A DNA stretch of 52,304 nt from Phycisphaeraceae bacterium (GTDB lineage Bacteria; Planctomycetota; Phycisphaerae; Phycisphaerales; Phycisphaeraceae). The DNA lies in assembly GCA_028280965.1 (NCBI GenBank), contig JANQKT010000217.1, forward strand, positions 1-52,304. Reading direction: 5' to 3'. Below the pieces are notes generated by a model. That model did no database searches. It was not told the origin of the DNA and worked only from the letters and a program-made list of their open reading frames with translations. The first letter of the stretch is position 1, and the number at the start of each line of letters is the position of its first letter. Below, in pieces: positions 1 through 52,304 of this stretch. The position numbers and the translations under genes were made by a program.

Positions 1-913
1 CGCCGGCACGCTCCCAGCATGCGTTGATCGTGTGCGCCAGGTCGTAGTCCGGCAGGGCCCGCAGCATCTGGAGGAACTGGACGGCGTAGCGTGTGTTGCT
101 GATCGTGGCCTCGTGCAGCCTGGGGTACAGGTCCGGCTCGGCGACCTCCACGGCGGCCTGGAACCACGCTGGCGTGAGCTCGCCTTCCGCGGACGTGAGG
201 TGATCGATCACCACGTCTCGGACGTCCTGGCTCCAGCCGTTCATCGCGATGACGCCGATGTTGTCCGGGTTGTCTTTGAGTGTCGTGACAAACCGCACAC
301 GCATGACCTCCGGGTTGATGCCACGCATCGCGTAGTTCGCGAAGTGGCGGAGCGCGGTGCGTTCGGCGGCCTCCTGCATCAGCAGGTCGAGGTGCTCTTC
401 GGGGATCTCCCTGAGCTTGCCGACGATCGGGTCAACGCTTGAGAAGCTGCGTTTACCCTGCGCCGCCTCGCGGAGGTCGGCGATGAACTGCTCGCATTGT
501 GCTCGCGTGGGGTCGACGGGCAGGCTGATCTGATCGACGCGCTGACGCTGCTTCTCCTCGGTCCGGTCGCGTTCTTCCTGGGCACGCCGTTGGAATGCGT
601 CGCGGGCCTCACGCAGCTCGCGCTCCAGCTCGTTCATCCGCTGACGGAGCTCCTGCTCGGTCGGGCCGACGTCGGCGGGCTTGTCCTGATCGCCCGCTTC
701 GGGCTTTGGCTGCGACTTGTCAGTGTCGGCCTTGTCGGTGCCCGGTTCCTGCTCGGCCTGCTTGAGCTTGTCCTCGATCAGCTTCTCGAAGGCGGCGTCC
801 AGCGGGTCGGGCGGGGCCGGGGCTTGCGGGGGGCCCTCTTCTTCGGCGTATGTTGCAAGGCCGGTCTGCATCGACAGGGCCGTGAGCAGGCAAACGATCG
901 AGCGACGCGTCAT
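1..913 (-). CDS. Secreted coiled-coil protein of unknown function, cut by the window edge
   Basis: The frame is open from ATG at 913 down to base 1, about 304 codons, so the C-terminus lies outside the window. It starts MTRRSIVCLLTALSMQTGLA, a short signal peptide. An acidic, proline-rich linker follows (residues 25-75), then a charged coiled-coil (about 78-125, rich in E, R and Q), then a helical region with no family I recognise. GAGAGGGT lies about 6 nt before the ATG and a TATAAT lies further upstream, so the start is well supported. Export is inferred from the signal peptide; function is unknown. Confidence 0.75.
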   Translation of the reverse strand, partial: MTRRSIVCLLTALSMQTGLATYAEEEGPPQAPAPPDPLDAAFEKLIEDKLKQAEQEPGTDKADTDKSQPKPEAGDQDKPADVGPTEQELRQRMNELERELREARDAFQRRAQEERDRTEEKQRQRVDQISLPVDPTRAQCEQFIADLREAAQGKRSFSSVDPIVGKLREIPEEHLDLLMQEAAERTALRHFANYAMRGINPEVMRVRFVTTLKDNPDNIGVIAMNGWSQDVRDVVIDHLTSAEGELTPAWFQAAVEVAEPDLYPRLHEATISNTRYAVQFLQMLRALPDYDLAHTINACWERAG

Positions 914-950
914 GGCAGACCCTCTCGGCGTGGGTGGATGGTGAGAGTGG

Positions 951-956
951 ATTATA
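951..956 (-). promoter_or_regulatory. -10 element of the secreted coiled-coil gene
   Basis: A consensus TATAAT on the minus strand lies 37 nt before the ATG at 913, which leaves room for a short leader with a Shine-Dalgarno. No good -35 is visible. This gene is a conventional contrast to the leaderless-type starts elsewhere in the window. Confidence 0.5.
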
Positions 957-1007
957 GACGCGGTCGGCGGTGCTTCTTACACACGCGACTTGACGTGTTC
1001 GGCGGGG

Positions 1008-1895
1008 TCAGGCTTCGTCGGACGATGGCTTGCGGTCCAGCCAGCGATCGCGGGCATCGCGGGACTGGCTGAGCAGCGCGAGGATTGCGTCGCGGTCGCC
1101 GGCGGCCAGCAGCTGGTCGAGCTGCTCGGCGTGCTCGATCAGCGCGGCGAGCGCCCGGCGGACCGGTCCGCGGTTGGCCAGCAGGATGTCGGCGCGCATC
1201 GGCGGGTTGCTGCTGGCCAGCCGGGTCGTGTCGCGGTAGCCGGTCGAGGCCAGGTCAAGCCCGCCGAGTTCTTCCGCGGCCTGTACCAGCAGCACCGCGG
1301 CGAGGTGCGGCAGGTGACTGACCACCGCAACCTTCTCGTCGTGCTCGTCCGGCGACATCGTGAGGATCGACATGCCCAGCGCCCGCCACATCGCGGTGAC
1401 AACTTGGACCGCCTGCGGGTCGTCGTTGTCGGTCAGTGTCAGGATGCAGGGCTTTCCGGCGAAGAGGTCCGGGTCGCCCGCTAACGGCCCGGCTTTCTCG
1501 CTGCCGGCCATCGGATGAGCACCGATGACGCGCGACAGGTCCGGCAGGCCGGCCCTGGCGTCGGCGATCACGCTGGCCTTGGTCGAGCCGGCATCCGTCA
1601 CGATCAGGCCGGGGCCGCCAAACTCGGCGATCTGTGCAAACACCGAGCGGAACCCGCTGAGCGGGACGGCGATGACGGCCAGCGTGGCGCCATCCAGGGC
1701 CTGCTCGGGGTCGTCGGTGACCATCGAGTAGGCCCCGGATTTGGATGCTTTTTTCAGGGTATCGGTGCTGCGTGCCAGGGCACAGATATTGCCGGTGAAA
1801 CCACGATTTTTAAGCCCTAACGCGATACTCGTGCCCAGCATGCCCGGGCCGATGATCAGCAGCTCGTCGGTATGGAAAGGCTCGTCAGCGGCCAT
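1008..1895 (-). CDS. tyrA: Prephenate/arogenate dehydrogenase
   Basis: 295 aa, cytoplasmic. It catalyses NAD(P)-dependent oxidative decarboxylation of prephenate (or arogenate) in tyrosine synthesis. The N-terminus has a Rossmann motif (IIGPGMLGTSIALGLKNRG, about residues 14-32). The family signature GAHPMAGSEKAGPL is near residues 125-138 and includes the catalytic-type histidine. The length fits a monofunctional TyrA with no chorismate mutase or ACT domain. It is divergent from accA with a 108-bp gap. Substrate preference (prephenate or arogenate, NAD or NADP) cannot be read from the sequence. Confidence 0.9.
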   Translation of the reverse strand: MAADEPFHTDELLIIGPGMLGTSIALGLKNRGFTGNICALARSTDTLKKASKSGAYSMVTDDPEQALDGATLAVIAVPLSGFRSVFAQIAEFGGPGLIVTDAGSTKASVIADARAGLPDLSRVIGAHPMAGSEKAGPLAGDPDLFAGKPCILTLTDNDDPQAVQVVTAMWRALGMSILTMSPDEHDEKVAVVSHLPHLAAVLLVQAAEELGGLDLASTGYRDTTRLASSNPPMRADILLANRGPVRRALAALIEHAEQLDQLLAAGDRDAILALLSQSRDARDRWLDRKPSSDEA

Positions 1896-2003
1896 CGTTC
1901 AAGCTAAACTAACAGGTTTCACGATGTCAGGGATGCCCCCGGAAGTTTCCAGGAAGATGCCGGATGATTTCGGCAGGGACACGCCCGCAACAGGCGAACA
2001 ACG

Positions 2004-3014
2004 ATGACCCAGCTCAACGAATACACCGGCACCTTCGAGCTCGAGTTTGAGCGGCCGCTGACCGCGCTCGAGCGGCAGATCAACGAACTCGAGCGGCAGA
2101 ACGACCCGAGCCAGTCCGCGATCGGCCTGGACCCGAACGTGGACCTGGGCGGGGAGATCCGCAAGCTCCGTCAGTCGCACACCGCGATGCTCAAGAAGAT
2201 CTACAAGAACCTCTCGCCGGCGAATGTCGTGCAGGTCGCCCGGCACCCCAACCGCCCGCAGACGATCGATTACATCGACGCGTTCGTCAAGGACTTCACG
2301 GAGCTGCACGGCGACCGCAACTGCGGCGACGACCGCGCGATGATCTGCGGCTTCGGGCGCATCGGCCCGCACAAGGCGCTGGTCGTCGGGCACCACAAGG
2401 GCAAAGACACGAAGGACAAGATCGAGGCCAACTTCGGCATGCCCCACCCCGAGGGCTACCGCAAGGCCCTGCGGTGCATGAAGCTGGCGGAGAAGTACGG
2501 CCTGCCGGTCGTGACGTTTGTCGACACGCCGGGCGCGTACCCGGGCATCCAGGCCGAGGAGCGCGGCCAGGCCGAGGCGATCGCGCTGAACCTGCAGGAG
2601 ATGAGCCGCCTGCGCACGCCGATCATCAGCGTCGTGCTCGGCGAGGGCGGCTCAGGCGGCGCGCTGGGCATCGCGGTCGCCGACCGGGTGGCGATGCTGG
2701 AGTACGCCTGGTACAGCGTGATCAGCCCCGAGGGCTGCGCCGCGATCCTGTGGAAGCAGGCGAGCCCGGAGAACAACGCCGAGGCCGCCGAGGCATTGAA
2801 GCTGACCGCGAAAGACAACCTGAAGCTGGGCACGATCAACGACATCGTCGAAGAGCCGCTGGGCAGCGCGTACCGCCGGCCGGGCATGATGGCGGACAAG
2901 CTCGAGCAGTACCTCGTCGGCGCCCTGCGCGACCTCAAACGCTTCAAGATCGACAACCTGCTGGACAAGCGCTACAAGCGGCTCCGCGAGATCGGCGAGC
3001 TGGCAGAGGCGTGA
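2004..3014 (+). CDS. accA: Acetyl-CoA carboxylase carboxyltransferase subunit alpha
   Basis: 336 aa, slightly longer than the usual ~320. It forms the carboxyltransferase with AccD, moving the carboxyl group from biotin to acetyl-CoA to make malonyl-CoA for fatty acid synthesis. Visible signatures are the N-terminal LERQINELE helix, FVDTPGAYPG near residue 172, and the glycine-rich GEGGSGGALGI near 214, which is typical of the crotonase-fold CoA site. The ATG at 2004 has no clear Shine-Dalgarno. accD is not in this window. A dispersed repeat begins just after the stop. Confidence 0.95.
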   Translation: MTQLNEYTGTFELEFERPLTALERQINELERQNDPSQSAIGLDPNVDLGGEIRKLRQSHTAMLKKIYKNLSPANVVQVARHPNRPQTIDYIDAFVKDFTELHGDRNCGDDRAMICGFGRIGPHKALVVGHHKGKDTKDKIEANFGMPHPEGYRKALRCMKLAEKYGLPVVTFVDTPGAYPGIQAEERGQAEAIALNLQEMSRLRTPIISVVLGEGGSGGALGIAVADRVAMLEYAWYSVISPEGCAAILWKQASPENNAEAAEALKLTAKDNLKLGTINDIVEEPLGSAYRRPGMMADKLEQYLVGALRDLKRFKIDNLLDKRYKRLREIGELAEA

Positions 3015-3020
3015 TTCTAT

Positions 3021-3050
3021 CCGAGCACGAAACGCTAGCGAGTGAGTGAC
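3021..3050 (-). repeat. Dispersed short repeat, copy A
   Basis: Read on the minus strand it contains CGCTAGCGTTTCGTGCTCGG, preceded by TCACTCACT. It matches copies at 3658-3682 and 12868-12897 around the core GCTTATGTTTCGTGCTC. Copies A and B lie on opposite strands on either side of the zinc-ribbon gene. Confidence 0.6.
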
Positions 3051-3070
3051 CCGAGTTTTCTGCGGCTCGG

Positions 3071-3101
3071 CTTTAACAGGATTCGCAGGATTAACAGGAT
3101 G
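3071..3101 (+). repeat. Short tandem AACAGGATT-type repeat
   Basis: Three near-copies of (TTAA)CAGGAT occur in a row: TTTAACAGGATT, CGCAGGAT, TTAACAGGAT. The last runs into the ATG at 3099, so it forms the immediate 5' end of the zinc-ribbon gene. Confidence 0.5.
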
Positions 3102-3638
3102 GCAAGGCAAGCCGGCATATCGAAGTATTGCCTTGGTTGCCGCTACTGCTTGGATCATCTCGAATCTAACAAATGCCCGGAGTGCGGACGTGGGTTTGAT
3201 CCGAGCCGATCCAAAACCTATTCAACAAACTTAAACCGCCCCAAGATACCACGCTGGGAGACATGGTTTGCATTCGGCTTGCTCGGGCTATTGATCTACC
3301 AATCTTCAGATTGGCATAGCGTCAGAGCGTTTTTTGGTAACCGCAGTTCGATCACTTGGGGGTATCCCGGCGCAAGGATCATTTATCGATTCACTCAACT
3401 GTTTTGGGCGGGCCCACTCATTGCATTGATACCTATTTTCTTCTGGTCAGGCATTCGGAAGCGCAAGCATAGCTTGCTTTGTTGGGTATTGACGCTTCTT
3501 GGTTTAGGCGCACTCGCCGGCTGGCCCGGGACATGGTATTGGTTCGCTGATTTTCCAGGCACCCTGAGATACATCTACAAGATCGAGGGGGGCTACTGGG
3601 AAGCCTGGCGCAATCTCCCTGATCCGGATGAGTGGTAG
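3099..3638 (+). CDS. Zinc-ribbon membrane protein, planctomycete type
   Basis: 179 aa from ATG 3099. An in-frame GTG at 3042 would add 19 residues that come only from repeat DNA, so I reject it. The N-terminus carries a cysteine cluster (C11, C14, C17, C26, C29; motif NKCPECGRGFDPSRS), a probable zinc ribbon. About three hydrophobic segments follow (roughly 55-70, 100-120, 125-150), and the tail is tryptophan-rich. Base composition is clearly more AT-rich than the neighbours, and the gene is flanked by inverted copies of a dispersed repeat, which suggests transfer or cassette-like movement. Function is unknown. The ribbon plus membrane layout resembles a family I associate with Planctomycetota. 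Confidence 0.7.
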   Translation: MARQAGISKYCLGCRYCLDHLESNKCPECGRGFDPSRSKTYSTNLNRPKIPRWETWFAFGLLGLLIYQSSDWHSVRAFFGNRSSITWGYPGARIIYRFTQLFWAGPLIALIPIFFWSGIRKRKHSLLCWVLTLLGLGALAGWPGTWYWFADFPGTLRYIYKIEGGYWEAWRNLPDPDEW

Positions 3639-3657
3639 CTCTGAGAAGTGTTACCAG

Positions 3658-3682
3658 TCACCCGCTTATGTTTCGTGCTCTG
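3658..3682 (+). repeat. Dispersed short repeat, copy B
   Basis: TCACCCGCTTATGTTTCGTG followed by CTCTG. It shares GCTTATG(T/C)TTCGTGCTC with copy C at 12868-12897 and GTTTCGTGCTC with copy A. It lies 20 bp after the zinc-ribbon gene, in the orientation opposite to copy A. Confidence 0.6.
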
Positions 3683-3699
3683 TGACACATGGCTTGCAC

Positions 3700-4128
3700 T
3701 TACCCGTGCCAGACCTCCATCACCGCGACGAAGACTCCGAGCATCAGCATCGACTCACTGCACGCCACGCACCAGATGAAGACCCGCCGGCTCTTGGGGA
3801 GGCGCCGGCGGCGGTTGTTGTAGCGTTCCAGCGCGTACAGCGCGCCGACGACCGGCAGCGCGATCGAGACGAGGATCAGCAGCTGCGGGCCGAACGTGAT
3901 CATAAATCGCGCGGCGGCCGTCAGGCCTATCAGCGAGAGGTTCGCCGCCAACCCGACCACGCCCTCCTCTTCGACCCGGTGCGCCTCGCCCACCGAGCGA
4001 TCCATGAAGTACAGCAGCATCCCCGTCAGGAAGAGGATAGGCCCGATCAGCGCAGCGATCGAGAAGGTGCGGATGGGTTCTCCCGCAGATCTCATCGGTG
4101 ATATGTCCCAACGCCCAAGGCGCGACAT
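3700..4128 (-). CDS. Small integral membrane protein, unknown function
   Basis: 142 aa. Four hydrophobic stretches are visible (about 23-41, 56-71, 78-98 and 118-138), separated by charged loops including the basic NNRRRRLPKSRR before the last. The start is uncertain: ATG 4128 gives MSRLGRWDISP, and ATG 4095 gives MRSAGEPIRT. Neither has a Shine-Dalgarno. It lies downstream of fmt in the same direction, across a gap holding an inverted repeat. I recognise no family. Confidence 0.6.
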   Translation of the reverse strand: MSRLGRWDISPMRSAGEPIRTFSIAALIGPILFLTGMLLYFMDRSVGEAHRVEEEGVVGLAANLSLIGLTAAARFMITFGPQLLILVSIALPVVGALYALERYNNRRRRLPKSRRVFIWCVACSESMLMLGVFVAVMEVWHG

Positions 4129-4220
4129 GCAGGCCAGGCCGAAGACGCCACGCCCCGCCGATGCGTGACGCGCGCTCCATGAGTGAATAGTAGCAATGCC
4201 CCGGCTTGGCGTAAATGGCC

Positions 4221-4253
4221 GGCGCGTTAAAGATCAGCTTTTATTAACGCGCC
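4221..4253. repeat. 10-bp inverted repeat between fmt and a membrane gene
   Basis: GGCGCGTTAA (4221-4230) and TTAACGCGCC (4244-4253) are perfect complements around a 13-nt loop. There is no U-tract on either side, so it is not a standard intrinsic terminator. It may be a protein site or a hairpin that ends or stabilises the fmt transcript. Confidence 0.55.
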
Positions 4254-4288
4254 CTTAACAAACACGTATGACTCGGACTGGACCTGAC

Positions 4289-5239
4289 CTAAGCCGGGCT
4301 GAGCGGGCTGAGGAGGTCGCCCGGTGCAAGGCCCTGACCACGAGCGAAGGCTTCGGTCGGCATCTCCTTGCCCCCCGCTGTCTGCACCGAGATCAACTTG
4401 ATGCGTCCGCTCTTGCACGCGACGCACAGGTCCCGATCGATCAGGCCGGGCGGTGCCGCATCGGTTCCGCCCGGTTGGTCCTGCACGCGTTTGAGGATCA
4501 GCGGCCCGCGGTCTTCGCCATCCACTGTCCGCCAGCTCACCCGACACCCAGGCCAGGGCGTGAGCCCGTGCACGCGGGCGCGGACCCGATCGGCCGGCTG
4601 GTCGAACGATACCGTGCCGTCCTGCTTGGTGAACTTGCGCGCCTTGGTCGCACGGGCCTCGTCCTGCTCGACGGGCTCAAGCGTGCCCGAAACGAGTTGA
4701 TCGAGCACCCGCCCGATTGCCTCCGGCCCGAGCAGGGCCAGCCGGTCGTGCAGCTCGCCGGCGGTTTCGTTGGGGTCGATGGGCGTCTGGGCGGTGGCAT
4801 ACACCGGCCCGGCGTCCATCCGCTGCGCGAGCCCGATCACGCTCACGCCGGTAGTCGATTCGTTGTCGATCATCGCCCAGTTGATCGGCGCTGCGCCGCG
4901 GTGCTTCGGCAGCAGCGACGCGTGCAGGTTGAACGCAAGTTTGCCCATCGCCTCGATCAGCTCGGGCCCGAGTTTCTGCCCGAACGCGATGACGACCGAC
5001 GCGTCGGCCCTGTAGCTGCGAACCTGCTCCACGAACTCGCGCGTATTGACGTTGCCCACGCGCGGCACGCCGTAGCCTCGCTCTGTCGCCCACTGCGCGA
5101 TCGGCGTCGGCGTCAGCACGCGCTTGCGGCCCGCGGGCTTGTCCGGCTGCGAGATCACCTCGACGACTTCGTGCGCGGCACACAATGATTCAAGCGTGGG
5201 CAGGCCAAACGCTCCGGAGCCGAAGAAGAGGATTCGCAT
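4289..5239 (-). CDS. fmt: Methionyl-tRNA formyltransferase
   Basis: 316 aa from ATG 5239 (a TTG lies just before it). It formylates the initiator Met-tRNA using 10-formyl-THF, so it supplies the formyl group that Def removes. Visible: the N-terminal FFGSGAFGLPTLESL, the catalytic region AFNLHASLLPKHRGAAPINW (about 103-122) containing the Asn/His pair and the SLLPxxRGAAPI signature, and a C-terminal OB-fold-like region (VHGLTPWPGC). Peptide deformylase lies directly upstream in the same direction, the usual def-fmt order. Confidence 0.95.
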   Translation of the reverse strand: MRILFFGSGAFGLPTLESLCAAHEVVEVISQPDKPAGRKRVLTPTPIAQWATERGYGVPRVGNVNTREFVEQVRSYRADASVVIAFGQKLGPELIEAMGKLAFNLHASLLPKHRGAAPINWAMIDNESTTGVSVIGLAQRMDAGPVYATAQTPIDPNETAGELHDRLALLGPEAIGRVLDQLVSGTLEPVEQDEARATKARKFTKQDGTVSFDQPADRVRARVHGLTPWPGCRVSWRTVDGEDRGPLILKRVQDQPGGTDAAPPGLIDRDLCVACKSGRIKLISVQTAGGKEMPTEAFARGQGLAPGDLLSPLSPA

Positions 5240-5263
5240 CAATCTGAGTCCTGGTCACCCATG

Positions 5264-5286
5264 GCCCGCGGCTAACAGCTGCGGGC
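5264..5286. repeat. Hairpin between def and fmt
   Basis: GCCCGCGGCT (5264-5273) and AGCTGCGGGC (5277-5286) pair with one mismatch around the loop AAC. It sits in the 58-bp def-fmt gap. It has no U-tract, so it is more likely a REP-like or mRNA processing hairpin than a terminator. Confidence 0.45.
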
Positions 5287-5297
5287 TGCTGCTTATC

Positions 5298-5813
5298 TTA
5301 CACAGCCTCTTCTAGCTCTTTGATCGCCCGCCGGTTCGCCATGCGGTCCATCGCTGACATATTGTCGATAATGAGGACACCTTCAAGATGGTCGTATTCG
5401 TGCTGCCAAATTCGGGCCAACAGGTCGTCGGCGGACTCTTCCAAGGCGTTGCCCTCGATGTTCAGCGCTCGGATGGTCGCCTCGGCCGGGCGCGTCACCT
5501 CGACGGTCACACCCGGCAGCGACAGGCAGCCCTCTTCGCGCGCCGCGTTCCCGCCGGCCAGCGCGGTCAGCTCGGGGTTGATGTAGACGCGGTCGTCGCC
5601 TTCTTCACCGGTCGGGTTGGCGACGAACATCCGCCAGGGCAGGCCGACCTGCGGGGCCGCGAGGCCGACGCCGGGGGCCAAGTGCATCAGCTCGATCATC
5701 CGCCGCGCGACCGCGCGGACCTCGTCATCGACGCGCTCGATCGGGCGGGCCTTCTCGCGCAGGACGGGCTCCGGGTAGTGGACAATCGCCAGAGAGTCGA
5801 TCTGAACCGGCAT
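5298..5813 (-). CDS. def: Peptide deformylase
   Basis: 171 aa metalloenzyme that removes the N-formyl group from new proteins. All three family motifs are present: GVGLAAPQVG (48-57), EGCLSLPG (94-101, metal-binding Cys) and HEYDH (138-142, two metal-binding His and the catalytic Glu). The C-terminus is short. It lies upstream of fmt in a probable operon. The start is fixed by a TACGAT -10 element ending exactly 6 nt before the ATG. There is no Shine-Dalgarno, so the mRNA is probably leaderless. A leaderless start would begin with a formyl-Met codon, as this enzyme needs. Confidence 0.95.
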   Translation of the reverse strand: MPVQIDSLAIVHYPEPVLREKARPIERVDDEVRAVARRMIELMHLAPGVGLAAPQVGLPWRMFVANPTGEEGDDRVYINPELTALAGGNAAREEGCLSLPGVTVEVTRPAEATIRALNIEGNALEESADDLLARIWQHEYDHLEGVLIIDNMSAMDRMANRRAIKELEEAV

Positions 5814-5819
5814 AGCGGG

Positions 5820-5848
5820 ATCGTAGGCCGACCCTCCGCGGGTCGCAA
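5820..5848 (-). promoter_or_regulatory. Leaderless-type promoter of def
   Basis: On the minus strand TTGCGA (5843-5848), 17 nt, then TACGAT (5820-5825), then 6 nt, then ATG. Transcription normally starts about 7 nt after the -10, so the predicted +1 is the A of the ATG. Confidence 0.6.
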
Positions 5849-6018
5849 CCGCCTCAATCAGCGGTAACTGCTGGGCCGGCCTTGATTTGCCCGCCTACGA
5901 TGGCGTGTATCGCTCGCCGACCCGATCGATGCATGCCAGGGAGTAAAAAAACGCCCAAAAAGTGTTTCCCCGAAGAGACTAAAACTCGCTAATTTCTGAT
6001 ATATCCATGACTTGGCGG

Positions 6019-6047
6019 TTGACTGACGGAAGCGCGATTGTCATACT
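6019..6047 (+). promoter_or_regulatory. Candidate promoter of the HU gene
   Basis: TTGACT (6019-6024), 17 nt, CATACT (6042-6047). This is a good sigma-70-type match about 115 bp before the ATG at 6164, implying a leader of about 110 nt. Confidence 0.45.
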
Positions 6048-6163
6048 CCATTTGATTGATGGGCCGGTAACGTTCTGTCCCACATTCCGCGGGGGCGCGT
6101 CAATGCCGGCTCGAATCAACCGATCAGTCACGTCCTCAACCCCTTATCGACCAAGGTCTTCCC

Positions 6164-6520
6164 ATGTCGACCGTTACCAAAAAAGAACTGATTGACCAGA
6201 TCGCTGACGCCACGGGCGAGAAGCGCGTCGTAGTGAAGAAAGTTGTCCAGAGCTTCCTCGACTCGATCGTCGTTGAACTGGGCAAGGGCAACCGCTTGGA
6301 GTTCCGCGACTTCGGCGTCTTCGAGATCAAGCAGCGCCGCGCCCGCATGGCCCAGAACCCCAAGACGCTCCAGCCGGTGCACGTCCCGCCCAAGCGGACG
6401 GTCAAGTTCAAGGTCGGGCGGCTGATGAAGCAGACCCTTGCCGACGAACCGGTCGATGCAAGCAGCGCGGTAGATCTGGAGCCGGATCATTCGACGGCCA
6501 ACGCCTCTGCTGACGGTTGA
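6164..6520 (+). CDS. HU/IHF-family DNA-binding protein
   Basis: 118 aa. It is a nucleoid protein that binds and bends DNA as a dimer. The start MSTVTKKELIDQIADATG and the central EFRDFGVFEIKQRRARMAQNPKT are the family hallmarks (the latter leads into the DNA-gripping arm). KRTVKFKVGRLMKQTL follows. An acidic, low-complexity tail of about 25 residues (from ADEPVDASS) extends beyond the usual ~90-residue HU fold. It stands alone, with bioF 46 bp downstream. HU or IHF subtype cannot be decided. Confidence 0.9.
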   Translation: MSTVTKKELIDQIADATGEKRVVVKKVVQSFLDSIVVELGKGNRLEFRDFGVFEIKQRRARMAQNPKTLQPVHVPPKRTVKFKVGRLMKQTLADEPVDASSAVDLEPDHSTANASADG

Positions 6521-6566
6521 CCGCACCGTTTTGCTGCCGCCGACACCGAGCCGTGAAGCGTCTATA

Positions 6567-7763
6567 GTGCCATCGCATAGCGATCTCAATGCGTGGGCAT
6601 CAGCGCAGCTTGAGCGCCTATCCGATCTGAACCTGCGCCGCGGACTGAGGCTCGCTCAGCCGGATGGCCCTTGTATCGAGGTCGGAGGCAGGCGGCTGCT
6701 GAACCTCTCGGGCAACGATTACCTTGGTCTGAGCCGGCACCCGCGGCTGATTGCCGCAGCAGTCGAGGCGGCCGAGCGCTTCGGCGTCGGCGCGGGCGCG
6801 TCACGCCTGGTGTCTGGCACATCACCGCTGCATGACGAGGTCGAGCGGCGCTTCGCCGTGTTCAAGCATGCCGAGGCCTGCCTGCTCTTGCCGACGGGAT
6901 ACACGGCCAACCTCGCGGTGCTCACGACGCTCGCCGGGCCGGGCGATCAGGTCGTGCTCGATAAACTCCTGCACGCGAGCCTGATCGATGCGGCGCGGGC
7001 CAGCGGGGCCGAGGTCCGCACTTACCCGCACCTGAATCTGGCCCGTGCCGAGCAGTTGCTTACGCGTCAAACCACCGGCCGACGCTTGCTGATCACCGAC
7101 AGCGTGTTCTCCATGGACGGCGACTGTGCGGACCTGCCGGCGATGTGTGACCTCGCCGACCGGACCGGCGCGGTGCTCATCATCGACGAAGCACACGGCA
7201 CAGGCGTGCTGGGTGACGATGGGAGCGGGCTCGCCGCGGCGCAGGGCGTCGCCGAGCGGGTCTACACCTGCGGTGCCGGGGGCGTGGTTGTCTCGACCGC
7301 CAGCAAGGCCCTGGGCTCGCTCGGCGGGCTCATTACGGCGAACCGTCCGGTCATCGACCTGCTTATCAACAAGGCCCGCGCATTGATCTATTCAACTGCG
7401 GTGCCCCCCGCCCAAGCCGCGGCGATCGGCGCCGCGCTCGATGCCATCTGCGATGATCCCGATCGGCGTATACGACTCACCGAGCTTTCGAGCCGGACAC
7501 GGTCGCGGCTGCGTGATCAGGGCTGGCCGATTGGAGGTGATGATGACTCGCCCGCGACGCCCATCATCCCGCTGGCCGTCGGCGGGTCGGCGGATGCGCT
7601 GGCACTGGCTGGCAGGCTCAACGAGCAAGGCATCTACGCCCCGGCGATCCGCCCGCCGACCGTTGCGCCGGGCAGCGCTCGGGTCCGGCTGTCGCTGCGT
7701 GCGGACCTGAGCGATGATGAACTGGACCGGGTGGTTAGTGCTGTTGCCGATGCGCGGCGTTGA
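6567..7763 (+). CDS. bioF: 8-amino-7-oxononanoate synthase (AONS family)
   Basis: 398 aa, PLP-dependent alpha-oxoamine synthase. In biotin synthesis it condenses pimeloyl-ACP/CoA with alanine. Visible: GNDYLGLSRHP, the fold-I region with DEAHGTGVLG (the Asp and His that hold PLP), and STASKALGSLGG with the PLP lysine. I chose GTG 6567 because GAAG lies 8 nt upstream and the protein then begins just before the conserved domain. A TTG at 6531 would add 12 residues without support. No other bio genes are here, so a related oxoamine synthase (for example glycine C-acetyltransferase) is possible but less likely. Confidence 0.85.
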   Translation: MPSHSDLNAWASAQLERLSDLNLRRGLRLAQPDGPCIEVGGRRLLNLSGNDYLGLSRHPRLIAAAVEAAERFGVGAGASRLVSGTSPLHDEVERRFAVFKHAEACLLLPTGYTANLAVLTTLAGPGDQVVLDKLLHASLIDAARASGAEVRTYPHLNLARAEQLLTRQTTGRRLLITDSVFSMDGDCADLPAMCDLADRTGAVLIIDEAHGTGVLGDDGSGLAAAQGVAERVYTCGAGGVVVSTASKALGSLGGLITANRPVIDLLINKARALIYSTAVPPAQAAAIGAALDAICDDPDRRIRLTELSSRTRSRLRDQGWPIGGDDDSPATPIIPLAVGGSADALALAGRLNEQGIYAPAIRPPTVAPGSARVRLSLRADLSDDELDRVVSAVADARR

Positions 7764-7781
7764 CCGCACTTCGTATACGCA

Positions 7782-8519
7782 TCAGTCTTTCGCCTTGAAG
7801 TGCTTGCAAGGCACCTCCTCGATCGATTCTGCCCAGACGCGGATGTTGTCCACCCGGCCGACATCATCGAAAGAGCCGAACCCGATGTAGCCGGACTTGA
7901 ATGCTTTGTCTGTTGCAACCTGGACGGGGTTGTCCATGTCGTCGAAGTAGACAGCGATCCGCCCCGACGCCGCATCCCGCACGACGCGGATGTGCCGCCA
8001 TGCGTCCTCGCCCCAATCAACGCCTGCGGTCCGCTCGGCGGTGACCGGCGTGCGTGGCGCGTCGTTGACGATCATGATCTGGTGGGCGTTTTGATCCGCT
8101 TTCGTCGCCATATGCGTGTAGTAGAAGTGCCCGGGGTCGTTGAAGCCGAAGAAAACACACATGTCGCGGTGGCCGTACTCTCGGCCGTGCTGCATCAGGT
8201 CAACATCAAGCACAAAGCTCTCGACCCGACCCACTTTGATCAGCGCGATGTTGAGCGGCGACCGGTGCTCGGGCTTGTACTCCGACTGGCGATACAGCTC
8301 GAGGTAGCCGTTGCCGTCTTCCGCCTTGGCGTGCCGCCAGGCATCGGGGTCGGTGAAGACGAACGCGTCCACTGCCTCGGGGTCATCAAACGACGCCTCA
8401 TAGACGAGCTGATACCCCGCGGGTACGTGCTCGGGGAGCGCGTGCGGCATTGAGGCGCAGCCGCCGATGAATACGATCACTAGCAGAACAAAGGGAAACT
8501 GGCGTGTTGCTTGTGGCAT
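7782..8519 (-). CDS. Putative lipoprotein with concanavalin/LamG-like beta-sandwich domain
   Basis: 245 aa from ATG 8519, chosen because AGGGT lies 6 nt upstream. An upstream ATG at 8567 would lie inside the rpsA terminator. The signal peptide MPQATRQFPFVLLVIVFIGGC ends in a lipobox-like IGGC, so it is probably lipidated and exported. The rest (FDDPEAVDAFVF, later DAWRHIRVVRDAASGRIAVYFDD and SGYIGFGSFDD) has the strand pattern of the DUF1080/LamG-type carbohydrate-binding or glycosidase-like fold. The substrate is unknown. It lies downstream of rpsA but behind a terminator, so it is transcribed separately. Confidence 0.7.
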   Translation of the reverse strand: MPQATRQFPFVLLVIVFIGGCASMPHALPEHVPAGYQLVYEASFDDPEAVDAFVFTDPDAWRHAKAEDGNGYLELYRQSEYKPEHRSPLNIALIKVGRVESFVLDVDLMQHGREYGHRDMCVFFGFNDPGHFYYTHMATKADQNAHQIMIVNDAPRTPVTAERTAGVDWGEDAWRHIRVVRDAASGRIAVYFDDMDNPVQVATDKAFKSGYIGFGSFDDVGRVDNIRVWAESIEEVPCKHFKAKD

Positions 8520-8551
8520 CGATTGACCCTTAGCGGTTGGGTACCAAGTGT

Positions 8552-8588
8552 ACGAAAAGAAAAACACCCCCGCTTACACGGGGGTGTT
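8552..8588 (-). terminator. Intrinsic terminator of rpsA
   Basis: AACACCCCC (8563-8571) and GGGGGTGTT (8580-8588) form a perfect 9-bp stem with an 8-nt loop. On the minus strand it is followed by a T-rich run (8552-8562). It sits 35 bp after the rpsA stop. Confidence 0.9.
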
Positions 8589-8622
8589 CGAGAGATTGAT
8601 GACGATTTGACTGGCGTCGCGA

Positions 8623-10407
8623 TTACTCGCCGCCGCCGAAGGTGATCTTGTCGGTGCCCAGGTGGTCGTGGCCATCGCCCAGACCGCCCATGCCGCCGCC
8701 CTGCGGCGCGCCGCCGCCGGCCTTGCCTTCCTTGCGCTCCGCCGCGGCCTCTTGGTCGGAGGTCCACTGCGCCCGCTTAAGCGACAGGCCGATCTTGCGG
8801 TCGTCCAGATCGACACGCAGGATCTTGACCTCGACGTCCTGGCCCTGCTGGACGACGTCCTGCGGGTTCTCGACCTTGTGGTCGGCCAGCTCGCTGATGT
8901 GCAAGAGGCCCTCCAGGTCGTCTTCCAGCTCGACGAACACGCCGAAGTTGGTGATCTTCGTGACCTTGCCGTGCACGATCATGCCCGGCTGGTAGGCCGA
9001 CGGGATCGCCTGGTCCCACGGGTCCTCTTCGAGCTGCTTGAGGCCCAGCGCGACGCGCTGCTTCTGCTGGTCGACCTCGAGCACGACGCACTTGGTGTCA
9101 TCGCCCTTCTTGAGCATCTCGTTGGGGTGGCTGATCTTCTTGGTCCACGACAGGTCGCTGACGTGCAGCAGCCCGTCGATGCCCGGCTCGATCTCGACGA
9201 ACGCGCCGTAGCTGGCCAGGTTGCGGACCTTGCCCTCGACGATCGTCCCCGGCGGGTACTTCTCGGCGACCAGCTCCCAGGGGTTGACCTCGGTCTGCTT
9301 CATGCCGAGGCTGATCTCCTGCTTGTTCTGGTCGATCTCAAGCACGACAACATCGACCTCTTCTCCGATGGAGACGACCTCCGACGGGTGGTTGATGCGC
9401 TTGGTCCAGGACATCTCGGAGATGTGGACCAGGCCCTCGACGCCGTCCTCGAGCTTGACGAACGCGCCGTAAGACATGATGTTCGTGACGGTGCCGTTGA
9501 CGCGGGTGTTCGGCGGGTACTTCGCCTCGATGTCTTCCCAGGGCGAAGAGTCCTTCTGCTTGAGGCCGAGCGCGATCTTCTCTTTCTCGAAGTCGATGTT
9601 GAGGATCTTGACCTCGATCTTGTCGTCGATCTTGACCACGTCGGACGGGTGGTTGACCCGGCCCCAGGACATGTCGGTGATGTGCAGGAGCCCGTCGATC
9701 CCGCCGAGGTCCACGAACGCGCCGAAGTCGGCGATGTTCTTGACGGTGCCTTCGACGATGTCGCCGACGCTGATCTTCTCGAGCAGCTGCTTGCGCATGA
9801 CCGCGCGGCGGTCCTCGATGAGCTTGCGGCGGGAGATGACGATGTTGCGGCGCTCGGTGTCGATCTTGAGGATCTGCGCCTCGATCGTCTTGCCGATGTA
9901 GATGCCGATGTCCGGGGGCCGGCGGATATCCACCTGCGACGCGGGCAGGAAGACCGGCACGCCGATATCGACGAGCAGGCCCCCCTTGATCTTGCGCATG
10001 ACCTTGCCTTCGATCGAGTCGCCCTCGTCCTTCTCGGAGATCAGCTTTTCCCAGCCGCGGATGCGGTCGGCCTTGCGCTTGGAGATGGCGACCATGCCGC
10101 CTTCACCCTCGACGGTTTCGAGCAGGACGTCAACCGCGTCGCCGATCTCGACGTCCGCGGGGTTGTCGAACTCGTTCTTGTCCAGGATGCCCTCTGACTT
10201 GAGCCCGACGTCAACCAGGAAGTCGTCGCCGGCCATGCCGATGATCTTGCCGGTGAGGATCGAGCCGCTGGAGAAGTCGGCGATGTTGTCTTGGAGCAGT
10301 TCCTCGTAGTCGCCGCCGGCGACGGCGGTGCCGAACGCGGCTTCGAGCATCGATTCGGCTTCGATGTCTTCGACCGAGAGTTCTGCGATCAGGGTCTTGT
10401 TGACCAT
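8623..10407 (-). CDS. rpsA: 30S ribosomal protein S1
   Basis: 594 aa with six S1 RNA-binding repeats starting near residues 50, 130, 215, 300, 387 and 474, for example GTVKNIADFGAFVDLGGIDG in repeat 3 and GKVTKITNFGVFVELEDDLE in repeat 6. The first two are the diverged, ribosome-docking type. S1 helps mRNAs with structured or weak leaders bind the 30S subunit. The C-terminus adds a glycine-rich, charged tail (GGGAPQGGGMGGLGDG) beyond the last repeat. AAGGA lies about 15 nt before the ATG, which is far. A 125-nt leader is possible and could serve autoregulation, as known in E. coli, but that is inference. Confidence 0.95.
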   Translation of the reverse strand: MVNKTLIAELSVEDIEAESMLEAAFGTAVAGGDYEELLQDNIADFSSGSILTGKIIGMAGDDFLVDVGLKSEGILDKNEFDNPADVEIGDAVDVLLETVEGEGGMVAISKRKADRIRGWEKLISEKDEGDSIEGKVMRKIKGGLLVDIGVPVFLPASQVDIRRPPDIGIYIGKTIEAQILKIDTERRNIVISRRKLIEDRRAVMRKQLLEKISVGDIVEGTVKNIADFGAFVDLGGIDGLLHITDMSWGRVNHPSDVVKIDDKIEVKILNIDFEKEKIALGLKQKDSSPWEDIEAKYPPNTRVNGTVTNIMSYGAFVKLEDGVEGLVHISEMSWTKRINHPSEVVSIGEEVDVVVLEIDQNKQEISLGMKQTEVNPWELVAEKYPPGTIVEGKVRNLASYGAFVEIEPGIDGLLHVSDLSWTKKISHPNEMLKKGDDTKCVVLEVDQQKQRVALGLKQLEEDPWDQAIPSAYQPGMIVHGKVTKITNFGVFVELEDDLEGLLHISELADHKVENPQDVVQQGQDVEVKILRVDLDDRKIGLSLKRAQWTSDQEAAAERKEGKAGGGAPQGGGMGGLGDGHDHLGTDKITFGGGE

Positions 10408-10538
10408 AAGAAGTGGGGTGTCCTTTCGTGACCGGGTTTACCCGCCTCGGCGCACGCCGAAGAACAACGGGTCACGGGCTACGGAAAGCCCGCCTGGTGG
10501 GGATGCCCCGGCGGACCATCCGCTGGAGCGAGCCAAAC

Positions 10539-10547
10539 AGTGTATCA
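10539..10547 (-). promoter_or_regulatory. Candidate extended -10 promoter of rpsA
   Basis: TGATACACT on the minus strand (TGN plus TACACT). It gives a leader of about 125 nt. The leader contains a TCGGCG/CGCCGA hairpin at 10447-10460. No -35 is evident. Confidence 0.35.
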
Positions 10548-10578
10548 GAACCCGGAATCGACGTATATGACCGGCCGC

Positions 10579-11352
10579 TTAAACCCCGGCGGTCGATCGC
10601 TCTCGGACATGCTGTACCGCGTTCTCGAAGAAACGCAGGCCGGGCATCGTTTCAAGCAAGAATCCCTCGCCCCGCCGGGTCCATTGCGGGTGCTGGGTCG
10701 GGGTGACGTAGCGTTCGGGGTGCGGCATCAGGCCGAAGATCACACCGGACGGATCGCAGATGCCGGCGATGCGATCGTCCGAGCCGTTGGGGTTGTGGCC
10801 ATCGGCGTAGCGGAGGGCGACTTGGCTATTAGATTTGAGATTTTCAATCAAGGCCGCCGGGCCGGTGAACCGGCCCTCGCCATGGGCGATAGGGAGTTCG
10901 AAGCCGCCCAGGCCTTGTGTCCAGATGCATACGGATTGCGGGTCCGCGACCATCGGCGTCCACCGGCAGGTGAATCGGCCGGACGTGTTGTCGGCGAGCG
11001 TGCACCGCTGGCGCGGATCGATGGGGTTGGGCAGCAGGCCGAGCTTGACCAGCACCTGGAAGCCGTTGCAGATCCCGATCATCGGCACGCCACGCCGTGC
11101 CGCGTCCTGCAGCGGCCCGAGCAGGCGGTGCTTCACGCGGTTGGCAAAGATACGCCCGGCAGCGATGTCGTCGCCATAGCTAAAACCGCCGGGGAAGCCG
11201 ATGAGGTCGAACCGCTCGATCCGCACCGGCTCGTCGATCAGCCGGCCGAGGTGGATCGTCTGCGTCGACGCGCCGGCCTGCTCGAAGGCGTGGGCCAACT
11301 CGGCGTCGCAGTTGGTCCCGGCGGTGCGGATAATCAGGGTCGTGGGCTGCAT
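10579..11352 (-). CDS. purQ: Phosphoribosylformylglycinamidine synthase, glutaminase subunit
   Basis: 257 aa class-I glutamine amidotransferase that feeds ammonia to PurL in purine synthesis. Visible: LIIRTAGTNCDAELAHAFEQ at the N-terminus, GFPGGFSYGDDIAAG, the nucleophile region GICNGFQ (catalytic Cys), and MPHPER near the C-terminus (catalytic His and Glu). I chose ATG 11352 (MQPTTLIIR) over ATGs at 11364/11361 because those lie inside the TATGAT -10 element and because PurQ proteins normally start right at this strand. purL and purS are not in the window. Divergent from the CPBP protease. Confidence 0.93.
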   Translation of the reverse strand: MQPTTLIIRTAGTNCDAELAHAFEQAGASTQTIHLGRLIDEPVRIERFDLIGFPGGFSYGDDIAAGRIFANRVKHRLLGPLQDAARRGVPMIGICNGFQVLVKLGLLPNPIDPRQRCTLADNTSGRFTCRWTPMVADPQSVCIWTQGLGGFELPIAHGEGRFTGPAALIENLKSNSQVALRYADGHNPNGSDDRIAGICDPSGVIFGLMPHPERYVTPTQHPQWTRRGEGFLLETMPGLRFFENAVQHVRERSTAGV

Positions 11353-11359
11353 CGGTGGC

Positions 11360-11365
11360 ATCATA
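11360..11365 (-). promoter_or_regulatory. Leaderless-type -10 of purQ
   Basis: TATGAT on the minus strand, then 7 nt, then ATG 11352. There is no Shine-Dalgarno between them. Confidence 0.55.
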
Positions 11366-11383
11366 ACAAAGCCGCCCGCCGAC

Positions 11384-11389
11384 TATGAT
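11384..11389 (+). promoter_or_regulatory. Leaderless-type -10 of the CPBP protease gene
   Basis: TATGAT, then 7 nt (GGGGCGG), then ATG 11397. It forms a back-to-back pair with the purQ element 18 bp away. Confidence 0.5.
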
Positions 11390-11396
11390 GGGGCGG

Positions 11397-12848
11397 ATGG
11401 ATCAACCACCCCCGCAGCACGACCCGTGGCAGCCGGCGCAAGCGCCAACACCACCGCCGCCGGCTCACGCATCACAACACCCGACGTTTGCGCCGTTGTC
11501 GCCGAGTAGGCGTCTGCGCGTTGCGCTCGCGTGGGTGTCGATCTGCCTGTTTACGCTGCTGGCGATCCTGGTCCAGCGTCAGGCGCTGGACCTGCCGCCT
11601 TTGAGTGATGCGGAACTGCTCCAACCGAGCCTGCACATCAAGATTCAGGGCCAGGTCGCGGTTGGCGCTGCGCAGATGTCAAGCGGGCCTGCCGCCCCGG
11701 CGAACGTCGATCGGAGCATGAACAATATCGCGGCGGTAATGCAGACCCCCGCCGATCAGGTGCGGTATACGATTGTCTATGCCGAGGTTGGGGGGAGCGA
11801 AGACGCGCTCTGGGTGATCGATGACCTGCGTAGCAACCCAAGTTACTATGAGATTACGGGCGAGGAATTAGCAGACCTCGACATCCTTGAGCAGATCTAC
11901 GAAGGCCGAACGATTAGCAGCGCCGACCGCAAACGCTTGCTGGACCGGCACGAATGGTTTGGCGAACTGGCGATCAGCCACAACACCTCTCGGTCGAGCC
12001 CGGCCTACCAAGCGCCGCGGTCGTCCGGGCAGAAGCTGATTGTTTTCGTCATGCTCCTAATCCTGCTCGCCCTGCTTGTCGGGGCCGGGGCGCTGGGCGT
12101 TTGCATCTTTGCGATCACGCAACTCGCCGGCGGGAAGATCCGTCCGAGGTTCAAGGCCTTCCCCAACGCGGCCGAGACACCGATGCTGTCGGAAACGATC
12201 GCTTTGTTCCTCGCCATTTTTGCGATCACCGGCTTGTTCACGGTCTTCCTGATCAAAGAGCACAAGATCGACATCTCGGTCTTTACGCTCCTGCCGCTGA
12301 CCCTGTGCCCGCTGATCCCGCTGCTCTTCGGCGGTGGCTGGCGTCGGTACAAACAACTGACCGGTCTGCACCGTGGTGAGGGCGTCTTTAAAGAGATCGG
12401 TTGTGGGCTGCTCGGCTATCTGGCCGGGCTCCCGCTGGTCGTCATCGGGTTTGTGGTCTCGATCGTCTTCTTTCTTCTGTTCCCGATCGAGGCTGAACAC
12501 CCGGTCATGGACCCGATCAGCGGCGCGGGCCCGCTTGGGATCCTGCTGCTGGTCCTGATGCTCACCGTCTGGGCGCCGCTGGTTGAGGAGACCCTGTTCC
12601 GGGGGGTGTTTTACAGCCACTGTCGGCGGTGGATGGCCTGGCCGGTCGCGGGGATCATCACCGGCATCGTGTTCGCCGCGATCCACCCGCAGTGGATCTG
12701 GTTTGTCCCGGGCCTGGCGTCGATCGGCCTGGTGTTCGCCATGATCCGCGAATGGCGCGGCTCCCTCATCGGATCGATCGCGGCGCACGCCTTGCACAAC
12801 GGCACGATCGCCTGCATCCTGGTGATCCTGCTTTGGTTGTTGGCATAG
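11397..12848 (+). CDS. CPBP-family intramembrane metalloprotease
   Basis: 483 aa membrane protein. A proline/glutamine-rich N-terminus precedes a first membrane helix (about 45-60), then an extracytoplasmic-type domain (about 70-205), then seven or so further helices. The C-terminal CPBP (Abi/CAAX-like) core has its three motifs: EETLFR (glutamate pair plus Arg), FAAIHP, and HALHNG. These residues form the metal site of the Rce1-type glutamate protease fold. The start is ATG 11397, just after a TATGAT. The substrate is unknown. The long N-terminal domain is not typical of the small family members. Confidence 0.85.
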   Translation: MDQPPPQHDPWQPAQAPTPPPPAHASQHPTFAPLSPSRRLRVALAWVSICLFTLLAILVQRQALDLPPLSDAELLQPSLHIKIQGQVAVGAAQMSSGPAAPANVDRSMNNIAAVMQTPADQVRYTIVYAEVGGSEDALWVIDDLRSNPSYYEITGEELADLDILEQIYEGRTISSADRKRLLDRHEWFGELAISHNTSRSSPAYQAPRSSGQKLIVFVMLLILLALLVGAGALGVCIFAITQLAGGKIRPRFKAFPNAAETPMLSETIALFLAIFAITGLFTVFLIKEHKIDISVFTLLPLTLCPLIPLLFGGGWRRYKQLTGLHRGEGVFKEIGCGLLGYLAGLPLVVIGFVVSIVFFLLFPIEAEHPVMDPISGAGPLGILLLVLMLTVWAPLVEETLFRGVFYSHCRRWMAWPVAGIITGIVFAAIHPQWIWFVPGLASIGLVFAMIREWRGSLIGSIAAHALHNGTIACILVILLWLLA

Positions 12849-12867
12849 GCCTTGACGGGCTGACCTG

Positions 12868-12897
12868 TCAGTGCACTTGCTTATGCTTCGTGCTCGG
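12868..12897 (+). repeat. Dispersed short repeat, copy C
   Basis: TCAGTGCACTTGCTTATGCT then TCGTGCTCGG. It matches copies A and B around 3.0-3.7 kb. It overlaps the last codons of the BFD gene on the minus strand, which reads PEHEA-stop from the repeat. Confidence 0.6.
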
Positions 12898-13165
12898 GTG
12901 CGGCCTCCCGCTTACCGGTCGACCGAAACGCCGCCCGCTTCTTCGCATACGCTTCGGGGCTGAGCGGCAGGTCGGGTTTTTCAACCCCGTCGCGGCACTG
13001 CTGATGCAGCGACTTGAGGAACGGCACGCACCAGCCGCAGCCGGTCCCGGCGGAGAGGCACTCGCTGATCAGGCTTGCCACCGCGGGCTTCTCGCGTTTG
13101 CAGTAGTTCACCACCTTCCGCTGGCTGACGTGGAAACACAGGCAGACGTGGTCGTCGGGGTTCAT
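12881..13165 (-). CDS. BFD-type (2Fe-2S)-binding protein
   Basis: 94 aa. The N-terminal half has CLCFHVSQRKVVNYC and AGTGCGWC, giving C-x-C then C-x2-C, the [2Fe-2S] pattern of bacterioferritin-associated ferredoxin. Such proteins reduce bacterioferritin iron for release, or act as small electron carriers. The C-terminal half (about 55-94) is a charged tail with no recognised domain. The last residues (PEHEA) are encoded by a dispersed repeat, so the original C-terminus may have been altered. ATG 13165 is chosen as the first codon before the domain. Divergent from recR by 32 bp. No bacterioferritin gene is nearby. Confidence 0.85.
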   Translation of the reverse strand: MNPDDHVCLCFHVSQRKVVNYCKREKPAVASLISECLSAGTGCGWCVPFLKSLHQQCRDGVEKPDLPLSPEAYAKKRAAFRSTGKREAAPEHEA

Positions 13166-13169
13166 GGCA

Positions 13170-13175
13170 TACAAT
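13170..13175 (+). promoter_or_regulatory. -10 element of recR
   Basis: TACAAT 22 nt before ATG 13198. GGAAGGA (13187-13192 region) lies between them, so recR has a short leader with a Shine-Dalgarno, unlike the leaderless-type genes. Confidence 0.5.
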
Positions 13176-13197
13176 CCTAGCACCTCGGAAGGAATGA

Positions 13198-13812
13198 ATG
13201 CGCCCGATGCCTGCCTCCGCTTACGACCTGCTGCTGGACGAACTGGAGAAGCTGCCGGGCATCGGCCGCCGCTCGGCCGAGCGGATCGCGTTCCACCTGC
13301 TCCGCCAGCCATCGACCGACGCGGTCGCGCTGTCCGAGGCGCTGACCCGCTTCCGCACGAACCTCAAGGTCTGCTCGGTTTGCGGGCACGTAACCGAGTC
13401 GGACCCGTGCCCGATTTGTGCCGACCCGAAGCGGGACGCGTCGGTCGTCCTGGTCGTCGAGCAGCCCAGCGACGTCGTCGCGATCGAGCAGGCCGGGGCG
13501 TACCGCGGGCTGTACCACGTCCTGATGGGCCGGCTGTCGCCGATGGAGGGGATCGCGGCCGGTGAGCTGAACATCGGCGGGCTTCTGGAGCGGGTGCGGG
13601 CCGATGCGTCTTCGATCGCGGAAGTCATTCTGGGCACGAACCCGACGCTCGAGGGCGACGGCACGGCGCTGTATCTGGCCGAGTCGCTGCAGAAGCTGGG
13701 CGTCAACGTCACCCGTCTCGCCCGCGGGATGCCGGTCGGCTCGAGCCTGCAGACGGTTTCCAAGGCGGTGCTGAGTGATGCGATCCAGGCGCGGACGCGG
13801 AGCGCGACCTGA
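13198..13812 (+). CDS. recR: Recombination protein RecR
   Basis: 204 aa. It acts with RecF/RecO in recombinational repair of gapped DNA and loading of RecA. Domains in order: helix-hairpin-helix (LEKLPGIGRRSAERIAFHLL, about 16-35), a four-cysteine zinc finger (CSVCGHVTESDPCPIC), and the Toprim domain (VLVVEQPSDVVAIEQAG, then GRLSPMEGIA). The length matches the family. A strong Shine-Dalgarno lies 5-6 nt before the ATG. dnaX and the YbaB-family gene that often precede recR are absent here. Confidence 0.95.
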   Translation: MRPMPASAYDLLLDELEKLPGIGRRSAERIAFHLLRQPSTDAVALSEALTRFRTNLKVCSVCGHVTESDPCPICADPKRDASVVLVVEQPSDVVAIEQAGAYRGLYHVLMGRLSPMEGIAAGELNIGGLLERVRADASSIAEVILGTNPTLEGDGTALYLAESLQKLGVNVTRLARGMPVGSSLQTVSKAVLSDAIQARTRSAT

Positions 13813-13822
13813 TGGGCATCGC

Positions 13823-13838
13823 TGGTATGATCTTTGCA
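13823..13838 (+). promoter_or_regulatory. Sigma-54-like -24/-12 promoter upstream of rpoN
   Basis: TGGTATGATCTTTGCA fits TGGCACG-N4-TTGCA at 10 of 12 conserved positions, with exactly 10 nt between GG and GC. The same bases contain TATGAT (13826-13831), so a sigma-70 reading is also possible. The predicted sigma-54 start is near 13849, 28 nt before the ATG. Confidence 0.55.
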
Positions 13839-13848
13839 GTACTGCAAA
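13833..13848. promoter_or_regulatory. Perfect 16-bp palindrome at the rpoN promoter
   Basis: TTTGCAGTACTGCAAA is its own reverse complement. It overlaps the -12 element and covers the start-site region under either promoter reading, which is the position of an operator. Confidence 0.6.
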
Positions 13849-13876
13849 CCACGGGCCACACCGAGCACCGCCGACG

Positions 13877-15415
13877 ATGAGACTGGACACCGGACAACAG
13901 ATGCGCATGGACCAGCGGATGAAGCTGGACCCGCGCATGATCCAGTCGATGGAGATCCTCCAGATGCCGACACCGGCCCTGGAGGAGCGCATCGAGCAGG
14001 AGCTCGCGTCGAACCCCACGCTCGAGATCGCCCAGGCGGGGGCGGACGCCCAGACCCTCGAGGCCGAGCGCGAGCAGCAGCAGCGCGACGACTACGAGGG
14101 CGAGCGTGAGCTGGTCGTCGACCGCAACGAGCACGACCACGCCGAGGCCGCGGACGATTTCGAGCGGCTGTCCAACCTCTCCGAGCAGTACGGTGAGTCG
14201 TGGGATTCGAACACCTCCGAGTCGTCCTCGTCGTCCGACTTCGCCCGACGGCAGGTCAGCGCCTCAGCCGGGTCGCGCGACGGCAAGCTCGATGCGATGG
14301 CGAACACCGCGGCGCGTGGGGCATCGCTGTATGAACAGTTGCTGGATCAGTGGCACTTGGCCGAGGTGCCCAAGGAAGTGGCCGAGGTGGGCGAGTACCT
14401 GATCGGCCTGATTGATGCGGACGGCTATCTGCGGACGCCGACGCCGGACCTGCTGGCCGAGATGCCCGACGGGACGACGCCCGAGCAGGTCGATGCCGCG
14501 GTGGACACGCTGCAGCAGACGCTCGACCCGCCGGGGCTGGCGGCGCGTGATTTCCGCGAGTGCCTGCTGCTGCAGATCGACGCGAAGGAGGCGGACGACT
14601 TCGACCTGGACCTGTCGCTGCAGCGCGAACTCATCGAGCAGCACCTCAAGGATATTGAGGCCAACCGCTACCCGAAGATCGCCAAGGCGACCGGCCGGGA
14701 GATCGACGAGCTCAAGCAGGCGGTGCTGAGCCTGCGCCAGTTCCACCCCCACCCCGGCCGGCTCTTGGCGCGGGACGAGGTCCGCACGATCACGCCCGAC
14801 GCGGTGATCGATTTCGACGAGGAGCAGGACGCCTACACCGCCACGCTGACACACGGCCGGCTGCCTGCGCTGACCATCAGCCGCGACTACCAGGACCTGG
14901 CGAAGGACAAGGACGCGGACAAGAAAACGCGCGACTTCGTGAATAAGAACCTGTCCAACGCCCGCTGGCTGATCGACGCGATCAACCAGCGCAACAGCAC
15001 GCTGCTCCGCGTGATTGGTGTAGTGGTGCAGGCCCAACGCGATTTCTTTGACCAGGGCCCGCAGGCGCTGCGCCCGCTGCCGATGACAACCGTCGCCGAC
15101 CAGCTCGGCGTGCACGTCGCGACCGTCAGCCGGGCGGTCAGCGAGAAGTACCTGCAGACGCCGCGCGGGATCCTGCCCTTGCGCATGTTCTTCTCCGGCG
15201 GGACCGAGTCCGAAGGCGGCGAGTCCATGGCCTGGGGCGCGGTGCAGGCCAAGCTCAAAGGGGTCATCGACAACGAGGACAAGACCAAGCCGATGACCGA
15301 CGACGAACTCGTCACCGCGATGAAAGGGCAGGGCATCGACATCGCCCGGCGGACGGTCGCGAAGTACCGGAAGGTGATGAATATCGCCCCGGCCCGGCAA
15401 CGCCGGGAGTACTGA
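13877..15415 (+). CDS. rpoN: RNA polymerase sigma-54 factor
   Basis: 512 aa from ATG 13877. It directs RNA polymerase to -24/-12 promoters and needs AAA+ activators. Region I is glutamine/methionine-rich (GQQMRMDQRMKLDPRMIQSM), an acidic region II follows (about 55-115), and then come the core-binding and helix-turn-helix regions (TVADQLGVHVATVSRAVSEK). The RpoN box reads ARRTVAKYR near residue 497, identical to the classic box. No Shine-Dalgarno precedes the ATG. An NtrC-type activator lies 11 kb away in the same window. Confidence 0.95.
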   Translation: MRLDTGQQMRMDQRMKLDPRMIQSMEILQMPTPALEERIEQELASNPTLEIAQAGADAQTLEAEREQQQRDDYEGERELVVDRNEHDHAEAADDFERLSNLSEQYGESWDSNTSESSSSSDFARRQVSASAGSRDGKLDAMANTAARGASLYEQLLDQWHLAEVPKEVAEVGEYLIGLIDADGYLRTPTPDLLAEMPDGTTPEQVDAAVDTLQQTLDPPGLAARDFRECLLLQIDAKEADDFDLDLSLQRELIEQHLKDIEANRYPKIAKATGREIDELKQAVLSLRQFHPHPGRLLARDEVRTITPDAVIDFDEEQDAYTATLTHGRLPALTISRDYQDLAKDKDADKKTRDFVNKNLSNARWLIDAINQRNSTLLRVIGVVVQAQRDFFDQGPQALRPLPMTTVADQLGVHVATVSRAVSEKYLQTPRGILPLRMFFSGGTESEGGESMAWGAVQAKLKGVIDNEDKTKPMTDDELVTAMKGQGIDIARRTVAKYRKVMNIAPARQRREY

Positions 15416-15427
15416 TCAAACCTAGCT

Positions 15428-15454
15428 AAGAACAAACCCCACCTTGCGGCGGGG
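15428..15454 (-). terminator. Intrinsic terminator of the 106-aa conserved gene
   Basis: On the minus strand CCCCGCC-GCAA-GGTGGGG forms a 7-bp stem (one G-U pair) with a GCAA tetraloop, followed by TTTGTTCTT. It lies between the convergent stops of rpoN and the 106-aa gene and serves the latter. Confidence 0.85.
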
Positions 15455-15485
15455 CTGCATGTTGCTGCTGATGACTTCGCGCGAA

Positions 15486-15806
15486 TCAGGCGGCGCTGAT
15501 TTCGACGAACTTCTCGACGCCCTTGAGGTCGGTCAGCACATCGACCGAGGCGAGGATCGTGCCCGACTCGCCGACGACACCGGTGACCGGGCGCTGCTTG
15601 GGCAGCCGGCCTTCCCAGACGCGCCAGCGCCCGCCACGCGGGGAGTGGGTCTGGTTGGTCTGACGGACCTTCTTGAGCCGCTTGTTCTCGGCGACCACGG
15701 CCGCGTCCTTCGAGAGCAGACGCACCAACGTCTTGCGGGCCGCGGCATTGGCGGGCTCTTTCACGATCTTGATGGTGACGGTGGTTCCGGGGGCAATATC
15801 GGCCAT
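15486..15806 (-). CDS. Small conserved basic protein, unknown function
   Basis: 106 aa from ATG 15806, with GAGG 6 nt upstream. It starts MADIAPGTTVTIKIVKEPAN. A lysine/arginine-rich middle follows (ENKRLKKVRQTNQTHSPRGG, about 40-59), then a beta-rich end (RPVTGVVGESGTILASVDVL, then KGVEKFVEIS). There is no signal peptide or membrane segment. The basic, tryptophan-bearing centre (GGRWRVWEGR) suggests nucleic-acid or ribosome contact, which is a guess. It has its own terminator and lies downstream of hemA in the same direction. Confidence 0.75.
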   Translation of the reverse strand: MADIAPGTTVTIKIVKEPANAAARKTLVRLLSKDAAVVAENKRLKKVRQTNQTHSPRGGRWRVWEGRLPKQRPVTGVVGESGTILASVDVLTDLKGVEKFVEISAA

Positions 15807-15883
15807 GGGTCGCCTCGCGGTTTTCGCTGGGGTGGGTTCTGGTAATAGCGAGCCGGGTATTGTGTCGAATTGTGACCGAGCAG

Positions 15884-17221
15884 TCAACTGCCGGGGTCGG
15901 ATTCGTCCGCGGCCATATCCGCCTGGTCCTGGAGGTCGAACAGCCGCCGAAGGGCCGCCGCGTAAAAGCCAAGGGTCGCGTCCGGGTCGCTGCGGTCCAG
16001 CTGGGACAGGGGCAGGTGCAGGATCTTGTTGACCAGCCGGTGGTTGTGCTGCTCGATCAGGCTCTGGACGTTCTCCTCGGTCGATTCCCCATTGAGCGCG
16101 GCGAGCTTGCGGGCGGTCCGACCCTGCTCTTCCTCGGCCATCGCGTGCAGGCGCTGACGCAGCTGCTTGATCAGCCGGCCGACATCCCGGTGGCGGATCT
16201 CCCCCATGCAGCGGGCGACATGCGTGCTCAGCAGGTCTTCGCACTGCTCGACAAGCTCTCGGCGGTCGTCTTCGGTCGCCTTGACGGCGCGTTGCAGGTC
16301 ATCAAGGTTGTAGAGGTAGACGTTGCGCAGCGCCCCGATCGCCGGGTCCAGGTCACGCGGCACCGCCAGGTCGAGCATGAACAGAGGCCGGCCACGACGT
16401 TTTTTGAGCAGCGGCTTGAACCGGCCGGCCGTGATGATCGGCTCGCTTGCCGCGGTGCAGCTCACAATGATGTCGGCCTCGATCAGCAGCGTGTCCAGGT
16501 CGTCCCACGGCCGGGCCCCGTGGCCCTCGCCGGTGAGCCCGAGTGCGTTCGCCAGATCGATAGCTCGCTGGTGGGTGCGGTTCACGAGCAGCAGGCTTTT
16601 GGGATCCTCCCGCAGGAGCGGCGCCAGCGCGGCCTTGATCATCTCACCGGCGCCGATAGCCAGCACGATCTTGTCGCCGAAGTGGTCGAAGATATTGCGT
16701 GCGAACGCGACGGCGACCGAGCTGACCGACGTCCGGCCCTGGTCGATGCCGGTCTGGTTGCGGGCCTGCTTCCCAGCGGTGATCGCGCCCTGGAACAGCC
16801 GGTGCAGCACCGGGCCGACCGCGCCCTGATCGTTAGCCGATTCGTAGGCACGCTTGACCTGGCCAAGGACCTGCGGCTCGCCGAGCACCATCGAGTCCAG
16901 CCCGGCGCTGACGCGGAACAGGTGGGCCGCGGCCTGCTCCTGCTCGCGGTGGATCGACGCCGACTCGACCGTCTCGATCGCCACACCGGTGCGCCCGGCG
17001 ACAAAGCCGCGGAGCTGCTCGATCGTCGGCGGGTCGTGGATCGGCCGGGCGAGGTAAAGCTCCGTGCGGTTGCAGGTGGACAGCAGCACGCACTCGCAGG
17101 CGGGGTGTTCGCTGCGCAGCTCTGCGATCGCCGCCGCGGCGCTGTCGCTATCGAAGGCCAGCGCCTCGCGCAGCTCTAGCGGGGCCGTGCGGTGGTTAAA
17201 GCCGAGCATCAGGAGGCGCAT
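15884..17221 (-). CDS. hemA: Glutamyl-tRNA reductase
   Basis: 445 aa. It reduces glutamyl-tRNA to glutamate-1-semialdehyde, the first committed step of tetrapyrrole synthesis by the C5 route. The catalytic Cys50 lies in LSTCNRTELY. Other marks are LGFNHRTAPLELREA at the N-terminus, GLDSMVLGEPQVLGQVK, the NADPH-binding IGAGEMIKAAL, and a C-terminal dimerisation helix. The ATG follows the stop codon of the CcsA-like gene immediately (TAG-ATG), so the two are translationally coupled. Confidence 0.95.
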   Translation of the reverse strand: MRLLMLGFNHRTAPLELREALAFDSDSAAAAIAELRSEHPACECVLLSTCNRTELYLARPIHDPPTIEQLRGFVAGRTGVAIETVESASIHREQEQAAAHLFRVSAGLDSMVLGEPQVLGQVKRAYESANDQGAVGPVLHRLFQGAITAGKQARNQTGIDQGRTSVSSVAVAFARNIFDHFGDKIVLAIGAGEMIKAALAPLLREDPKSLLLVNRTHQRAIDLANALGLTGEGHGARPWDDLDTLLIEADIIVSCTAASEPIITAGRFKPLLKKRRGRPLFMLDLAVPRDLDPAIGALRNVYLYNLDDLQRAVKATEDDRRELVEQCEDLLSTHVARCMGEIRHRDVGRLIKQLRQRLHAMAEEEQGRTARKLAALNGESTEENVQSLIEQHNHRLVNKILHLPLSQLDRSDPDATLGFYAAALRRLFDLQDQADMAADESDPGS

Positions 17222-18103
17222 CTAGTTGCCCCCTTCTGTACCAGCGGATTCGGCGTGCAGCGGCTCGTCGCCGATCGCCTCGACCGCGCCGTACGTCGCG
17301 AGCACCAGCACCAGCCCCGCGATCGCCAGCCAGGCGGCGCGTCGCCCGCGGAACAGGCTCGACGACCGCACGTTGATCAGCAATGCATAGACCACCCACG
17401 CCGAGCCGGCCAGCCAGACCTTCGGCGATACCCACCAGGCCTTGCCCAGCGAGGTCAGCTCGTGCGACTGGGTCACGATGATCAGCCCGCTAGCGAGCGA
17501 CAGCGTCAGCAGCACGAACCCGAGCGTCGCGGTGCGGATGATCAGCGTCTCGAGCGTCTCGAGACTCGCCATCGGGTTGACCTGATCAAAGCCGGTCTTC
17601 GCCTTGACCCGGCTCTGGACGAACAGATACATCGCCCCGCCGGCCGCGCCCAAGCCGCACATGAGCAGGCCCAGGTACGTCGCCGAGGTGTGGAACACGA
17701 CCCACGCGGGCTCGAAGCTATCGAGCCTGAACGGCCGGTAGGTCCACAGCGAGGCGCACACGCCCCAGAGCAGGATCAGGGTGAGTAGCGGCAGCGCAAA
17801 CAGCGACAGGCCGAAGAGCTTGGGCTTGGCTTGGACGTAGAGGACCGCCGGGGCGAGCAGCGCCGCGATCAGGAGCAGGCCATCGACGTGCGCCTGCACC
17901 GGCAGCCAGGCCTGGTGCACCCAGGCGACGCGGGCGGCAAAGACGGCGGCGCAGATCACCGTGACCGCCCCGAGCAGCAGGCGCATGATCAGCAAATGGC
18001 CGGAGCGCTGCGGATCGCACAGGCGTTGGGTGGCCAGCACGAACGCGGTGGCGGACGCGAGCGTGGCCAGGATGAGCGGGATGCTGGTCGCCGATTCGGG
18101 CAT
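17222..18103 (-). CDS. CcsA/HemX-like cytochrome c assembly membrane protein
   Basis: 293 aa from ATG 18103. About eight membrane helices alternate with short loops. Conserved-looking features are WVVFHTSATYLGLLMCGLGA (a helix with a histidine) and WWVSPKVWLAGSAWVVYALL near the end. This is the layout of the YpjD/HemX and CcsA group that lies next to hemA in many bacteria and takes part in heme handling. The tryptophan-rich WWD motif of true CcsA is only partly present (WWVSPKVW). It abuts hemA with no gap. Confidence 0.8.
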   Translation of the reverse strand: MPESATSIPLILATLASATAFVLATQRLCDPQRSGHLLIMRLLLGAVTVICAAVFAARVAWVHQAWLPVQAHVDGLLLIAALLAPAVLYVQAKPKLFGLSLFALPLLTLILLWGVCASLWTYRPFRLDSFEPAWVVFHTSATYLGLLMCGLGAAGGAMYLFVQSRVKAKTGFDQVNPMASLETLETLIIRTATLGFVLLTLSLASGLIIVTQSHELTSLGKAWWVSPKVWLAGSAWVVYALLINVRSSSLFRGRRAAWLAIAGLVLVLATYGAVEAIGDEPLHAESAGTEGGN

Positions 18104-18252
18104 TGCCGGGTGAAGTCCGAGGTAGGCCGGGGTCAGGCCAAGCCCTTCATCATATCGGCATACAGGGCTTGGAGGGCCGATTCGCCGCCGGCCTTGAGGG
18201 TGGCCATCGCGTGGTCGTTTCACAGACGCCGAGGTCAATTGGCCCGTTTCTC
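18104..18252 (-). other. 149-bp spacer with a 24-codon frame, possible gene remnant
   Basis: Between the siroheme and CcsA-like genes the minus strand holds a short frame, ATG near 18201 to TGA near 18130, reading MATLKAGGESALQALYADMM then KGLA. It has helical, protein-like composition but is closed upstream by TGA. It may be the tail of a lost gene, a tiny ORF, or chance. Confidence 0.3.
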
Positions 18253-18918
18253 TTAAACCGCCTGGTCAGCTCGTTTTGCTCGTTCCAGTATCTGGTTGTA
18301 CAAGACCACCAAGCCATTGACCCCGTCACTTTTGAGTGTATGCATCGCCAACTCATCAACCAACTGCATCATGGCGTGCCTTCGCAGCGACACATCTGAG
18401 ATGCCATACAACTCTTGCCGCGCGATGGCGGCCTGCTCCAGCAGGATCGGCCAATCCGTGTCCAAGTGCTCAGTCAGCGTATCGCGGATCCGCTTCGAGG
18501 CGCTTGCGGATGCCCCACCTGAATGAACGGCGACGGTCAATGGGCCGCGCTGCTCACAGGCCATAAACGTGACTTCGGACTCCCGCCATGAGTCGGCGCT
18601 GTTCATCAGTGTCCCATTCTGAAACGCGGCGTGCCGAACGCTGACGTTGACGAGTTGATCGTTCGTGGCGATCACGACCAGCACGGTCCGCAGAGTGATA
18701 TCGCCATCTTCATAACCACGCCGATGCAGTTCAACGTTGCCGTTTTCTTGCGAGAGCCGGATGAGGTCGGGGTCCATGTCCGGGGCAATCACGACGACGT
18801 TTGCCCCGCAGTTGGCCAGCGCTCTGGCCCGGCGTGCCGCGACCGGGCCGCCGCCAACGACGACGCACCGCTGGCCGCTTAGGCTGAGCATGACCGGTAT
18901 GCCCGTCGGTTCATCCAT
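18253..18918 (-). CDS. Precorrin-2 dehydrogenase / sirohydrochlorin ferrochelatase domain protein
   Basis: 221 aa, matching the N-terminal half of CysG or yeast Met8p. It oxidises precorrin-2 with NAD and may insert iron to make siroheme, the cofactor of sulfite and nitrite reductases. The NAD-binding motif VVVGGGPVAARRARAL is at about 19-34, followed by VLVVIATND and the helical C-terminal part. It lacks the SAM methyltransferase half of CysG. It is first in a cluster with the CcsA-like gene and hemA, and cysH is 4 kb away. A TAGACT -10 ends 6 nt before ATG 18918. Confidence 0.88.
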   Translation of the reverse strand: MDEPTGIPVMLSLSGQRCVVVGGGPVAARRARALANCGANVVVIAPDMDPDLIRLSQENGNVELHRRGYEDGDITLRTVLVVIATNDQLVNVSVRHAAFQNGTLMNSADSWRESEVTFMACEQRGPLTVAVHSGGASASASKRIRDTLTEHLDTDWPILLEQAAIARQELYGISDVSLRRHAMMQLVDELAMHTLKSDGVNGLVVLYNQILERAKRADQAV

Positions 18919-18924
18919 CGCATC

Positions 18925-18930
18925 AGTCTA
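18925..18930 (-). promoter_or_regulatory. Leaderless-type -10 of the siroheme dehydrogenase gene
   Basis: TAGACT on the minus strand, then exactly 6 nt (GATGCG), then ATG 18918. Its last two bases overlap the -10 of rarA. Confidence 0.5.
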
Positions 18931-18934
18931 CAAT
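18929..18934 (+). promoter_or_regulatory. Leaderless-type -10 of rarA
   Basis: TACAAT, then exactly 6 nt (GAACCC), then ATG 18941. There is no Shine-Dalgarno. Confidence 0.6.
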
Positions 18935-18940
18935 GAACCC

Positions 18941-20308
18941 ATGCCCGATCTCTGGCAGGACAAACGCGAAGCCAAGGTCAAGCTCGCCCAGCCGCTGGCT
19001 GCGCGGATGCGACCCCGAAAGTTGGATGAGTTCGCCGGGCAAGAGCATTTTCTGGGCGAGGGCGGGCTCCTGCGGCGGATGCTCGAGGCGGACCAGTTGA
19101 CCTCCGTGCTGTTCTACGGCCCGCCGGGCACGGGCAAAACGACGCTCGCGGAGTTGATCGCCGGGTACACGAAGCGCCATTTTGACCGCGGCAACGCGGC
19201 GGCGGTCGGCGTGAAAGACGTCCGCCACGTGCTCGATCAGGCCCGCAAACGCCTGGAGTATGAGGGCAAACGGACGATCTTCTTCCTTGACGAGATCCAC
19301 CGCTTCAACCGCGCCCAGCAGGATGTGCTGCTCGGCGACGTCGAACGCGGGATCGTCACGCTCATCGGCGCGACCACGGAGAACCCGTTTTTTGCCGTCA
19401 ACAACGCGCTGGTCAGCCGCAGCCAGATCTTCCAGTTCGAGCCGCTGAGCGAAGACGACATCTCGGGCCTAATCAAGCGAGCGATCACCGACGATAAACG
19501 CGGCTTCGGCAGGCTCAATATCACGATTGACGATGCGGCTATCGCCCACTGGGCCACCATCAGCGACGGTGACGGCCGGCGGGCCCTGTCCGCCCTCGAG
19601 ATCGCCGTGCTGAGCGAGCAGCGTACAGGCACATCCCAAACCCCGGACCCCGAACCCCAGACCACAAACCCGATCCACATCACCCTCCAGACCGCCGAGC
19701 AATCCATCCAGCAGAAAGCGATCGCCTACGACCGCGACGGCGACGGCCACCACGACGCGATCTCCGCCTACATCAAGTCCGTGCGCGGCTCGGACCCGGA
19801 CGCCGCGATCTACTGGCTGGCCAAGATGCTGCACGCCGGGGAGGACCCGATGTTCATCGCCCGGCGGATCGCGATCCTCGCCAGCGAGGACATCGGCAAC
19901 GCCGACCCCCGCGCGATCAGCGTCGCCGCCAGCTGCTACGAGATCGTCCACCGCATCGGCCTGCCCGAAGCGCGGATCACCCTGGCTCAGGCGACGACAT
20001 ATCTCGCCACCGCCCCGAAATCCAACGCCAGCTACGCCGCGATCAACCAGGCGATGACCGACGTCAAGACCGGCCGGACCGTGCCCGTCCCCCGCCACCT
20101 CCGCTCCGGCGCGTACAGCGGGGCCAAACAGCTCGGCAATGCGACCGACTACCAGTACGCCCACAACAGCGAGGCCGGCTTCGTCGATCAGACCTACCTC
20201 GGCGTCGAGAAGACCTACTACGAGCCGGTCGATCGCGGCTACGAAAAACGCATCCGCGAGTACCTGGATTGGATCGACAGCCTGCGCCAAGACAAGCAGG
20301 CGGATTGA
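18941..20308 (+). CDS. rarA: Replication-associated recombination protein A (RarA/MgsA)
   Basis: 455 aa AAA+ ATPase of the clamp-loader clade that acts at stalled replication forks. Walker A is GPPGTGKTT (60-68), Walker B is FFLDEIHRFN (about 116-125), and the arginine-finger region follows GATTENPFFAVN. The C-terminal part has the family block SAYIKSVRGSDPDAAIYWLA. A proline/threonine-rich insert (PDPEPQTTNP) lies between the ATPase and C-terminal domains. The frame stays open upstream to 18737, but ATG 18941 is chosen for the promoter spacing and the conserved N-terminus. Confidence 0.95.
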   Translation: MPDLWQDKREAKVKLAQPLAARMRPRKLDEFAGQEHFLGEGGLLRRMLEADQLTSVLFYGPPGTGKTTLAELIAGYTKRHFDRGNAAAVGVKDVRHVLDQARKRLEYEGKRTIFFLDEIHRFNRAQQDVLLGDVERGIVTLIGATTENPFFAVNNALVSRSQIFQFEPLSEDDISGLIKRAITDDKRGFGRLNITIDDAAIAHWATISDGDGRRALSALEIAVLSEQRTGTSQTPDPEPQTTNPIHITLQTAEQSIQQKAIAYDRDGDGHHDAISAYIKSVRGSDPDAAIYWLAKMLHAGEDPMFIARRIAILASEDIGNADPRAISVAASCYEIVHRIGLPEARITLAQATTYLATAPKSNASYAAINQAMTDVKTGRTVPVPRHLRSGAYSGAKQLGNATDYQYAHNSEAGFVDQTYLGVEKTYYEPVDRGYEKRIREYLDWIDSLRQDKQAD

Positions 20309-20455
20309 GCATGACCCTCGGGCTTGCCTCGCCGCCCGGCCCCGCGATAATCTTGTTGACTGCCGACCCGCCCGGCCGAAAGTAGTACGGAGGCAGTCCG
20401 CGCCGCATGAGGCGGCCGGCCCCACAATCCCCCACCCCCGACCGAGGACGCAAGG

Positions 20456-21616
20456 ATGGCCCTCCAATCCCAGGCCCCACGGGCCGCTTCCAGCAGGCGG
20501 TACGCCGGCACCACCCGACGCAAGAAGAGCCTGGCCCCGTGGCTGGTGCTTGTCGGCGTCGCGGTCATCATCGCCGGGCTCTACCTCATTTTTTTCGGTA
20601 ACACTGACGACCCCGCCGCCCACGCCGCGACACCGGGCAACGACCCCTCGGCCGAGCCCGCTTCAGCAGCCGGGCAAGCCCCCATCGACCGCAACCCCGC
20701 CTCCTCCGCAGGCCTCGACCGCGGCCCGGGCCCGGAGGCCACGCCAGATCCCGTGCGGCAAACCTATACCCCGCCGTCGATCTCCAATGAGCCCGACCGC
20801 CCGCTCGTCGGCGAGGCGAAGGACCAGTACGAGCTCGGGATGCAGCGGCTCGAAGCGGGCGACCTCGTCGCCGGCCGGGCCCTGCTCAGCGAGGTCTTGT
20901 TCCGCGACGGCGGCCTTCCCCGCCACGAGGCCCAGGCCGTGCGCGAACGCCTGACCCACCTCAGCGAGCAGCACATCTTCAGCAAGACCAATCGCTCAAC
21001 CGAGCAGATCAAGGCCGACCCGATTGTCTCGCTGCACAAGGTCCAGCAAGGCGAGTACCTCGGCCCGATCGCCAACATCTACCGCACGCCCTACCAGCTC
21101 ATCGAGCGGATCAACGGCGTCAAGGCCAACCGCCTGCAGGCCGGCCAGACCCTGCAGGTCCTCAAGGGACCGGTCCACGCCCGGATCGACAAGTCGGAAT
21201 ACCGGATGGACCTGTTCGTCTACGACGACGCGGGCATCCGCATCTTCCTCAAGTCCTACACCGTCGGCCTGGGCGAGTTCGACTCCACCCCCATCGGCAT
21301 GTGGCGGATCAAGCGCGGCTCCAAGGTCGGCCCCGACGCCGCGAACAAGACCGGACCATCCTGGCGCAACCCACGCACCGGCAAGTTTTACGAATCCGAC
21401 GACCCGGACATCCCGATCGGCGAGTACTGGATGGCACTCGAGGGCACCGACGAGAACACCAAAGGCAAGACCGGCTACGGCATCCACGCGACCAACGACC
21501 CGGCTTCCATCGGCCGGCAGGAGTCGATGGGCTGCGTCCGCATGCAGGACAAAGACATCGACGAGGTGTTCTACACGCTTTACGAGGTGGCGAGCACGGT
21601 GGAGATCGTGCCGTAA
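20456..21616 (+). CDS. LysM-containing L,D-transpeptidase (YkuD family)
   Basis: 386 aa envelope enzyme that forms or edits peptidoglycan cross-links. A basic N-terminus precedes one membrane anchor (about 27-48), a proline/alanine-rich linker (to about 115) and a helical TPR-like part. A LysM domain follows (VSLHKVQQGEYLGPIANIYR to AGQTLQVL, about 195-240), then the YkuD domain (from RIDKSEYRMDLFV). The catalytic motif is GIHATNDP then SMGCVRM with the nucleophile Cys. GAGGA lies 7-8 nt before the ATG. It is direct evidence for a peptidoglycan wall in this planctomycete. Confidence 0.92.
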   Translation: MALQSQAPRAASSRRYAGTTRRKKSLAPWLVLVGVAVIIAGLYLIFFGNTDDPAAHAATPGNDPSAEPASAAGQAPIDRNPASSAGLDRGPGPEATPDPVRQTYTPPSISNEPDRPLVGEAKDQYELGMQRLEAGDLVAGRALLSEVLFRDGGLPRHEAQAVRERLTHLSEQHIFSKTNRSTEQIKADPIVSLHKVQQGEYLGPIANIYRTPYQLIERINGVKANRLQAGQTLQVLKGPVHARIDKSEYRMDLFVYDDAGIRIFLKSYTVGLGEFDSTPIGMWRIKRGSKVGPDAANKTGPSWRNPRTGKFYESDDPDIPIGEYWMALEGTDENTKGKTGYGIHATNDPASIGRQESMGCVRMQDKDIDEVFYTLYEVASTVEIVP

Positions 21617-21619
21617 CAA

Positions 21620-22058
21620 CTAGCTTCTTGTTTTGATCTCCACGATCATTCCATCATCGTCAAATCTAATCACTAACTCATCTTGCTTTGGCACAATGAA
21701 TCCCAGCGGGTCCGGCTCGATTGAGCCTAAATAAGTAGAACAGAGCCCCTTCATCCCGCTTTTGATCAGGGTGGCGCAATGGCATGATGCTTTCAATCTC
21801 AGCCTGTGTCATACCATGCAGCTTCGTTGTTTCCACTGAGTACTCAGTATCTCTTTCGGGCTGTGCATTGAGGATGTAATGAATGATCTCCGGGCGCTCA
21901 TCATGATTCGCTATCGTCCATGCTTCACTAAATGATTCAATGGAGTCGAATGTCCGATTCTTTGGAAGCAATGAATAGATCAGAACGCCAGCCAGCAGTG
22001 CAATTACAAGCAGCGCGAATGCTAATCGCCTTCGTCTGAATTGGCAACAGTTTGCCAT
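21620..22058 (-). pseudogene. BamE-like membrane-anchored protein with a one-base frameshift
   Basis: From ATG 22058 the protein starts MANCCQFRRRRLAFALLVIA, an N-terminal membrane anchor, followed by KLHGMTQAEIESIM, a BamE/SmpA-type helix. After GALFY the frame breaks. One extra A at 21733-21734 (T on the coding strand) sends it to an early stop at 21678. Removing that base restores FYYLGSIEPDPLGFIVP and then ELVIRFDDDGMIVEI to a natural stop at 21620, about 145 aa in all. The read-through frame matches the end of BamE-like proteins. The gene lies 19 bp after cysH and is AT-rich compared with its neighbours. It may be a young pseudogene or a sequencing error. Confidence 0.75.
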
Positions 22059-22077
22059 GTATGCCGCCAAACGGTTT

Positions 22078-22836
22078 CTACAACCCGCTCGACATCCGGC
22101 TGTCATCTTCCGCCTTCGTCTGCGGCAGGTGGATCCCGCATTCCTGCGCGAGCCCGCTGAACCGGCCTTCGCGTTCGTCCTGGCCTTCGGTGATCGGGCG
22201 GGTCGAGTGTGTGTCGCCGATCGAGGCGTAGCCCTTCTCGACCAGCGGGTGGTACGGCAGTTCGTGCTTCGCGAGGTATTCGCCGACGTTCTTGCGCGAC
22301 CAGCGGAGGATCGGGTGGACCTTGTAGACGCCGTCCTGGACCTCGACCGGCCTGAGCGTTGCGCGGTGGTCGGTCTGCTCGGCACGCAGGCCGGCGAGCC
22401 AGGCCTTCACATCAAGCTCTTCGAGCGCCCGCTGCAGCGGCTCGACCTTGAAGACCTCGTGGTAGTGGTCCAGGCCCTCGGCATACTCCCAGGTCCGGCC
22501 GTGCAGCGCCTCGTACCGCGCGGGCATGATCCGTGGGCTGTAGACTTTCAGGTTCAGCTTCAGCCGATCGGTGAGCTGACTGACGAATTGGTACGTCTCG
22601 GCGAAGAGGTAGCCGGTGTCGATCAGGATCACGGGGATGTCGGGCACAACCCGCGTCGCGAGATGGAGCATGACGGCGGACTGGGCGCCGAAGCTGGAGG
22701 TCATCGCCAGCCCCCCGCCGAAGGACTCGGACGCCCAGCGGATGATCTCCTCGGCGGGCTGGCCGTCGAGCCGCGGGTTGACTTGGTCGAGTTGCACGGT
22801 CGCGCTGGCGGTCATGGTGGGCACGCGTTGAGGCAT
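22078..22836 (-). CDS. cysH: Phosphoadenylyl-sulfate (PAPS) reductase
   Basis: 252 aa. It reduces PAPS to sulfite with thioredoxin in assimilatory sulfate reduction. The PP-loop-like TSSFGAQSAVMLH is at 46-58, KVHPILRWS near 172, and the catalytic ECGIH at 232-236 (Cys233). The extra cysteine pairs that hold a 4Fe-4S cluster in APS reductases are missing (KVEPLQRAL in their place), so the PAPS-type enzyme is favoured. ATG 22836 is 8 nt after a TATGAT; ATG 22815 (MTASATV) is an alternative. The siroheme gene nearby fits the next step, sulfite reductase. Confidence 0.92.
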   Translation of the reverse strand: MPQRVPTMTASATVQLDQVNPRLDGQPAEEIIRWASESFGGGLAMTSSFGAQSAVMLHLATRVVPDIPVILIDTGYLFAETYQFVSQLTDRLKLNLKVYSPRIMPARYEALHGRTWEYAEGLDHYHEVFKVEPLQRALEELDVKAWLAGLRAEQTDHRATLRPVEVQDGVYKVHPILRWSRKNVGEYLAKHELPYHPLVEKGYASIGDTHSTRPITEGQDEREGRFSGLAQECGIHLPQTKAEDDSRMSSGL

Positions 22837-22844
22837 GATCCCAC

Positions 22845-22850
22845 ATCATA
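22845..22850 (-). promoter_or_regulatory. Near-leaderless -10 of cysH
   Basis: TATGAT on the minus strand, then 8 nt, then ATG 22836. The predicted leader is 0-2 nt. Confidence 0.5.
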
Positions 22851-22885
22851 GGCGATCTGTTTCAGGCGAGATCGGCTTAGGCCGC

Positions 22886-22914
22886 TTCAGCGGCCGGGCG
22901 CAAAGACCTACAAT
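22886..22914 (+). promoter_or_regulatory. Leaderless-type promoter of folK-queE
   Basis: TTCAGC (22886-22891), 17 nt, TACAAT (22909-22914), then exactly 6 nt, then ATG 22921. Confidence 0.6.
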
Positions 22915-22920
22915 GCCTTG

Positions 22921-23418
22921 ATGTCCACCGCCTACCTCGGTTTAGGCAGCAACCTCGGCGACCGTGCCGCGCACCTCCGCGCAGCGCTGAACTCGATTGC
23001 GCGCCTGCCGGGCACGACCTTCACGGATGAGTCCCCGATCTATGAGACGCCGCCGATGGGCCCGCAGGATCAGGGCGCGTACCTGAACATGGTAGTGAAG
23101 ATCAAGACGCGACTCGAGCCTGCGGGACTGGTTGAGCACTTGCAAGCCATCGAGCATTCACTGGGCCGGGCCGAGCCGGAGCACCGCCGACACTGGGGGC
23201 CGCGCGAGATCGACATCGATGTGCTGCTGTTTGGGGATCAGGTGATCGAGACGCCGACGGTGACGGTCCCGCACCCGGGCATGCACGGGCGATGGTTCGT
23301 GCTCAGGCCGCTAACCGACATTGCGCCCGACGCGCAACACCCGACACTGGGCAAAACGGTGGCCTGCCTGCTCGGCGAGCTCGAATCCGCGGGCGTCCCG
23401 CAGGGTGCCGCGGTATGA
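22921..23418 (+). CDS. folK: 2-amino-4-hydroxy-6-hydroxymethyldihydropteridine diphosphokinase
   Basis: 165 aa. It transfers pyrophosphate from ATP to 6-hydroxymethyl-dihydropterin in folate synthesis. The N-terminus is MSTAYLGLGSNLGDRAAHLR, followed by ESPIYETPPMGPQDQGAYLN and the signature HRRHWGPREIDIDVLLFG with the metal-binding aspartates. The stop overlaps the queE start (ATGA), so the two are co-translated. ATG 22921 rather than the TTG just before it is chosen from the -10 spacing. Confidence 0.95.
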   Translation: MSTAYLGLGSNLGDRAAHLRAALNSIARLPGTTFTDESPIYETPPMGPQDQGAYLNMVVKIKTRLEPAGLVEHLQAIEHSLGRAEPEHRRHWGPREIDIDVLLFGDQVIETPTVTVPHPGMHGRWFVLRPLTDIAPDAQHPTLGKTVACLLGELESAGVPQGAAV

Positions 23419-24113
23419 GCGACACGTTGTACATCAACGAGCTGTTCTACTCGCTCCAGGGCGAATCGACCTACGCCGGGCAGCCGTGCGTATTTATCCG
23501 CCTGCGCGGATGTCACTTGCGTTGCAACTACTGCGACACCGAGTACGCCTTCCACGAAGGCGACAAACGCAAGGTCGATCAGATCATCGAACAGTGCTTC
23601 GAGCTAACGGGTGGGGGAGGCGGTTGCGACCTCTACGAAGTCACCGGCGGCGAGCCGCTCTTGCAGCGCGGCGTTCACCCGCTGATGTCTCGCTTGTGCG
23701 ACCTGGGCAAGACCGTGCTTATCGAGACCAGCGGGGCCTGCGACATCTCAGCCTGCGACCCGCGCGTTATCCGTATCATGGATCTGAAAACGCCCGGCAG
23801 CGGCGAGGTTGAACGCAACGACTGGTCAAACATCAACAAACTTAACGATCGCGATGAGGTCAAGTTTGTGCTGACTGGTCGCGCGGACTATGACTGGATG
23901 GTTGAGGTTTTGGAGAGCCACAGGCTGTATGAGAAGGTCAACGCCGTGCTGGTGAGTGCGGTGAACGAAGTGAGGCCTGGGTTGGAGATCACGGGCACGC
24001 CAGGCCTTGCGGTGCGTGATCTGGCCGAGTGGGTCCTGGCCGACAAGCTGCCGGTGCGCTTCCAGACGCAACTGCATAAGCTGGTGTGGGACCCGACCGC
24101 GCGTGGCGTTTGA
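23415..24113 (+). CDS. queE: 7-carboxy-7-deazaguanine synthase
   Basis: 232 aa radical-SAM enzyme. It converts 6-carboxytetrahydropterin to 7-carboxy-7-deazaguanine on the way to preQ0 and queuosine. The cluster motif RGCHLRCNYCDTEYAF has C33, C37 and C40 (C-x3-C-x2-C), and VTGGEPLLQ is the SAM-binding GGE motif. NELFYSLQGESTYAG at the N-terminus is typical of QueE. It overlaps folK by 4 nt (ATGA) and precedes queD by 45 bp. The QueE/QueD pairing makes the assignment firm. Confidence 0.95.
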   Translation: MSDTLYINELFYSLQGESTYAGQPCVFIRLRGCHLRCNYCDTEYAFHEGDKRKVDQIIEQCFELTGGGGGCDLYEVTGGEPLLQRGVHPLMSRLCDLGKTVLIETSGACDISACDPRVIRIMDLKTPGSGEVERNDWSNINKLNDRDEVKFVLTGRADYDWMVEVLESHRLYEKVNAVLVSAVNEVRPGLEITGTPGLAVRDLAEWVLADKLPVRFQTQLHKLVWDPTARGV

Positions 24114-24146
24114 GATGGTGTTGAACCACGGCGCCAACAAGGCCAA

Positions 24147-24152
24147 TACAAT
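24147..24152 (+). promoter_or_regulatory. Leaderless-type -10 of queD
   Basis: TACAAT, then exactly 6 nt (CTCACT), then ATG 24159. queD therefore has its own start even though it follows queE closely. TTGAAC at 24121 is 20 nt upstream of the -10, longer than the usual spacing. Confidence 0.55.
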
Positions 24153-24158
24153 CTCACT

Positions 24159-24521
24159 ATGCGCATCGCGTTAACCAAGACCTTCGGCTTCGAGGCCGCC
24201 CACTTCCTGCCCTGCTTCCCGGAGGGCCACAAGTGCCGGCGTATGCACGGGCACTCGTTCAAGATCGATGTCGTTGTCGAGGGCGAAGTCGATCCGGCCC
24301 GGGGTTTCCTGATCGATTTTGCTGACGTCAAGGCCGCGACCAAACCGATTGAGGAGGCGCTCGATCATCGCGTGCTCAATGAGATCGAGGGGCTGGAGAA
24401 CCCTACCGCGGAGCTGTTGTGCAAGTGGGTGTGGGACCGGCTCAAGCCCGAGCTCGAACTGCTTTCGTGCGTGCGCGTTCACGAGACGTGTACCAGTTCG
24501 GCGGAGTACCGCGGTCACTAG
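24159..24521 (+). CDS. queD: 6-carboxytetrahydropterin synthase (PTPS family)
   Basis: 120 aa. It converts 7,8-dihydroneopterin triphosphate to 6-carboxytetrahydropterin for queuosine. Zinc ligands are His15 (FEAAHFL) and His30/His32 (MHGHSF). The catalytic Cys26 lies in EGHKCRRMHGH. HETCTSSAEY at the end holds the substrate-binding Glu. The motif spacing suits QueD rather than a mammalian-type PTPS, and queE is next door. Substrate comes from a GTP cyclohydrolase such as the FolE2 encoded 23 kb downstream. Confidence 0.95.
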   Translation: MRIALTKTFGFEAAHFLPCFPEGHKCRRMHGHSFKIDVVVEGEVDPARGFLIDFADVKAATKPIEEALDHRVLNEIEGLENPTAELLCKWVWDRLKPELELLSCVRVHETCTSSAEYRGH

Positions 24522-24543
24522 CATCTTCATTATCGACAAGCGC

Positions 24544-25977
24544 TTATGAATCACTTGCCCAGCCCGCGTCTTCCAGGCGTCGGATCAGGGATTCTGTATC
24601 GACCGGCTGCCGATCCGTATCGCGCGCCAATACACGCAGCAGGCGGTTGGTCAGGACCGATTCGAGCGTGTGCGAACGGGACGCGTCGAACTTCTCGATC
24701 TCGTCGATCAGCAACGCGTTACCCGGCTCGAGCATGGCCAGTAGGCCCTGCACGTCTCCGGCACGTCCCCCCAGTTGCCTACGGACGACCGACAACACCA
24801 CCGGCAGCAGCCCCGCGATAATCAGGCCGCGTGTCGCAGTCGCGTGCCGGAGGATCTCATCGAATCGGTCAAGGTCGTTAGCGCGGACGCTTTGTGTCTC
24901 GATACCCTGCTGCACCTGCTTTGCGCGGTGCTTGAGGTAGTTGTACCGCACGATCAGGCTGCGCACGACACGATCGGGCGCGACCGGCCGATCGTAAGCC
25001 GGCACGAGCTCTTGCGGCAACGGATCGATGACCCGTCGGTCCAGGCGACGCGGTCGTTTGGCCGGTTCGATCGGCCGAAGCAGGACCTCGTCCGCATCCG
25101 GGCGGTCGAAGATCGGTGACGGGATGAGGTCGATCTTGATCGAGAGCATCCGCTGCGCTCGCATCTCGTGGATCGCGCGGTAGATCGTCGAGCGTGCCTT
25201 GCGGAACCGCTTGCAGATGTGTACGACGCCGACCCCCCGCCGGTAGGCGCGGTCGATGATGCGCTTCTGTTTCTCCGTCAACGGCCCGGCACGGTCCGCA
25301 AAGACCTCCTGGCTCGGGTGCTCCCGGTCATGCTCCGCGATGAGCATACGCAACGCCTCTGCGCTCCGGCCGGTCCGCTTGCCCAGGTGGTTGAAGATCG
25401 TCTGCGGTACGGCCTGGGTCGCATCGGCCAGCCGGCGGGCACGATTGATCAGCCACGTTTTCTCCGCATCACTCATCCGGCTGAAGCGGGACGCGGCATC
25501 GACGCGCCCGCTCCGCTTGTTTTCGAATGCGTCCAGTGCTGAACGAGGGATCACAACCGTCGGTTTGTCACCCGACGCCCGCACGGCCCAGCGCCAGCGC
25601 AGCCCGCGATCCCGCCAGCGCGCGATCGTCTTGGTGCTCACACCCAGTCGCTCGGCCAGTTCCGCTGTCGTCTCGCCCGGATCGCCCTCATCCGCCGGCA
25701 GCTCGATCGACCGGCTAAGTGTATCGATCAGCAGCCGCAGGTCCGGCCCGAGCACCTCGCCGACCAGCATCACGCTCTCGCTTGGCGGGACCCGACGGCC
25801 GGTCAGCCGGTAGACCGCGAAATCCAGCGGGACGTTCGTCGCCGGATCGAGCTCGTCGTGCCATTTTTCGGCCTGGCGCACGACCTCTGCACGCTTGTCG
25901 GGTGGCGCGTAGAGCAGCTGCCGGGCCAGGTCGGCCAACTCGGTGGACCGGTAGGCCTGGGCGCGCTCGCGTGCCAC
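24544..25977 (-). CDS. Degenerate sigma-70-like protein with extra helix-turn-helix segments
   Basis: 477 aa from GTG 25977, starting 2 nt after the mqnA stop. In order: a helical N-terminus; a MerR-like helix-turn-helix (TTAELAERLGVSTKTIARWR, 103-122); a helical block (171-220); a second helix-turn-helix (PLTEKQKRIIDRAYRRGVGV to TIYRAIHEMRA, 232-274); and a C-terminal block (342-452) aligning with sigma region 2. That block has RYNYLKHRAK, VVLSVVRRQLG in place of LVVSIAKRH, and PGNALLIDEIEKFDASR in place of EGNxxLIRAVEKFDxxR. The aromatic promoter-melting stretch (usually FSTYATWWIRQ) is replaced by LESVLTNRLLR. I infer a planctomycete sigma relative that still may touch core polymerase but may not open promoters. 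Confidence 0.65.
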   Translation of the reverse strand: MARERAQAYRSTELADLARQLLYAPPDKRAEVVRQAEKWHDELDPATNVPLDFAVYRLTGRRVPPSESVMLVGEVLGPDLRLLIDTLSRSIELPADEGDPGETTAELAERLGVSTKTIARWRDRGLRWRWAVRASGDKPTVVIPRSALDAFENKRSGRVDAASRFSRMSDAEKTWLINRARRLADATQAVPQTIFNHLGKRTGRSAEALRMLIAEHDREHPSQEVFADRAGPLTEKQKRIIDRAYRRGVGVVHICKRFRKARSTIYRAIHEMRAQRMLSIKIDLIPSPIFDRPDADEVLLRPIEPAKRPRRLDRRVIDPLPQELVPAYDRPVAPDRVVRSLIVRYNYLKHRAKQVQQGIETQSVRANDLDRFDEILRHATATRGLIIAGLLPVVLSVVRRQLGGRAGDVQGLLAMLEPGNALLIDEIEKFDASRSHTLESVLTNRLLRVLARDTDRQPVDTESLIRRLEDAGWASDS

Positions 25978-25979
25978 GG

Positions 25980-26858
25980 TCAGCCCGCCCCGCCGCCGTC
26001 ATACAGACGCAGTTCGCCCGGCGTTGCGACCAGACCCAACTCGCTGGCCATCCGCCCGAAGCGCGCGACGGCCTCCAGCTCCAGCCGGCCGACGCGGTAA
26101 CGCAGCACATCCACCAGGTAGTGCTCGGCCAACTCACTCGGCCAACCGTGCGCCTCGGCGTAGCGCTCGGCGATCAACAAACGCTCCGGCAGATTCGCAT
26201 CCAGGCGCGCATCGAGCCGTTTCGGCAGATCATCGAGGTCCGTGCCCTGCTTCGCCATCCACATCGCGAAAACGAACGGCAGGCCGGTCAGCTCGTGCCA
26301 CCCCTCGCCCAGATCGAGCTGGTGCGCGTACTGCACGGCCAGGGGCGAGCCGGTCACGACCTTGTCGCCGATGAGCAGCATGGCCTGCGGCGCCTCGTCG
26401 ATCTTCCCCTCGGCGACGCGCTCGCGCGCGTGGTAGTCGATGATGCGCGGGTGCACGCCGAACAGCTTCGAAAGGAGTACCTGGGCGAGCGCGACACTCG
26501 TGTGGCTGTCCGTGTCGGCGTGCAGGATCGTGATCTGATCGATCGGCACCCGGCTGTAGAGCCGGACAGTGAGTGTCGGGCCCTCGCAGCCGATCCCGCC
26601 GACGGGCACAAGCACCAGCGGGGTCGGGCTTGCGAAGTAGTCGATGACCGGGCACAGCGCGATGTCGACCTCGCTGGTTTCGAGGTCGGTCAGCAGCCGC
26701 GCGGGCACGTCGCTGCGCACCGCGATGCCGGGCTCTTCGCCGAGCCCGTCGATGAGCGGCTTGGCGTTGAGGTAGCTCACGCAGCCGATGCGGTGGCGCA
26801 CCGCCGTCCGGGCCGGCGTGCGCTGGGGCGTGTGTGTGTCGGGGCGGACCGGTTTCAT
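25980..26858 (-). CDS. mqnA: Chorismate dehydratase (futalosine menaquinone pathway)
   Basis: 292 aa from ATG 26858 (a second ATG lies directly before it). It removes water from chorismate to form 3-[(1-carboxyvinyl)oxy]benzoate, the first step of menaquinone synthesis through futalosine. Visible: IGCVSYLNAKPLIDGL at the N-terminus, EVDIALCPVIDYF, and GLPFVFAMW. The fold is the periplasmic-binding-protein-like MqnA/MqnD type. GCVSYLNAKPL favours MqnA over MqnD. mqnB, C and D are not here. The sigma-like gene follows with 2 nt between. The frame stays open far upstream, through the divergent regulator gene, but that part is antisense shadow. Confidence 0.9.
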   Translation of the reverse strand: MKPVRPDTHTPQRTPARTAVRHRIGCVSYLNAKPLIDGLGEEPGIAVRSDVPARLLTDLETSEVDIALCPVIDYFASPTPLVLVPVGGIGCEGPTLTVRLYSRVPIDQITILHADTDSHTSVALAQVLLSKLFGVHPRIIDYHARERVAEGKIDEAPQAMLLIGDKVVTGSPLAVQYAHQLDLGEGWHELTGLPFVFAMWMAKQGTDLDDLPKRLDARLDANLPERLLIAERYAEAHGWPSELAEHYLVDVLRYRVGRLELEAVARFGRMASELGLVATPGELRLYDGGGAG

Positions 26859-26865
26859 CATCGGA

Positions 26866-26871
26866 ATTATA
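26866..26871 (-). promoter_or_regulatory. Leaderless-type -10 of mqnA
   Basis: Consensus TATAAT on the minus strand. ATG codons follow after 4 nt (26861) and 7 nt (26858). Only the second fits transcription starting 6-7 nt after the -10. Confidence 0.6.
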
Positions 26872-26917
26872 GGCCACAACAGGCGGCCCCTGCATTCACA
26901 TGCACGGCCTGGCTCGA

Positions 26918-26923
26918 TATCAT
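26918..26923 (+). promoter_or_regulatory. Candidate -10 of the NtrC-type regulator gene
   Basis: TATCAT, then 10 nt, then ATG 26934. The predicted leader is about 3-4 nt. The ATG at 26922 lies inside the element and is therefore an unlikely start. Confidence 0.4.
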
Positions 26924-26933
26924 GCCTGCTCCG

Positions 26934-28319
26934 ATGAACAGTGAAAAAGCAACAACCGAGCTGCCAACCGCGCAGGTCCTGATCGTGGACGACGAGCCGG
27001 ACCACGCCGAGGTTATGGCCGAGGTCCTCCGCCGGCTGGGCCACGTCTGCACGCTTGTCCACGATCTTCCCGGGGCATTGGATGAGCTCAAGCACGGCCA
27101 GTTCGACCTGGTCGTCACCGACCTGAAGATGCAGGGCGAGGCGGACGGGATGGAGGTCCTCGCCGCTGCACGCTCCGGCCAGCAGGCCGCCGAGACGATC
27201 ATGGTCACCGCGCACGGCGACATCCCCACCGCCAAGCAGGCGATCAAGGGCGGGGCCTACGAGTTCATCGAGAAGCCGATCGACCTTGATGTGCTGCGCA
27301 CGCTGTGCACGCGAGCGCTTGAGACGGTGTTTCTGCGGGCGCAGAACACCGAGCTGCGCCAGCGCGTCGATGAGCAGTACGGCTTCGAAGGCATCATCGG
27401 CCAGTCGCCCGCGATGCGCGGGGTGATCGCCAAGCTCAAGCAGGCCGCCCCCGCCAACATCCCCGTGCTGATCACCGGCGAGTCGGGCACGGGCAAAGAA
27501 CTCTTCGCCCAGGCGATCCATAACAATTCGCCGCGGAGTAAGAAGCGGTTTGTCCCGCTGAACTGCGCCGGGCTCAGCGAGAACCTCCTGGAGGACGAGC
27601 TGTTCGGCCATGTGCGTGGCGCGTACACCGACGCCGCCAAGGACCGCGAGGGCCGCTTCGAGTACGCCAACGGCGGGACGCTGTTCCTCGACGAGATCGG
27701 CGACATGCCGCTGACCATGCAGCCCAAGCTGCTGCGCGTGCTTGAGTCCGGCGAGGTCGTCCGTGTCGGCGCCAACGAGTCGAAGCACGTCGATGTCCGC
27801 CTGGTCAGCGCGACCAATCACAACCTCGAAGCGCTCGTCAAGGAAGGCAAGTTCCGAAGCGACCTGTTCTACCGCATCGGCGGGATGGAGATCCGGCTGC
27901 CCGCATTACGTGAGCGTCGGGACGACATCCCGCTGCTGGTGCAGCACTACGCCACACAGTTCGCCGAGCAGATGAACAAGCCCGGCTTGGGCCTCGCCGA
28001 GGACGCGATGACGGCGTTGACGCAGTATGACTGGCCGGGCAACGTCCGTCAGCTGATCAACGCGGTGCAGAACGCCGTCATCGTCTGTGACGGCGAGACG
28101 ATCGAGCCGCGACACCTGCCCCCCGAGATCGCGCAGGGCGGGGATGGCGGCGAAGGCGGCGCGGCCGATACCGCCGGCCTGTCGTTGGACCAGCTTGAGA
28201 AACAGGCGATCCGCAACGCGTTGCAGGTCACTGCGGGCAACCGCGAGAAGGCGGCGAAGATGCTGGGCATCGGGGAGCGGACGCTGTATCGGAAGCTCAA
28301 CGAGTATGGGCTGAAGTGA
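26934..28319 (+). CDS. Sigma-54-dependent response regulator (NtrC type)
   Basis: 461 aa. The receiver domain (about 13-130) has acidic residues D19/D20, phospho-acceptor D63 (VVTDLKM) and K114 (FIEKP). The AAA+ domain has Walker A GESGTGKE (182-189) and Walker B GTLFLDEIGD, and the sigma-54 contact loop reads GAYTDA (229-234) in place of GAFTGA. The Fis-type helix-turn-helix is at the C-terminus (NREKAAKMLGIGERTLYRKL). It activates -24/-12 promoters when phosphorylated. No sensor kinase lies beside it, so the signal is unknown. rpoN is in the same window. The frame is open far upstream, but that part is antisense to mqnA and the sigma-like gene. Confidence 0.9.
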   Translation: MNSEKATTELPTAQVLIVDDEPDHAEVMAEVLRRLGHVCTLVHDLPGALDELKHGQFDLVVTDLKMQGEADGMEVLAAARSGQQAAETIMVTAHGDIPTAKQAIKGGAYEFIEKPIDLDVLRTLCTRALETVFLRAQNTELRQRVDEQYGFEGIIGQSPAMRGVIAKLKQAAPANIPVLITGESGTGKELFAQAIHNNSPRSKKRFVPLNCAGLSENLLEDELFGHVRGAYTDAAKDREGRFEYANGGTLFLDEIGDMPLTMQPKLLRVLESGEVVRVGANESKHVDVRLVSATNHNLEALVKEGKFRSDLFYRIGGMEIRLPALRERRDDIPLLVQHYATQFAEQMNKPGLGLAEDAMTALTQYDWPGNVRQLINAVQNAVIVCDGETIEPRHLPPEIAQGGDGGEGGAADTAGLSLDQLEKQAIRNALQVTAGNREKAAKMLGIGERTLYRKLNEYGLK

Positions 28320-28347
28320 TCACACTCTTTACGCCAGAGATCGATCG

Positions 28348-29199
28348 ATGGACAAAATGACGCTCAACTGGATAGGCTCGGCCGCCGCCCTGCTCTACGC
28401 CGTTGGTATCATCGGTTACGCGTTTACTGGTGAATATGTCGATATCTGCTGGATGACCTCGGCTTTGCTCGTTGGCGTCGCCACCGCCGCGATTGTCGGT
28501 CAGCTTGTCTATCTGTTTACCAGGTCGAACGACCACCACGCCAACATCGGAGTGGTTGTCACGCTTGTTGTCTGTGCGTTCGCGTTCCTGCTGACCGAGC
28601 CCGAACCTGAGGACTACGCGCAGCAGCCGCCCGCGCCGGCGCCTAGTGCGGGCAGTGGCACGACCGTGCAGGTGCCGGCTACCGGCGCGAGCCCCGACGT
28701 CCTACGACAGGCCCAGCAGGCCTTTGTCGGCGAAGAACTCAGCGAGAACCTGCGTATCACCTCGGGCCTGAACCAGGCCATCATCGGCAGCCAACAGATC
28801 GGGGAGGGCGCCAAGCCCGATGACATCGAGCGGATGATCCAGCGGGTCAAGCGGGAAGAGCAACTGCTGGATGATTTTCGCAACTACGTCGATACACAGA
28901 ATGAACGGTTCCGGCGCAAACTCCTTGATGCCGGCGCCACGCCCGAGCAGGCCAACCAGATCGCGATCGCATTTGCGCAGGCTCAGGCGGACACCAATCG
29001 GGAAAACGAGCGGGTTTATGCCGCCTGGCGGGAGATCTTTGATCTGACCAAGCAGGCCCTGGCCGTCTTGCGTGACAACCCGGAGGATTGGCGTTTTGAT
29101 AACCGCAAGGGGATGACGATTTTCAACAACCAAGAGACGATGAGGAGCTACGGGTCGCTGCAGGACCGCATCCAGGCGATCATCGATGAGATCCGATGA
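28348..29199 (+). CDS. Membrane protein with C-terminal coiled-coil, unknown function
   Basis: 283 aa. Three membrane helices (about 7-27, 34-57 and 68-82) are followed by a proline-rich linker (PPAPAPSAG) and a long charged helical domain (from residue 115). That domain has coiled-coil character (for example DIERMIQRVKREEQLLDDFR). ATGs at 28348 and 28357 are both possible starts. The stop overlaps the ispF start (ATGA), and the NtrC-type gene ends 28 bp upstream, so the three may form one operon. I recognise no family. The layout would fit an anchored scaffold, which is a guess. Confidence 0.65.
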   Translation: MDKMTLNWIGSAAALLYAVGIIGYAFTGEYVDICWMTSALLVGVATAAIVGQLVYLFTRSNDHHANIGVVVTLVVCAFAFLLTEPEPEDYAQQPPAPAPSAGSGTTVQVPATGASPDVLRQAQQAFVGEELSENLRITSGLNQAIIGSQQIGEGAKPDDIERMIQRVKREEQLLDDFRNYVDTQNERFRRKLLDAGATPEQANQIAIAFAQAQADTNRENERVYAAWREIFDLTKQALAVLRDNPEDWRFDNRKGMTIFNNQETMRSYGSLQDRIQAIIDEIR

Positions 29200-29711
29200 G
29201 TGAGCACGATCCCGATACCCCTGCCGTATCTCAGCGCGTGGGCCACGGCTTTGATTTACACCGGCTTGAGCCCGGCCATGACTTAATCGTCGGTGGGGTC
29301 AAACTCAAGCACGACCGCGGCTGCGATGCGCACTCGGACGGCGACGTGCTGTACCACGCGGTGACGGACGCGGTGCTCGGTGCGCTCGGGCTGGATGACA
29401 TCGGCCAGATGTTCCCCGACAACGACCCGCGCTGGCAGGGCGCCGACTCGGCGGTCTTCCTGCGTGAGGCGTTCATGCGGATGTCCGCTGCGGGGTACGC
29501 GGTCGGCAACCTCGACTGCACGGTCGTTCTTGAGCGCCCCAGGCTCGGCCCATTCAAGCCAGAGATGAAGGCAAATCTGGCCGAGCTGCTCGGCTGTGAT
29601 GTGGCGCAGGTCAACCTCAAGGCCAAGACGCACGAGGGCGTCGATGCGCTCGGCGAGAACCGTGCGATCGCGTGCCACGCGGTGGTGCTGCTGATCAAGA
29701 ACGACTCATGA
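29196..29711 (+). CDS. ispF: 2-C-methyl-D-erythritol 2,4-cyclodiphosphate synthase
   Basis: 171 aa. It closes the cyclic diphosphate in the MEP route to isoprenoids. The metal site reads GHGFDLHRL (Asp-x-His) with a further His in DAHSDGDVLYHAV. The signature region is SDGDVLYHAVTDAVLGALGL, and KAKTHEGVDALGENRAIACH near the end lines the nucleotide site. The start overlaps the stop of the upstream membrane protein gene by 4 nt. ispD is not adjacent, though in other genomes it is often fused or next door. Confidence 0.95.
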   Translation: MSEHDPDTPAVSQRVGHGFDLHRLEPGHDLIVGGVKLKHDRGCDAHSDGDVLYHAVTDAVLGALGLDDIGQMFPDNDPRWQGADSAVFLREAFMRMSAAGYAVGNLDCTVVLERPRLGPFKPEMKANLAELLGCDVAQVNLKAKTHEGVDALGENRAIACHAVVLLIKNDS

Positions 29712-29719
29712 CGCTTCGT

Positions 29720-29785
29720 GGGTGACGCGCAGCGTCCCGTGGTTTCGGGTTGAGATGCTTGGTCATGGGACGCTGCGCGTCACCC
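29720..29785. repeat. Long perfect inverted repeat between convergent genes
   Basis: GGGTGACGCGCAGCGTCCC (29720-29738) and GGGACGCTGCGCGTCACCC (29767-29785) are exact complements, 19 bp each, around a 28-nt spacer. It sits between the convergent ispF and Y-family polymerase genes. There is no U-tract, so it is REP-like or a hairpin that blocks read-through. Confidence 0.75.
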
Positions 29786-29800
29786 GCGAAACGGGGATGC

Positions 29801-31018
29801 TCACATCGTCGCCGCCTCGTCGGGGACCCGTCCGAAGGCGATCTTGTCCTGCATCTCGACGTCGGCGATGTCGTGCATCCCGCCGAGGTAGACACTGTGG
29901 TTGCCGAACTTGCGGTTGATCGCGTCCATCGTGTCGCCGAGCGTATGACGGTGATCAGCGTGGTCGAACAGCCGGCCGGTCGCGCAGGCGACGGGTTCTA
30001 ATCCGCCTACCGCGACCGAGACCTTCTTCGGCCTGCCGCCCGCCGGTTTTGTTCGCCAGAGCCTTTCGAAGTGTTCGATCACCGTGACCGTGTCCTGGCA
30101 CGCCGGCATCTCCAGCCGGCCCTTCCACCGCTGGCCATCCTCATCCCGCACGGTGGCAGACACCGAATGAGCGACGTAACCGTGCCACCGCAAGCGCGCC
30201 GCGGCCTTGTGCAACAGCCTTGTCATTACACTGTGGGCGCCGTGTTCTGACCGAAGCTCGGGGGCGAGCACGTTGGCATGGGTAAATGTCCTGCGGTGTT
30301 CGGCGTGGAGCACGGGCTCTTGCCCGTGCAAAGCCATCCAGTACCGCCGGCCTTCGATCGAGCCCCAGGCATCCTGCGCCTGCTGGGCGGACATCGCCCA
30401 CAGTTCCGGAATCGTGCGGATACCCTTGCGGTTTAGACGATCACGGATACCGACGTTGATGCCCGGCAGGTCTGTGAGTTCGAGCGTCTCGATCGCACCC
30501 GGAAGCGTGTCCAACGGCAGGCCGCGCAGGCCGTCGGGCTTGTCCAGTTCGCAGGCGACCTTGGCGAGCAGGCGTGTGGGCGCCAGGCCGACGCTACACG
30601 TCAGGCACTCGCCGACCGCGTTGCACACCGCCCGTTTGACGCATCGACCGATGTCGAGCGCGCGTTCCGGCTCGCGCTCCTGGCCCAGCAGCTTCACCGC
30701 GACCTCGTCGATCGACCAAACCTTGTCGATGGGCGCGACGGTCTCGACGGCGGCCTTGATCCGCTTATGGACCTCGACGTAGTAAGCCGGGCGGGCGGGG
30801 ACGAACTGGATGTCCGGGCAGACCCGCCGGGCCTCGACCACGCGCGTGCCGGTCTTCACGCCCCGCCGCCTGGCGTGTTGACTCACGGCGATGCAGCAGG
30901 TCCCCTCGCTCATCACCGGCAGCACGCCGACGGGCCTGCCGCGCAGCGCCGGCTCGGCCTGCTGCTCGACCGAGGCGAAGTAGTTGTCCATATCCAGGAA
31001 CAGCCATTGGAGCATCAT
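29801..31018 (-). CDS. Y-family DNA polymerase (DinB/ImuB-like)
   Basis: 405 aa from ATG 31018, with GAGGT a few nt upstream. It is a translesion polymerase fold. FLDMDNYFASVEQQ near the N-terminus holds the first metal-binding Asp, and the second site is SIDEVAV, where DinB usually has SIDEAYLD. The palm/fingers, thumb (TDLPGINVGIRDRLNRKGI) and little-finger regions are present, and the length is close to Pol IV (about 350-400). The C-terminus lacks a clear clamp-binding peptide. Neither lexA nor imuA/dnaE2 is nearby, so I leave the subfamily open. The promoter shows no obvious LexA site. Confidence 0.85.
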   Translation of the reverse strand: MMLQWLFLDMDNYFASVEQQAEPALRGRPVGVLPVMSEGTCCIAVSQHARRRGVKTGTRVVEARRVCPDIQFVPARPAYYVEVHKRIKAAVETVAPIDKVWSIDEVAVKLLGQEREPERALDIGRCVKRAVCNAVGECLTCSVGLAPTRLLAKVACELDKPDGLRGLPLDTLPGAIETLELTDLPGINVGIRDRLNRKGIRTIPELWAMSAQQAQDAWGSIEGRRYWMALHGQEPVLHAEHRRTFTHANVLAPELRSEHGAHSVMTRLLHKAAARLRWHGYVAHSVSATVRDEDGQRWKGRLEMPACQDTVTVIEHFERLWRTKPAGGRPKKVSVAVGGLEPVACATGRLFDHADHRHTLGDTMDAINRKFGNHSVYLGGMHDIADVEMQDKIAFGRVPDEAATM

Positions 31019-31036
31019 GGGCACCTCAACCCAATC

Positions 31037-31064
31037 ATTATCCTAACTTTTGTCGGGTAAGCAA
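31037..31064 (-). promoter_or_regulatory. Promoter of the Y-family polymerase gene
   Basis: TTGCTT (31059-31064), 16 nt, GATAAT (31037-31042) on the minus strand. The leader is about 12 nt and includes GAGGT, a conventional start. Confidence 0.5.
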
Positions 31065-31081
31065 ACCCTTTCTTCCTGACC

Positions 31082-31087
31082 GATGAT
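31082..31087 (+). promoter_or_regulatory. Candidate leaderless-type -10 of the acyltransferase gene
   Basis: GATGAT, then exactly 6 nt, then ATG 31094. The hexamer is weaker than the others, so the call rests mainly on spacing. Confidence 0.35.
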
Positions 31088-31093
31088 GTCCGC

Positions 31094-32356
31094 ATGCTCG
31101 ATTTCTGCGACGAGCCGTACCGCGACTTCCCGCCGAAGGACAGCTTCCTCTGGCGGGCGGGGCTGAACTGGTACAACCGGGCCCGGTTCCTGCCGCACGC
31201 CAAGCGGATCACCGAACTGACAGTGCACGGCATGGACAGCCTGCGCCAATTCCGGGGGCCGGGCGACCGCGTCGTGCTGATGCCCAACCACCCAACCCAC
31301 GCGGACGCATCGATCATGCTCGAAGCGAGCCGGCGGGCGGGGCTGACGACGCAGATGATGGCGGCGTACGACGTGTTCCTCCGCTCCAGGCTCGATGCGT
31401 TCGTCATGCAGCGGCTGGGCGCGTTCTCGGTGGACCGCGAGGGCTCGGACGCGCGGGCGATGAAGACGGCGCTGGATGTCCTCGAGCGCGGCCGGCACGC
31501 GCTGGTCGTCTTCCCCGAGGGCAACGTCTACCTCGAGGCCGACCGGGTCACGCCCTTCAGCGAGGGCGCGGCGTTCCTGGCGCTTCGCGCCGCGCGACAG
31601 CTCAAGGACAAAGGCCGGCGGGTGCTGGTCGTGCCCGTGTCGATCAAGGCGACGCATGTGACGGACTGCCGGCCGCTCGTCGCCGAACGCCTGCAAGGGC
31701 TCGCGGAGGCGGTGGGTGTCGAGCTTGCCGGCGACGCCGACCCGATCAGCGCGATGCGGGACATCGGCGTCGCGCTCCTTCACCGCAACCTGACGGGGCG
31801 CGGGCTGGACATGCCCGAGGCCGACGACCTGCCGATGCTGATCAATCACGCGGGCGGGGCCGTAATGGACAAACTCGAAGCAAAGCTGGGCATCACGCCC
31901 AAGCCGGGTGCATCGTTGATTGACCGCGTGCGCAAGGGCCGGCAACTGATCCACGAGGTACGCACCGACCCCGGGCGCGTCGCCGACCACGCCGCGGCGG
32001 CGACCTGGGCGGACGAGGCGATGCTCGCGCTGCGGCTGGCCAGCTACTCGGATCATTACGCGGCGTCACACCCGACGCTGGACCGGATCGAGGAGACCAG
32101 CGAGAAGCTGGCCGAGGACCTGCACCGCAAGATGATGCCGCCCCTGGCCGACCGCGCCGCGTTTGTGCGGTTCAACGAGCCGGTCCCGCTGTGCGAGTTC
32201 GTCGCAGAGGGCAAGGCCGGGCGCAAGCAGGTGCGCGCGCTGACCGCCCGGTGCGAGTCGGCGGTGCAGCAGGGGATCGATCTGCTGAACCAGGCCAACC
32301 CGCACCCGGGCGGTCGGTTGTGGGGCGGTGTACCAAGCGGCGGGCCGCTAGGTTAG
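31094..32356 (+). CDS. PlsC-like acyltransferase
   Basis: 420 aa. The acyltransferase motif HPTHAD (H-x4-D) lies in LMPNHPTHADASIMLEAS near residue 66, and the substrate-binding FPEGN near 139 follows. The N-terminal half thus matches 1-acyl-glycerol-3-phosphate acyltransferases of phospholipid synthesis. The C-terminal half (about 200-420) is an extra, mostly helical region with no recognised domain, so the exact acceptor is uncertain. There are no strong membrane helices. It converges on the MuiA-like gene, and the two stop codons overlap in TTAG. Confidence 0.75.
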   Translation: MLDFCDEPYRDFPPKDSFLWRAGLNWYNRARFLPHAKRITELTVHGMDSLRQFRGPGDRVVLMPNHPTHADASIMLEASRRAGLTTQMMAAYDVFLRSRLDAFVMQRLGAFSVDREGSDARAMKTALDVLERGRHALVVFPEGNVYLEADRVTPFSEGAAFLALRAARQLKDKGRRVLVVPVSIKATHVTDCRPLVAERLQGLAEAVGVELAGDADPISAMRDIGVALLHRNLTGRGLDMPEADDLPMLINHAGGAVMDKLEAKLGITPKPGASLIDRVRKGRQLIHEVRTDPGRVADHAAAATWADEAMLALRLASYSDHYAASHPTLDRIEETSEKLAEDLHRKMMPPLADRAAFVRFNEPVPLCEFVAEGKAGRKQVRALTARCESAVQQGIDLLNQANPHPGGRLWGGVPSGGPLG

Positions 32357-34236
32357 CGCCGCTTGCGGTCGAGCTGCTCGCTCTTAAATTGTTCTTCGAG
32401 CCGTTTGTCGACCTCGCTGGCCAGGCCGAAATTGCGGTCGAACTCCAGCGTGTAGCGGTACTCGGTGACGGACGCGTCCTCGCCGGTCGCGCCGGCGTCC
32501 ACGGTCGTGTCCCAGCGGAGGATGCCGTTGGGCCGGTCGATGCGCAGGTAGACCGGGTCCTTGCTCAGATCGCCGAAGCCGCTGTCGTGCGTGAGCTTGA
32601 CATCGTCGCTGTCCTTGAAGTTCGGCAGCCGGTCGTAGAGGCGGACGGCCGCGGCCTGGTCGCCGAAGTTCTCAACCGCCAGGCGGTACGCAAAGCTCAG
32701 GCGGGTGTTGCCGCCCTGCTGCTGCTGGTCACGCTCGACGAGCTGGCGCGTCGCGGTGAGCTGCGGGTCGGCGCCGAAGCCGAGCACGAACGTCTGCCCG
32801 CGCGTCACACTGACCATCTCCGTCCGGCCAACAAAACGCCCATCAAGGTAGACATTGGTCGGCCCGGCGAGCAGGTCCCGGCCGGAGGTGTTCGCCGCCT
32901 CGGCCTCACGGTACACATAAGGCGTCAGCACCGGGTTGGCGACGTGATAAAAACCCGCGTCCATCTCGGTCTGGAGGATACGCGTCATCTGCTTGTCAGT
33001 GCGGCTCTGCAGGCTCACCGCGCCATCGATCGTGTAACTGATCGCCAGGCCCTGATCCGGTGACTGCACGACGACCGTCGGCAGCAGCCGATCCACCGGC
33101 TCGCAGAGCTCGATCAGCTGCAGGTCGTTGGCGATCAGGTTGCCCGACCAGGCGAAACGCGTGTTGTCCAGCAGGCTGACCTGGCTGTTCAGGCTGACGT
33201 TGTTGCGGAACTGGCGCTCTTGCAGTTCGTTGTAGTCGCGCGTGAGCGCTGCCTGCTGGCCTGGGCGGAGCGCAGAGTTCGGGGCACTGGGATCGGACAA
33301 ATCAAACCCGTTGACCGAACGCCCGCCCTGGGCGAGCTGCTTGAGCGAGACCGGGAACGAAGCGATCGCCGGGCCCGAGGCGCTGATCATTGGCGAGGCG
33401 GTCGAGAGCGTGAGCTTGACGCCGTCCCAGTCCTCGCCGGTCATCTGCCGGATGAGCGCGTTGTACTCGACGCGGACCTTGTCGTTGCCCAGGTCGCCGC
33501 GGACGTTGTAGCTCGGCGACCAGCCGCAGTTGTTGACCAGGTAGGTCAGGCGGACGCCGTCTGCACCCGCGTCACGCCGATCCAGGAACAGCACCGCCTC
33601 ACGGACCTTGGTCTGCGAGCGCCCGGCGAGCTGGTTGCGCTGCTGCTTAAGCGTTTGCTCCTGTTTGCGCAGCCCGCGCTCGACACCCTTGAGTTCAAGC
33701 AACTCCTTCGTCGCCGACTCGCGCTGCTCGAAGATGAACTTGGTCGTCTCCTGCAGCTGCTCGGCGTCGAGCACGCCCTTGGACAGCTCCGCCGTCGCCG
33801 TCGGCGCGGCGAACCCCTCGAGCTTGTCCAGGTAGGCGAAGCGTTTCTGGATCAGCCCCTGCATCGCGGTGTTCTCTTCGAGCTCGACCTGCTTCGCCGC
33901 GATCTGCTCGTCCAGCTCCCGGATATCCTCGCGCGGCTCCTGCCCGACGACCCGCTCACGGTAGCGAACGGCCCGGACGTCGATCGCCTCGCCGCCCTCG
34001 GCGAACAGGCTGTCCGGGCGGACCTGCACCGGCAGGCCCGCGACGATCAGCTCGATCGGGCCTTCGCCCTTGGGCACGCTGACCGTGCGCGTGATCTGCG
34101 CCTGGTCGCGGTATAGCGTCACCTCCGCGAGCCTGCTCTCAGCCTGCTTGGCCTGGGCGAACGCGGGGCTTGCCGAGAGGGACATCAACACCGTCAACAG
34201 CAACGAGAGATCTAGCCGAACGATTCGCCTGCACAT
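32353..34236 (-). CDS. MuiA-like secreted protein (DUF4139/DUF4140 type)
   Basis: 627 aa from ATG 34236, with AGGAG 7 nt upstream. A signal peptide (LDLSLLLTVLMSLSASPAFA) points to export. The N-terminal domain (AEVTLYRDQAQITRTVSVPK) matches the DUF4140 start of mucoidy-inhibitor MuiA-type proteins. A coiled-coil follows (about 100-230), then the DUF4139 region with YLVNNCGWSPSYNVRGDL and RLYDRLP. The function of the family is not known. The stop overlaps that of the acyltransferase gene. The frame is open upstream to 34329, but those residues precede the signal peptide and are not expected. Confidence 0.8.
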   Translation of the reverse strand: MCRRIVRLDLSLLLTVLMSLSASPAFAQAKQAESRLAEVTLYRDQAQITRTVSVPKGEGPIELIVAGLPVQVRPDSLFAEGGEAIDVRAVRYRERVVGQEPREDIRELDEQIAAKQVELEENTAMQGLIQKRFAYLDKLEGFAAPTATAELSKGVLDAEQLQETTKFIFEQRESATKELLELKGVERGLRKQEQTLKQQRNQLAGRSQTKVREAVLFLDRRDAGADGVRLTYLVNNCGWSPSYNVRGDLGNDKVRVEYNALIRQMTGEDWDGVKLTLSTASPMISASGPAIASFPVSLKQLAQGGRSVNGFDLSDPSAPNSALRPGQQAALTRDYNELQERQFRNNVSLNSQVSLLDNTRFAWSGNLIANDLQLIELCEPVDRLLPTVVVQSPDQGLAISYTIDGAVSLQSRTDKQMTRILQTEMDAGFYHVANPVLTPYVYREAEAANTSGRDLLAGPTNVYLDGRFVGRTEMVSVTRGQTFVLGFGADPQLTATRQLVERDQQQQGGNTRLSFAYRLAVENFGDQAAAVRLYDRLPNFKDSDDVKLTHDSGFGDLSKDPVYLRIDRPNGILRWDTTVDAGATGEDASVTEYRYTLEFDRNFGLASEVDKRLEEQFKSEQLDRKRR

Positions 34237-34342
34237 GACCGGGCTCCTGTACCGAATGGATAACCACCGGACGACGCCCGCCCGGCATATGGGTTCAGAC
34301 GCGCCGCGGGCGGTTGGGTTCCGAAGCATCCTGTATCCCGCC

Positions 34343-34348
34343 TACAAT
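34343..34348 (+). promoter_or_regulatory. Leaderless-type -10 of the PNPOx-like gene
   Basis: TACAAT, then exactly 6 nt (CCCGCC), then ATG 34355. TTCCGA at 34319 with 18-nt spacing is a weak -35. Confidence 0.6.
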
Positions 34349-34354
34349 CCCGCC

Positions 34355-34909
34355 ATGGCCGACCGCAACACACTTACCGACCGGGACCGCGCCTTCATCG
34401 CGAAGCAGCGGATGTTCTTCGTCGCCACCGCCCCGCTTTCTGGCGACGGGCTGGTCAACCTCTCGCCCAAGGGCCTGGACGGCACGTTCGCGGTCATCGA
34501 CGACTGCACGGTCGCGTACCTGGACCTGGTCGGCTCGGGGGTCGAGACGCTGGCGCACCTGCGGGAGAACGGGCGGGTCTGCTTGATGTTCAACGCGTTC
34601 GAGGGCCCGCCGAACATCCTGCGGATCCAGGGCCGGGGCGAGGCGATCGAGCCGGGGCAGGATGGGTTTGATGAGCTGGCGGCAAACTTCCCCGAGCTTC
34701 CTGGTGTCAGATCGATCATCAAGGTGACCGCCGACCGCATCGCCGACTCGTGCGGTTTCGGCGTGCCGTTCTACGAGTACAAGGGCCAGCGCGACGACCT
34801 GCAACGCTGGTGCGAAAAGAAGGGGCCAGACGGGGTCGCGCAGTACATGCAGAAGAAGAATGCGAAGAGTTTGGACGGGCTGCCGGGCTTACGGTCTGCG
34901 AAAGCCTGA
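34355..34909 (+). CDS. Pyridoxamine 5'-phosphate oxidase-family protein
   Basis: 184 aa from ATG 34355. It has a split-barrel flavin-binding fold, with FFVATAPLSGDGLVNLSPKG near 21-40, AYLDLVGSGVETLAHLRENG near 54-73, and RIQGRGEAIEP. It resembles the general stress FMN-binding group more than true PdxH, which carries C-terminal substrate residues not seen here. The probable role is FMN-, F420- or heme-linked redox; the substrate is unknown. The frame is open far upstream, but only ATG 34355 fits both the domain start and the -10 spacing. Convergent with the SRPBCC gene. Confidence 0.8.
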   Translation: MADRNTLTDRDRAFIAKQRMFFVATAPLSGDGLVNLSPKGLDGTFAVIDDCTVAYLDLVGSGVETLAHLRENGRVCLMFNAFEGPPNILRIQGRGEAIEPGQDGFDELAANFPELPGVRSIIKVTADRIADSCGFGVPFYEYKGQRDDLQRWCEKKGPDGVAQYMQKKNAKSLDGLPGLRSAKA

Positions 34910-34923
34910 TTGAACCCTTTTGC

Positions 34924-35439
34924 TTACTGCTGTTCGGCCGCTGCTTTGAGTTTCTCCATCCCGCGGGCGAACATCGGCCTGATCATCTTCGGCATCAGCC
35001 GGGCGAAGTAGCCGCCGATGACAGGCATGCCTGTGTCGCCGGTCATGGCCCATACCACGCGGACCCGCCCGTCGCCCGCCGGCTCGTGGGTCATCTCGGC
35101 CTTGCAGGCGTACTTCTTCGCGAACAGCAGGTCGTAGGCGATGCCATAGTCCTCGTCGCAGCGGGTGAAGGTCAGCTCGCCCCCGCCGGACTTGTCGGCC
35201 CAGGACTGGTGCGCCCCGACGCCGGTGGTCTGGCCGCGGGTAATCTCGATCGTCGGGTCCTTCTCCCGCCAGGGCTCCCAGTGCTCCCACTGCTCGAGGT
35301 CTGCGATCAGCGCGTGGATGCGCTCGCGCGGGGCATTGATCGTCGTATCGGTCGATACGCGGTAGGCCGTCGGCAGCAGCAGGCCGACAATGATGAATAG
35401 CACGATGACAACAGCGATGATGATGAGCGTGATAGTCAT
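34924..35439 (-). CDS. Membrane-anchored SRPBCC (polyketide cyclase-like) protein
   Basis: 171 aa. A single N-terminal membrane helix (ITLIIIAVVIVLFIIVGLLL) is followed by the START/SRPBCC fold. That domain begins TTINAPRERIHALIADLEQW and has EHWEPW, the usual strand-helix start, then a hydrophobic ligand pocket to the C-terminal helix. It probably binds a small hydrophobic ligand, which is unknown. AGGGGG lies about 5 nt before the ATG. It lies downstream of pgl with a 60-bp gap. Confidence 0.8.
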   Translation of the reverse strand: MTITLIIIAVVIVLFIIVGLLLPTAYRVSTDTTINAPRERIHALIADLEQWEHWEPWREKDPTIEITRGQTTGVGAHQSWADKSGGGELTFTRCDEDYGIAYDLLFAKKYACKAEMTHEPAGDGRVRVVWAMTGDTGMPVIGGYFARLMPKMIRPMFARGMEKLKAAAEQQ

Positions 35440-35499
35440 GAAGCCCCCTGTCGGTTGATGAGTCGTTGATCCATCGGATGATCCGAGTCAATGCGCGGG

Positions 35500-36261
35500 T
35501 CACCGGCCGATCGCCGCGCCCTGATCAAGGTACCAGGTCAACTCGCCGCCCTGAGGCGCGGGATCGATGCCGGTGATCGGCAGTTCGGCGATGTCCGGGC
35601 CCGCCTCAGCAAGCCGCCGCTCAATCTGTTTGAGCGTCGCGTGTTTGCCCATGCCCGTCAGCAGCACAACCACCTCCTTCGCGTGGTTGATCAGCGGGTA
35701 GGTCATCGTCAGGCGCGGCGGCGGGACGACGCGCTCGCCATCGTTCTCCGCGACCCACCGGTCCGTGATTTCCAGCGCCGGGGACTGCGGGAACAGGCTC
35801 GCGGTGTGTGCATCACCGCCCATGCCGAGCAGGATGAAATCAATACACGGCACTTCCGGGGGCGCAATCCCACCGAACGCGATACTCAGCTCTTCTTCAT
35901 ACACACCCGCCGGGTTCTGCTCCATCACCGGCATCGGGTGCACACCCTTGCGGGGGATCGGTACGTGGTCGAGCATCGCTTCGCGGACCATCTTGATGTT
36001 CGACTTCTCGTGGTCCTCGGGGACGCAGCGTTCATCGACGATCCAGGCGTGCGTCTGCTGCCATGGGAAGGCTCGGAACTTCGGGTCGGTGACCATGCGG
36101 ACGTAGAACGGCTCGGGCGTGCCGCCGCCGGAGAGCGCCATGTGGAAGACGCCGCGTTCCTGTACGGCGCGCTGGGCGCTGCCGAGCAAAGCGCTGCCCA
36201 GGTCGTCGAAGAGTTGTTCCGCGTCGGGCGCGGTATGGATGTGGCCGGAGAGTGTCAACAT
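35500..36261 (-). CDS. pgl: 6-phosphogluconolactonase
   Basis: 253 aa of the DevB/NagB-like family. It hydrolyses 6-phosphogluconolactone in the oxidative pentose phosphate pathway. Visible: MALSGGGTPEPFYVRM (phosphate-binding loop), AWIVDERCVPEDHEKSN and ILLGMGGDAHTASLFP, the family signatures. It begins 3 nt after the zwf stop, so zwf-pgl are a tight operon. GGAGG is 12 nt before the ATG, inside the end of zwf. Confidence 0.93.
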   Translation of the reverse strand: MLTLSGHIHTAPDAEQLFDDLGSALLGSAQRAVQERGVFHMALSGGGTPEPFYVRMVTDPKFRAFPWQQTHAWIVDERCVPEDHEKSNIKMVREAMLDHVPIPRKGVHPMPVMEQNPAGVYEEELSIAFGGIAPPEVPCIDFILLGMGGDAHTASLFPQSPALEITDRWVAENDGERVVPPPRLTMTYPLINHAKEVVVLLTGMGKHATLKQIERRLAEAGPDIAELPITGIDPAPQGGELTWYLDQGAAIGR

Positions 36262-36264
36262 CGG

Positions 36265-37779
<1,515 letters not shown>

Positions 37780-37790
37780 GGGTGCAGTAG

Positions 37791-37809
37791 AACCGCGATC
37801 CCCGCGGTT
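37791..37809. repeat. Hairpin between mnmG and zwf
   Basis: AACCGCG and CGCGGTT form a perfect 7-bp stem with loop ATCCC, 12 bp before the zwf ATG. Its place inside the zwf leader region makes a regulatory or partial-termination role possible. No U-tract follows. Confidence 0.45.
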
Positions 37810-37819
37810 GGCAAACCGG

Positions 37820-39781
37820 TTACGCCGTCTGAGCCTGCTTGCTAGCCTGCTTATTCAGATACACGCTGACCACCATCAGGTCCGCGGGGTTGACGCCCTC
37901 GAGCCGGCCGGCCTGGCCGAGCGTCGCGGGCTTGAACTTGTCGAGCACGAGTTGAGCCTCGCGGCGCAGGCCGCTGATGGTGGCGTAGTCGAGGCCGCCG
38001 GGCAGGGGCTCGGCCTCCTGAGTGGACAGGCGATCGACCTCGCGGCGCTGGCGCTCGATGTAGCCGGCGTATTGGAGGTCGGCGAGGATTTCGGTGAGGA
38101 CGCTACGTAGCTTCAGGTTGTTGGCCAGGCCTGAATCGGCCAAGGGTCGCCCGGGCTGCTGAAGCAGGCGGGCCAGGTCGTCGGGCGTCAGTTCGCTGCG
38201 GCGGGCATGATCGATCAGGCGTTCGCCGTCGCACTTGACCTGCTTTAAGTCTTGCTCGATCGCTGAACGCGCAGCCTGCCGCGCTTCAAAGACCGACCAG
38301 CGTGGATCATCGACCAGGCCCAACTCACGCCCCAGCGGCGTCAGCCGCGTCGCGGCGTTGTCCGACCGCAGCAGTAACCGGTGCTCGGCGCGCGAGGTGA
38401 ACATCCGGTACGGCTCGACCGGCACCTTGGTCACCAGGTCGTCCATCATTACGCCGAGGTAGGCCTGGTCCCGGCGGACGCGGACCAGGCCCTCACCACG
38501 CGCGTGCCGCACCGCGTTGAGCCCGGCGATCAGGCCCTGGCCCGCGGCCTCCTCGTAGCCGCTTGTCCCGTTGATCTGCCCGGCGGTGAACAGGCCCGGC
38601 ACCAGCTTGGTCATGCAGGTCGCGTCGAGCTGGTGCGCGAGGATCGTGTCGTACTCCACCGCGTAGCCGTACTTCAATACGACCGCGTCCTCGCAGCCCG
38701 GCAGCGAGCGGATGATTACGTCCTGCACCTCGGCGGGCAGGGACGTGCTGATCCCGTTGCAATACACCTCGTTGGTCTCGAGCGACTCCGGCTCGAGAAA
38801 AACATGGTGCGACGTGCGATCCGCGAAACGCACGACCTTGTCTTCGATCGACGGGCAGTACCGCGGCCCCGCGGTCGTGATCTGGCCGTTGTACATCGGG
38901 GCCTTGCCGAGGTTATCGCGGATCAGCGTGTGCGACTGCTCGTTGGTATGCGTGATCCAGCAGGGTGTCTGCGGCAGCGCGGGAAAATCACTTGCTGTCA
39001 TGTCGCTGAACGGGACAGGCTGCCTGTCGCCGGGTTGCTCCTCGAGGTCTTCGAGTTTCAGTGATTCGCGCGCGAGTCGCGGCGGCGTCCCGGTCTTGAG
39101 CCGGCCGAGCTCGAAGCCCAGGCGTTTGAGCGCCCCGCTGATACCGTCGGCCGAGCCCTCGCCGACACGGCCGCCTTTCTCCTGGGCCTGGCCGGTGTGC
39201 ATGATGGCACGCATGAAGGTGCCGGTGGTCAGGACAACGGCCCTGGCGTGCAGCGTAATCGGCTTCTCTGCGTCGTCGATGCAGCCGAACTCCCCGCAGC
39301 AGGCATCGGTCGGCGTCTCGGGCCCGTCGGTCGGCGCGGGCACGTAGCGGACCCCGACACACCGGCCGTCTTCGATCACGAAGTCGTCCACCAGCCCGGC
39401 GAGGGTGACGAGGTTCGGCCGGGTGGCCAGCAGCCGCTGGACCTCGCGGGCGTAGGCGTACTTGTCGGACTGGCAGCGCGGGCCGTGGACCGCCGGGCCG
39501 CGGCTGGCGTTGAGGACACGGAACTGGATGCCGGTGGCGTCCGCGGCCAGGCCCATGAGCCCGCCAAGCGCGTCGATCTCGCGGACGATCTGCCCCTTGG
39601 CCAGCCCGCCGATGCAGGGGTTGCAGGACATGGCCCCGGTCTTGGATGGGTCCATCGTGACGAGCGCGACGCGTCCCGAGCCAGTGGCCTGCAGCGCATT
39701 GGCCGCGGCCCAGGCGGCCTCCGCACCCGCGTGGCCACCGCCGATGACGATGACTTCGAACTCACGCCGCTTTGAGATCAT
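37820..39781 (-). CDS. mnmG: tRNA uridine-5-carboxymethylaminomethyl modification enzyme MnmG
   Basis: 653 aa from ATG 39781. With MnmE it modifies U34 of certain tRNAs using FAD, NADH, glycine and methylene-THF. The FAD motif is VIVIGGGHAGAEAA at the N-terminus, followed by SCNPCIGGLAKGQIVREIDALGG with the catalytic-type Cys, GTFMRAIMHTG and the C-terminal helical RNA-binding domain (ETLKLED etc. in the middle). An in-frame start 33 nt upstream is possible, but ATG 39781 follows TATAAT at near-leaderless spacing and begins at the expected position. Confidence 0.95.
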   Translation of the reverse strand: MISKRREFEVIVIGGGHAGAEAAWAAANALQATGSGRVALVTMDPSKTGAMSCNPCIGGLAKGQIVREIDALGGLMGLAADATGIQFRVLNASRGPAVHGPRCQSDKYAYAREVQRLLATRPNLVTLAGLVDDFVIEDGRCVGVRYVPAPTDGPETPTDACCGEFGCIDDAEKPITLHARAVVLTTGTFMRAIMHTGQAQEKGGRVGEGSADGISGALKRLGFELGRLKTGTPPRLARESLKLEDLEEQPGDRQPVPFSDMTASDFPALPQTPCWITHTNEQSHTLIRDNLGKAPMYNGQITTAGPRYCPSIEDKVVRFADRTSHHVFLEPESLETNEVYCNGISTSLPAEVQDVIIRSLPGCEDAVVLKYGYAVEYDTILAHQLDATCMTKLVPGLFTAGQINGTSGYEEAAGQGLIAGLNAVRHARGEGLVRVRRDQAYLGVMMDDLVTKVPVEPYRMFTSRAEHRLLLRSDNAATRLTPLGRELGLVDDPRWSVFEARQAARSAIEQDLKQVKCDGERLIDHARRSELTPDDLARLLQQPGRPLADSGLANNLKLRSVLTEILADLQYAGYIERQRREVDRLSTQEAEPLPGGLDYATISGLRREAQLVLDKFKPATLGQAGRLEGVNPADLMVVSVYLNKQASKQAQTA

Positions 39782-39790
39782 CAGTCGCGA

Positions 39791-39796
39791 ATTATA
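39791..39796 (-). promoter_or_regulatory. Near-leaderless -10 of mnmG
   Basis: Consensus TATAAT on the minus strand, then 9 nt, then ATG 39781. The predicted leader is 2-3 nt. Confidence 0.55.
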
Positions 39797-39862
39797 GCGA
39801 GCGGGCTGGCTCACTATTCATCGCCGTCTAATTAAGCAACAGAGAATCCGATTGCTTGAGAT

Positions 39863-39897
39863 TTGTGCAATTGATTTCGTGTTGCTATGATCTTTGC
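39863..39897 (+). promoter_or_regulatory. amtB promoter region with an rpoN-like motif
   Basis: TTGTGC (39863-39868), 17 nt, TATGAT (39886-39891) is a sigma-70-type reading. TGCTATGATCTTTGC (39883-39897) shares the 12-mer TATGATCTTTGC with the rpoN promoter, but the -24 GG is GC here, so it is a poorer sigma-54 match. A short inverted repeat AAGCAA/TTGCTT lies at 39834-39857. Confidence 0.5.
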
Positions 39898-39936
39898 CGT
39901 GCCAGGCTGACCGCCGGCCTGCACTGGGGTGGCTTC

Positions 39937-39972
39937 ATGTCTTTCGGCGAGCCACAAATCACATCCCGCTAA
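39937..39972 (+). other. Possible leader peptide upstream of amtB
   Basis: ATG-TCT-TTC to TAA encodes MSFGEPQITSR inside the ~85-nt amtB leader, with GGGGTGG about 4 nt before its ATG. It ends 22 nt before the amtB ATG. It could influence amtB translation, or be chance. Confidence 0.25.
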
Positions 39973-39994
39973 ACACCTGCCTTGGGAGGCCTGC

Positions 39995-41347
39995 ATGTCC
40001 CGCCGCACCGCTGCGCTTGTTGCGCTTTGCCTTTTTACGTTTTTTCCCGGCGTCGCAGTCGCTGAGGAAGCCGCGCCGCCCCCCGAGATCGACACCGGCA
40101 CAACGGCGTGGATGCTGACATCCACCGCGCTGGTGCTGTTCATGATCCCGGGGCTGGCGCTGTTCTACGGCGGGCTGGTGCGGACCAAGAACGTTCTGGG
40201 CACGATGATGCACAGCTTCGTCGCGATGGCCATCATCGGCGTGAGCTGGGCGGTGGTCGGCTACGCGATGTGCTTCGGCGACTCGCAACTCGGCGGCATC
40301 ATTGGCTGGGACCCCGGCTACCTGTTCCTGTCGAGCATGGACACCGACGCCGGCAAGTACTATGAGATCGGTGACGGCCAGGCGATCCCATCATTCGTCT
40401 TCGCGATGTTCCAAGGCAAATTCGCGATCATCGCCCCGGCCCTGATCGCCGGGGCATTCGCTGAGCGGGTCCGGTTTCGCGGCTACTGCCTGTTCATCCT
40501 GCTCTGGTCGCTCTTGGTGTACTGCCCGCTGTGCCACATGATCTGGGGCGGCGGGCTGGTCAGCGGCGAGGCGATCGACCTGGCCGGCGGCACGGTGATC
40601 CACATCGCCGCGGGCACGGCCGGGCTGGTCTGCGCGTTTGTGCTCGGTGCCCGACGCAGCTACCCCAAGACCGCGATGCACCCGAACAACCTTGTGCTCA
40701 CTTTGCTGGGTGCGGGCATGCTCTGGGTCGGCTGGTTCGGGTTTAACTCCGGCTCGTTTGTGACCTCGGACCTGGACACCGGCCGGGCGCTGGCGATGAC
40801 GCAGATCGCGGCGGCGGCGGCGGCGCTGATGTGGGTGCTTATCGAGTCGATTCATCTGAAGAAGGCGACCTCATTGGGCATGGCCTCGGGCATCATCGCC
40901 GGGCTCGTCGCGATCACGCCCGCGGCGGGAGCCGTGACGACTGTCGGCGCGTTGGCGTTGGGCGCGCTAGGCGCGGCCGGGGCGTACGGCGCGATCCTCC
41001 TGAAGAACAAGCTCGGCTACGACGACTCGCTGGATGTCTTCGGCATCCACGGCGTTGCGGGCATCGTCGGCGCGGTCGGCCTGATGCTGTTTCTCCGGCC
41101 GGACACGGTCGCTGGCCTCAAGGCTTCCTACGCCGAGGAAGAGCTGGTATGGACGGCGGTGACCCAGCTGAAGCACCAGGCCATCGGTGTCGTGCTGGCG
41201 ATCGGTGTTTCGGGCGTCGTGACCGCCATCATCGCGGTCCTCATCGACAAGACCATCGGCCTGAGGCTCAACGACCGCGACCAGCAGGCCGGTATGGACC
41301 ACGCCCTGCACGGCGAACACGGCTACGGCCTGCTCAACCTCAACTAA
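39995..41347 (+). CDS. amtB: Ammonium transporter (Amt family)
   Basis: 450 aa from ATG 39995, with GGGAGG 5 nt upstream. A signal peptide (MSRRTAALVALCLFTFFPGVAVA) precedes the eleven-helix Amt core, which is standard for Amt proteins with a cleaved leader. Motifs: FYGGLVRTKNVLGTMMHSF near the first core helices, the first pore histidine in PLCHMIWGGG, the second in GIHGVAGIVG. It takes up ammonium or ammonia under nitrogen limitation. A PII gene follows 81 bp downstream, so the usual PII block of AmtB is expected. The C-terminal tail (DHALHGEHGYGLLNLN) is short and has the conserved ALHGE(H)GY end. Confidence 0.95.
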   Translation: MSRRTAALVALCLFTFFPGVAVAEEAAPPPEIDTGTTAWMLTSTALVLFMIPGLALFYGGLVRTKNVLGTMMHSFVAMAIIGVSWAVVGYAMCFGDSQLGGIIGWDPGYLFLSSMDTDAGKYYEIGDGQAIPSFVFAMFQGKFAIIAPALIAGAFAERVRFRGYCLFILLWSLLVYCPLCHMIWGGGLVSGEAIDLAGGTVIHIAAGTAGLVCAFVLGARRSYPKTAMHPNNLVLTLLGAGMLWVGWFGFNSGSFVTSDLDTGRALAMTQIAAAAAALMWVLIESIHLKKATSLGMASGIIAGLVAITPAAGAVTTVGALALGALGAAGAYGAILLKNKLGYDDSLDVFGIHGVAGIVGAVGLMLFLRPDTVAGLKASYAEEELVWTAVTQLKHQAIGVVLAIGVSGVVTAIIAVLIDKTIGLRLNDRDQQAGMDHALHGEHGYGLLNLN

Positions 41348-41428
41348 CCCCGGGAGTTTGGCAACACCGCTCTCGGCCGTTTTGCACGGACTCGCTTTGT
41401 CCACTGAACAACAACCCACGAGCCTGAA

Positions 41429-41770
41429 ATGAAACTCGTCCTCGCCATCATCCAGCCCGACCGCCTCGAAGCGGTCCACCAATCGCTCATCGACGCGGAG
41501 ATCTTCCGCGTCAGCGTGTCGCGTTGCACCGGCCACGGCCAGCAGTCGGATCACGACCTGTACCGCGGCCAGGAGGTCACGCCAGACCTGATCCCGAAAG
41601 TGCGCTTAGAGATCGCGGTCAACGACGACTTCGTCGAACCCGCGGTCAAGGCCATCATGGCCGGGGCCCGGCACAACGGCGGGGAGATCGGCGACGGCAA
41701 GATCTTTGTCCTGCCCATGGACGACTGTATCCGTATCCGCACCGGCGAGCGCGGCGGCGAGGCGGTCTGA
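41429..41770 (+). CDS. PII nitrogen regulatory protein
   Basis: 113 aa. It is a trimeric sensor of ATP/ADP and 2-oxoglutarate that binds AmtB and other targets through its T-loop. Start MKLVLAIIQPDRLEAVHQSL, T-loop HDLYRGQEV with the modifiable Tyr (Tyr51 equivalent), and end GDGKIFVLPMDDCIRIRTGE. The base of the T-loop reads GHGQQSDHDLYRG where GlnB/GlnK have G-GRQKGH-ELYRG, so it is one residue shorter and loses the usual Arg-Gln-Lys. Linkage to amtB makes GlnK-type function likely; I leave the symbol open between glnB and glnK. Confidence 0.92.
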   Translation: MKLVLAIIQPDRLEAVHQSLIDAEIFRVSVSRCTGHGQQSDHDLYRGQEVTPDLIPKVRLEIAVNDDFVEPAVKAIMAGARHNGGEIGDGKIFVLPMDDCIRIRTGERGGEAV

Positions 41771-41796
41771 GCCGGAGCGCAGTTCGCCTGCGGTTG

Positions 41797-41805
41797 TGCT
41801 CTAAT
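41797..41805 (+). promoter_or_regulatory. Extended -10 of the ceramidase-like gene
   Basis: TGCTCTAAT (TGN plus TCTAAT), then 8 nt, then ATG 41814. The predicted leader is 0-2 nt. Confidence 0.4.
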
Positions 41806-41813
41806 TCATCTTG

Positions 41814-42524
41814 ATGCTGGCGCAGATCGATTGGCAACAGAAGGTTCTTGGGTACTGCGAGCGCGGCGACGACCCCTCGTTCTGGGCCGAGCCACTCAAC
41901 GCCTGGAGCAACAGCGCGTTCTGGGTCGCCGCGGCGGGTTTTGCGATCTACCTCGTAAGCACGCCGCCCGCGGGCGCCAACAACGACCCGTTGCGCCGGC
42001 CGGGCGTGCGTCGTGATCTTTGGCTGCTCAATGCCCTGCTCGTCGGGATCGGGGCGGGCAGTTTTTGCTTCCACACTTTCGCCGAGCGCTGGGCCGGGCT
42101 CGCGGATGTCGGCTTTATCGTGCTGTGGGTGTATTGGTACCTCTGGGTCACCGGCCGGCGGGTGCTGCGCTGGCGGGGCGTCTCCACGGCCGGCACGCTT
42201 GCTGCGCACCTGGGCCTGTCTATTGCACTGTTGGTGCTCACCGGCTGGTTCCTGATGAGCTACCTGCCGACCGCAGCAGCCGCCTACCTGCTCGCGCTGC
42301 ATGCCGCGCGTTTCCCGCTGCCCGGCCGACGCTGGCTGTGGGGTTCGGCGGTCGTGTTTACTGTCTCGATGGTCATGGCCGGGCTCGACCGCCCGCTGTG
42401 CGATGCCATCCCGATCGGCACGCACTTCCTCTGGCACATCTTCAACGCGGTCGCCCTGCTGCTCGGCTCGGTCGGGCTGGCGAAGAACATCGGGCTGTCG
42501 CCGATGACCAGAGCGGAGCGCTAG
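41814..42524 (+). CDS. Ceramidase-family (aPHC) membrane protein
   Basis: 236 aa. Seven or so membrane helices. Family motifs are CERGDDPSFWAEPLNAWSNS near the N-terminus, GSFCFHTFAERWAGLADVGF in the middle (metal-binding-type His and Asp), and GTHFLWHIFNAVAL near the end. These are the signatures of alkaline ceramidase/PAQR-like hydrolases. In bacteria the substrate is unproven. The stop overlaps that of the convergent DUF1080 gene in CTAG. The TTG three bases earlier is rejected as start. Confidence 0.85.
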   Translation: MLAQIDWQQKVLGYCERGDDPSFWAEPLNAWSNSAFWVAAAGFAIYLVSTPPAGANNDPLRRPGVRRDLWLLNALLVGIGAGSFCFHTFAERWAGLADVGFIVLWVYWYLWVTGRRVLRWRGVSTAGTLAAHLGLSIALLVLTGWFLMSYLPTAAAAYLLALHAARFPLPGRRWLWGSAVVFTVSMVMAGLDRPLCDAIPIGTHFLWHIFNAVALLLGSVGLAKNIGLSPMTRAER

Positions 42525-43207
42525 TCTTGCTCCGGCAGCGGCCGGATCTGCACCTTGCGGTACTCGATCGGGGTGCCTTCGGCCTGGAGACAGATCGCGC
42601 CGCTGTCGGCCGAGCAGTCCCAGGCCTCGTTGACCAGGTCGCCGTTGACGAAGACTTTGACGGTATCGCCGCGCGCCTGGACGATCATCGTGTTCCACTG
42701 CCCGAGCTTGTGCTCCGAACCGTCGGTTGTGTTCGGGGTGCGCCGGCCTTTGGTACGTTTCTCGGGGTCTTTGACCATGATTGTTTCGCCGATGACCCAG
42801 AAGTCGCCGGCGTTGTTGTTAGCGAGCTGGACCTCCAGCGACTTGGGCCAGATGCTGCGGTTGCGTGGCGTGGAGCAGTGGATGAGCAGGCCGGAGTTGC
42901 CACCCTTGCCCGGCCATCGCCACTGGACCTCGATCTCGTAGTCCGTGTAGTCGTGCTCGGTGCGGATCACGCCCCGCGGCTTGCCGGTGTTTTTGAGGAC
43001 GCCATCGACAACGGTGAAGACATCACCGGGTTTCGTGTCATCGCCCTCCAAGTCGTAGACCCAGCCGCTGAGGTCTTCGCTGTTGAACAGATCGATTGGT
43101 TTGTCCGGCGTGATCGGCTTGTCGGACGCGTGCTCCTCGGCGGCCGCCATAGGCAGCAGGCAGAGTGCGGCGAACAGGAAGGGGATTGCTGTCAATCGGT
43201 GTCGCAT
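42521..43207 (-). CDS. DUF1080 (3-keto-disaccharide hydrolase-like) secreted protein
   Basis: 228 aa from ATG 43207, with GGAG 6 nt upstream. Another ATG directly precedes it. The signal peptide (AIPFLFAALCLLPMAAA) is followed by a single beta-sandwich domain: IDLFNSEDLSGWVYDLEGDD, DYEIEVQWRWPGKGGNSGLL, SLEVQLANNNAGDFW and QWNTMIVQARGDTVKVFVNG. These are hallmarks of the DUF1080 family, which is greatly expanded in Planctomycetota and linked to polysaccharide breakdown. Substrate unknown. It is expected in the periplasm. Confidence 0.88.
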   Translation of the reverse strand: MRHRLTAIPFLFAALCLLPMAAAEEHASDKPITPDKPIDLFNSEDLSGWVYDLEGDDTKPGDVFTVVDGVLKNTGKPRGVIRTEHDYTDYEIEVQWRWPGKGGNSGLLIHCSTPRNRSIWPKSLEVQLANNNAGDFWVIGETIMVKDPEKRTKGRRTPNTTDGSEHKLGQWNTMIVQARGDTVKVFVNGDLVNEAWDCSADSGAICLQAEGTPIEYRKVQIRPLPEQD

Positions 43208-43303
43208 CATCTGCTCCGTGCGGGTTGTTGTGTCCAGATGCTGTTTCGAGATCGACGCGTCGGCGGAACGATCCGTACGCGCACGCGACCGGTTGGCGAG
43301 CTG

Positions 43304-43849
43304 TTAATCGCCGGGCGTCCAGGGCACGTCCTCGACGCCCGCCTCGAAATTCGCTCGGCGGGCCAGTGCAAACAAGAGGTCGGCCAGGCGGTTGAGATAA
43401 ATCAGCGCCGCGGGATCAACCGGCTCCTGCTCGGCCAGCGCGGCCACACACCGCTCGGCGCGGCGGCAGACCGTCCGGGCCAGGTGCAACCGGGCGGCCA
43501 GGACGGTCCCGCCGGGCAGGATGAAGGTGCGCAGCGGCGGCAGCGGCTCGCAGGCGGTGTCGATCCGGGCCTCGAGCTCCGCGGCATGATCGGCCGTTAA
43601 TCGGGCGGGCGAGGCTTGAGCCGACGCGGGGGTCGCCAATTGGGCCCCCAGATCGAACAATCGCCGCTGAACGGTAATAAGCGGGCCCCGCACCGCGTCA
43701 ATCAAGCAGTCGGCTAGCGACAGGCCGATCGCGGCGTTCAGTTCATCGACGCAGCCGTAGGCATCGACCCGCAGGTGGTGCTTGGGGACCCGCTGACCAC
43801 CGATCAGGTCGGTCAGCCCGTCATCGCCACGCTTGGTGTAGAGCTTCAT
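43304..43849 (-). CDS. Cob(I)alamin adenosyltransferase, PduO type
   Basis: 181 aa. It transfers the adenosyl group of ATP to reduced cobalamin, giving coenzyme B12. The N-terminus MKLYTKRGDDGLTDLIGGQR is the PduO ATP-binding loop, followed by DAYGCVDELNAAIGLS and, near the end, YLNRLADLLFALARRAN. The five-helix fold is complete. The frame is open further upstream, but ATG 43849 begins exactly at the conserved motif and lies 6 nt after TATGAT. No B12-dependent enzyme is in the window. Confidence 0.93.
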   Translation of the reverse strand: MKLYTKRGDDGLTDLIGGQRVPKHHLRVDAYGCVDELNAAIGLSLADCLIDAVRGPLITVQRRLFDLGAQLATPASAQASPARLTADHAAELEARIDTACEPLPPLRTFILPGGTVLAARLHLARTVCRRAERCVAALAEQEPVDPAALIYLNRLADLLFALARRANFEAGVEDVPWTPGD

Positions 43850-43855
43850 GGCCGC

Positions 43856-43861
43856 ATCATA
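43856..43861 (-). promoter_or_regulatory. Leaderless-type -10 of the adenosyltransferase gene
   Basis: TATGAT on the minus strand, then exactly 6 nt (GCGGCC), then ATG 43849. Confidence 0.6.
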
Positions 43862-43900
43862 CGCCCTCGCGGGTCCGAGCCGGAATCGACCGATAGAGAC

Positions 43901-43909
43901 TGATATACT
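43901..43909 (+). promoter_or_regulatory. Extended -10 of the small secreted protein gene
   Basis: TGATATACT (TGN plus TATACT), about 42 nt before ATG 43951. A second hexamer, GATATC, ends 7 nt before the same ATG. Confidence 0.4.
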
Positions 43910-43950
43910 CCTGCCCCGCCGCTGACCCCGCCTGACTGATATCCCGCCTG

Positions 43951-44337
43951 ATGACCGCGATGACCTACCGTTTACGACCCCTGATCCTGCTGCTGATGCT
44001 GGCCTGCCTGACTGCGTGGGCACAGCCCTCGGCTGCAGCGCGCCTCGCGTCGGTCAGCGGGGAGGCGGGGGCCGAGAGTGTCCGCGATTCATCCACGTTC
44101 AAGCTCGGCGAACAAGACGAGCTCACCATCAGCTACAACATCACCAAGACCGGCGACGCGTGCAACGTCCAGGTCCGGCTCTTCCGCAAACAGGGCGACG
44201 AATGGCGCGTCGTCACCATCGTGCACCAGACGAAAGGGACCAGCCGGGGCAACAAGAACACAACACTGCCCGCGGGTGATTACAAGATCGAGGTCGTTGC
44301 GACCGACGCACGCTTTTCGGTGACGGTTGATAATTGA
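43951..44337 (+). CDS. Small secreted protein, unknown function
   Basis: 128 aa. A signal peptide (LILLLMLACLTAWAQPSAA) is followed by an all-beta domain (FKLGEQDELTISYNITKTGD, CNVQVRLFRKQGDEWRVVTI, GDYKIEVVATDARFSVTV). This resembles small beta-sandwich exported proteins, but I recognise no named family. ATG 43951 and ATG 43960 are both possible starts. Convergent with lon, 7 bp apart. Location in the periplasm or outside is inferred. Confidence 0.7.
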   Translation: MTAMTYRLRPLILLLMLACLTAWAQPSAAARLASVSGEAGAESVRDSSTFKLGEQDELTISYNITKTGDACNVQVRLFRKQGDEWRVVTIVHQTKGTSRGNKNTTLPAGDYKIEVVATDARFSVTVDN

Positions 44338-44344
44338 GCCTGAC

Positions 44345-46783
44345 TTAGCCTGCCCGCTTCGGCTTCAGACCCGGGATCGCCAGCTTCAGGACCTGGTCTA
44401 CATCCTCAACCAACTTGATTGTTAGCCGCTTGCGGACCGCGGGGTCGATCTCGTCGAGGTCGCGCCGGTTCTGCTCGGGCAGCAGCACGGTATCGATGCC
44501 CAGCCGGTCGGCGGCGAGGGTTTTCTCCTTGACCCCGCCGATGGCCAGCACCTTGCCGCGAAGCGTGATCTCACCTGTCATCGCCAGGCCCTTCTTCACC
44601 GGCCTGCCGGTCATCAGAGACACGATCGCGGTGTACATCGCCACGCCCGCGGACGGGCCGTCCTTTGGCACCGCGCCGGCGGGGACATGGATGTGCTGGT
44701 CGCTGTCGGCTATGACGCCCGGCTCACAGCCCAACGACTCCGCTCGGCTCTTGAATAGCGACAGCGCCGCCTGGGCGGACTCCTTCATCACGTCCCCGAT
44801 CTGACCAGTCAGCTTGACGTTGCCCTTGCCGGCGTAGCGGGTCGCCTCGATGAACAACACCTCCCCGCCGACAGACGTGTACGCCAAACCGAGCACGACG
44901 CCGGGCACGCCGGTACGCGTGTCCAGGTCACGGATATATTTCTCGGCACCGAGATAATCGGGCACGGCGGCGGCATCGATAAGCGCCTTGGCAGGCACCC
45001 GCCGGGCTTGCGCGACCTTCGCCGCCACGCCGCGGCACACCGCGCCGACCTGCCGCTCGAGCTCGCGCACGCCGGCCTCGCGCGTGTAGCCGTCAATGAT
45101 CTTACGCAGGCCATCGGCACGGAACGCGCAGTTGCTCGCCTTCAATCCGTGGTCTTTCATCTGCCGTGGCACGAGGTACTTGCGCGCGATCGCCAGCTTG
45201 TCGTGGTCTGTATAGCCGGGGATCTCGATCATCTCCAGCCGGTCCTGCAGCGCAGGCGGGATGTTGCCGACGTAGTTCGCTGTGCAGATGAACATCACTT
45301 TCGACAGGTCAAACGGCACATCGAGGTAGCGGTCGGTGAAGGCGTGGTTCTGCCGCGGGTCGAGCACCTCGAGCAGCGCGCTCGCCGGGTCGCCGCGGAA
45401 GTCGTTGCCCAGCTTGTCCAACTCGTCGAGCATGATGACGGGGTTGTTCGTGCCGCATCGGCGGACCTCCTGGATCAGCCGGCCGGGCATCGCACCGATG
45501 TACGTCCGCCGGTGCCCGCGTACCTCTGCTTCGTCACGCACCCCGCCCAGCGAGATCCGCGCGAACCGGCGGCCCAGCGCCTCTGCGATCGACTGACCCA
45601 GCGAGGTCTTGCCCACCCCCGGCGGGCCGACCAGACACAAAATCGCGCCCCGCCCGTCCGGGTTCAGCTTCCGCACCGCGAGGTACTCGATCAGCCGCTT
45701 CTTGACCTTGTCCAGATCAAAATGGTCGCGATCCAGGATCTCGCGGGCGTGCCTGAGGTCCAGCCGGTCCTTGCTTACCTTGCTCCAGGGCAGCTCCGCG
45801 ATCAGTTCGACGTAGCTCATGATCACCGAGTACTCCGGGCTCGCCGGCGGGATCATCTCCAGGCGCGAGAGCTCGCGTTCGGTCTCGTCCATCACCTTCT
45901 CGGGCGGCGCGGCCTCGACCAGCCGCCGGTGCAGGTCGTCGATCACCTCCGCCGAGCCGTCGCCCTCGCCGAGTTCCTCTTGGATCGCGCGCATCTGCTC
46001 GCGCAGGTATAGCCGGCGTTGGCCCTCGCCGATGCTCGCCTCGACGTCCTGCTGGATCTTGTTCTGCAGCCGCGCGAGCTGGAGCTGCTGGCTGAGCAGA
46101 CGGTGCACTTCTTTCGCACGCTTGCTGACGCTCAGTTCGTCGAGAAGCCGCTGCTTGTCGGGCAGGCCGATGTCCAGGTTCGCCGCGAGGTAGTCAACCA
46201 GGCCCGCGGGCGACTCGACGTTCATGAGGACATTGCGCGCCTGGTCGGGCGCGTTTGGCGTCAGGTCGATCAGCTCCAGCGCGAGATCGCGCAGCTGATT
46301 GACCGTCGCGGTAAAGGCTCGACCGCGCCCCGGCTTTTGGTTGAGGGGCGTGACCCGCGCGGTCATGTACGGCCGGGCCTTGACCAGCTTGTCCAGCCGG
46401 ATGCGGTCCATGCCGTGGACGATCAGCGTCATCGTCTCGTCCTGCTGGCGGATGAGCTTGAGCGCGACCGCCGCGGTGCCGGTCTTGTACACGCCGTCGA
46501 AGCCCGGCTCCTCCTGCTCCTCGTCGATCTGCGCCGCCAAGCCGATGACCTTCGACTTGGCCAGCGATTGCTCGAGCAGCTGCCTGCTCGACGCCCGGCC
46601 GATGCCCAGCGGGATGATCGTTCCGGGGAAAACGATCGTCCCGCGCACCGGCAGGATCGGCAGCCGGGAAGGGATGTCCGGCTCGCCCACGACCTCCGCG
46701 ACAGCGCCGGCAGGGTCCTGCAACACCGTCGTGCCTGAGGGCTTCTTCGCCCGTTTCCGCTTGGTTGTCCGCTTTTTGCTCAC
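44345..46783 (-). CDS. lon: ATP-dependent Lon protease
   Basis: 812 aa from a GTG, with AGGAAG 10 nt upstream. It degrades damaged and regulatory proteins. A basic N-terminal extension (KKRTTKRKRAKKP) precedes the LON substrate-binding domain (LPILPVRGTIVFPGTIIPLG, then to about 240), the coiled-coil, and the AAA+ domain with Walker A GPPGVGKTSLG and Walker B VIMLDELDK. The protease domain has the Ser in KDGPSAGVAM and the Lys in GGVKEKTLAA, the Ser-Lys dyad. The length is typical (about 780-820). Divergent from folE2. Confidence 0.96.
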   Translation of the reverse strand: MSKKRTTKRKRAKKPSGTTVLQDPAGAVAEVVGEPDIPSRLPILPVRGTIVFPGTIIPLGIGRASSRQLLEQSLAKSKVIGLAAQIDEEQEEPGFDGVYKTGTAAVALKLIRQQDETMTLIVHGMDRIRLDKLVKARPYMTARVTPLNQKPGRGRAFTATVNQLRDLALELIDLTPNAPDQARNVLMNVESPAGLVDYLAANLDIGLPDKQRLLDELSVSKRAKEVHRLLSQQLQLARLQNKIQQDVEASIGEGQRRLYLREQMRAIQEELGEGDGSAEVIDDLHRRLVEAAPPEKVMDETERELSRLEMIPPASPEYSVIMSYVELIAELPWSKVSKDRLDLRHAREILDRDHFDLDKVKKRLIEYLAVRKLNPDGRGAILCLVGPPGVGKTSLGQSIAEALGRRFARISLGGVRDEAEVRGHRRTYIGAMPGRLIQEVRRCGTNNPVIMLDELDKLGNDFRGDPASALLEVLDPRQNHAFTDRYLDVPFDLSKVMFICTANYVGNIPPALQDRLEMIEIPGYTDHDKLAIARKYLVPRQMKDHGLKASNCAFRADGLRKIIDGYTREAGVRELERQVGAVCRGVAAKVAQARRVPAKALIDAAAVPDYLGAEKYIRDLDTRTGVPGVVLGLAYTSVGGEVLFIEATRYAGKGNVKLTGQIGDVMKESAQAALSLFKSRAESLGCEPGVIADSDQHIHVPAGAVPKDGPSAGVAMYTAIVSLMTGRPVKKGLAMTGEITLRGKVLAIGGVKEKTLAADRLGIDTVLLPEQNRRDLDEIDPAVRKRLTIKLVEDVDQVLKLAIPGLKPKRAG

Positions 46784-46868
46784 GCGCTATTGGCTTCCTT
46801 AATCCGCATCTTGATTCCTGACCGGCCGCCTTAACTGAGCCGCCGGCACCCGCGACCCCTAACCATAT

Positions 46869-46897
46869 GCCGCGGACGCCGCTTTTTGCTCCGCGGC
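46869..46897. repeat. Inverted repeat between lon and folE2
   Basis: GCCGCGGA (46869-46876) and TCCGCGGC (46890-46897) pair around a 13-nt loop. It is in the 228-bp divergent spacer, a position suited to a regulator site. Confidence 0.4.
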
Positions 46898-46952
46898 GTA
46901 ACAAGCACGGGCCCGCGAGCATCTGTAGCCCTTGACAAATCAGCGCCGCGGA

Positions 46953-46981
46953 TTGTCGGGGCCCATTCAGCGGCCTACAAT
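46953..46981 (+). promoter_or_regulatory. folE2 promoter
   Basis: TTGTCG (46953-46958), 17 nt, TACAAT (46976-46981). The leader to ATG 47012 is about 24 nt. A TTGACA at 46932 is too far (38 nt) from this -10 to pair with it. Confidence 0.5.
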
Positions 46982-47011
46982 CGCTCGTTTACCCTCGCCC
47001 TGTTGCATTGT

Positions 47012-47854
47012 ATGAAAGTCCCCGCCATGACACCGCAACCATCATCCACTGCCCCCGACCAAACCGCGATGCCCGACGTCCAGGGCAGCGCCGACTCCCG
47101 GCAGGTGCCGATCAACAAGGTCGGGGTCAAGGACATCCGCTACCCGATCGCGCTCAAGTGCCCGGCGACAGGCGGGAAGCAGCACACCGTCGCCATGGTC
47201 AACATGTACGTCGCCCTGCCGCACTACCAGAAGGGCACGCACATGAGCCGGTTCCTGGAGGTGCTCAACCGCCACCACCAGGGCATCGATTCGAGCGATG
47301 TGATGGAGGTCGCCCGCGATATGAAAGACCGCCTCGAGGCCGAGGAGGCGCACCTGCAGATGAGCTTCCCCTACTTCATCGATAAGAAGGCCCCGGTCAC
47401 CGGCCAGCCGGGCAAGCTCGACATCGAGGTCACCTTCGAGGCCGTCGCCAACGGCACCGAGGATATCGTGCTGGGCATCAAGGTCCCCGCGACGTCGCTG
47501 TGCCCTTGCTCGAAAGAGATCTCAGAATACGGCGCCCACAACCAGCGGTGCGAGATGGAGGCGCAGGTCCGTTTCGTCGATGGCCAGTTCATGTGGATCG
47601 AGGAGCTGTTCGAGCTGGTCGAAAAGTGCGCGAGCACACAGGTCTTCGCGGTGCTCAAACGCCCGGACGAGAAACAGGTCACCGAGGCGGCCTACGACAA
47701 CCCGAAGTTCGTCGAGGACATCGTCCGCGACCTGGCTATCGCGATGGACGACGAGCCGCGGATCGCCTGGTACCGTGTGGCGAGCGAGAACTTCGAATCG
47801 ATCCACAACCACAACGCGTACGCGGTGGTCGAGCGGGACAAGCGCGAAGATTAG
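47012..47854 (+). CDS. folE2: GTP cyclohydrolase FolE2 (type IB)
   Basis: 280 aa from ATG 47012 (ATG 47027 is also possible). It converts GTP to 7,8-dihydroneopterin triphosphate, the shared precursor of folate and queuosine, and can use metals other than zinc. Visible: DIRYPIALKCPATGGKQHTV, KGTHMSRFLEVLNRHH, and the metal-binding SLCPCSKEIS. HNHNAYAVVE is near the end. The fold is the T-fold FolE2 type, unrelated in detail to FolE. It probably feeds folK, queD and queE. The frame is open upstream to 46886, but that part lies before the promoter. Confidence 0.93.
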   Translation: MKVPAMTPQPSSTAPDQTAMPDVQGSADSRQVPINKVGVKDIRYPIALKCPATGGKQHTVAMVNMYVALPHYQKGTHMSRFLEVLNRHHQGIDSSDVMEVARDMKDRLEAEEAHLQMSFPYFIDKKAPVTGQPGKLDIEVTFEAVANGTEDIVLGIKVPATSLCPCSKEISEYGAHNQRCEMEAQVRFVDGQFMWIEELFELVEKCASTQVFAVLKRPDEKQVTEAAYDNPKFVEDIVRDLAIAMDDEPRIAWYRVASENFESIHNHNAYAVVERDKRED

Positions 47855-47869
47855 TAATTCAATACAGCC

Positions 47870-47885
47870 CCGCATGTGAATGCGG
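47870..47885. terminator. Weak hairpin between convergent folE2 and DUF1501 genes
   Basis: CCGCAT and ATGCGG form a perfect 6-bp stem with loop GTGA. No U-tract follows on either strand, so it is at best a weak, perhaps Rho-assisted, terminator. Confidence 0.35.
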
Positions 47886-47896
47886 TGCTATTCGCA

Positions 47897-49363
47897 TCAC
47901 GCGATGAGGCCCTTCACCACGCGCGCCGGCTCGACGCCGGTCAGCTTCACATCCAGGCCCTGATACTTGACGCTTAACCGCGCGTGGTCAATGCCCAGCA
48001 GGTGCAGCATCGTCGCGTGCAGGTCGCGGACGTGGCAGATCTTGTCAACGGCGTTGTAGCCGAGCTCATCGGTCTCGCCGTAGCTCACCCCGCCCCGCAC
48101 CCCGCCGCCGGCGAGGAACATCGAGAAGCCCTTGATGTGGTGGTCCCGGCCGATGCCGCGTTGGCTCATCGGCGTCCGCCCGAACTCGCCGCCCCAGACG
48201 ATCAGCGTCTCGTCGAGCATGCCGCGACGCTTGAGATCGGTGATCAGCGCGGCGGTGGCACGGTCGGCGGTCTGGGTACACTTGGCCAGGTGCTTGTCCA
48301 TACCGTCGTGGTGGTCCCAGCCGCGGTGGTAGAGGTGGATAAAGCGCACGCCACGCTCGGCCAGCCGACGGGCCAGCAGGCAATTGCTCGCGAACGTTCC
48401 GTCGCCAGGCTTGCAGCCGTAGAGCTCAAACACGTCCTCCGGCTCATCGGAGAGGTCGGTCAGCTCGGGCACCGCGGTCTGCATCTTGAACGCCAGCTCG
48501 TACTGCGCAATCCGTGACTCGATCTCCGGGTCGTGGTGCTCGGCGTTGCGCAGCCGGTTCATCTCCTGCACCGCGTTGATCAGGTGCTCCTGCTGCGTCT
48601 TCTTAATACCCGGCGGGTTGTAGACGTAGTGCACCGGGTCGCCGATCGCGTTCAGCTCGACACCGGAATAACGCGAGGGCAGAAAACCCGAGGACCACTG
48701 CCGCGACGCGATCGGCTGGGGGTTGCGGGACTTGGCGTCGGAGACCAGCACGATGAACCCTGGCAGGTCTTCGCTGAGCGAGCCCAGCCCGTAGTTCACC
48801 CACGAGCCCATGCTCGGCCGGCCGCTGATCGCGGTGCCCGTGTTCATAAACGTGTGTGCCGGGTCGTGGTTGATCTGCTCGGTGACCATGGACTTCACGA
48901 CCGCGATCTCATCGGCGACCGAGCCGATGTGCGGCAGGTAGTCGCTGATCAGCAGCCCGCCTTTGCCGTATCGCTTGAACGGCTTGATCGGCCCCAGGCA
49001 ATTGAGCTTCTGTCCCTGGAGCTGCGCGATCGGTTGGCCCTTGGTGAAGGATTCGGGCATCGGCTTGCCGTCCATCTCGGCGAGCCTGGGCTTGTAGTCG
49101 AAGGTCTCGAGGTGGCTCGGGCCGCCGGCCATGCAGAGGAAGATGACGCGCTTGGCCTTGGGCGCAACGTGCAGCGGGTCGATCGCGCCCTTCAGCGGGT
49201 CGGGCGGTGCAGCCGCGGAGGCCTGGTCGGCCTGCATGAGACCACCGAGCGCCAACGCGCCGATCCCGAGCGACGCCTGGCCGAGGAACCGGCGGCGCGT
49301 GACGTGCTGGAACCGCTCATACTCCTGGTGGACCCGCTCGGCGTAGTCGGCATGGATAGACAT
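47897..49363 (-). CDS. DUF1501 protein with Tat signal
   Basis: 488 aa from ATG 49363. The twin-arginine signal is TRRRFLGQASLGIGALALGG (about residues 22-41), so it is exported folded. The body has the DUF1501/sulfatase-like alkaline-phosphatase superfamily features: FLCMAGGPSHLETFDYKP, HDPAHTFMNTG, and GGEFGRTPMSQRG then GRDHHIKGFSMF. These metal-site residues look intact. The family is abundant in Planctomycetota and usually paired with a DUF1549/DUF1553 cytochrome protein, as here (17 bp upstream). The substrate is not known. Confidence 0.9.
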   Translation of the reverse strand: MSIHADYAERVHQEYERFQHVTRRRFLGQASLGIGALALGGLMQADQASAAAPPDPLKGAIDPLHVAPKAKRVIFLCMAGGPSHLETFDYKPRLAEMDGKPMPESFTKGQPIAQLQGQKLNCLGPIKPFKRYGKGGLLISDYLPHIGSVADEIAVVKSMVTEQINHDPAHTFMNTGTAISGRPSMGSWVNYGLGSLSEDLPGFIVLVSDAKSRNPQPIASRQWSSGFLPSRYSGVELNAIGDPVHYVYNPPGIKKTQQEHLINAVQEMNRLRNAEHHDPEIESRIAQYELAFKMQTAVPELTDLSDEPEDVFELYGCKPGDGTFASNCLLARRLAERGVRFIHLYHRGWDHHDGMDKHLAKCTQTADRATAALITDLKRRGMLDETLIVWGGEFGRTPMSQRGIGRDHHIKGFSMFLAGGGVRGGVSYGETDELGYNAVDKICHVRDLHATMLHLLGIDHARLSVKYQGLDVKLTGVEPARVVKGLIA

Positions 49364-49380
49364 CAGCAACTCACTTCGGT

Positions 49381-51873
49381 TCAGGGCCGGGTTATCGTCT
49401 CGTGCAGGTTGAAGATCGCGCGACAGACCTCGGTCCACGCGGCGTGCTCCGCTTTGTCCAGCGTCTCATCACGCGGGGACAGGCCGACCGTGAGCAGTTC
49501 GGACGCGGTGGTCGGGTCTGCCTTAAAGGCCATGCGGTTGTGCTTGAGGAGCTTGAGCAACACAACGGTTTCTTCATCGGATGCGTCTCGGGACAGCGCC
49601 TGCTGCATCGCCCAATCGATTCGGTTGCGGTCGTCGCCCTGCGCCTCGGTCAGGACGCGCTGCGCGAAATGGCGCGATGCTTCCACAAAGGTCGGGTCGT
49701 TGAGCAAGACCAAGGATGCCAGGGGGGTGTTGGAGACCGGCCGTTTGGCCGTGCATTCCTCGCGTGTGGGCGCATCGAAGGCCTTGAGCATCGGGTGCAG
49801 GAACTGCCGCTGCCAGTGAACGTAAACGCCCCGCCGCCACTGGCCGGCGTCGGTGCTCTGCTTGTATCGGCGCTTGGGGAAATTGAGGTGCGTGTAGTAG
49901 CCGGCGGGCTGGTACGGCATGACAGAGTCGCCGCCGAGCTGGTCCACCAGCAGCCCGCTGATCAAGAGCGCGCTGTCGCGGATCATCTCCGCGGGCAGCC
50001 GGCGCTGGCTCTGGCGGGCAAACCATTCGTTGTTCGGGTCCGCACGCAGCAACTCGTGCGTCGGCTCAGAAGAGAGTTGGTATGCACGTGTCATCACCAT
50101 CGTCTTCATCAGCGCCTTGATATCCCAGCCCGACGCGATGAAGTGGAGCGTGAGCCGGTCCAGCAGCTCGGGGTGGTTCGGCGGCTGGCCCTGCCCGCCG
50201 AAATCGCCGAGCGATGTGCACAGCCCCTCGCCGAACAGCAGGTACCACAGGCGGTTGACCATCACGCGCGCGGTCAGCTCGCCGCTCCCACCTTCATCCA
50301 TCGGCCGAGTCAGCCACCGCGCGAGGTCCAGCCGGGTCGGCACGGCATCGCCTTCGGGATTCAGTTCGCCCATGAAAGTAGGCACGGCGGGCGACATCAC
50401 GGGACCGCTCTCATCCAGCCAGTTGCCGGCCGGCAGGAACCGTACCGCGCGGTACTGCTCGGGCGGGTGTTGTTTGCTGATCATGACCCGCCGGGGCTTG
50501 ATCGAATCAATCGTGCTCTGGATTTGCTGCTTCGCGGTGTCATCGTGTGCCGCCGCCAGTTCGGTCTGCAGCTCAGCGATCCGCTGGTTGTCGAGCGGCG
50601 TGAGCACATCGAGGTGCGGCTTGCGCAATGTCGGATTGGCGTTGGTGCCCGGGCCGTTGCCGCCTTTCAGGCTCGGCAGGTGCCAGAGGTCGTCGATCTG
50701 GCCAAAGAACGCGGCGAGGGCGTAGAAGTCTTCCGCGGTGTAAGGGTCGTACTTGTGGTCGTGGCATTGGGCGCAGCCGATCGTTGCACCCATGAACGCT
50801 TCGCCGAAGTTGCGGACCCGGTCCGCGTCGTAGATCGCGGTGTACTCCTTCCGCTGGATCCCGCCTTCGTGCGAGGACTGGTACAGCCGGTTGTAGGCGC
50901 TGGCGATGACCGCGACCCCTTCCGGGTCTTCGACCATGTCCCCGGCGATCTGGTGGGTGATGAAGGTGTCATAAGACATGTTCCGGTTGAACGCCCAGAT
51001 GACCCAGTCACGGTACGGCGAGATGCTCTGCGTCTGGTCGCCGTGATAGCCCACGGTGTCGGCGTAGCGCACGATGTCGAGCCAGTAGATCGCCATGCGC
51101 TCGCCGAAGTGCGGGCTTGCGAGCAGGCGATCGACCTGCTTCTCATACGCGTCCGGCGACTCGTCTGCGACAAACAGCTGCACCTGATCCGGCGTCGGCG
51201 GGAGCCCGGTCAGATCTAAGCTGAGTCGGCGGAGCAGCGCGACGCGGCCCGCGTCCTCAACCGGCGACAGCCCGCGCGCTTGCATCCCGGCCAGCAGGTA
51301 CCGATCGATCCAATGCGTTGGCCATGTGTTGTCGTGGACAACCGGCGGCTCGGTCAACTTTGGCTTCACATAGGCCCAGTGCGCCTGGTACTCCGCGCCC
51401 TGCTCGATCCATCGCTTAATGAGCTTTTTCTGACGGTCGGTCAGCTCCTTGTGGCTTTTCTTCGGGGGCATGGGCAGGGCGCGGTCGTTGATACGCGCCC
51501 ACAGCTCGCTCGCGTCCGGATCGCCGGGCACGACCGCGGCGACATCGTCGTACAGCACGCGCGTCGCCTGTTCGAAGGTGTGCAGGCTCAGATCCGCTTC
51601 GACCGCGTGCAGGTCCGGGCCGTGGCAGGCGTAGCAGTTCTCGGTGAGGATCGGCCGGATGTCGCGGTTGAACTCAACCCTGTCCGGTATAGCCTGCTCC
51701 GCATCAACCGCCTCTGCGGCCTGATGGATGGTCACCGGCGGGCTCGTCTCGGTTCCCGGGCCGGCTTGCCGATCGCCGCGGGAAAGCATGAATACAAAAG
51801 TCGCGGTGACGGCAACCACCACCAGGAAGCTCGCCGCGGTATGGACTCTCGTCGTCTTGACCATTATTGACAT
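49381..51873 (-). CDS. Planctomycete cytochrome c / DUF1549 / DUF1553 protein (PSD1 type)
   Basis: 830 aa from ATG 51873 (ATG 51864 also possible). The N-terminal membrane anchor (AASFLVVVAVTATFVFMLS) is followed by a single heme c site, CYACHGPD, in the Planctomycete cytochrome C domain (about 65-155). The DUF1549 domain begins near WIDRYLLAGMQARGLSPVED, and the C-terminal DUF1553 has LARWLTRPMDEGGSGELTAR and RLPAEMIRDSALLISG. These three domains in this order are a planctomycete hallmark, linked by context to polysaccharide and sulfatase use. DUF1501 follows directly. Biochemical role unproven. Confidence 0.92.
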   Translation of the reverse strand: MSIMVKTTRVHTAASFLVVVAVTATFVFMLSRGDRQAGPGTETSPPVTIHQAAEAVDAEQAIPDRVEFNRDIRPILTENCYACHGPDLHAVEADLSLHTFEQATRVLYDDVAAVVPGDPDASELWARINDRALPMPPKKSHKELTDRQKKLIKRWIEQGAEYQAHWAYVKPKLTEPPVVHDNTWPTHWIDRYLLAGMQARGLSPVEDAGRVALLRRLSLDLTGLPPTPDQVQLFVADESPDAYEKQVDRLLASPHFGERMAIYWLDIVRYADTVGYHGDQTQSISPYRDWVIWAFNRNMSYDTFITHQIAGDMVEDPEGVAVIASAYNRLYQSSHEGGIQRKEYTAIYDADRVRNFGEAFMGATIGCAQCHDHKYDPYTAEDFYALAAFFGQIDDLWHLPSLKGGNGPGTNANPTLRKPHLDVLTPLDNQRIAELQTELAAAHDDTAKQQIQSTIDSIKPRRVMISKQHPPEQYRAVRFLPAGNWLDESGPVMSPAVPTFMGELNPEGDAVPTRLDLARWLTRPMDEGGSGELTARVMVNRLWYLLFGEGLCTSLGDFGGQGQPPNHPELLDRLTLHFIASGWDIKALMKTMVMTRAYQLSSEPTHELLRADPNNEWFARQSQRRLPAEMIRDSALLISGLLVDQLGGDSVMPYQPAGYYTHLNFPKRRYKQSTDAGQWRRGVYVHWQRQFLHPMLKAFDAPTREECTAKRPVSNTPLASLVLLNDPTFVEASRHFAQRVLTEAQGDDRNRIDWAMQQALSRDASDEETVVLLKLLKHNRMAFKADPTTASELLTVGLSPRDETLDKAEHAAWTEVCRAIFNLHETITRP

Positions 51874-51903
51874 GATCGTATACCGGTCGGGCCTGGCGAC
51901 CAA

Positions 51904-52179
51904 TGCGTTTGTGTCATGACGCCTGGCACCGCCATATCATTTCTGACGACGATTACTGATACGCCGTACATTGGACCAGGCGAATTCATTCATGATGAAA
52001 CGGGTGGCCTTCGACACAATTAAGTTATTGCTGAATCATTATTTACGATACGGACAGCCATTCCACCGTGTAATCCCGCAGCGGTGATCCAGCGGTACAG
52101 CCATGTGATTTGTGTTATACTGCATAGTTCCTACCGCAATCGAATACTCGCACTCCGGGCCAACGCAAAGGGAATTGAT
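51904..52179. other. 276-bp AT-richer spacer before the last gene
   Basis: It holds the upstream region of the cytochrome protein gene at its left and the promoter of the next gene at its right. I see no reading frame with support, no RNA gene and no strong hairpin in between. Confidence 0.4.
52113..52121 (+). promoter_or_regulatory. Extended -10 of the last gene
   Basis: TGTTATACT (TGN plus TATACT), about 58 nt before ATG 52180. The gene then has a leader of about 50 nt with AAGGGA 6 nt before the ATG, a conventional start. Confidence 0.55.
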
Positions 52180-52304
52180 ATGTCTCGGACCGCCGCATTT
52201 GCCAACGCTTTTAACGACATGATCCAGAAGGCCCGCCAGGAAGCCGATCAGCAAAAGGCTTCGATTCAGAAACAGCTCGCACAGGCCCAGGATGATCTCG
52301 AAAA
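52180..52304 (+). CDS. Coiled-coil protein, cut by the window edge
   Basis: 41 codons are visible. It starts MSRTAAFANAFNDMIQKARQ and continues as a helix rich in Gln, Ala and Glu (SIQKQLAQAQDDLE), typical of a coiled-coil. There is no signal peptide. The start is well supported by AAGGGA and an extended -10. Function unknown; the rest lies outside the window. Confidence 0.7.
   Translation, partial: MSRTAAFANAFNDMIQKARQEADQQKASIQKQLAQAQDDLE

Follow-up and report, generated by a model that had tools for sequence, protein, structure and literature searches.

The sigma-like gene forms an operon with mqnA

In the window, i.e. the whole stretch of 52,304 nucleotides that was analyzed, a gene on the minus strand with a GTG start at 25977 and its stop codon at 24544-24546 encodes a protein that joins a helix-turn-helix (HTH) module to a domain related to sigma factor regions 1.2 and 2. 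An mqnA-like gene lies upstream in the same direction:

24544..25977, minus strand: gene for the HTH module plus sigma 1.2-2, 477 aa (ORF and translation)
25980..26858, minus strand: mqnA-like gene, 292 aa, upstream and co-directional (Pfam VitK2_biosynth, 2.6e-36)
26866..26871, minus strand: TATAAT box, 4 bases 5' of the first mqnA ATG (position conserved in most relatives)

Two bases separate the stop codon of the mqnA-like gene from the GTG of the sigma-like gene. The two genes lie side by side in 27 of 33 Phycisphaeraceae loci, in all five loci of the sister family and in 14 of 16 loci from the remaining families of the order; outside the order, no locus read has them adjacent. The spacing, the VitK2_biosynth match and the conservation of this adjacency across the order support the operon with mqnA that a preliminary description of this DNA had proposed. 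As in the window (26862-26871), in most relatives of the order a TATAAT box stands ~3-9 bases ahead of the mqnA start with no clear -35 box, suggesting that it is probably the promoter of the mqnA operon and that the operon is apparently leaderless. A motif search of the window and its relatives found no operator motif upstream of mqnA. The upstream motifs considered as its operator are coding sequence of a divergent ntrC-type gene, and GGTCAA was rejected because its distance varies and its other strand, TTGACC, is a -35-like box of the same divergent gene. The neighbourhood (20456-29711) comprises cysH, folK, queE, queD, the sigma-like gene, mqnA, the ntrC-type regulator and ispF, and the gene order from cysH to ispF is conserved in many Phycisphaeraceae.

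In the 477-aa protein the stretches RYNYLK (residues 344-349), VVLSVVRR (393-400) and GNALLIDEIEKFDASR (419-434) lie where the preliminary description had placed them. Its nearest relatives, in MAGs named Phycisphaera sp. and Phycisphaeraceae bacterium, are 56% identical, and the named relatives assign the window to Phycisphaeraceae (class Phycisphaerae, Planctomycetota). Of 61 relatives, 59 have a homologue at E<=1e-3, as do 282 of the 298 genomes of the class, tallies that include some genomes matching only via a sigma paralogue. A single-sequence search of genome contigs gave no match; an alignment of wide scope proved too diverse, and a narrow one succeeded.

The N-terminal module contains three HTHs

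The AlphaFold2 (AF2) model of the protein (mean pLDDT 89.5), Pfam and the alignments of relatives delimit the following parts:

25513..25680, minus strand: HTH 1, winged MerR/excisionase-like, residues ~100-155 (Pfam HTH_23 6e-10, HTH_17 5e-7)
25321..25470, minus strand: HTH 2, residues ~170-219 (AF2 helices 170-186, 191-202 and 206-219)
25141..25281, minus strand: HTH 3, HTH_38/resolvase-like, residues 233-279 (Pfam HTH_38 4.7e-6)
24607..25026, minus strand: degenerate sigma domain, residues 318-457, with region 1.2 (the RYNYLK helix) and regions 2.1-2.4 (structure and profiles)
24625..24675, minus strand: former promoter-melting and -10 recognition segment, residues 435-451, altered (alignment and motif tables)

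Run on the window protein alone, Pfam recognized HTH domains only, namely the HTH_23, HTH_17 and HTH_38 matches listed above, and it matched nothing in the N-terminal 95 residues. In the AF2 model HTH 1 consists of helices 104-111 and 115-123, strands 129-132 and 140-144, and helix 145-154, and it holds the near-invariant motif STKTIxRWRxxGLRWRW (conserved form STKTIARWRxxGLRWRW). HTH 2 has no Pfam match of its own in the window protein; its family consensus, ..VAxHLAxRTGRAxETIRxLLxxHD, is conserved class-wide. HTH 3 is formed by helices 235-246, 251-258 and 262-279. The DNA-binding module noted earlier ahead of the sigma part is thus present, but with three HTHs rather than two, HTH 2 having been missed. 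The description of one HTH as MerR-like fits the winged, MerR/excisionase-like HTH 1, but the Pfam MerR score (18.8 bits) is below the 28.2 cut-off, and HTH_23 and HTH_17 fit better. We infer that this module binds DNA.

The C-terminal domain has a sigma region 1.2-2 fold

Residues 318-457 of the AF2 model aligned with E. coli sigma70 at a VIA-align Z of 12.2 (rmsd 3.1 Å over 136 residues) and with M. tuberculosis SigB at 11.9, mycobacterial SigA/SigB giving ~11.9; since a chance arrangement of helical domains can give Z ~13, the fold match was weighed jointly with the intact homologues described below and with the register of the sequences. The best PDB matches in a Foldseek search with the window model were nearly all sigma chains, at weak E-values for the whole model (0.03 and up) because a single domain of a multi-domain protein is matched, and the VIA-align scores were used instead.

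HMM searches gave a split result: the window protein alone did not reach the Pfam Sigma70_r2 cut-off, whereas a profile made from the C-termini of 40 short forms, with intact sigmas excluded, matched four sigma factors encoded in the same genome as the window (best-domain E 4e-14, 2e-6, 3e-4 and 1e-3, Z=4000). All four matches are in register with region 2, and the one at 1e-3 is an RpoD-like protein of 628 aa. In addition, the short-form relative L010 alone clears the Pfam region 2 cut-off (30.7 versus 24 bits). These data indicate that the C-terminus is a genuine sigma region 1.2-2 fold, in agreement with the region 2 skeleton recognized in the preliminary description, and that the window protein is of sigma-70 ancestry.

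The window's 4.2 Mb genome holds a large set of sigma factors, Sigma70_r2 matching 42 other places in it. The closest true sigma to the window protein within this genome is a 370-aa paralogue (L110, G000:C255:6556-7437) whose regions 2 and 4 are intact and whose region 1.2 helix resembles that of the window protein, and ORFs of 330-370 aa resembling it occur in nearly all relatives.

Intact homologues are complete sigma factors and region 4 was lost

The order of domains, DNA-binding first and sigma region 2 last, had been regarded as the reverse of that in ordinary sigma factors. This does not hold: intact homologues of ~550-600 aa occur across Planctomycetota, in which the same HTH module is followed by complete sigma regions 1.2, 2 and 4 in normal order. 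Behind the same N-terminal module, Sigma70_r2 and Sigma70_r4 match L037 at 1.6e-13 and 1.6e-11 and L050 at 3e-12 and 3e-19, respectively. Beyond the order of the window, the relatives that were examined are all complete sigmas, and other planctomycete classes also hold full-length homologues with the HTH-then-sigma order. Because this order is common to the intact homologues, a permuted or reversed sigma is ruled out; the window protein is a sigma factor with an added front module that later lost its tail.

A region 4 profile built from intact homologues, sister-family members among them, matched all five sister-family proteins (1e-17 to 1e-28) and, weakly, 10 of 16 proteins from four other families of the order (4e-9 to 5e-3), and it matched none of the 33 Phycisphaeraceae sequences nor anything in their flanking DNA. 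No short-form relative that was read has region 4 in its flanks, which rules out that it was split off nearby. A tree of the HTH module places the sister family together with Phycisphaeraceae (support 0.994) and sets the other degraded families apart in their own clade (0.973), with nil support at the base of Phycisphaeraceae itself. The sister family, which is the nearest to Phycisphaeraceae, has an intact sigma domain. This grouping indicates two or more independent decays of the sigma domain. In families f2-f5 of the order (for example L058, L063 and L144) a weak region 4 is kept and the region 2 motif is lost, an independent degradation nearly opposite to the Phycisphaeraceae pattern.

The promoter-melting and core-contact faces are altered in a domain under selection

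The reported loss of the aromatic promoter-melting stretch was confirmed in the window protein, where the changes in E. coli numbering are F427L, T429S, Y430V, W433N and W434R, with Glu at S428, so that none of F427, T429, Y430 and W433 is retained. Intact homologues keep the melting residues (F427, S428, T429, Y430 and mostly W433). Among the 33 Phycisphaeraceae, F427 is retained in 25, T429 in 6, Y430 in 9 and W433 in 15, and position 428, Ser in intact homologues, is Glu or Asp in 78%. We infer that the window protein opens no promoters.

Region 2.2 has changed as well. We take positions 403, 407 and 409 to be core contacts from the residue roles in E. coli sigma70. In the window protein the core-contact residues are retained in part, the positions reading A403, E406, P407 and N409; across Phycisphaeraceae D/E403 is found in 20 of 33, D407 in 1 of 33 and N409 in 7 of 33, and position 407 is D or E in 41 of 42 intact homologues. 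With these positions eroded, the sequence is no guide to polymerase docking: the window protein possibly docks on core polymerase, or this ability may be gone.

The remnant is nevertheless under purifying selection. The ORF is intact in all 33 Phycisphaeraceae loci read, and in the closest short-form pairs, several of them with dS near saturation, the dN/dS of 0.12-0.22 for the sigma part equals that of the HTH module, and the linker often has much higher values. Within the family, region 2.1 matches HTH 2 and HTH 3 in conservation, with the 2.3-2.4 helix close behind. Conservation is highest in the HTH module both within the family and within the window's genus, where its identity is 63-68% compared with 47-54% for the sigma part. 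Given this difference and the dS saturation, the constraint on the sigma part in this genus is real but weaker.

Proposed role of the sigma-like protein

The ancestor was a complete sigma factor (regions 1.2, 2 and 4) behind a ~300-residue N-terminal module of three HTHs, a form kept across Planctomycetota. In Phycisphaeraceae, region 4 was lost and the face of region 2 that opens promoters was remodelled, with selection retaining the HTH module, the position in the mqnA operon and the fold of regions 1.2-2. The HTH module would locate an operator, and the sigma-like domain would serve as a docking module that recruits or blocks RNA polymerase through the beta-prime clamp helices, or that binds a sigma-binding partner instead, and would not open DNA itself. 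Our best explanation, to which we give roughly even weight, is therefore a site-specific DNA-binding regulator derived from a sigma-70 factor, whose sigma-like domain docks on polymerase or a sigma-binding partner without opening DNA. A regulator rather than an initiating sigma, as suggested earlier, thus survives as the best reading, with both the melting residues and region 4 lost. The sequences point to retention of the domain for some interaction, for which docking on core would be the natural guess; as the core-contact face is altered too, a use like that of PhyR with another partner may be nearly as likely.

Several alternatives were weighed against such a docking regulator. The protein could be an ordinary HTH regulator whose sigma remnant acts off the polymerase, in a structural, dimerising, or ligand- or partner-binding role, as in PhyR. 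This is a reading of some weight though rather doubtful: the melting and core-contact faces are both relaxed, the HTH module is the part best conserved in family and genus, and PhyR provides a precedent in which the promoter- and core-binding regions of a sigma-like domain are degenerate (PMC8103513), but the conservation of region 2.1, on a level with HTH 2 and 3, and that of the 2.3-2.4 helix, nearly as high, exceed the needs of a scaffold, and none of the adjacent genes that were identified encodes an anti-sigma factor. It is improbable that the protein still initiates transcription, with the HTH module anchoring upstream DNA in place of region 4 and an altered region 2 opening DNA. The persistence of W433 and F427 in 15 and 25 of 33 family members would suit this, as would the weak region 4 likeness of the N-terminal HTHs (Pfam Sigma70_r4 matches 14 of 24 members, a true region 4 in only two); on the other side stand the acidic residue at 428, the loss of T429/Y430/W433/W434, D407, N409 and region 4, and the absence of all four of F427, T429, Y430 and W433 from the window protein.

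A split sigma, with region 2 here and region 4 on a separate protein, follows the precedent of SigO-RsoA in Bacillus (PMC8103513), and the window's genome has some region-4-only ORFs, at best candidates for a conserved partner. Region 4 is missing from the flanks of every short-form relative read, which makes this arrangement very unlikely. Hardly credible is a decaying, pseudogene-like remnant with a functionless sigma part: region 4 loss, motif erosion and faster change in the window's genus would be expected of one, but the ORF is intact in every family locus read, the sigma part evolves at the low dN/dS given above and the operon is conserved. On balance, the docking regulator remains our preferred reading. 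We further propose, quite tentatively, that a phylum-wide sigma with a built-in triple-HTH module gave rise, in two or more independent conversions inside a single order, to a regulator that does not initiate transcription and holds polymerase at chosen DNA sites by way of a remodelled sigma region 2.

As one order holds intact and dismantled versions of the same sigma factor side by side at one conserved locus, the evolution of a regulator from a sigma factor is directly testable there. The intact homologues would be sigma factors carrying their own operator-reading domains, in a phylum whose transcription is little studied.

Comparison with known systems

The literature searched contained no paper describing this family, which is not proof that none exists. 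With the sigma-70 family, especially the intact planctomycete homologues, the window protein shares the fold and register of region 1.2-2 and, with those homologues, the N-terminal HTH module; in contrast, it lacks region 4, its melting residues are lost and its core-contact residues eroded. The nearest precedents are PhyR and SigO-RsoA, each of which differs in defining features (PMC8103513, PMC5898713). PhyR, an alphaproteobacterial sigma-factor mimic, is likewise a regulator with a sigma-like domain whose promoter- and core-binding regions are degenerate, but it has a receiver domain and binds the anti-sigma factor NepR, whereas the window protein has an HTH module instead, no region 4 and no Pfam match to Response_reg. 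Similar to the window protein, the SigO-RsoA system of Bacillus subtilis includes a polypeptide with region 2 and without region 4. This protein, RsoA, is small and supports initiation together with SigO, whereas no region 4 partner is encoded near the window gene. RsoA is not known to have an HTH module.

Planctomycete ECFs with N-terminal extensions (the former ECF87-ECF89), none of which has been studied experimentally (PMC8103513), come from the same phylum and carry, like the window protein, an extension ahead of the sigma core. By definition an ECF has only sigma 2 plus sigma 4, which sets the window protein, with region 1.2 present and region 4 lost, apart from this group. In L137 (G453:C154), a 370-aa sigma from another part of the phylum, sigma region 1.2-2 directly follows the initial portion of the N-terminal module (positions 8-86) and the HTHs are missing, an architecture that is possibly an intermediate.
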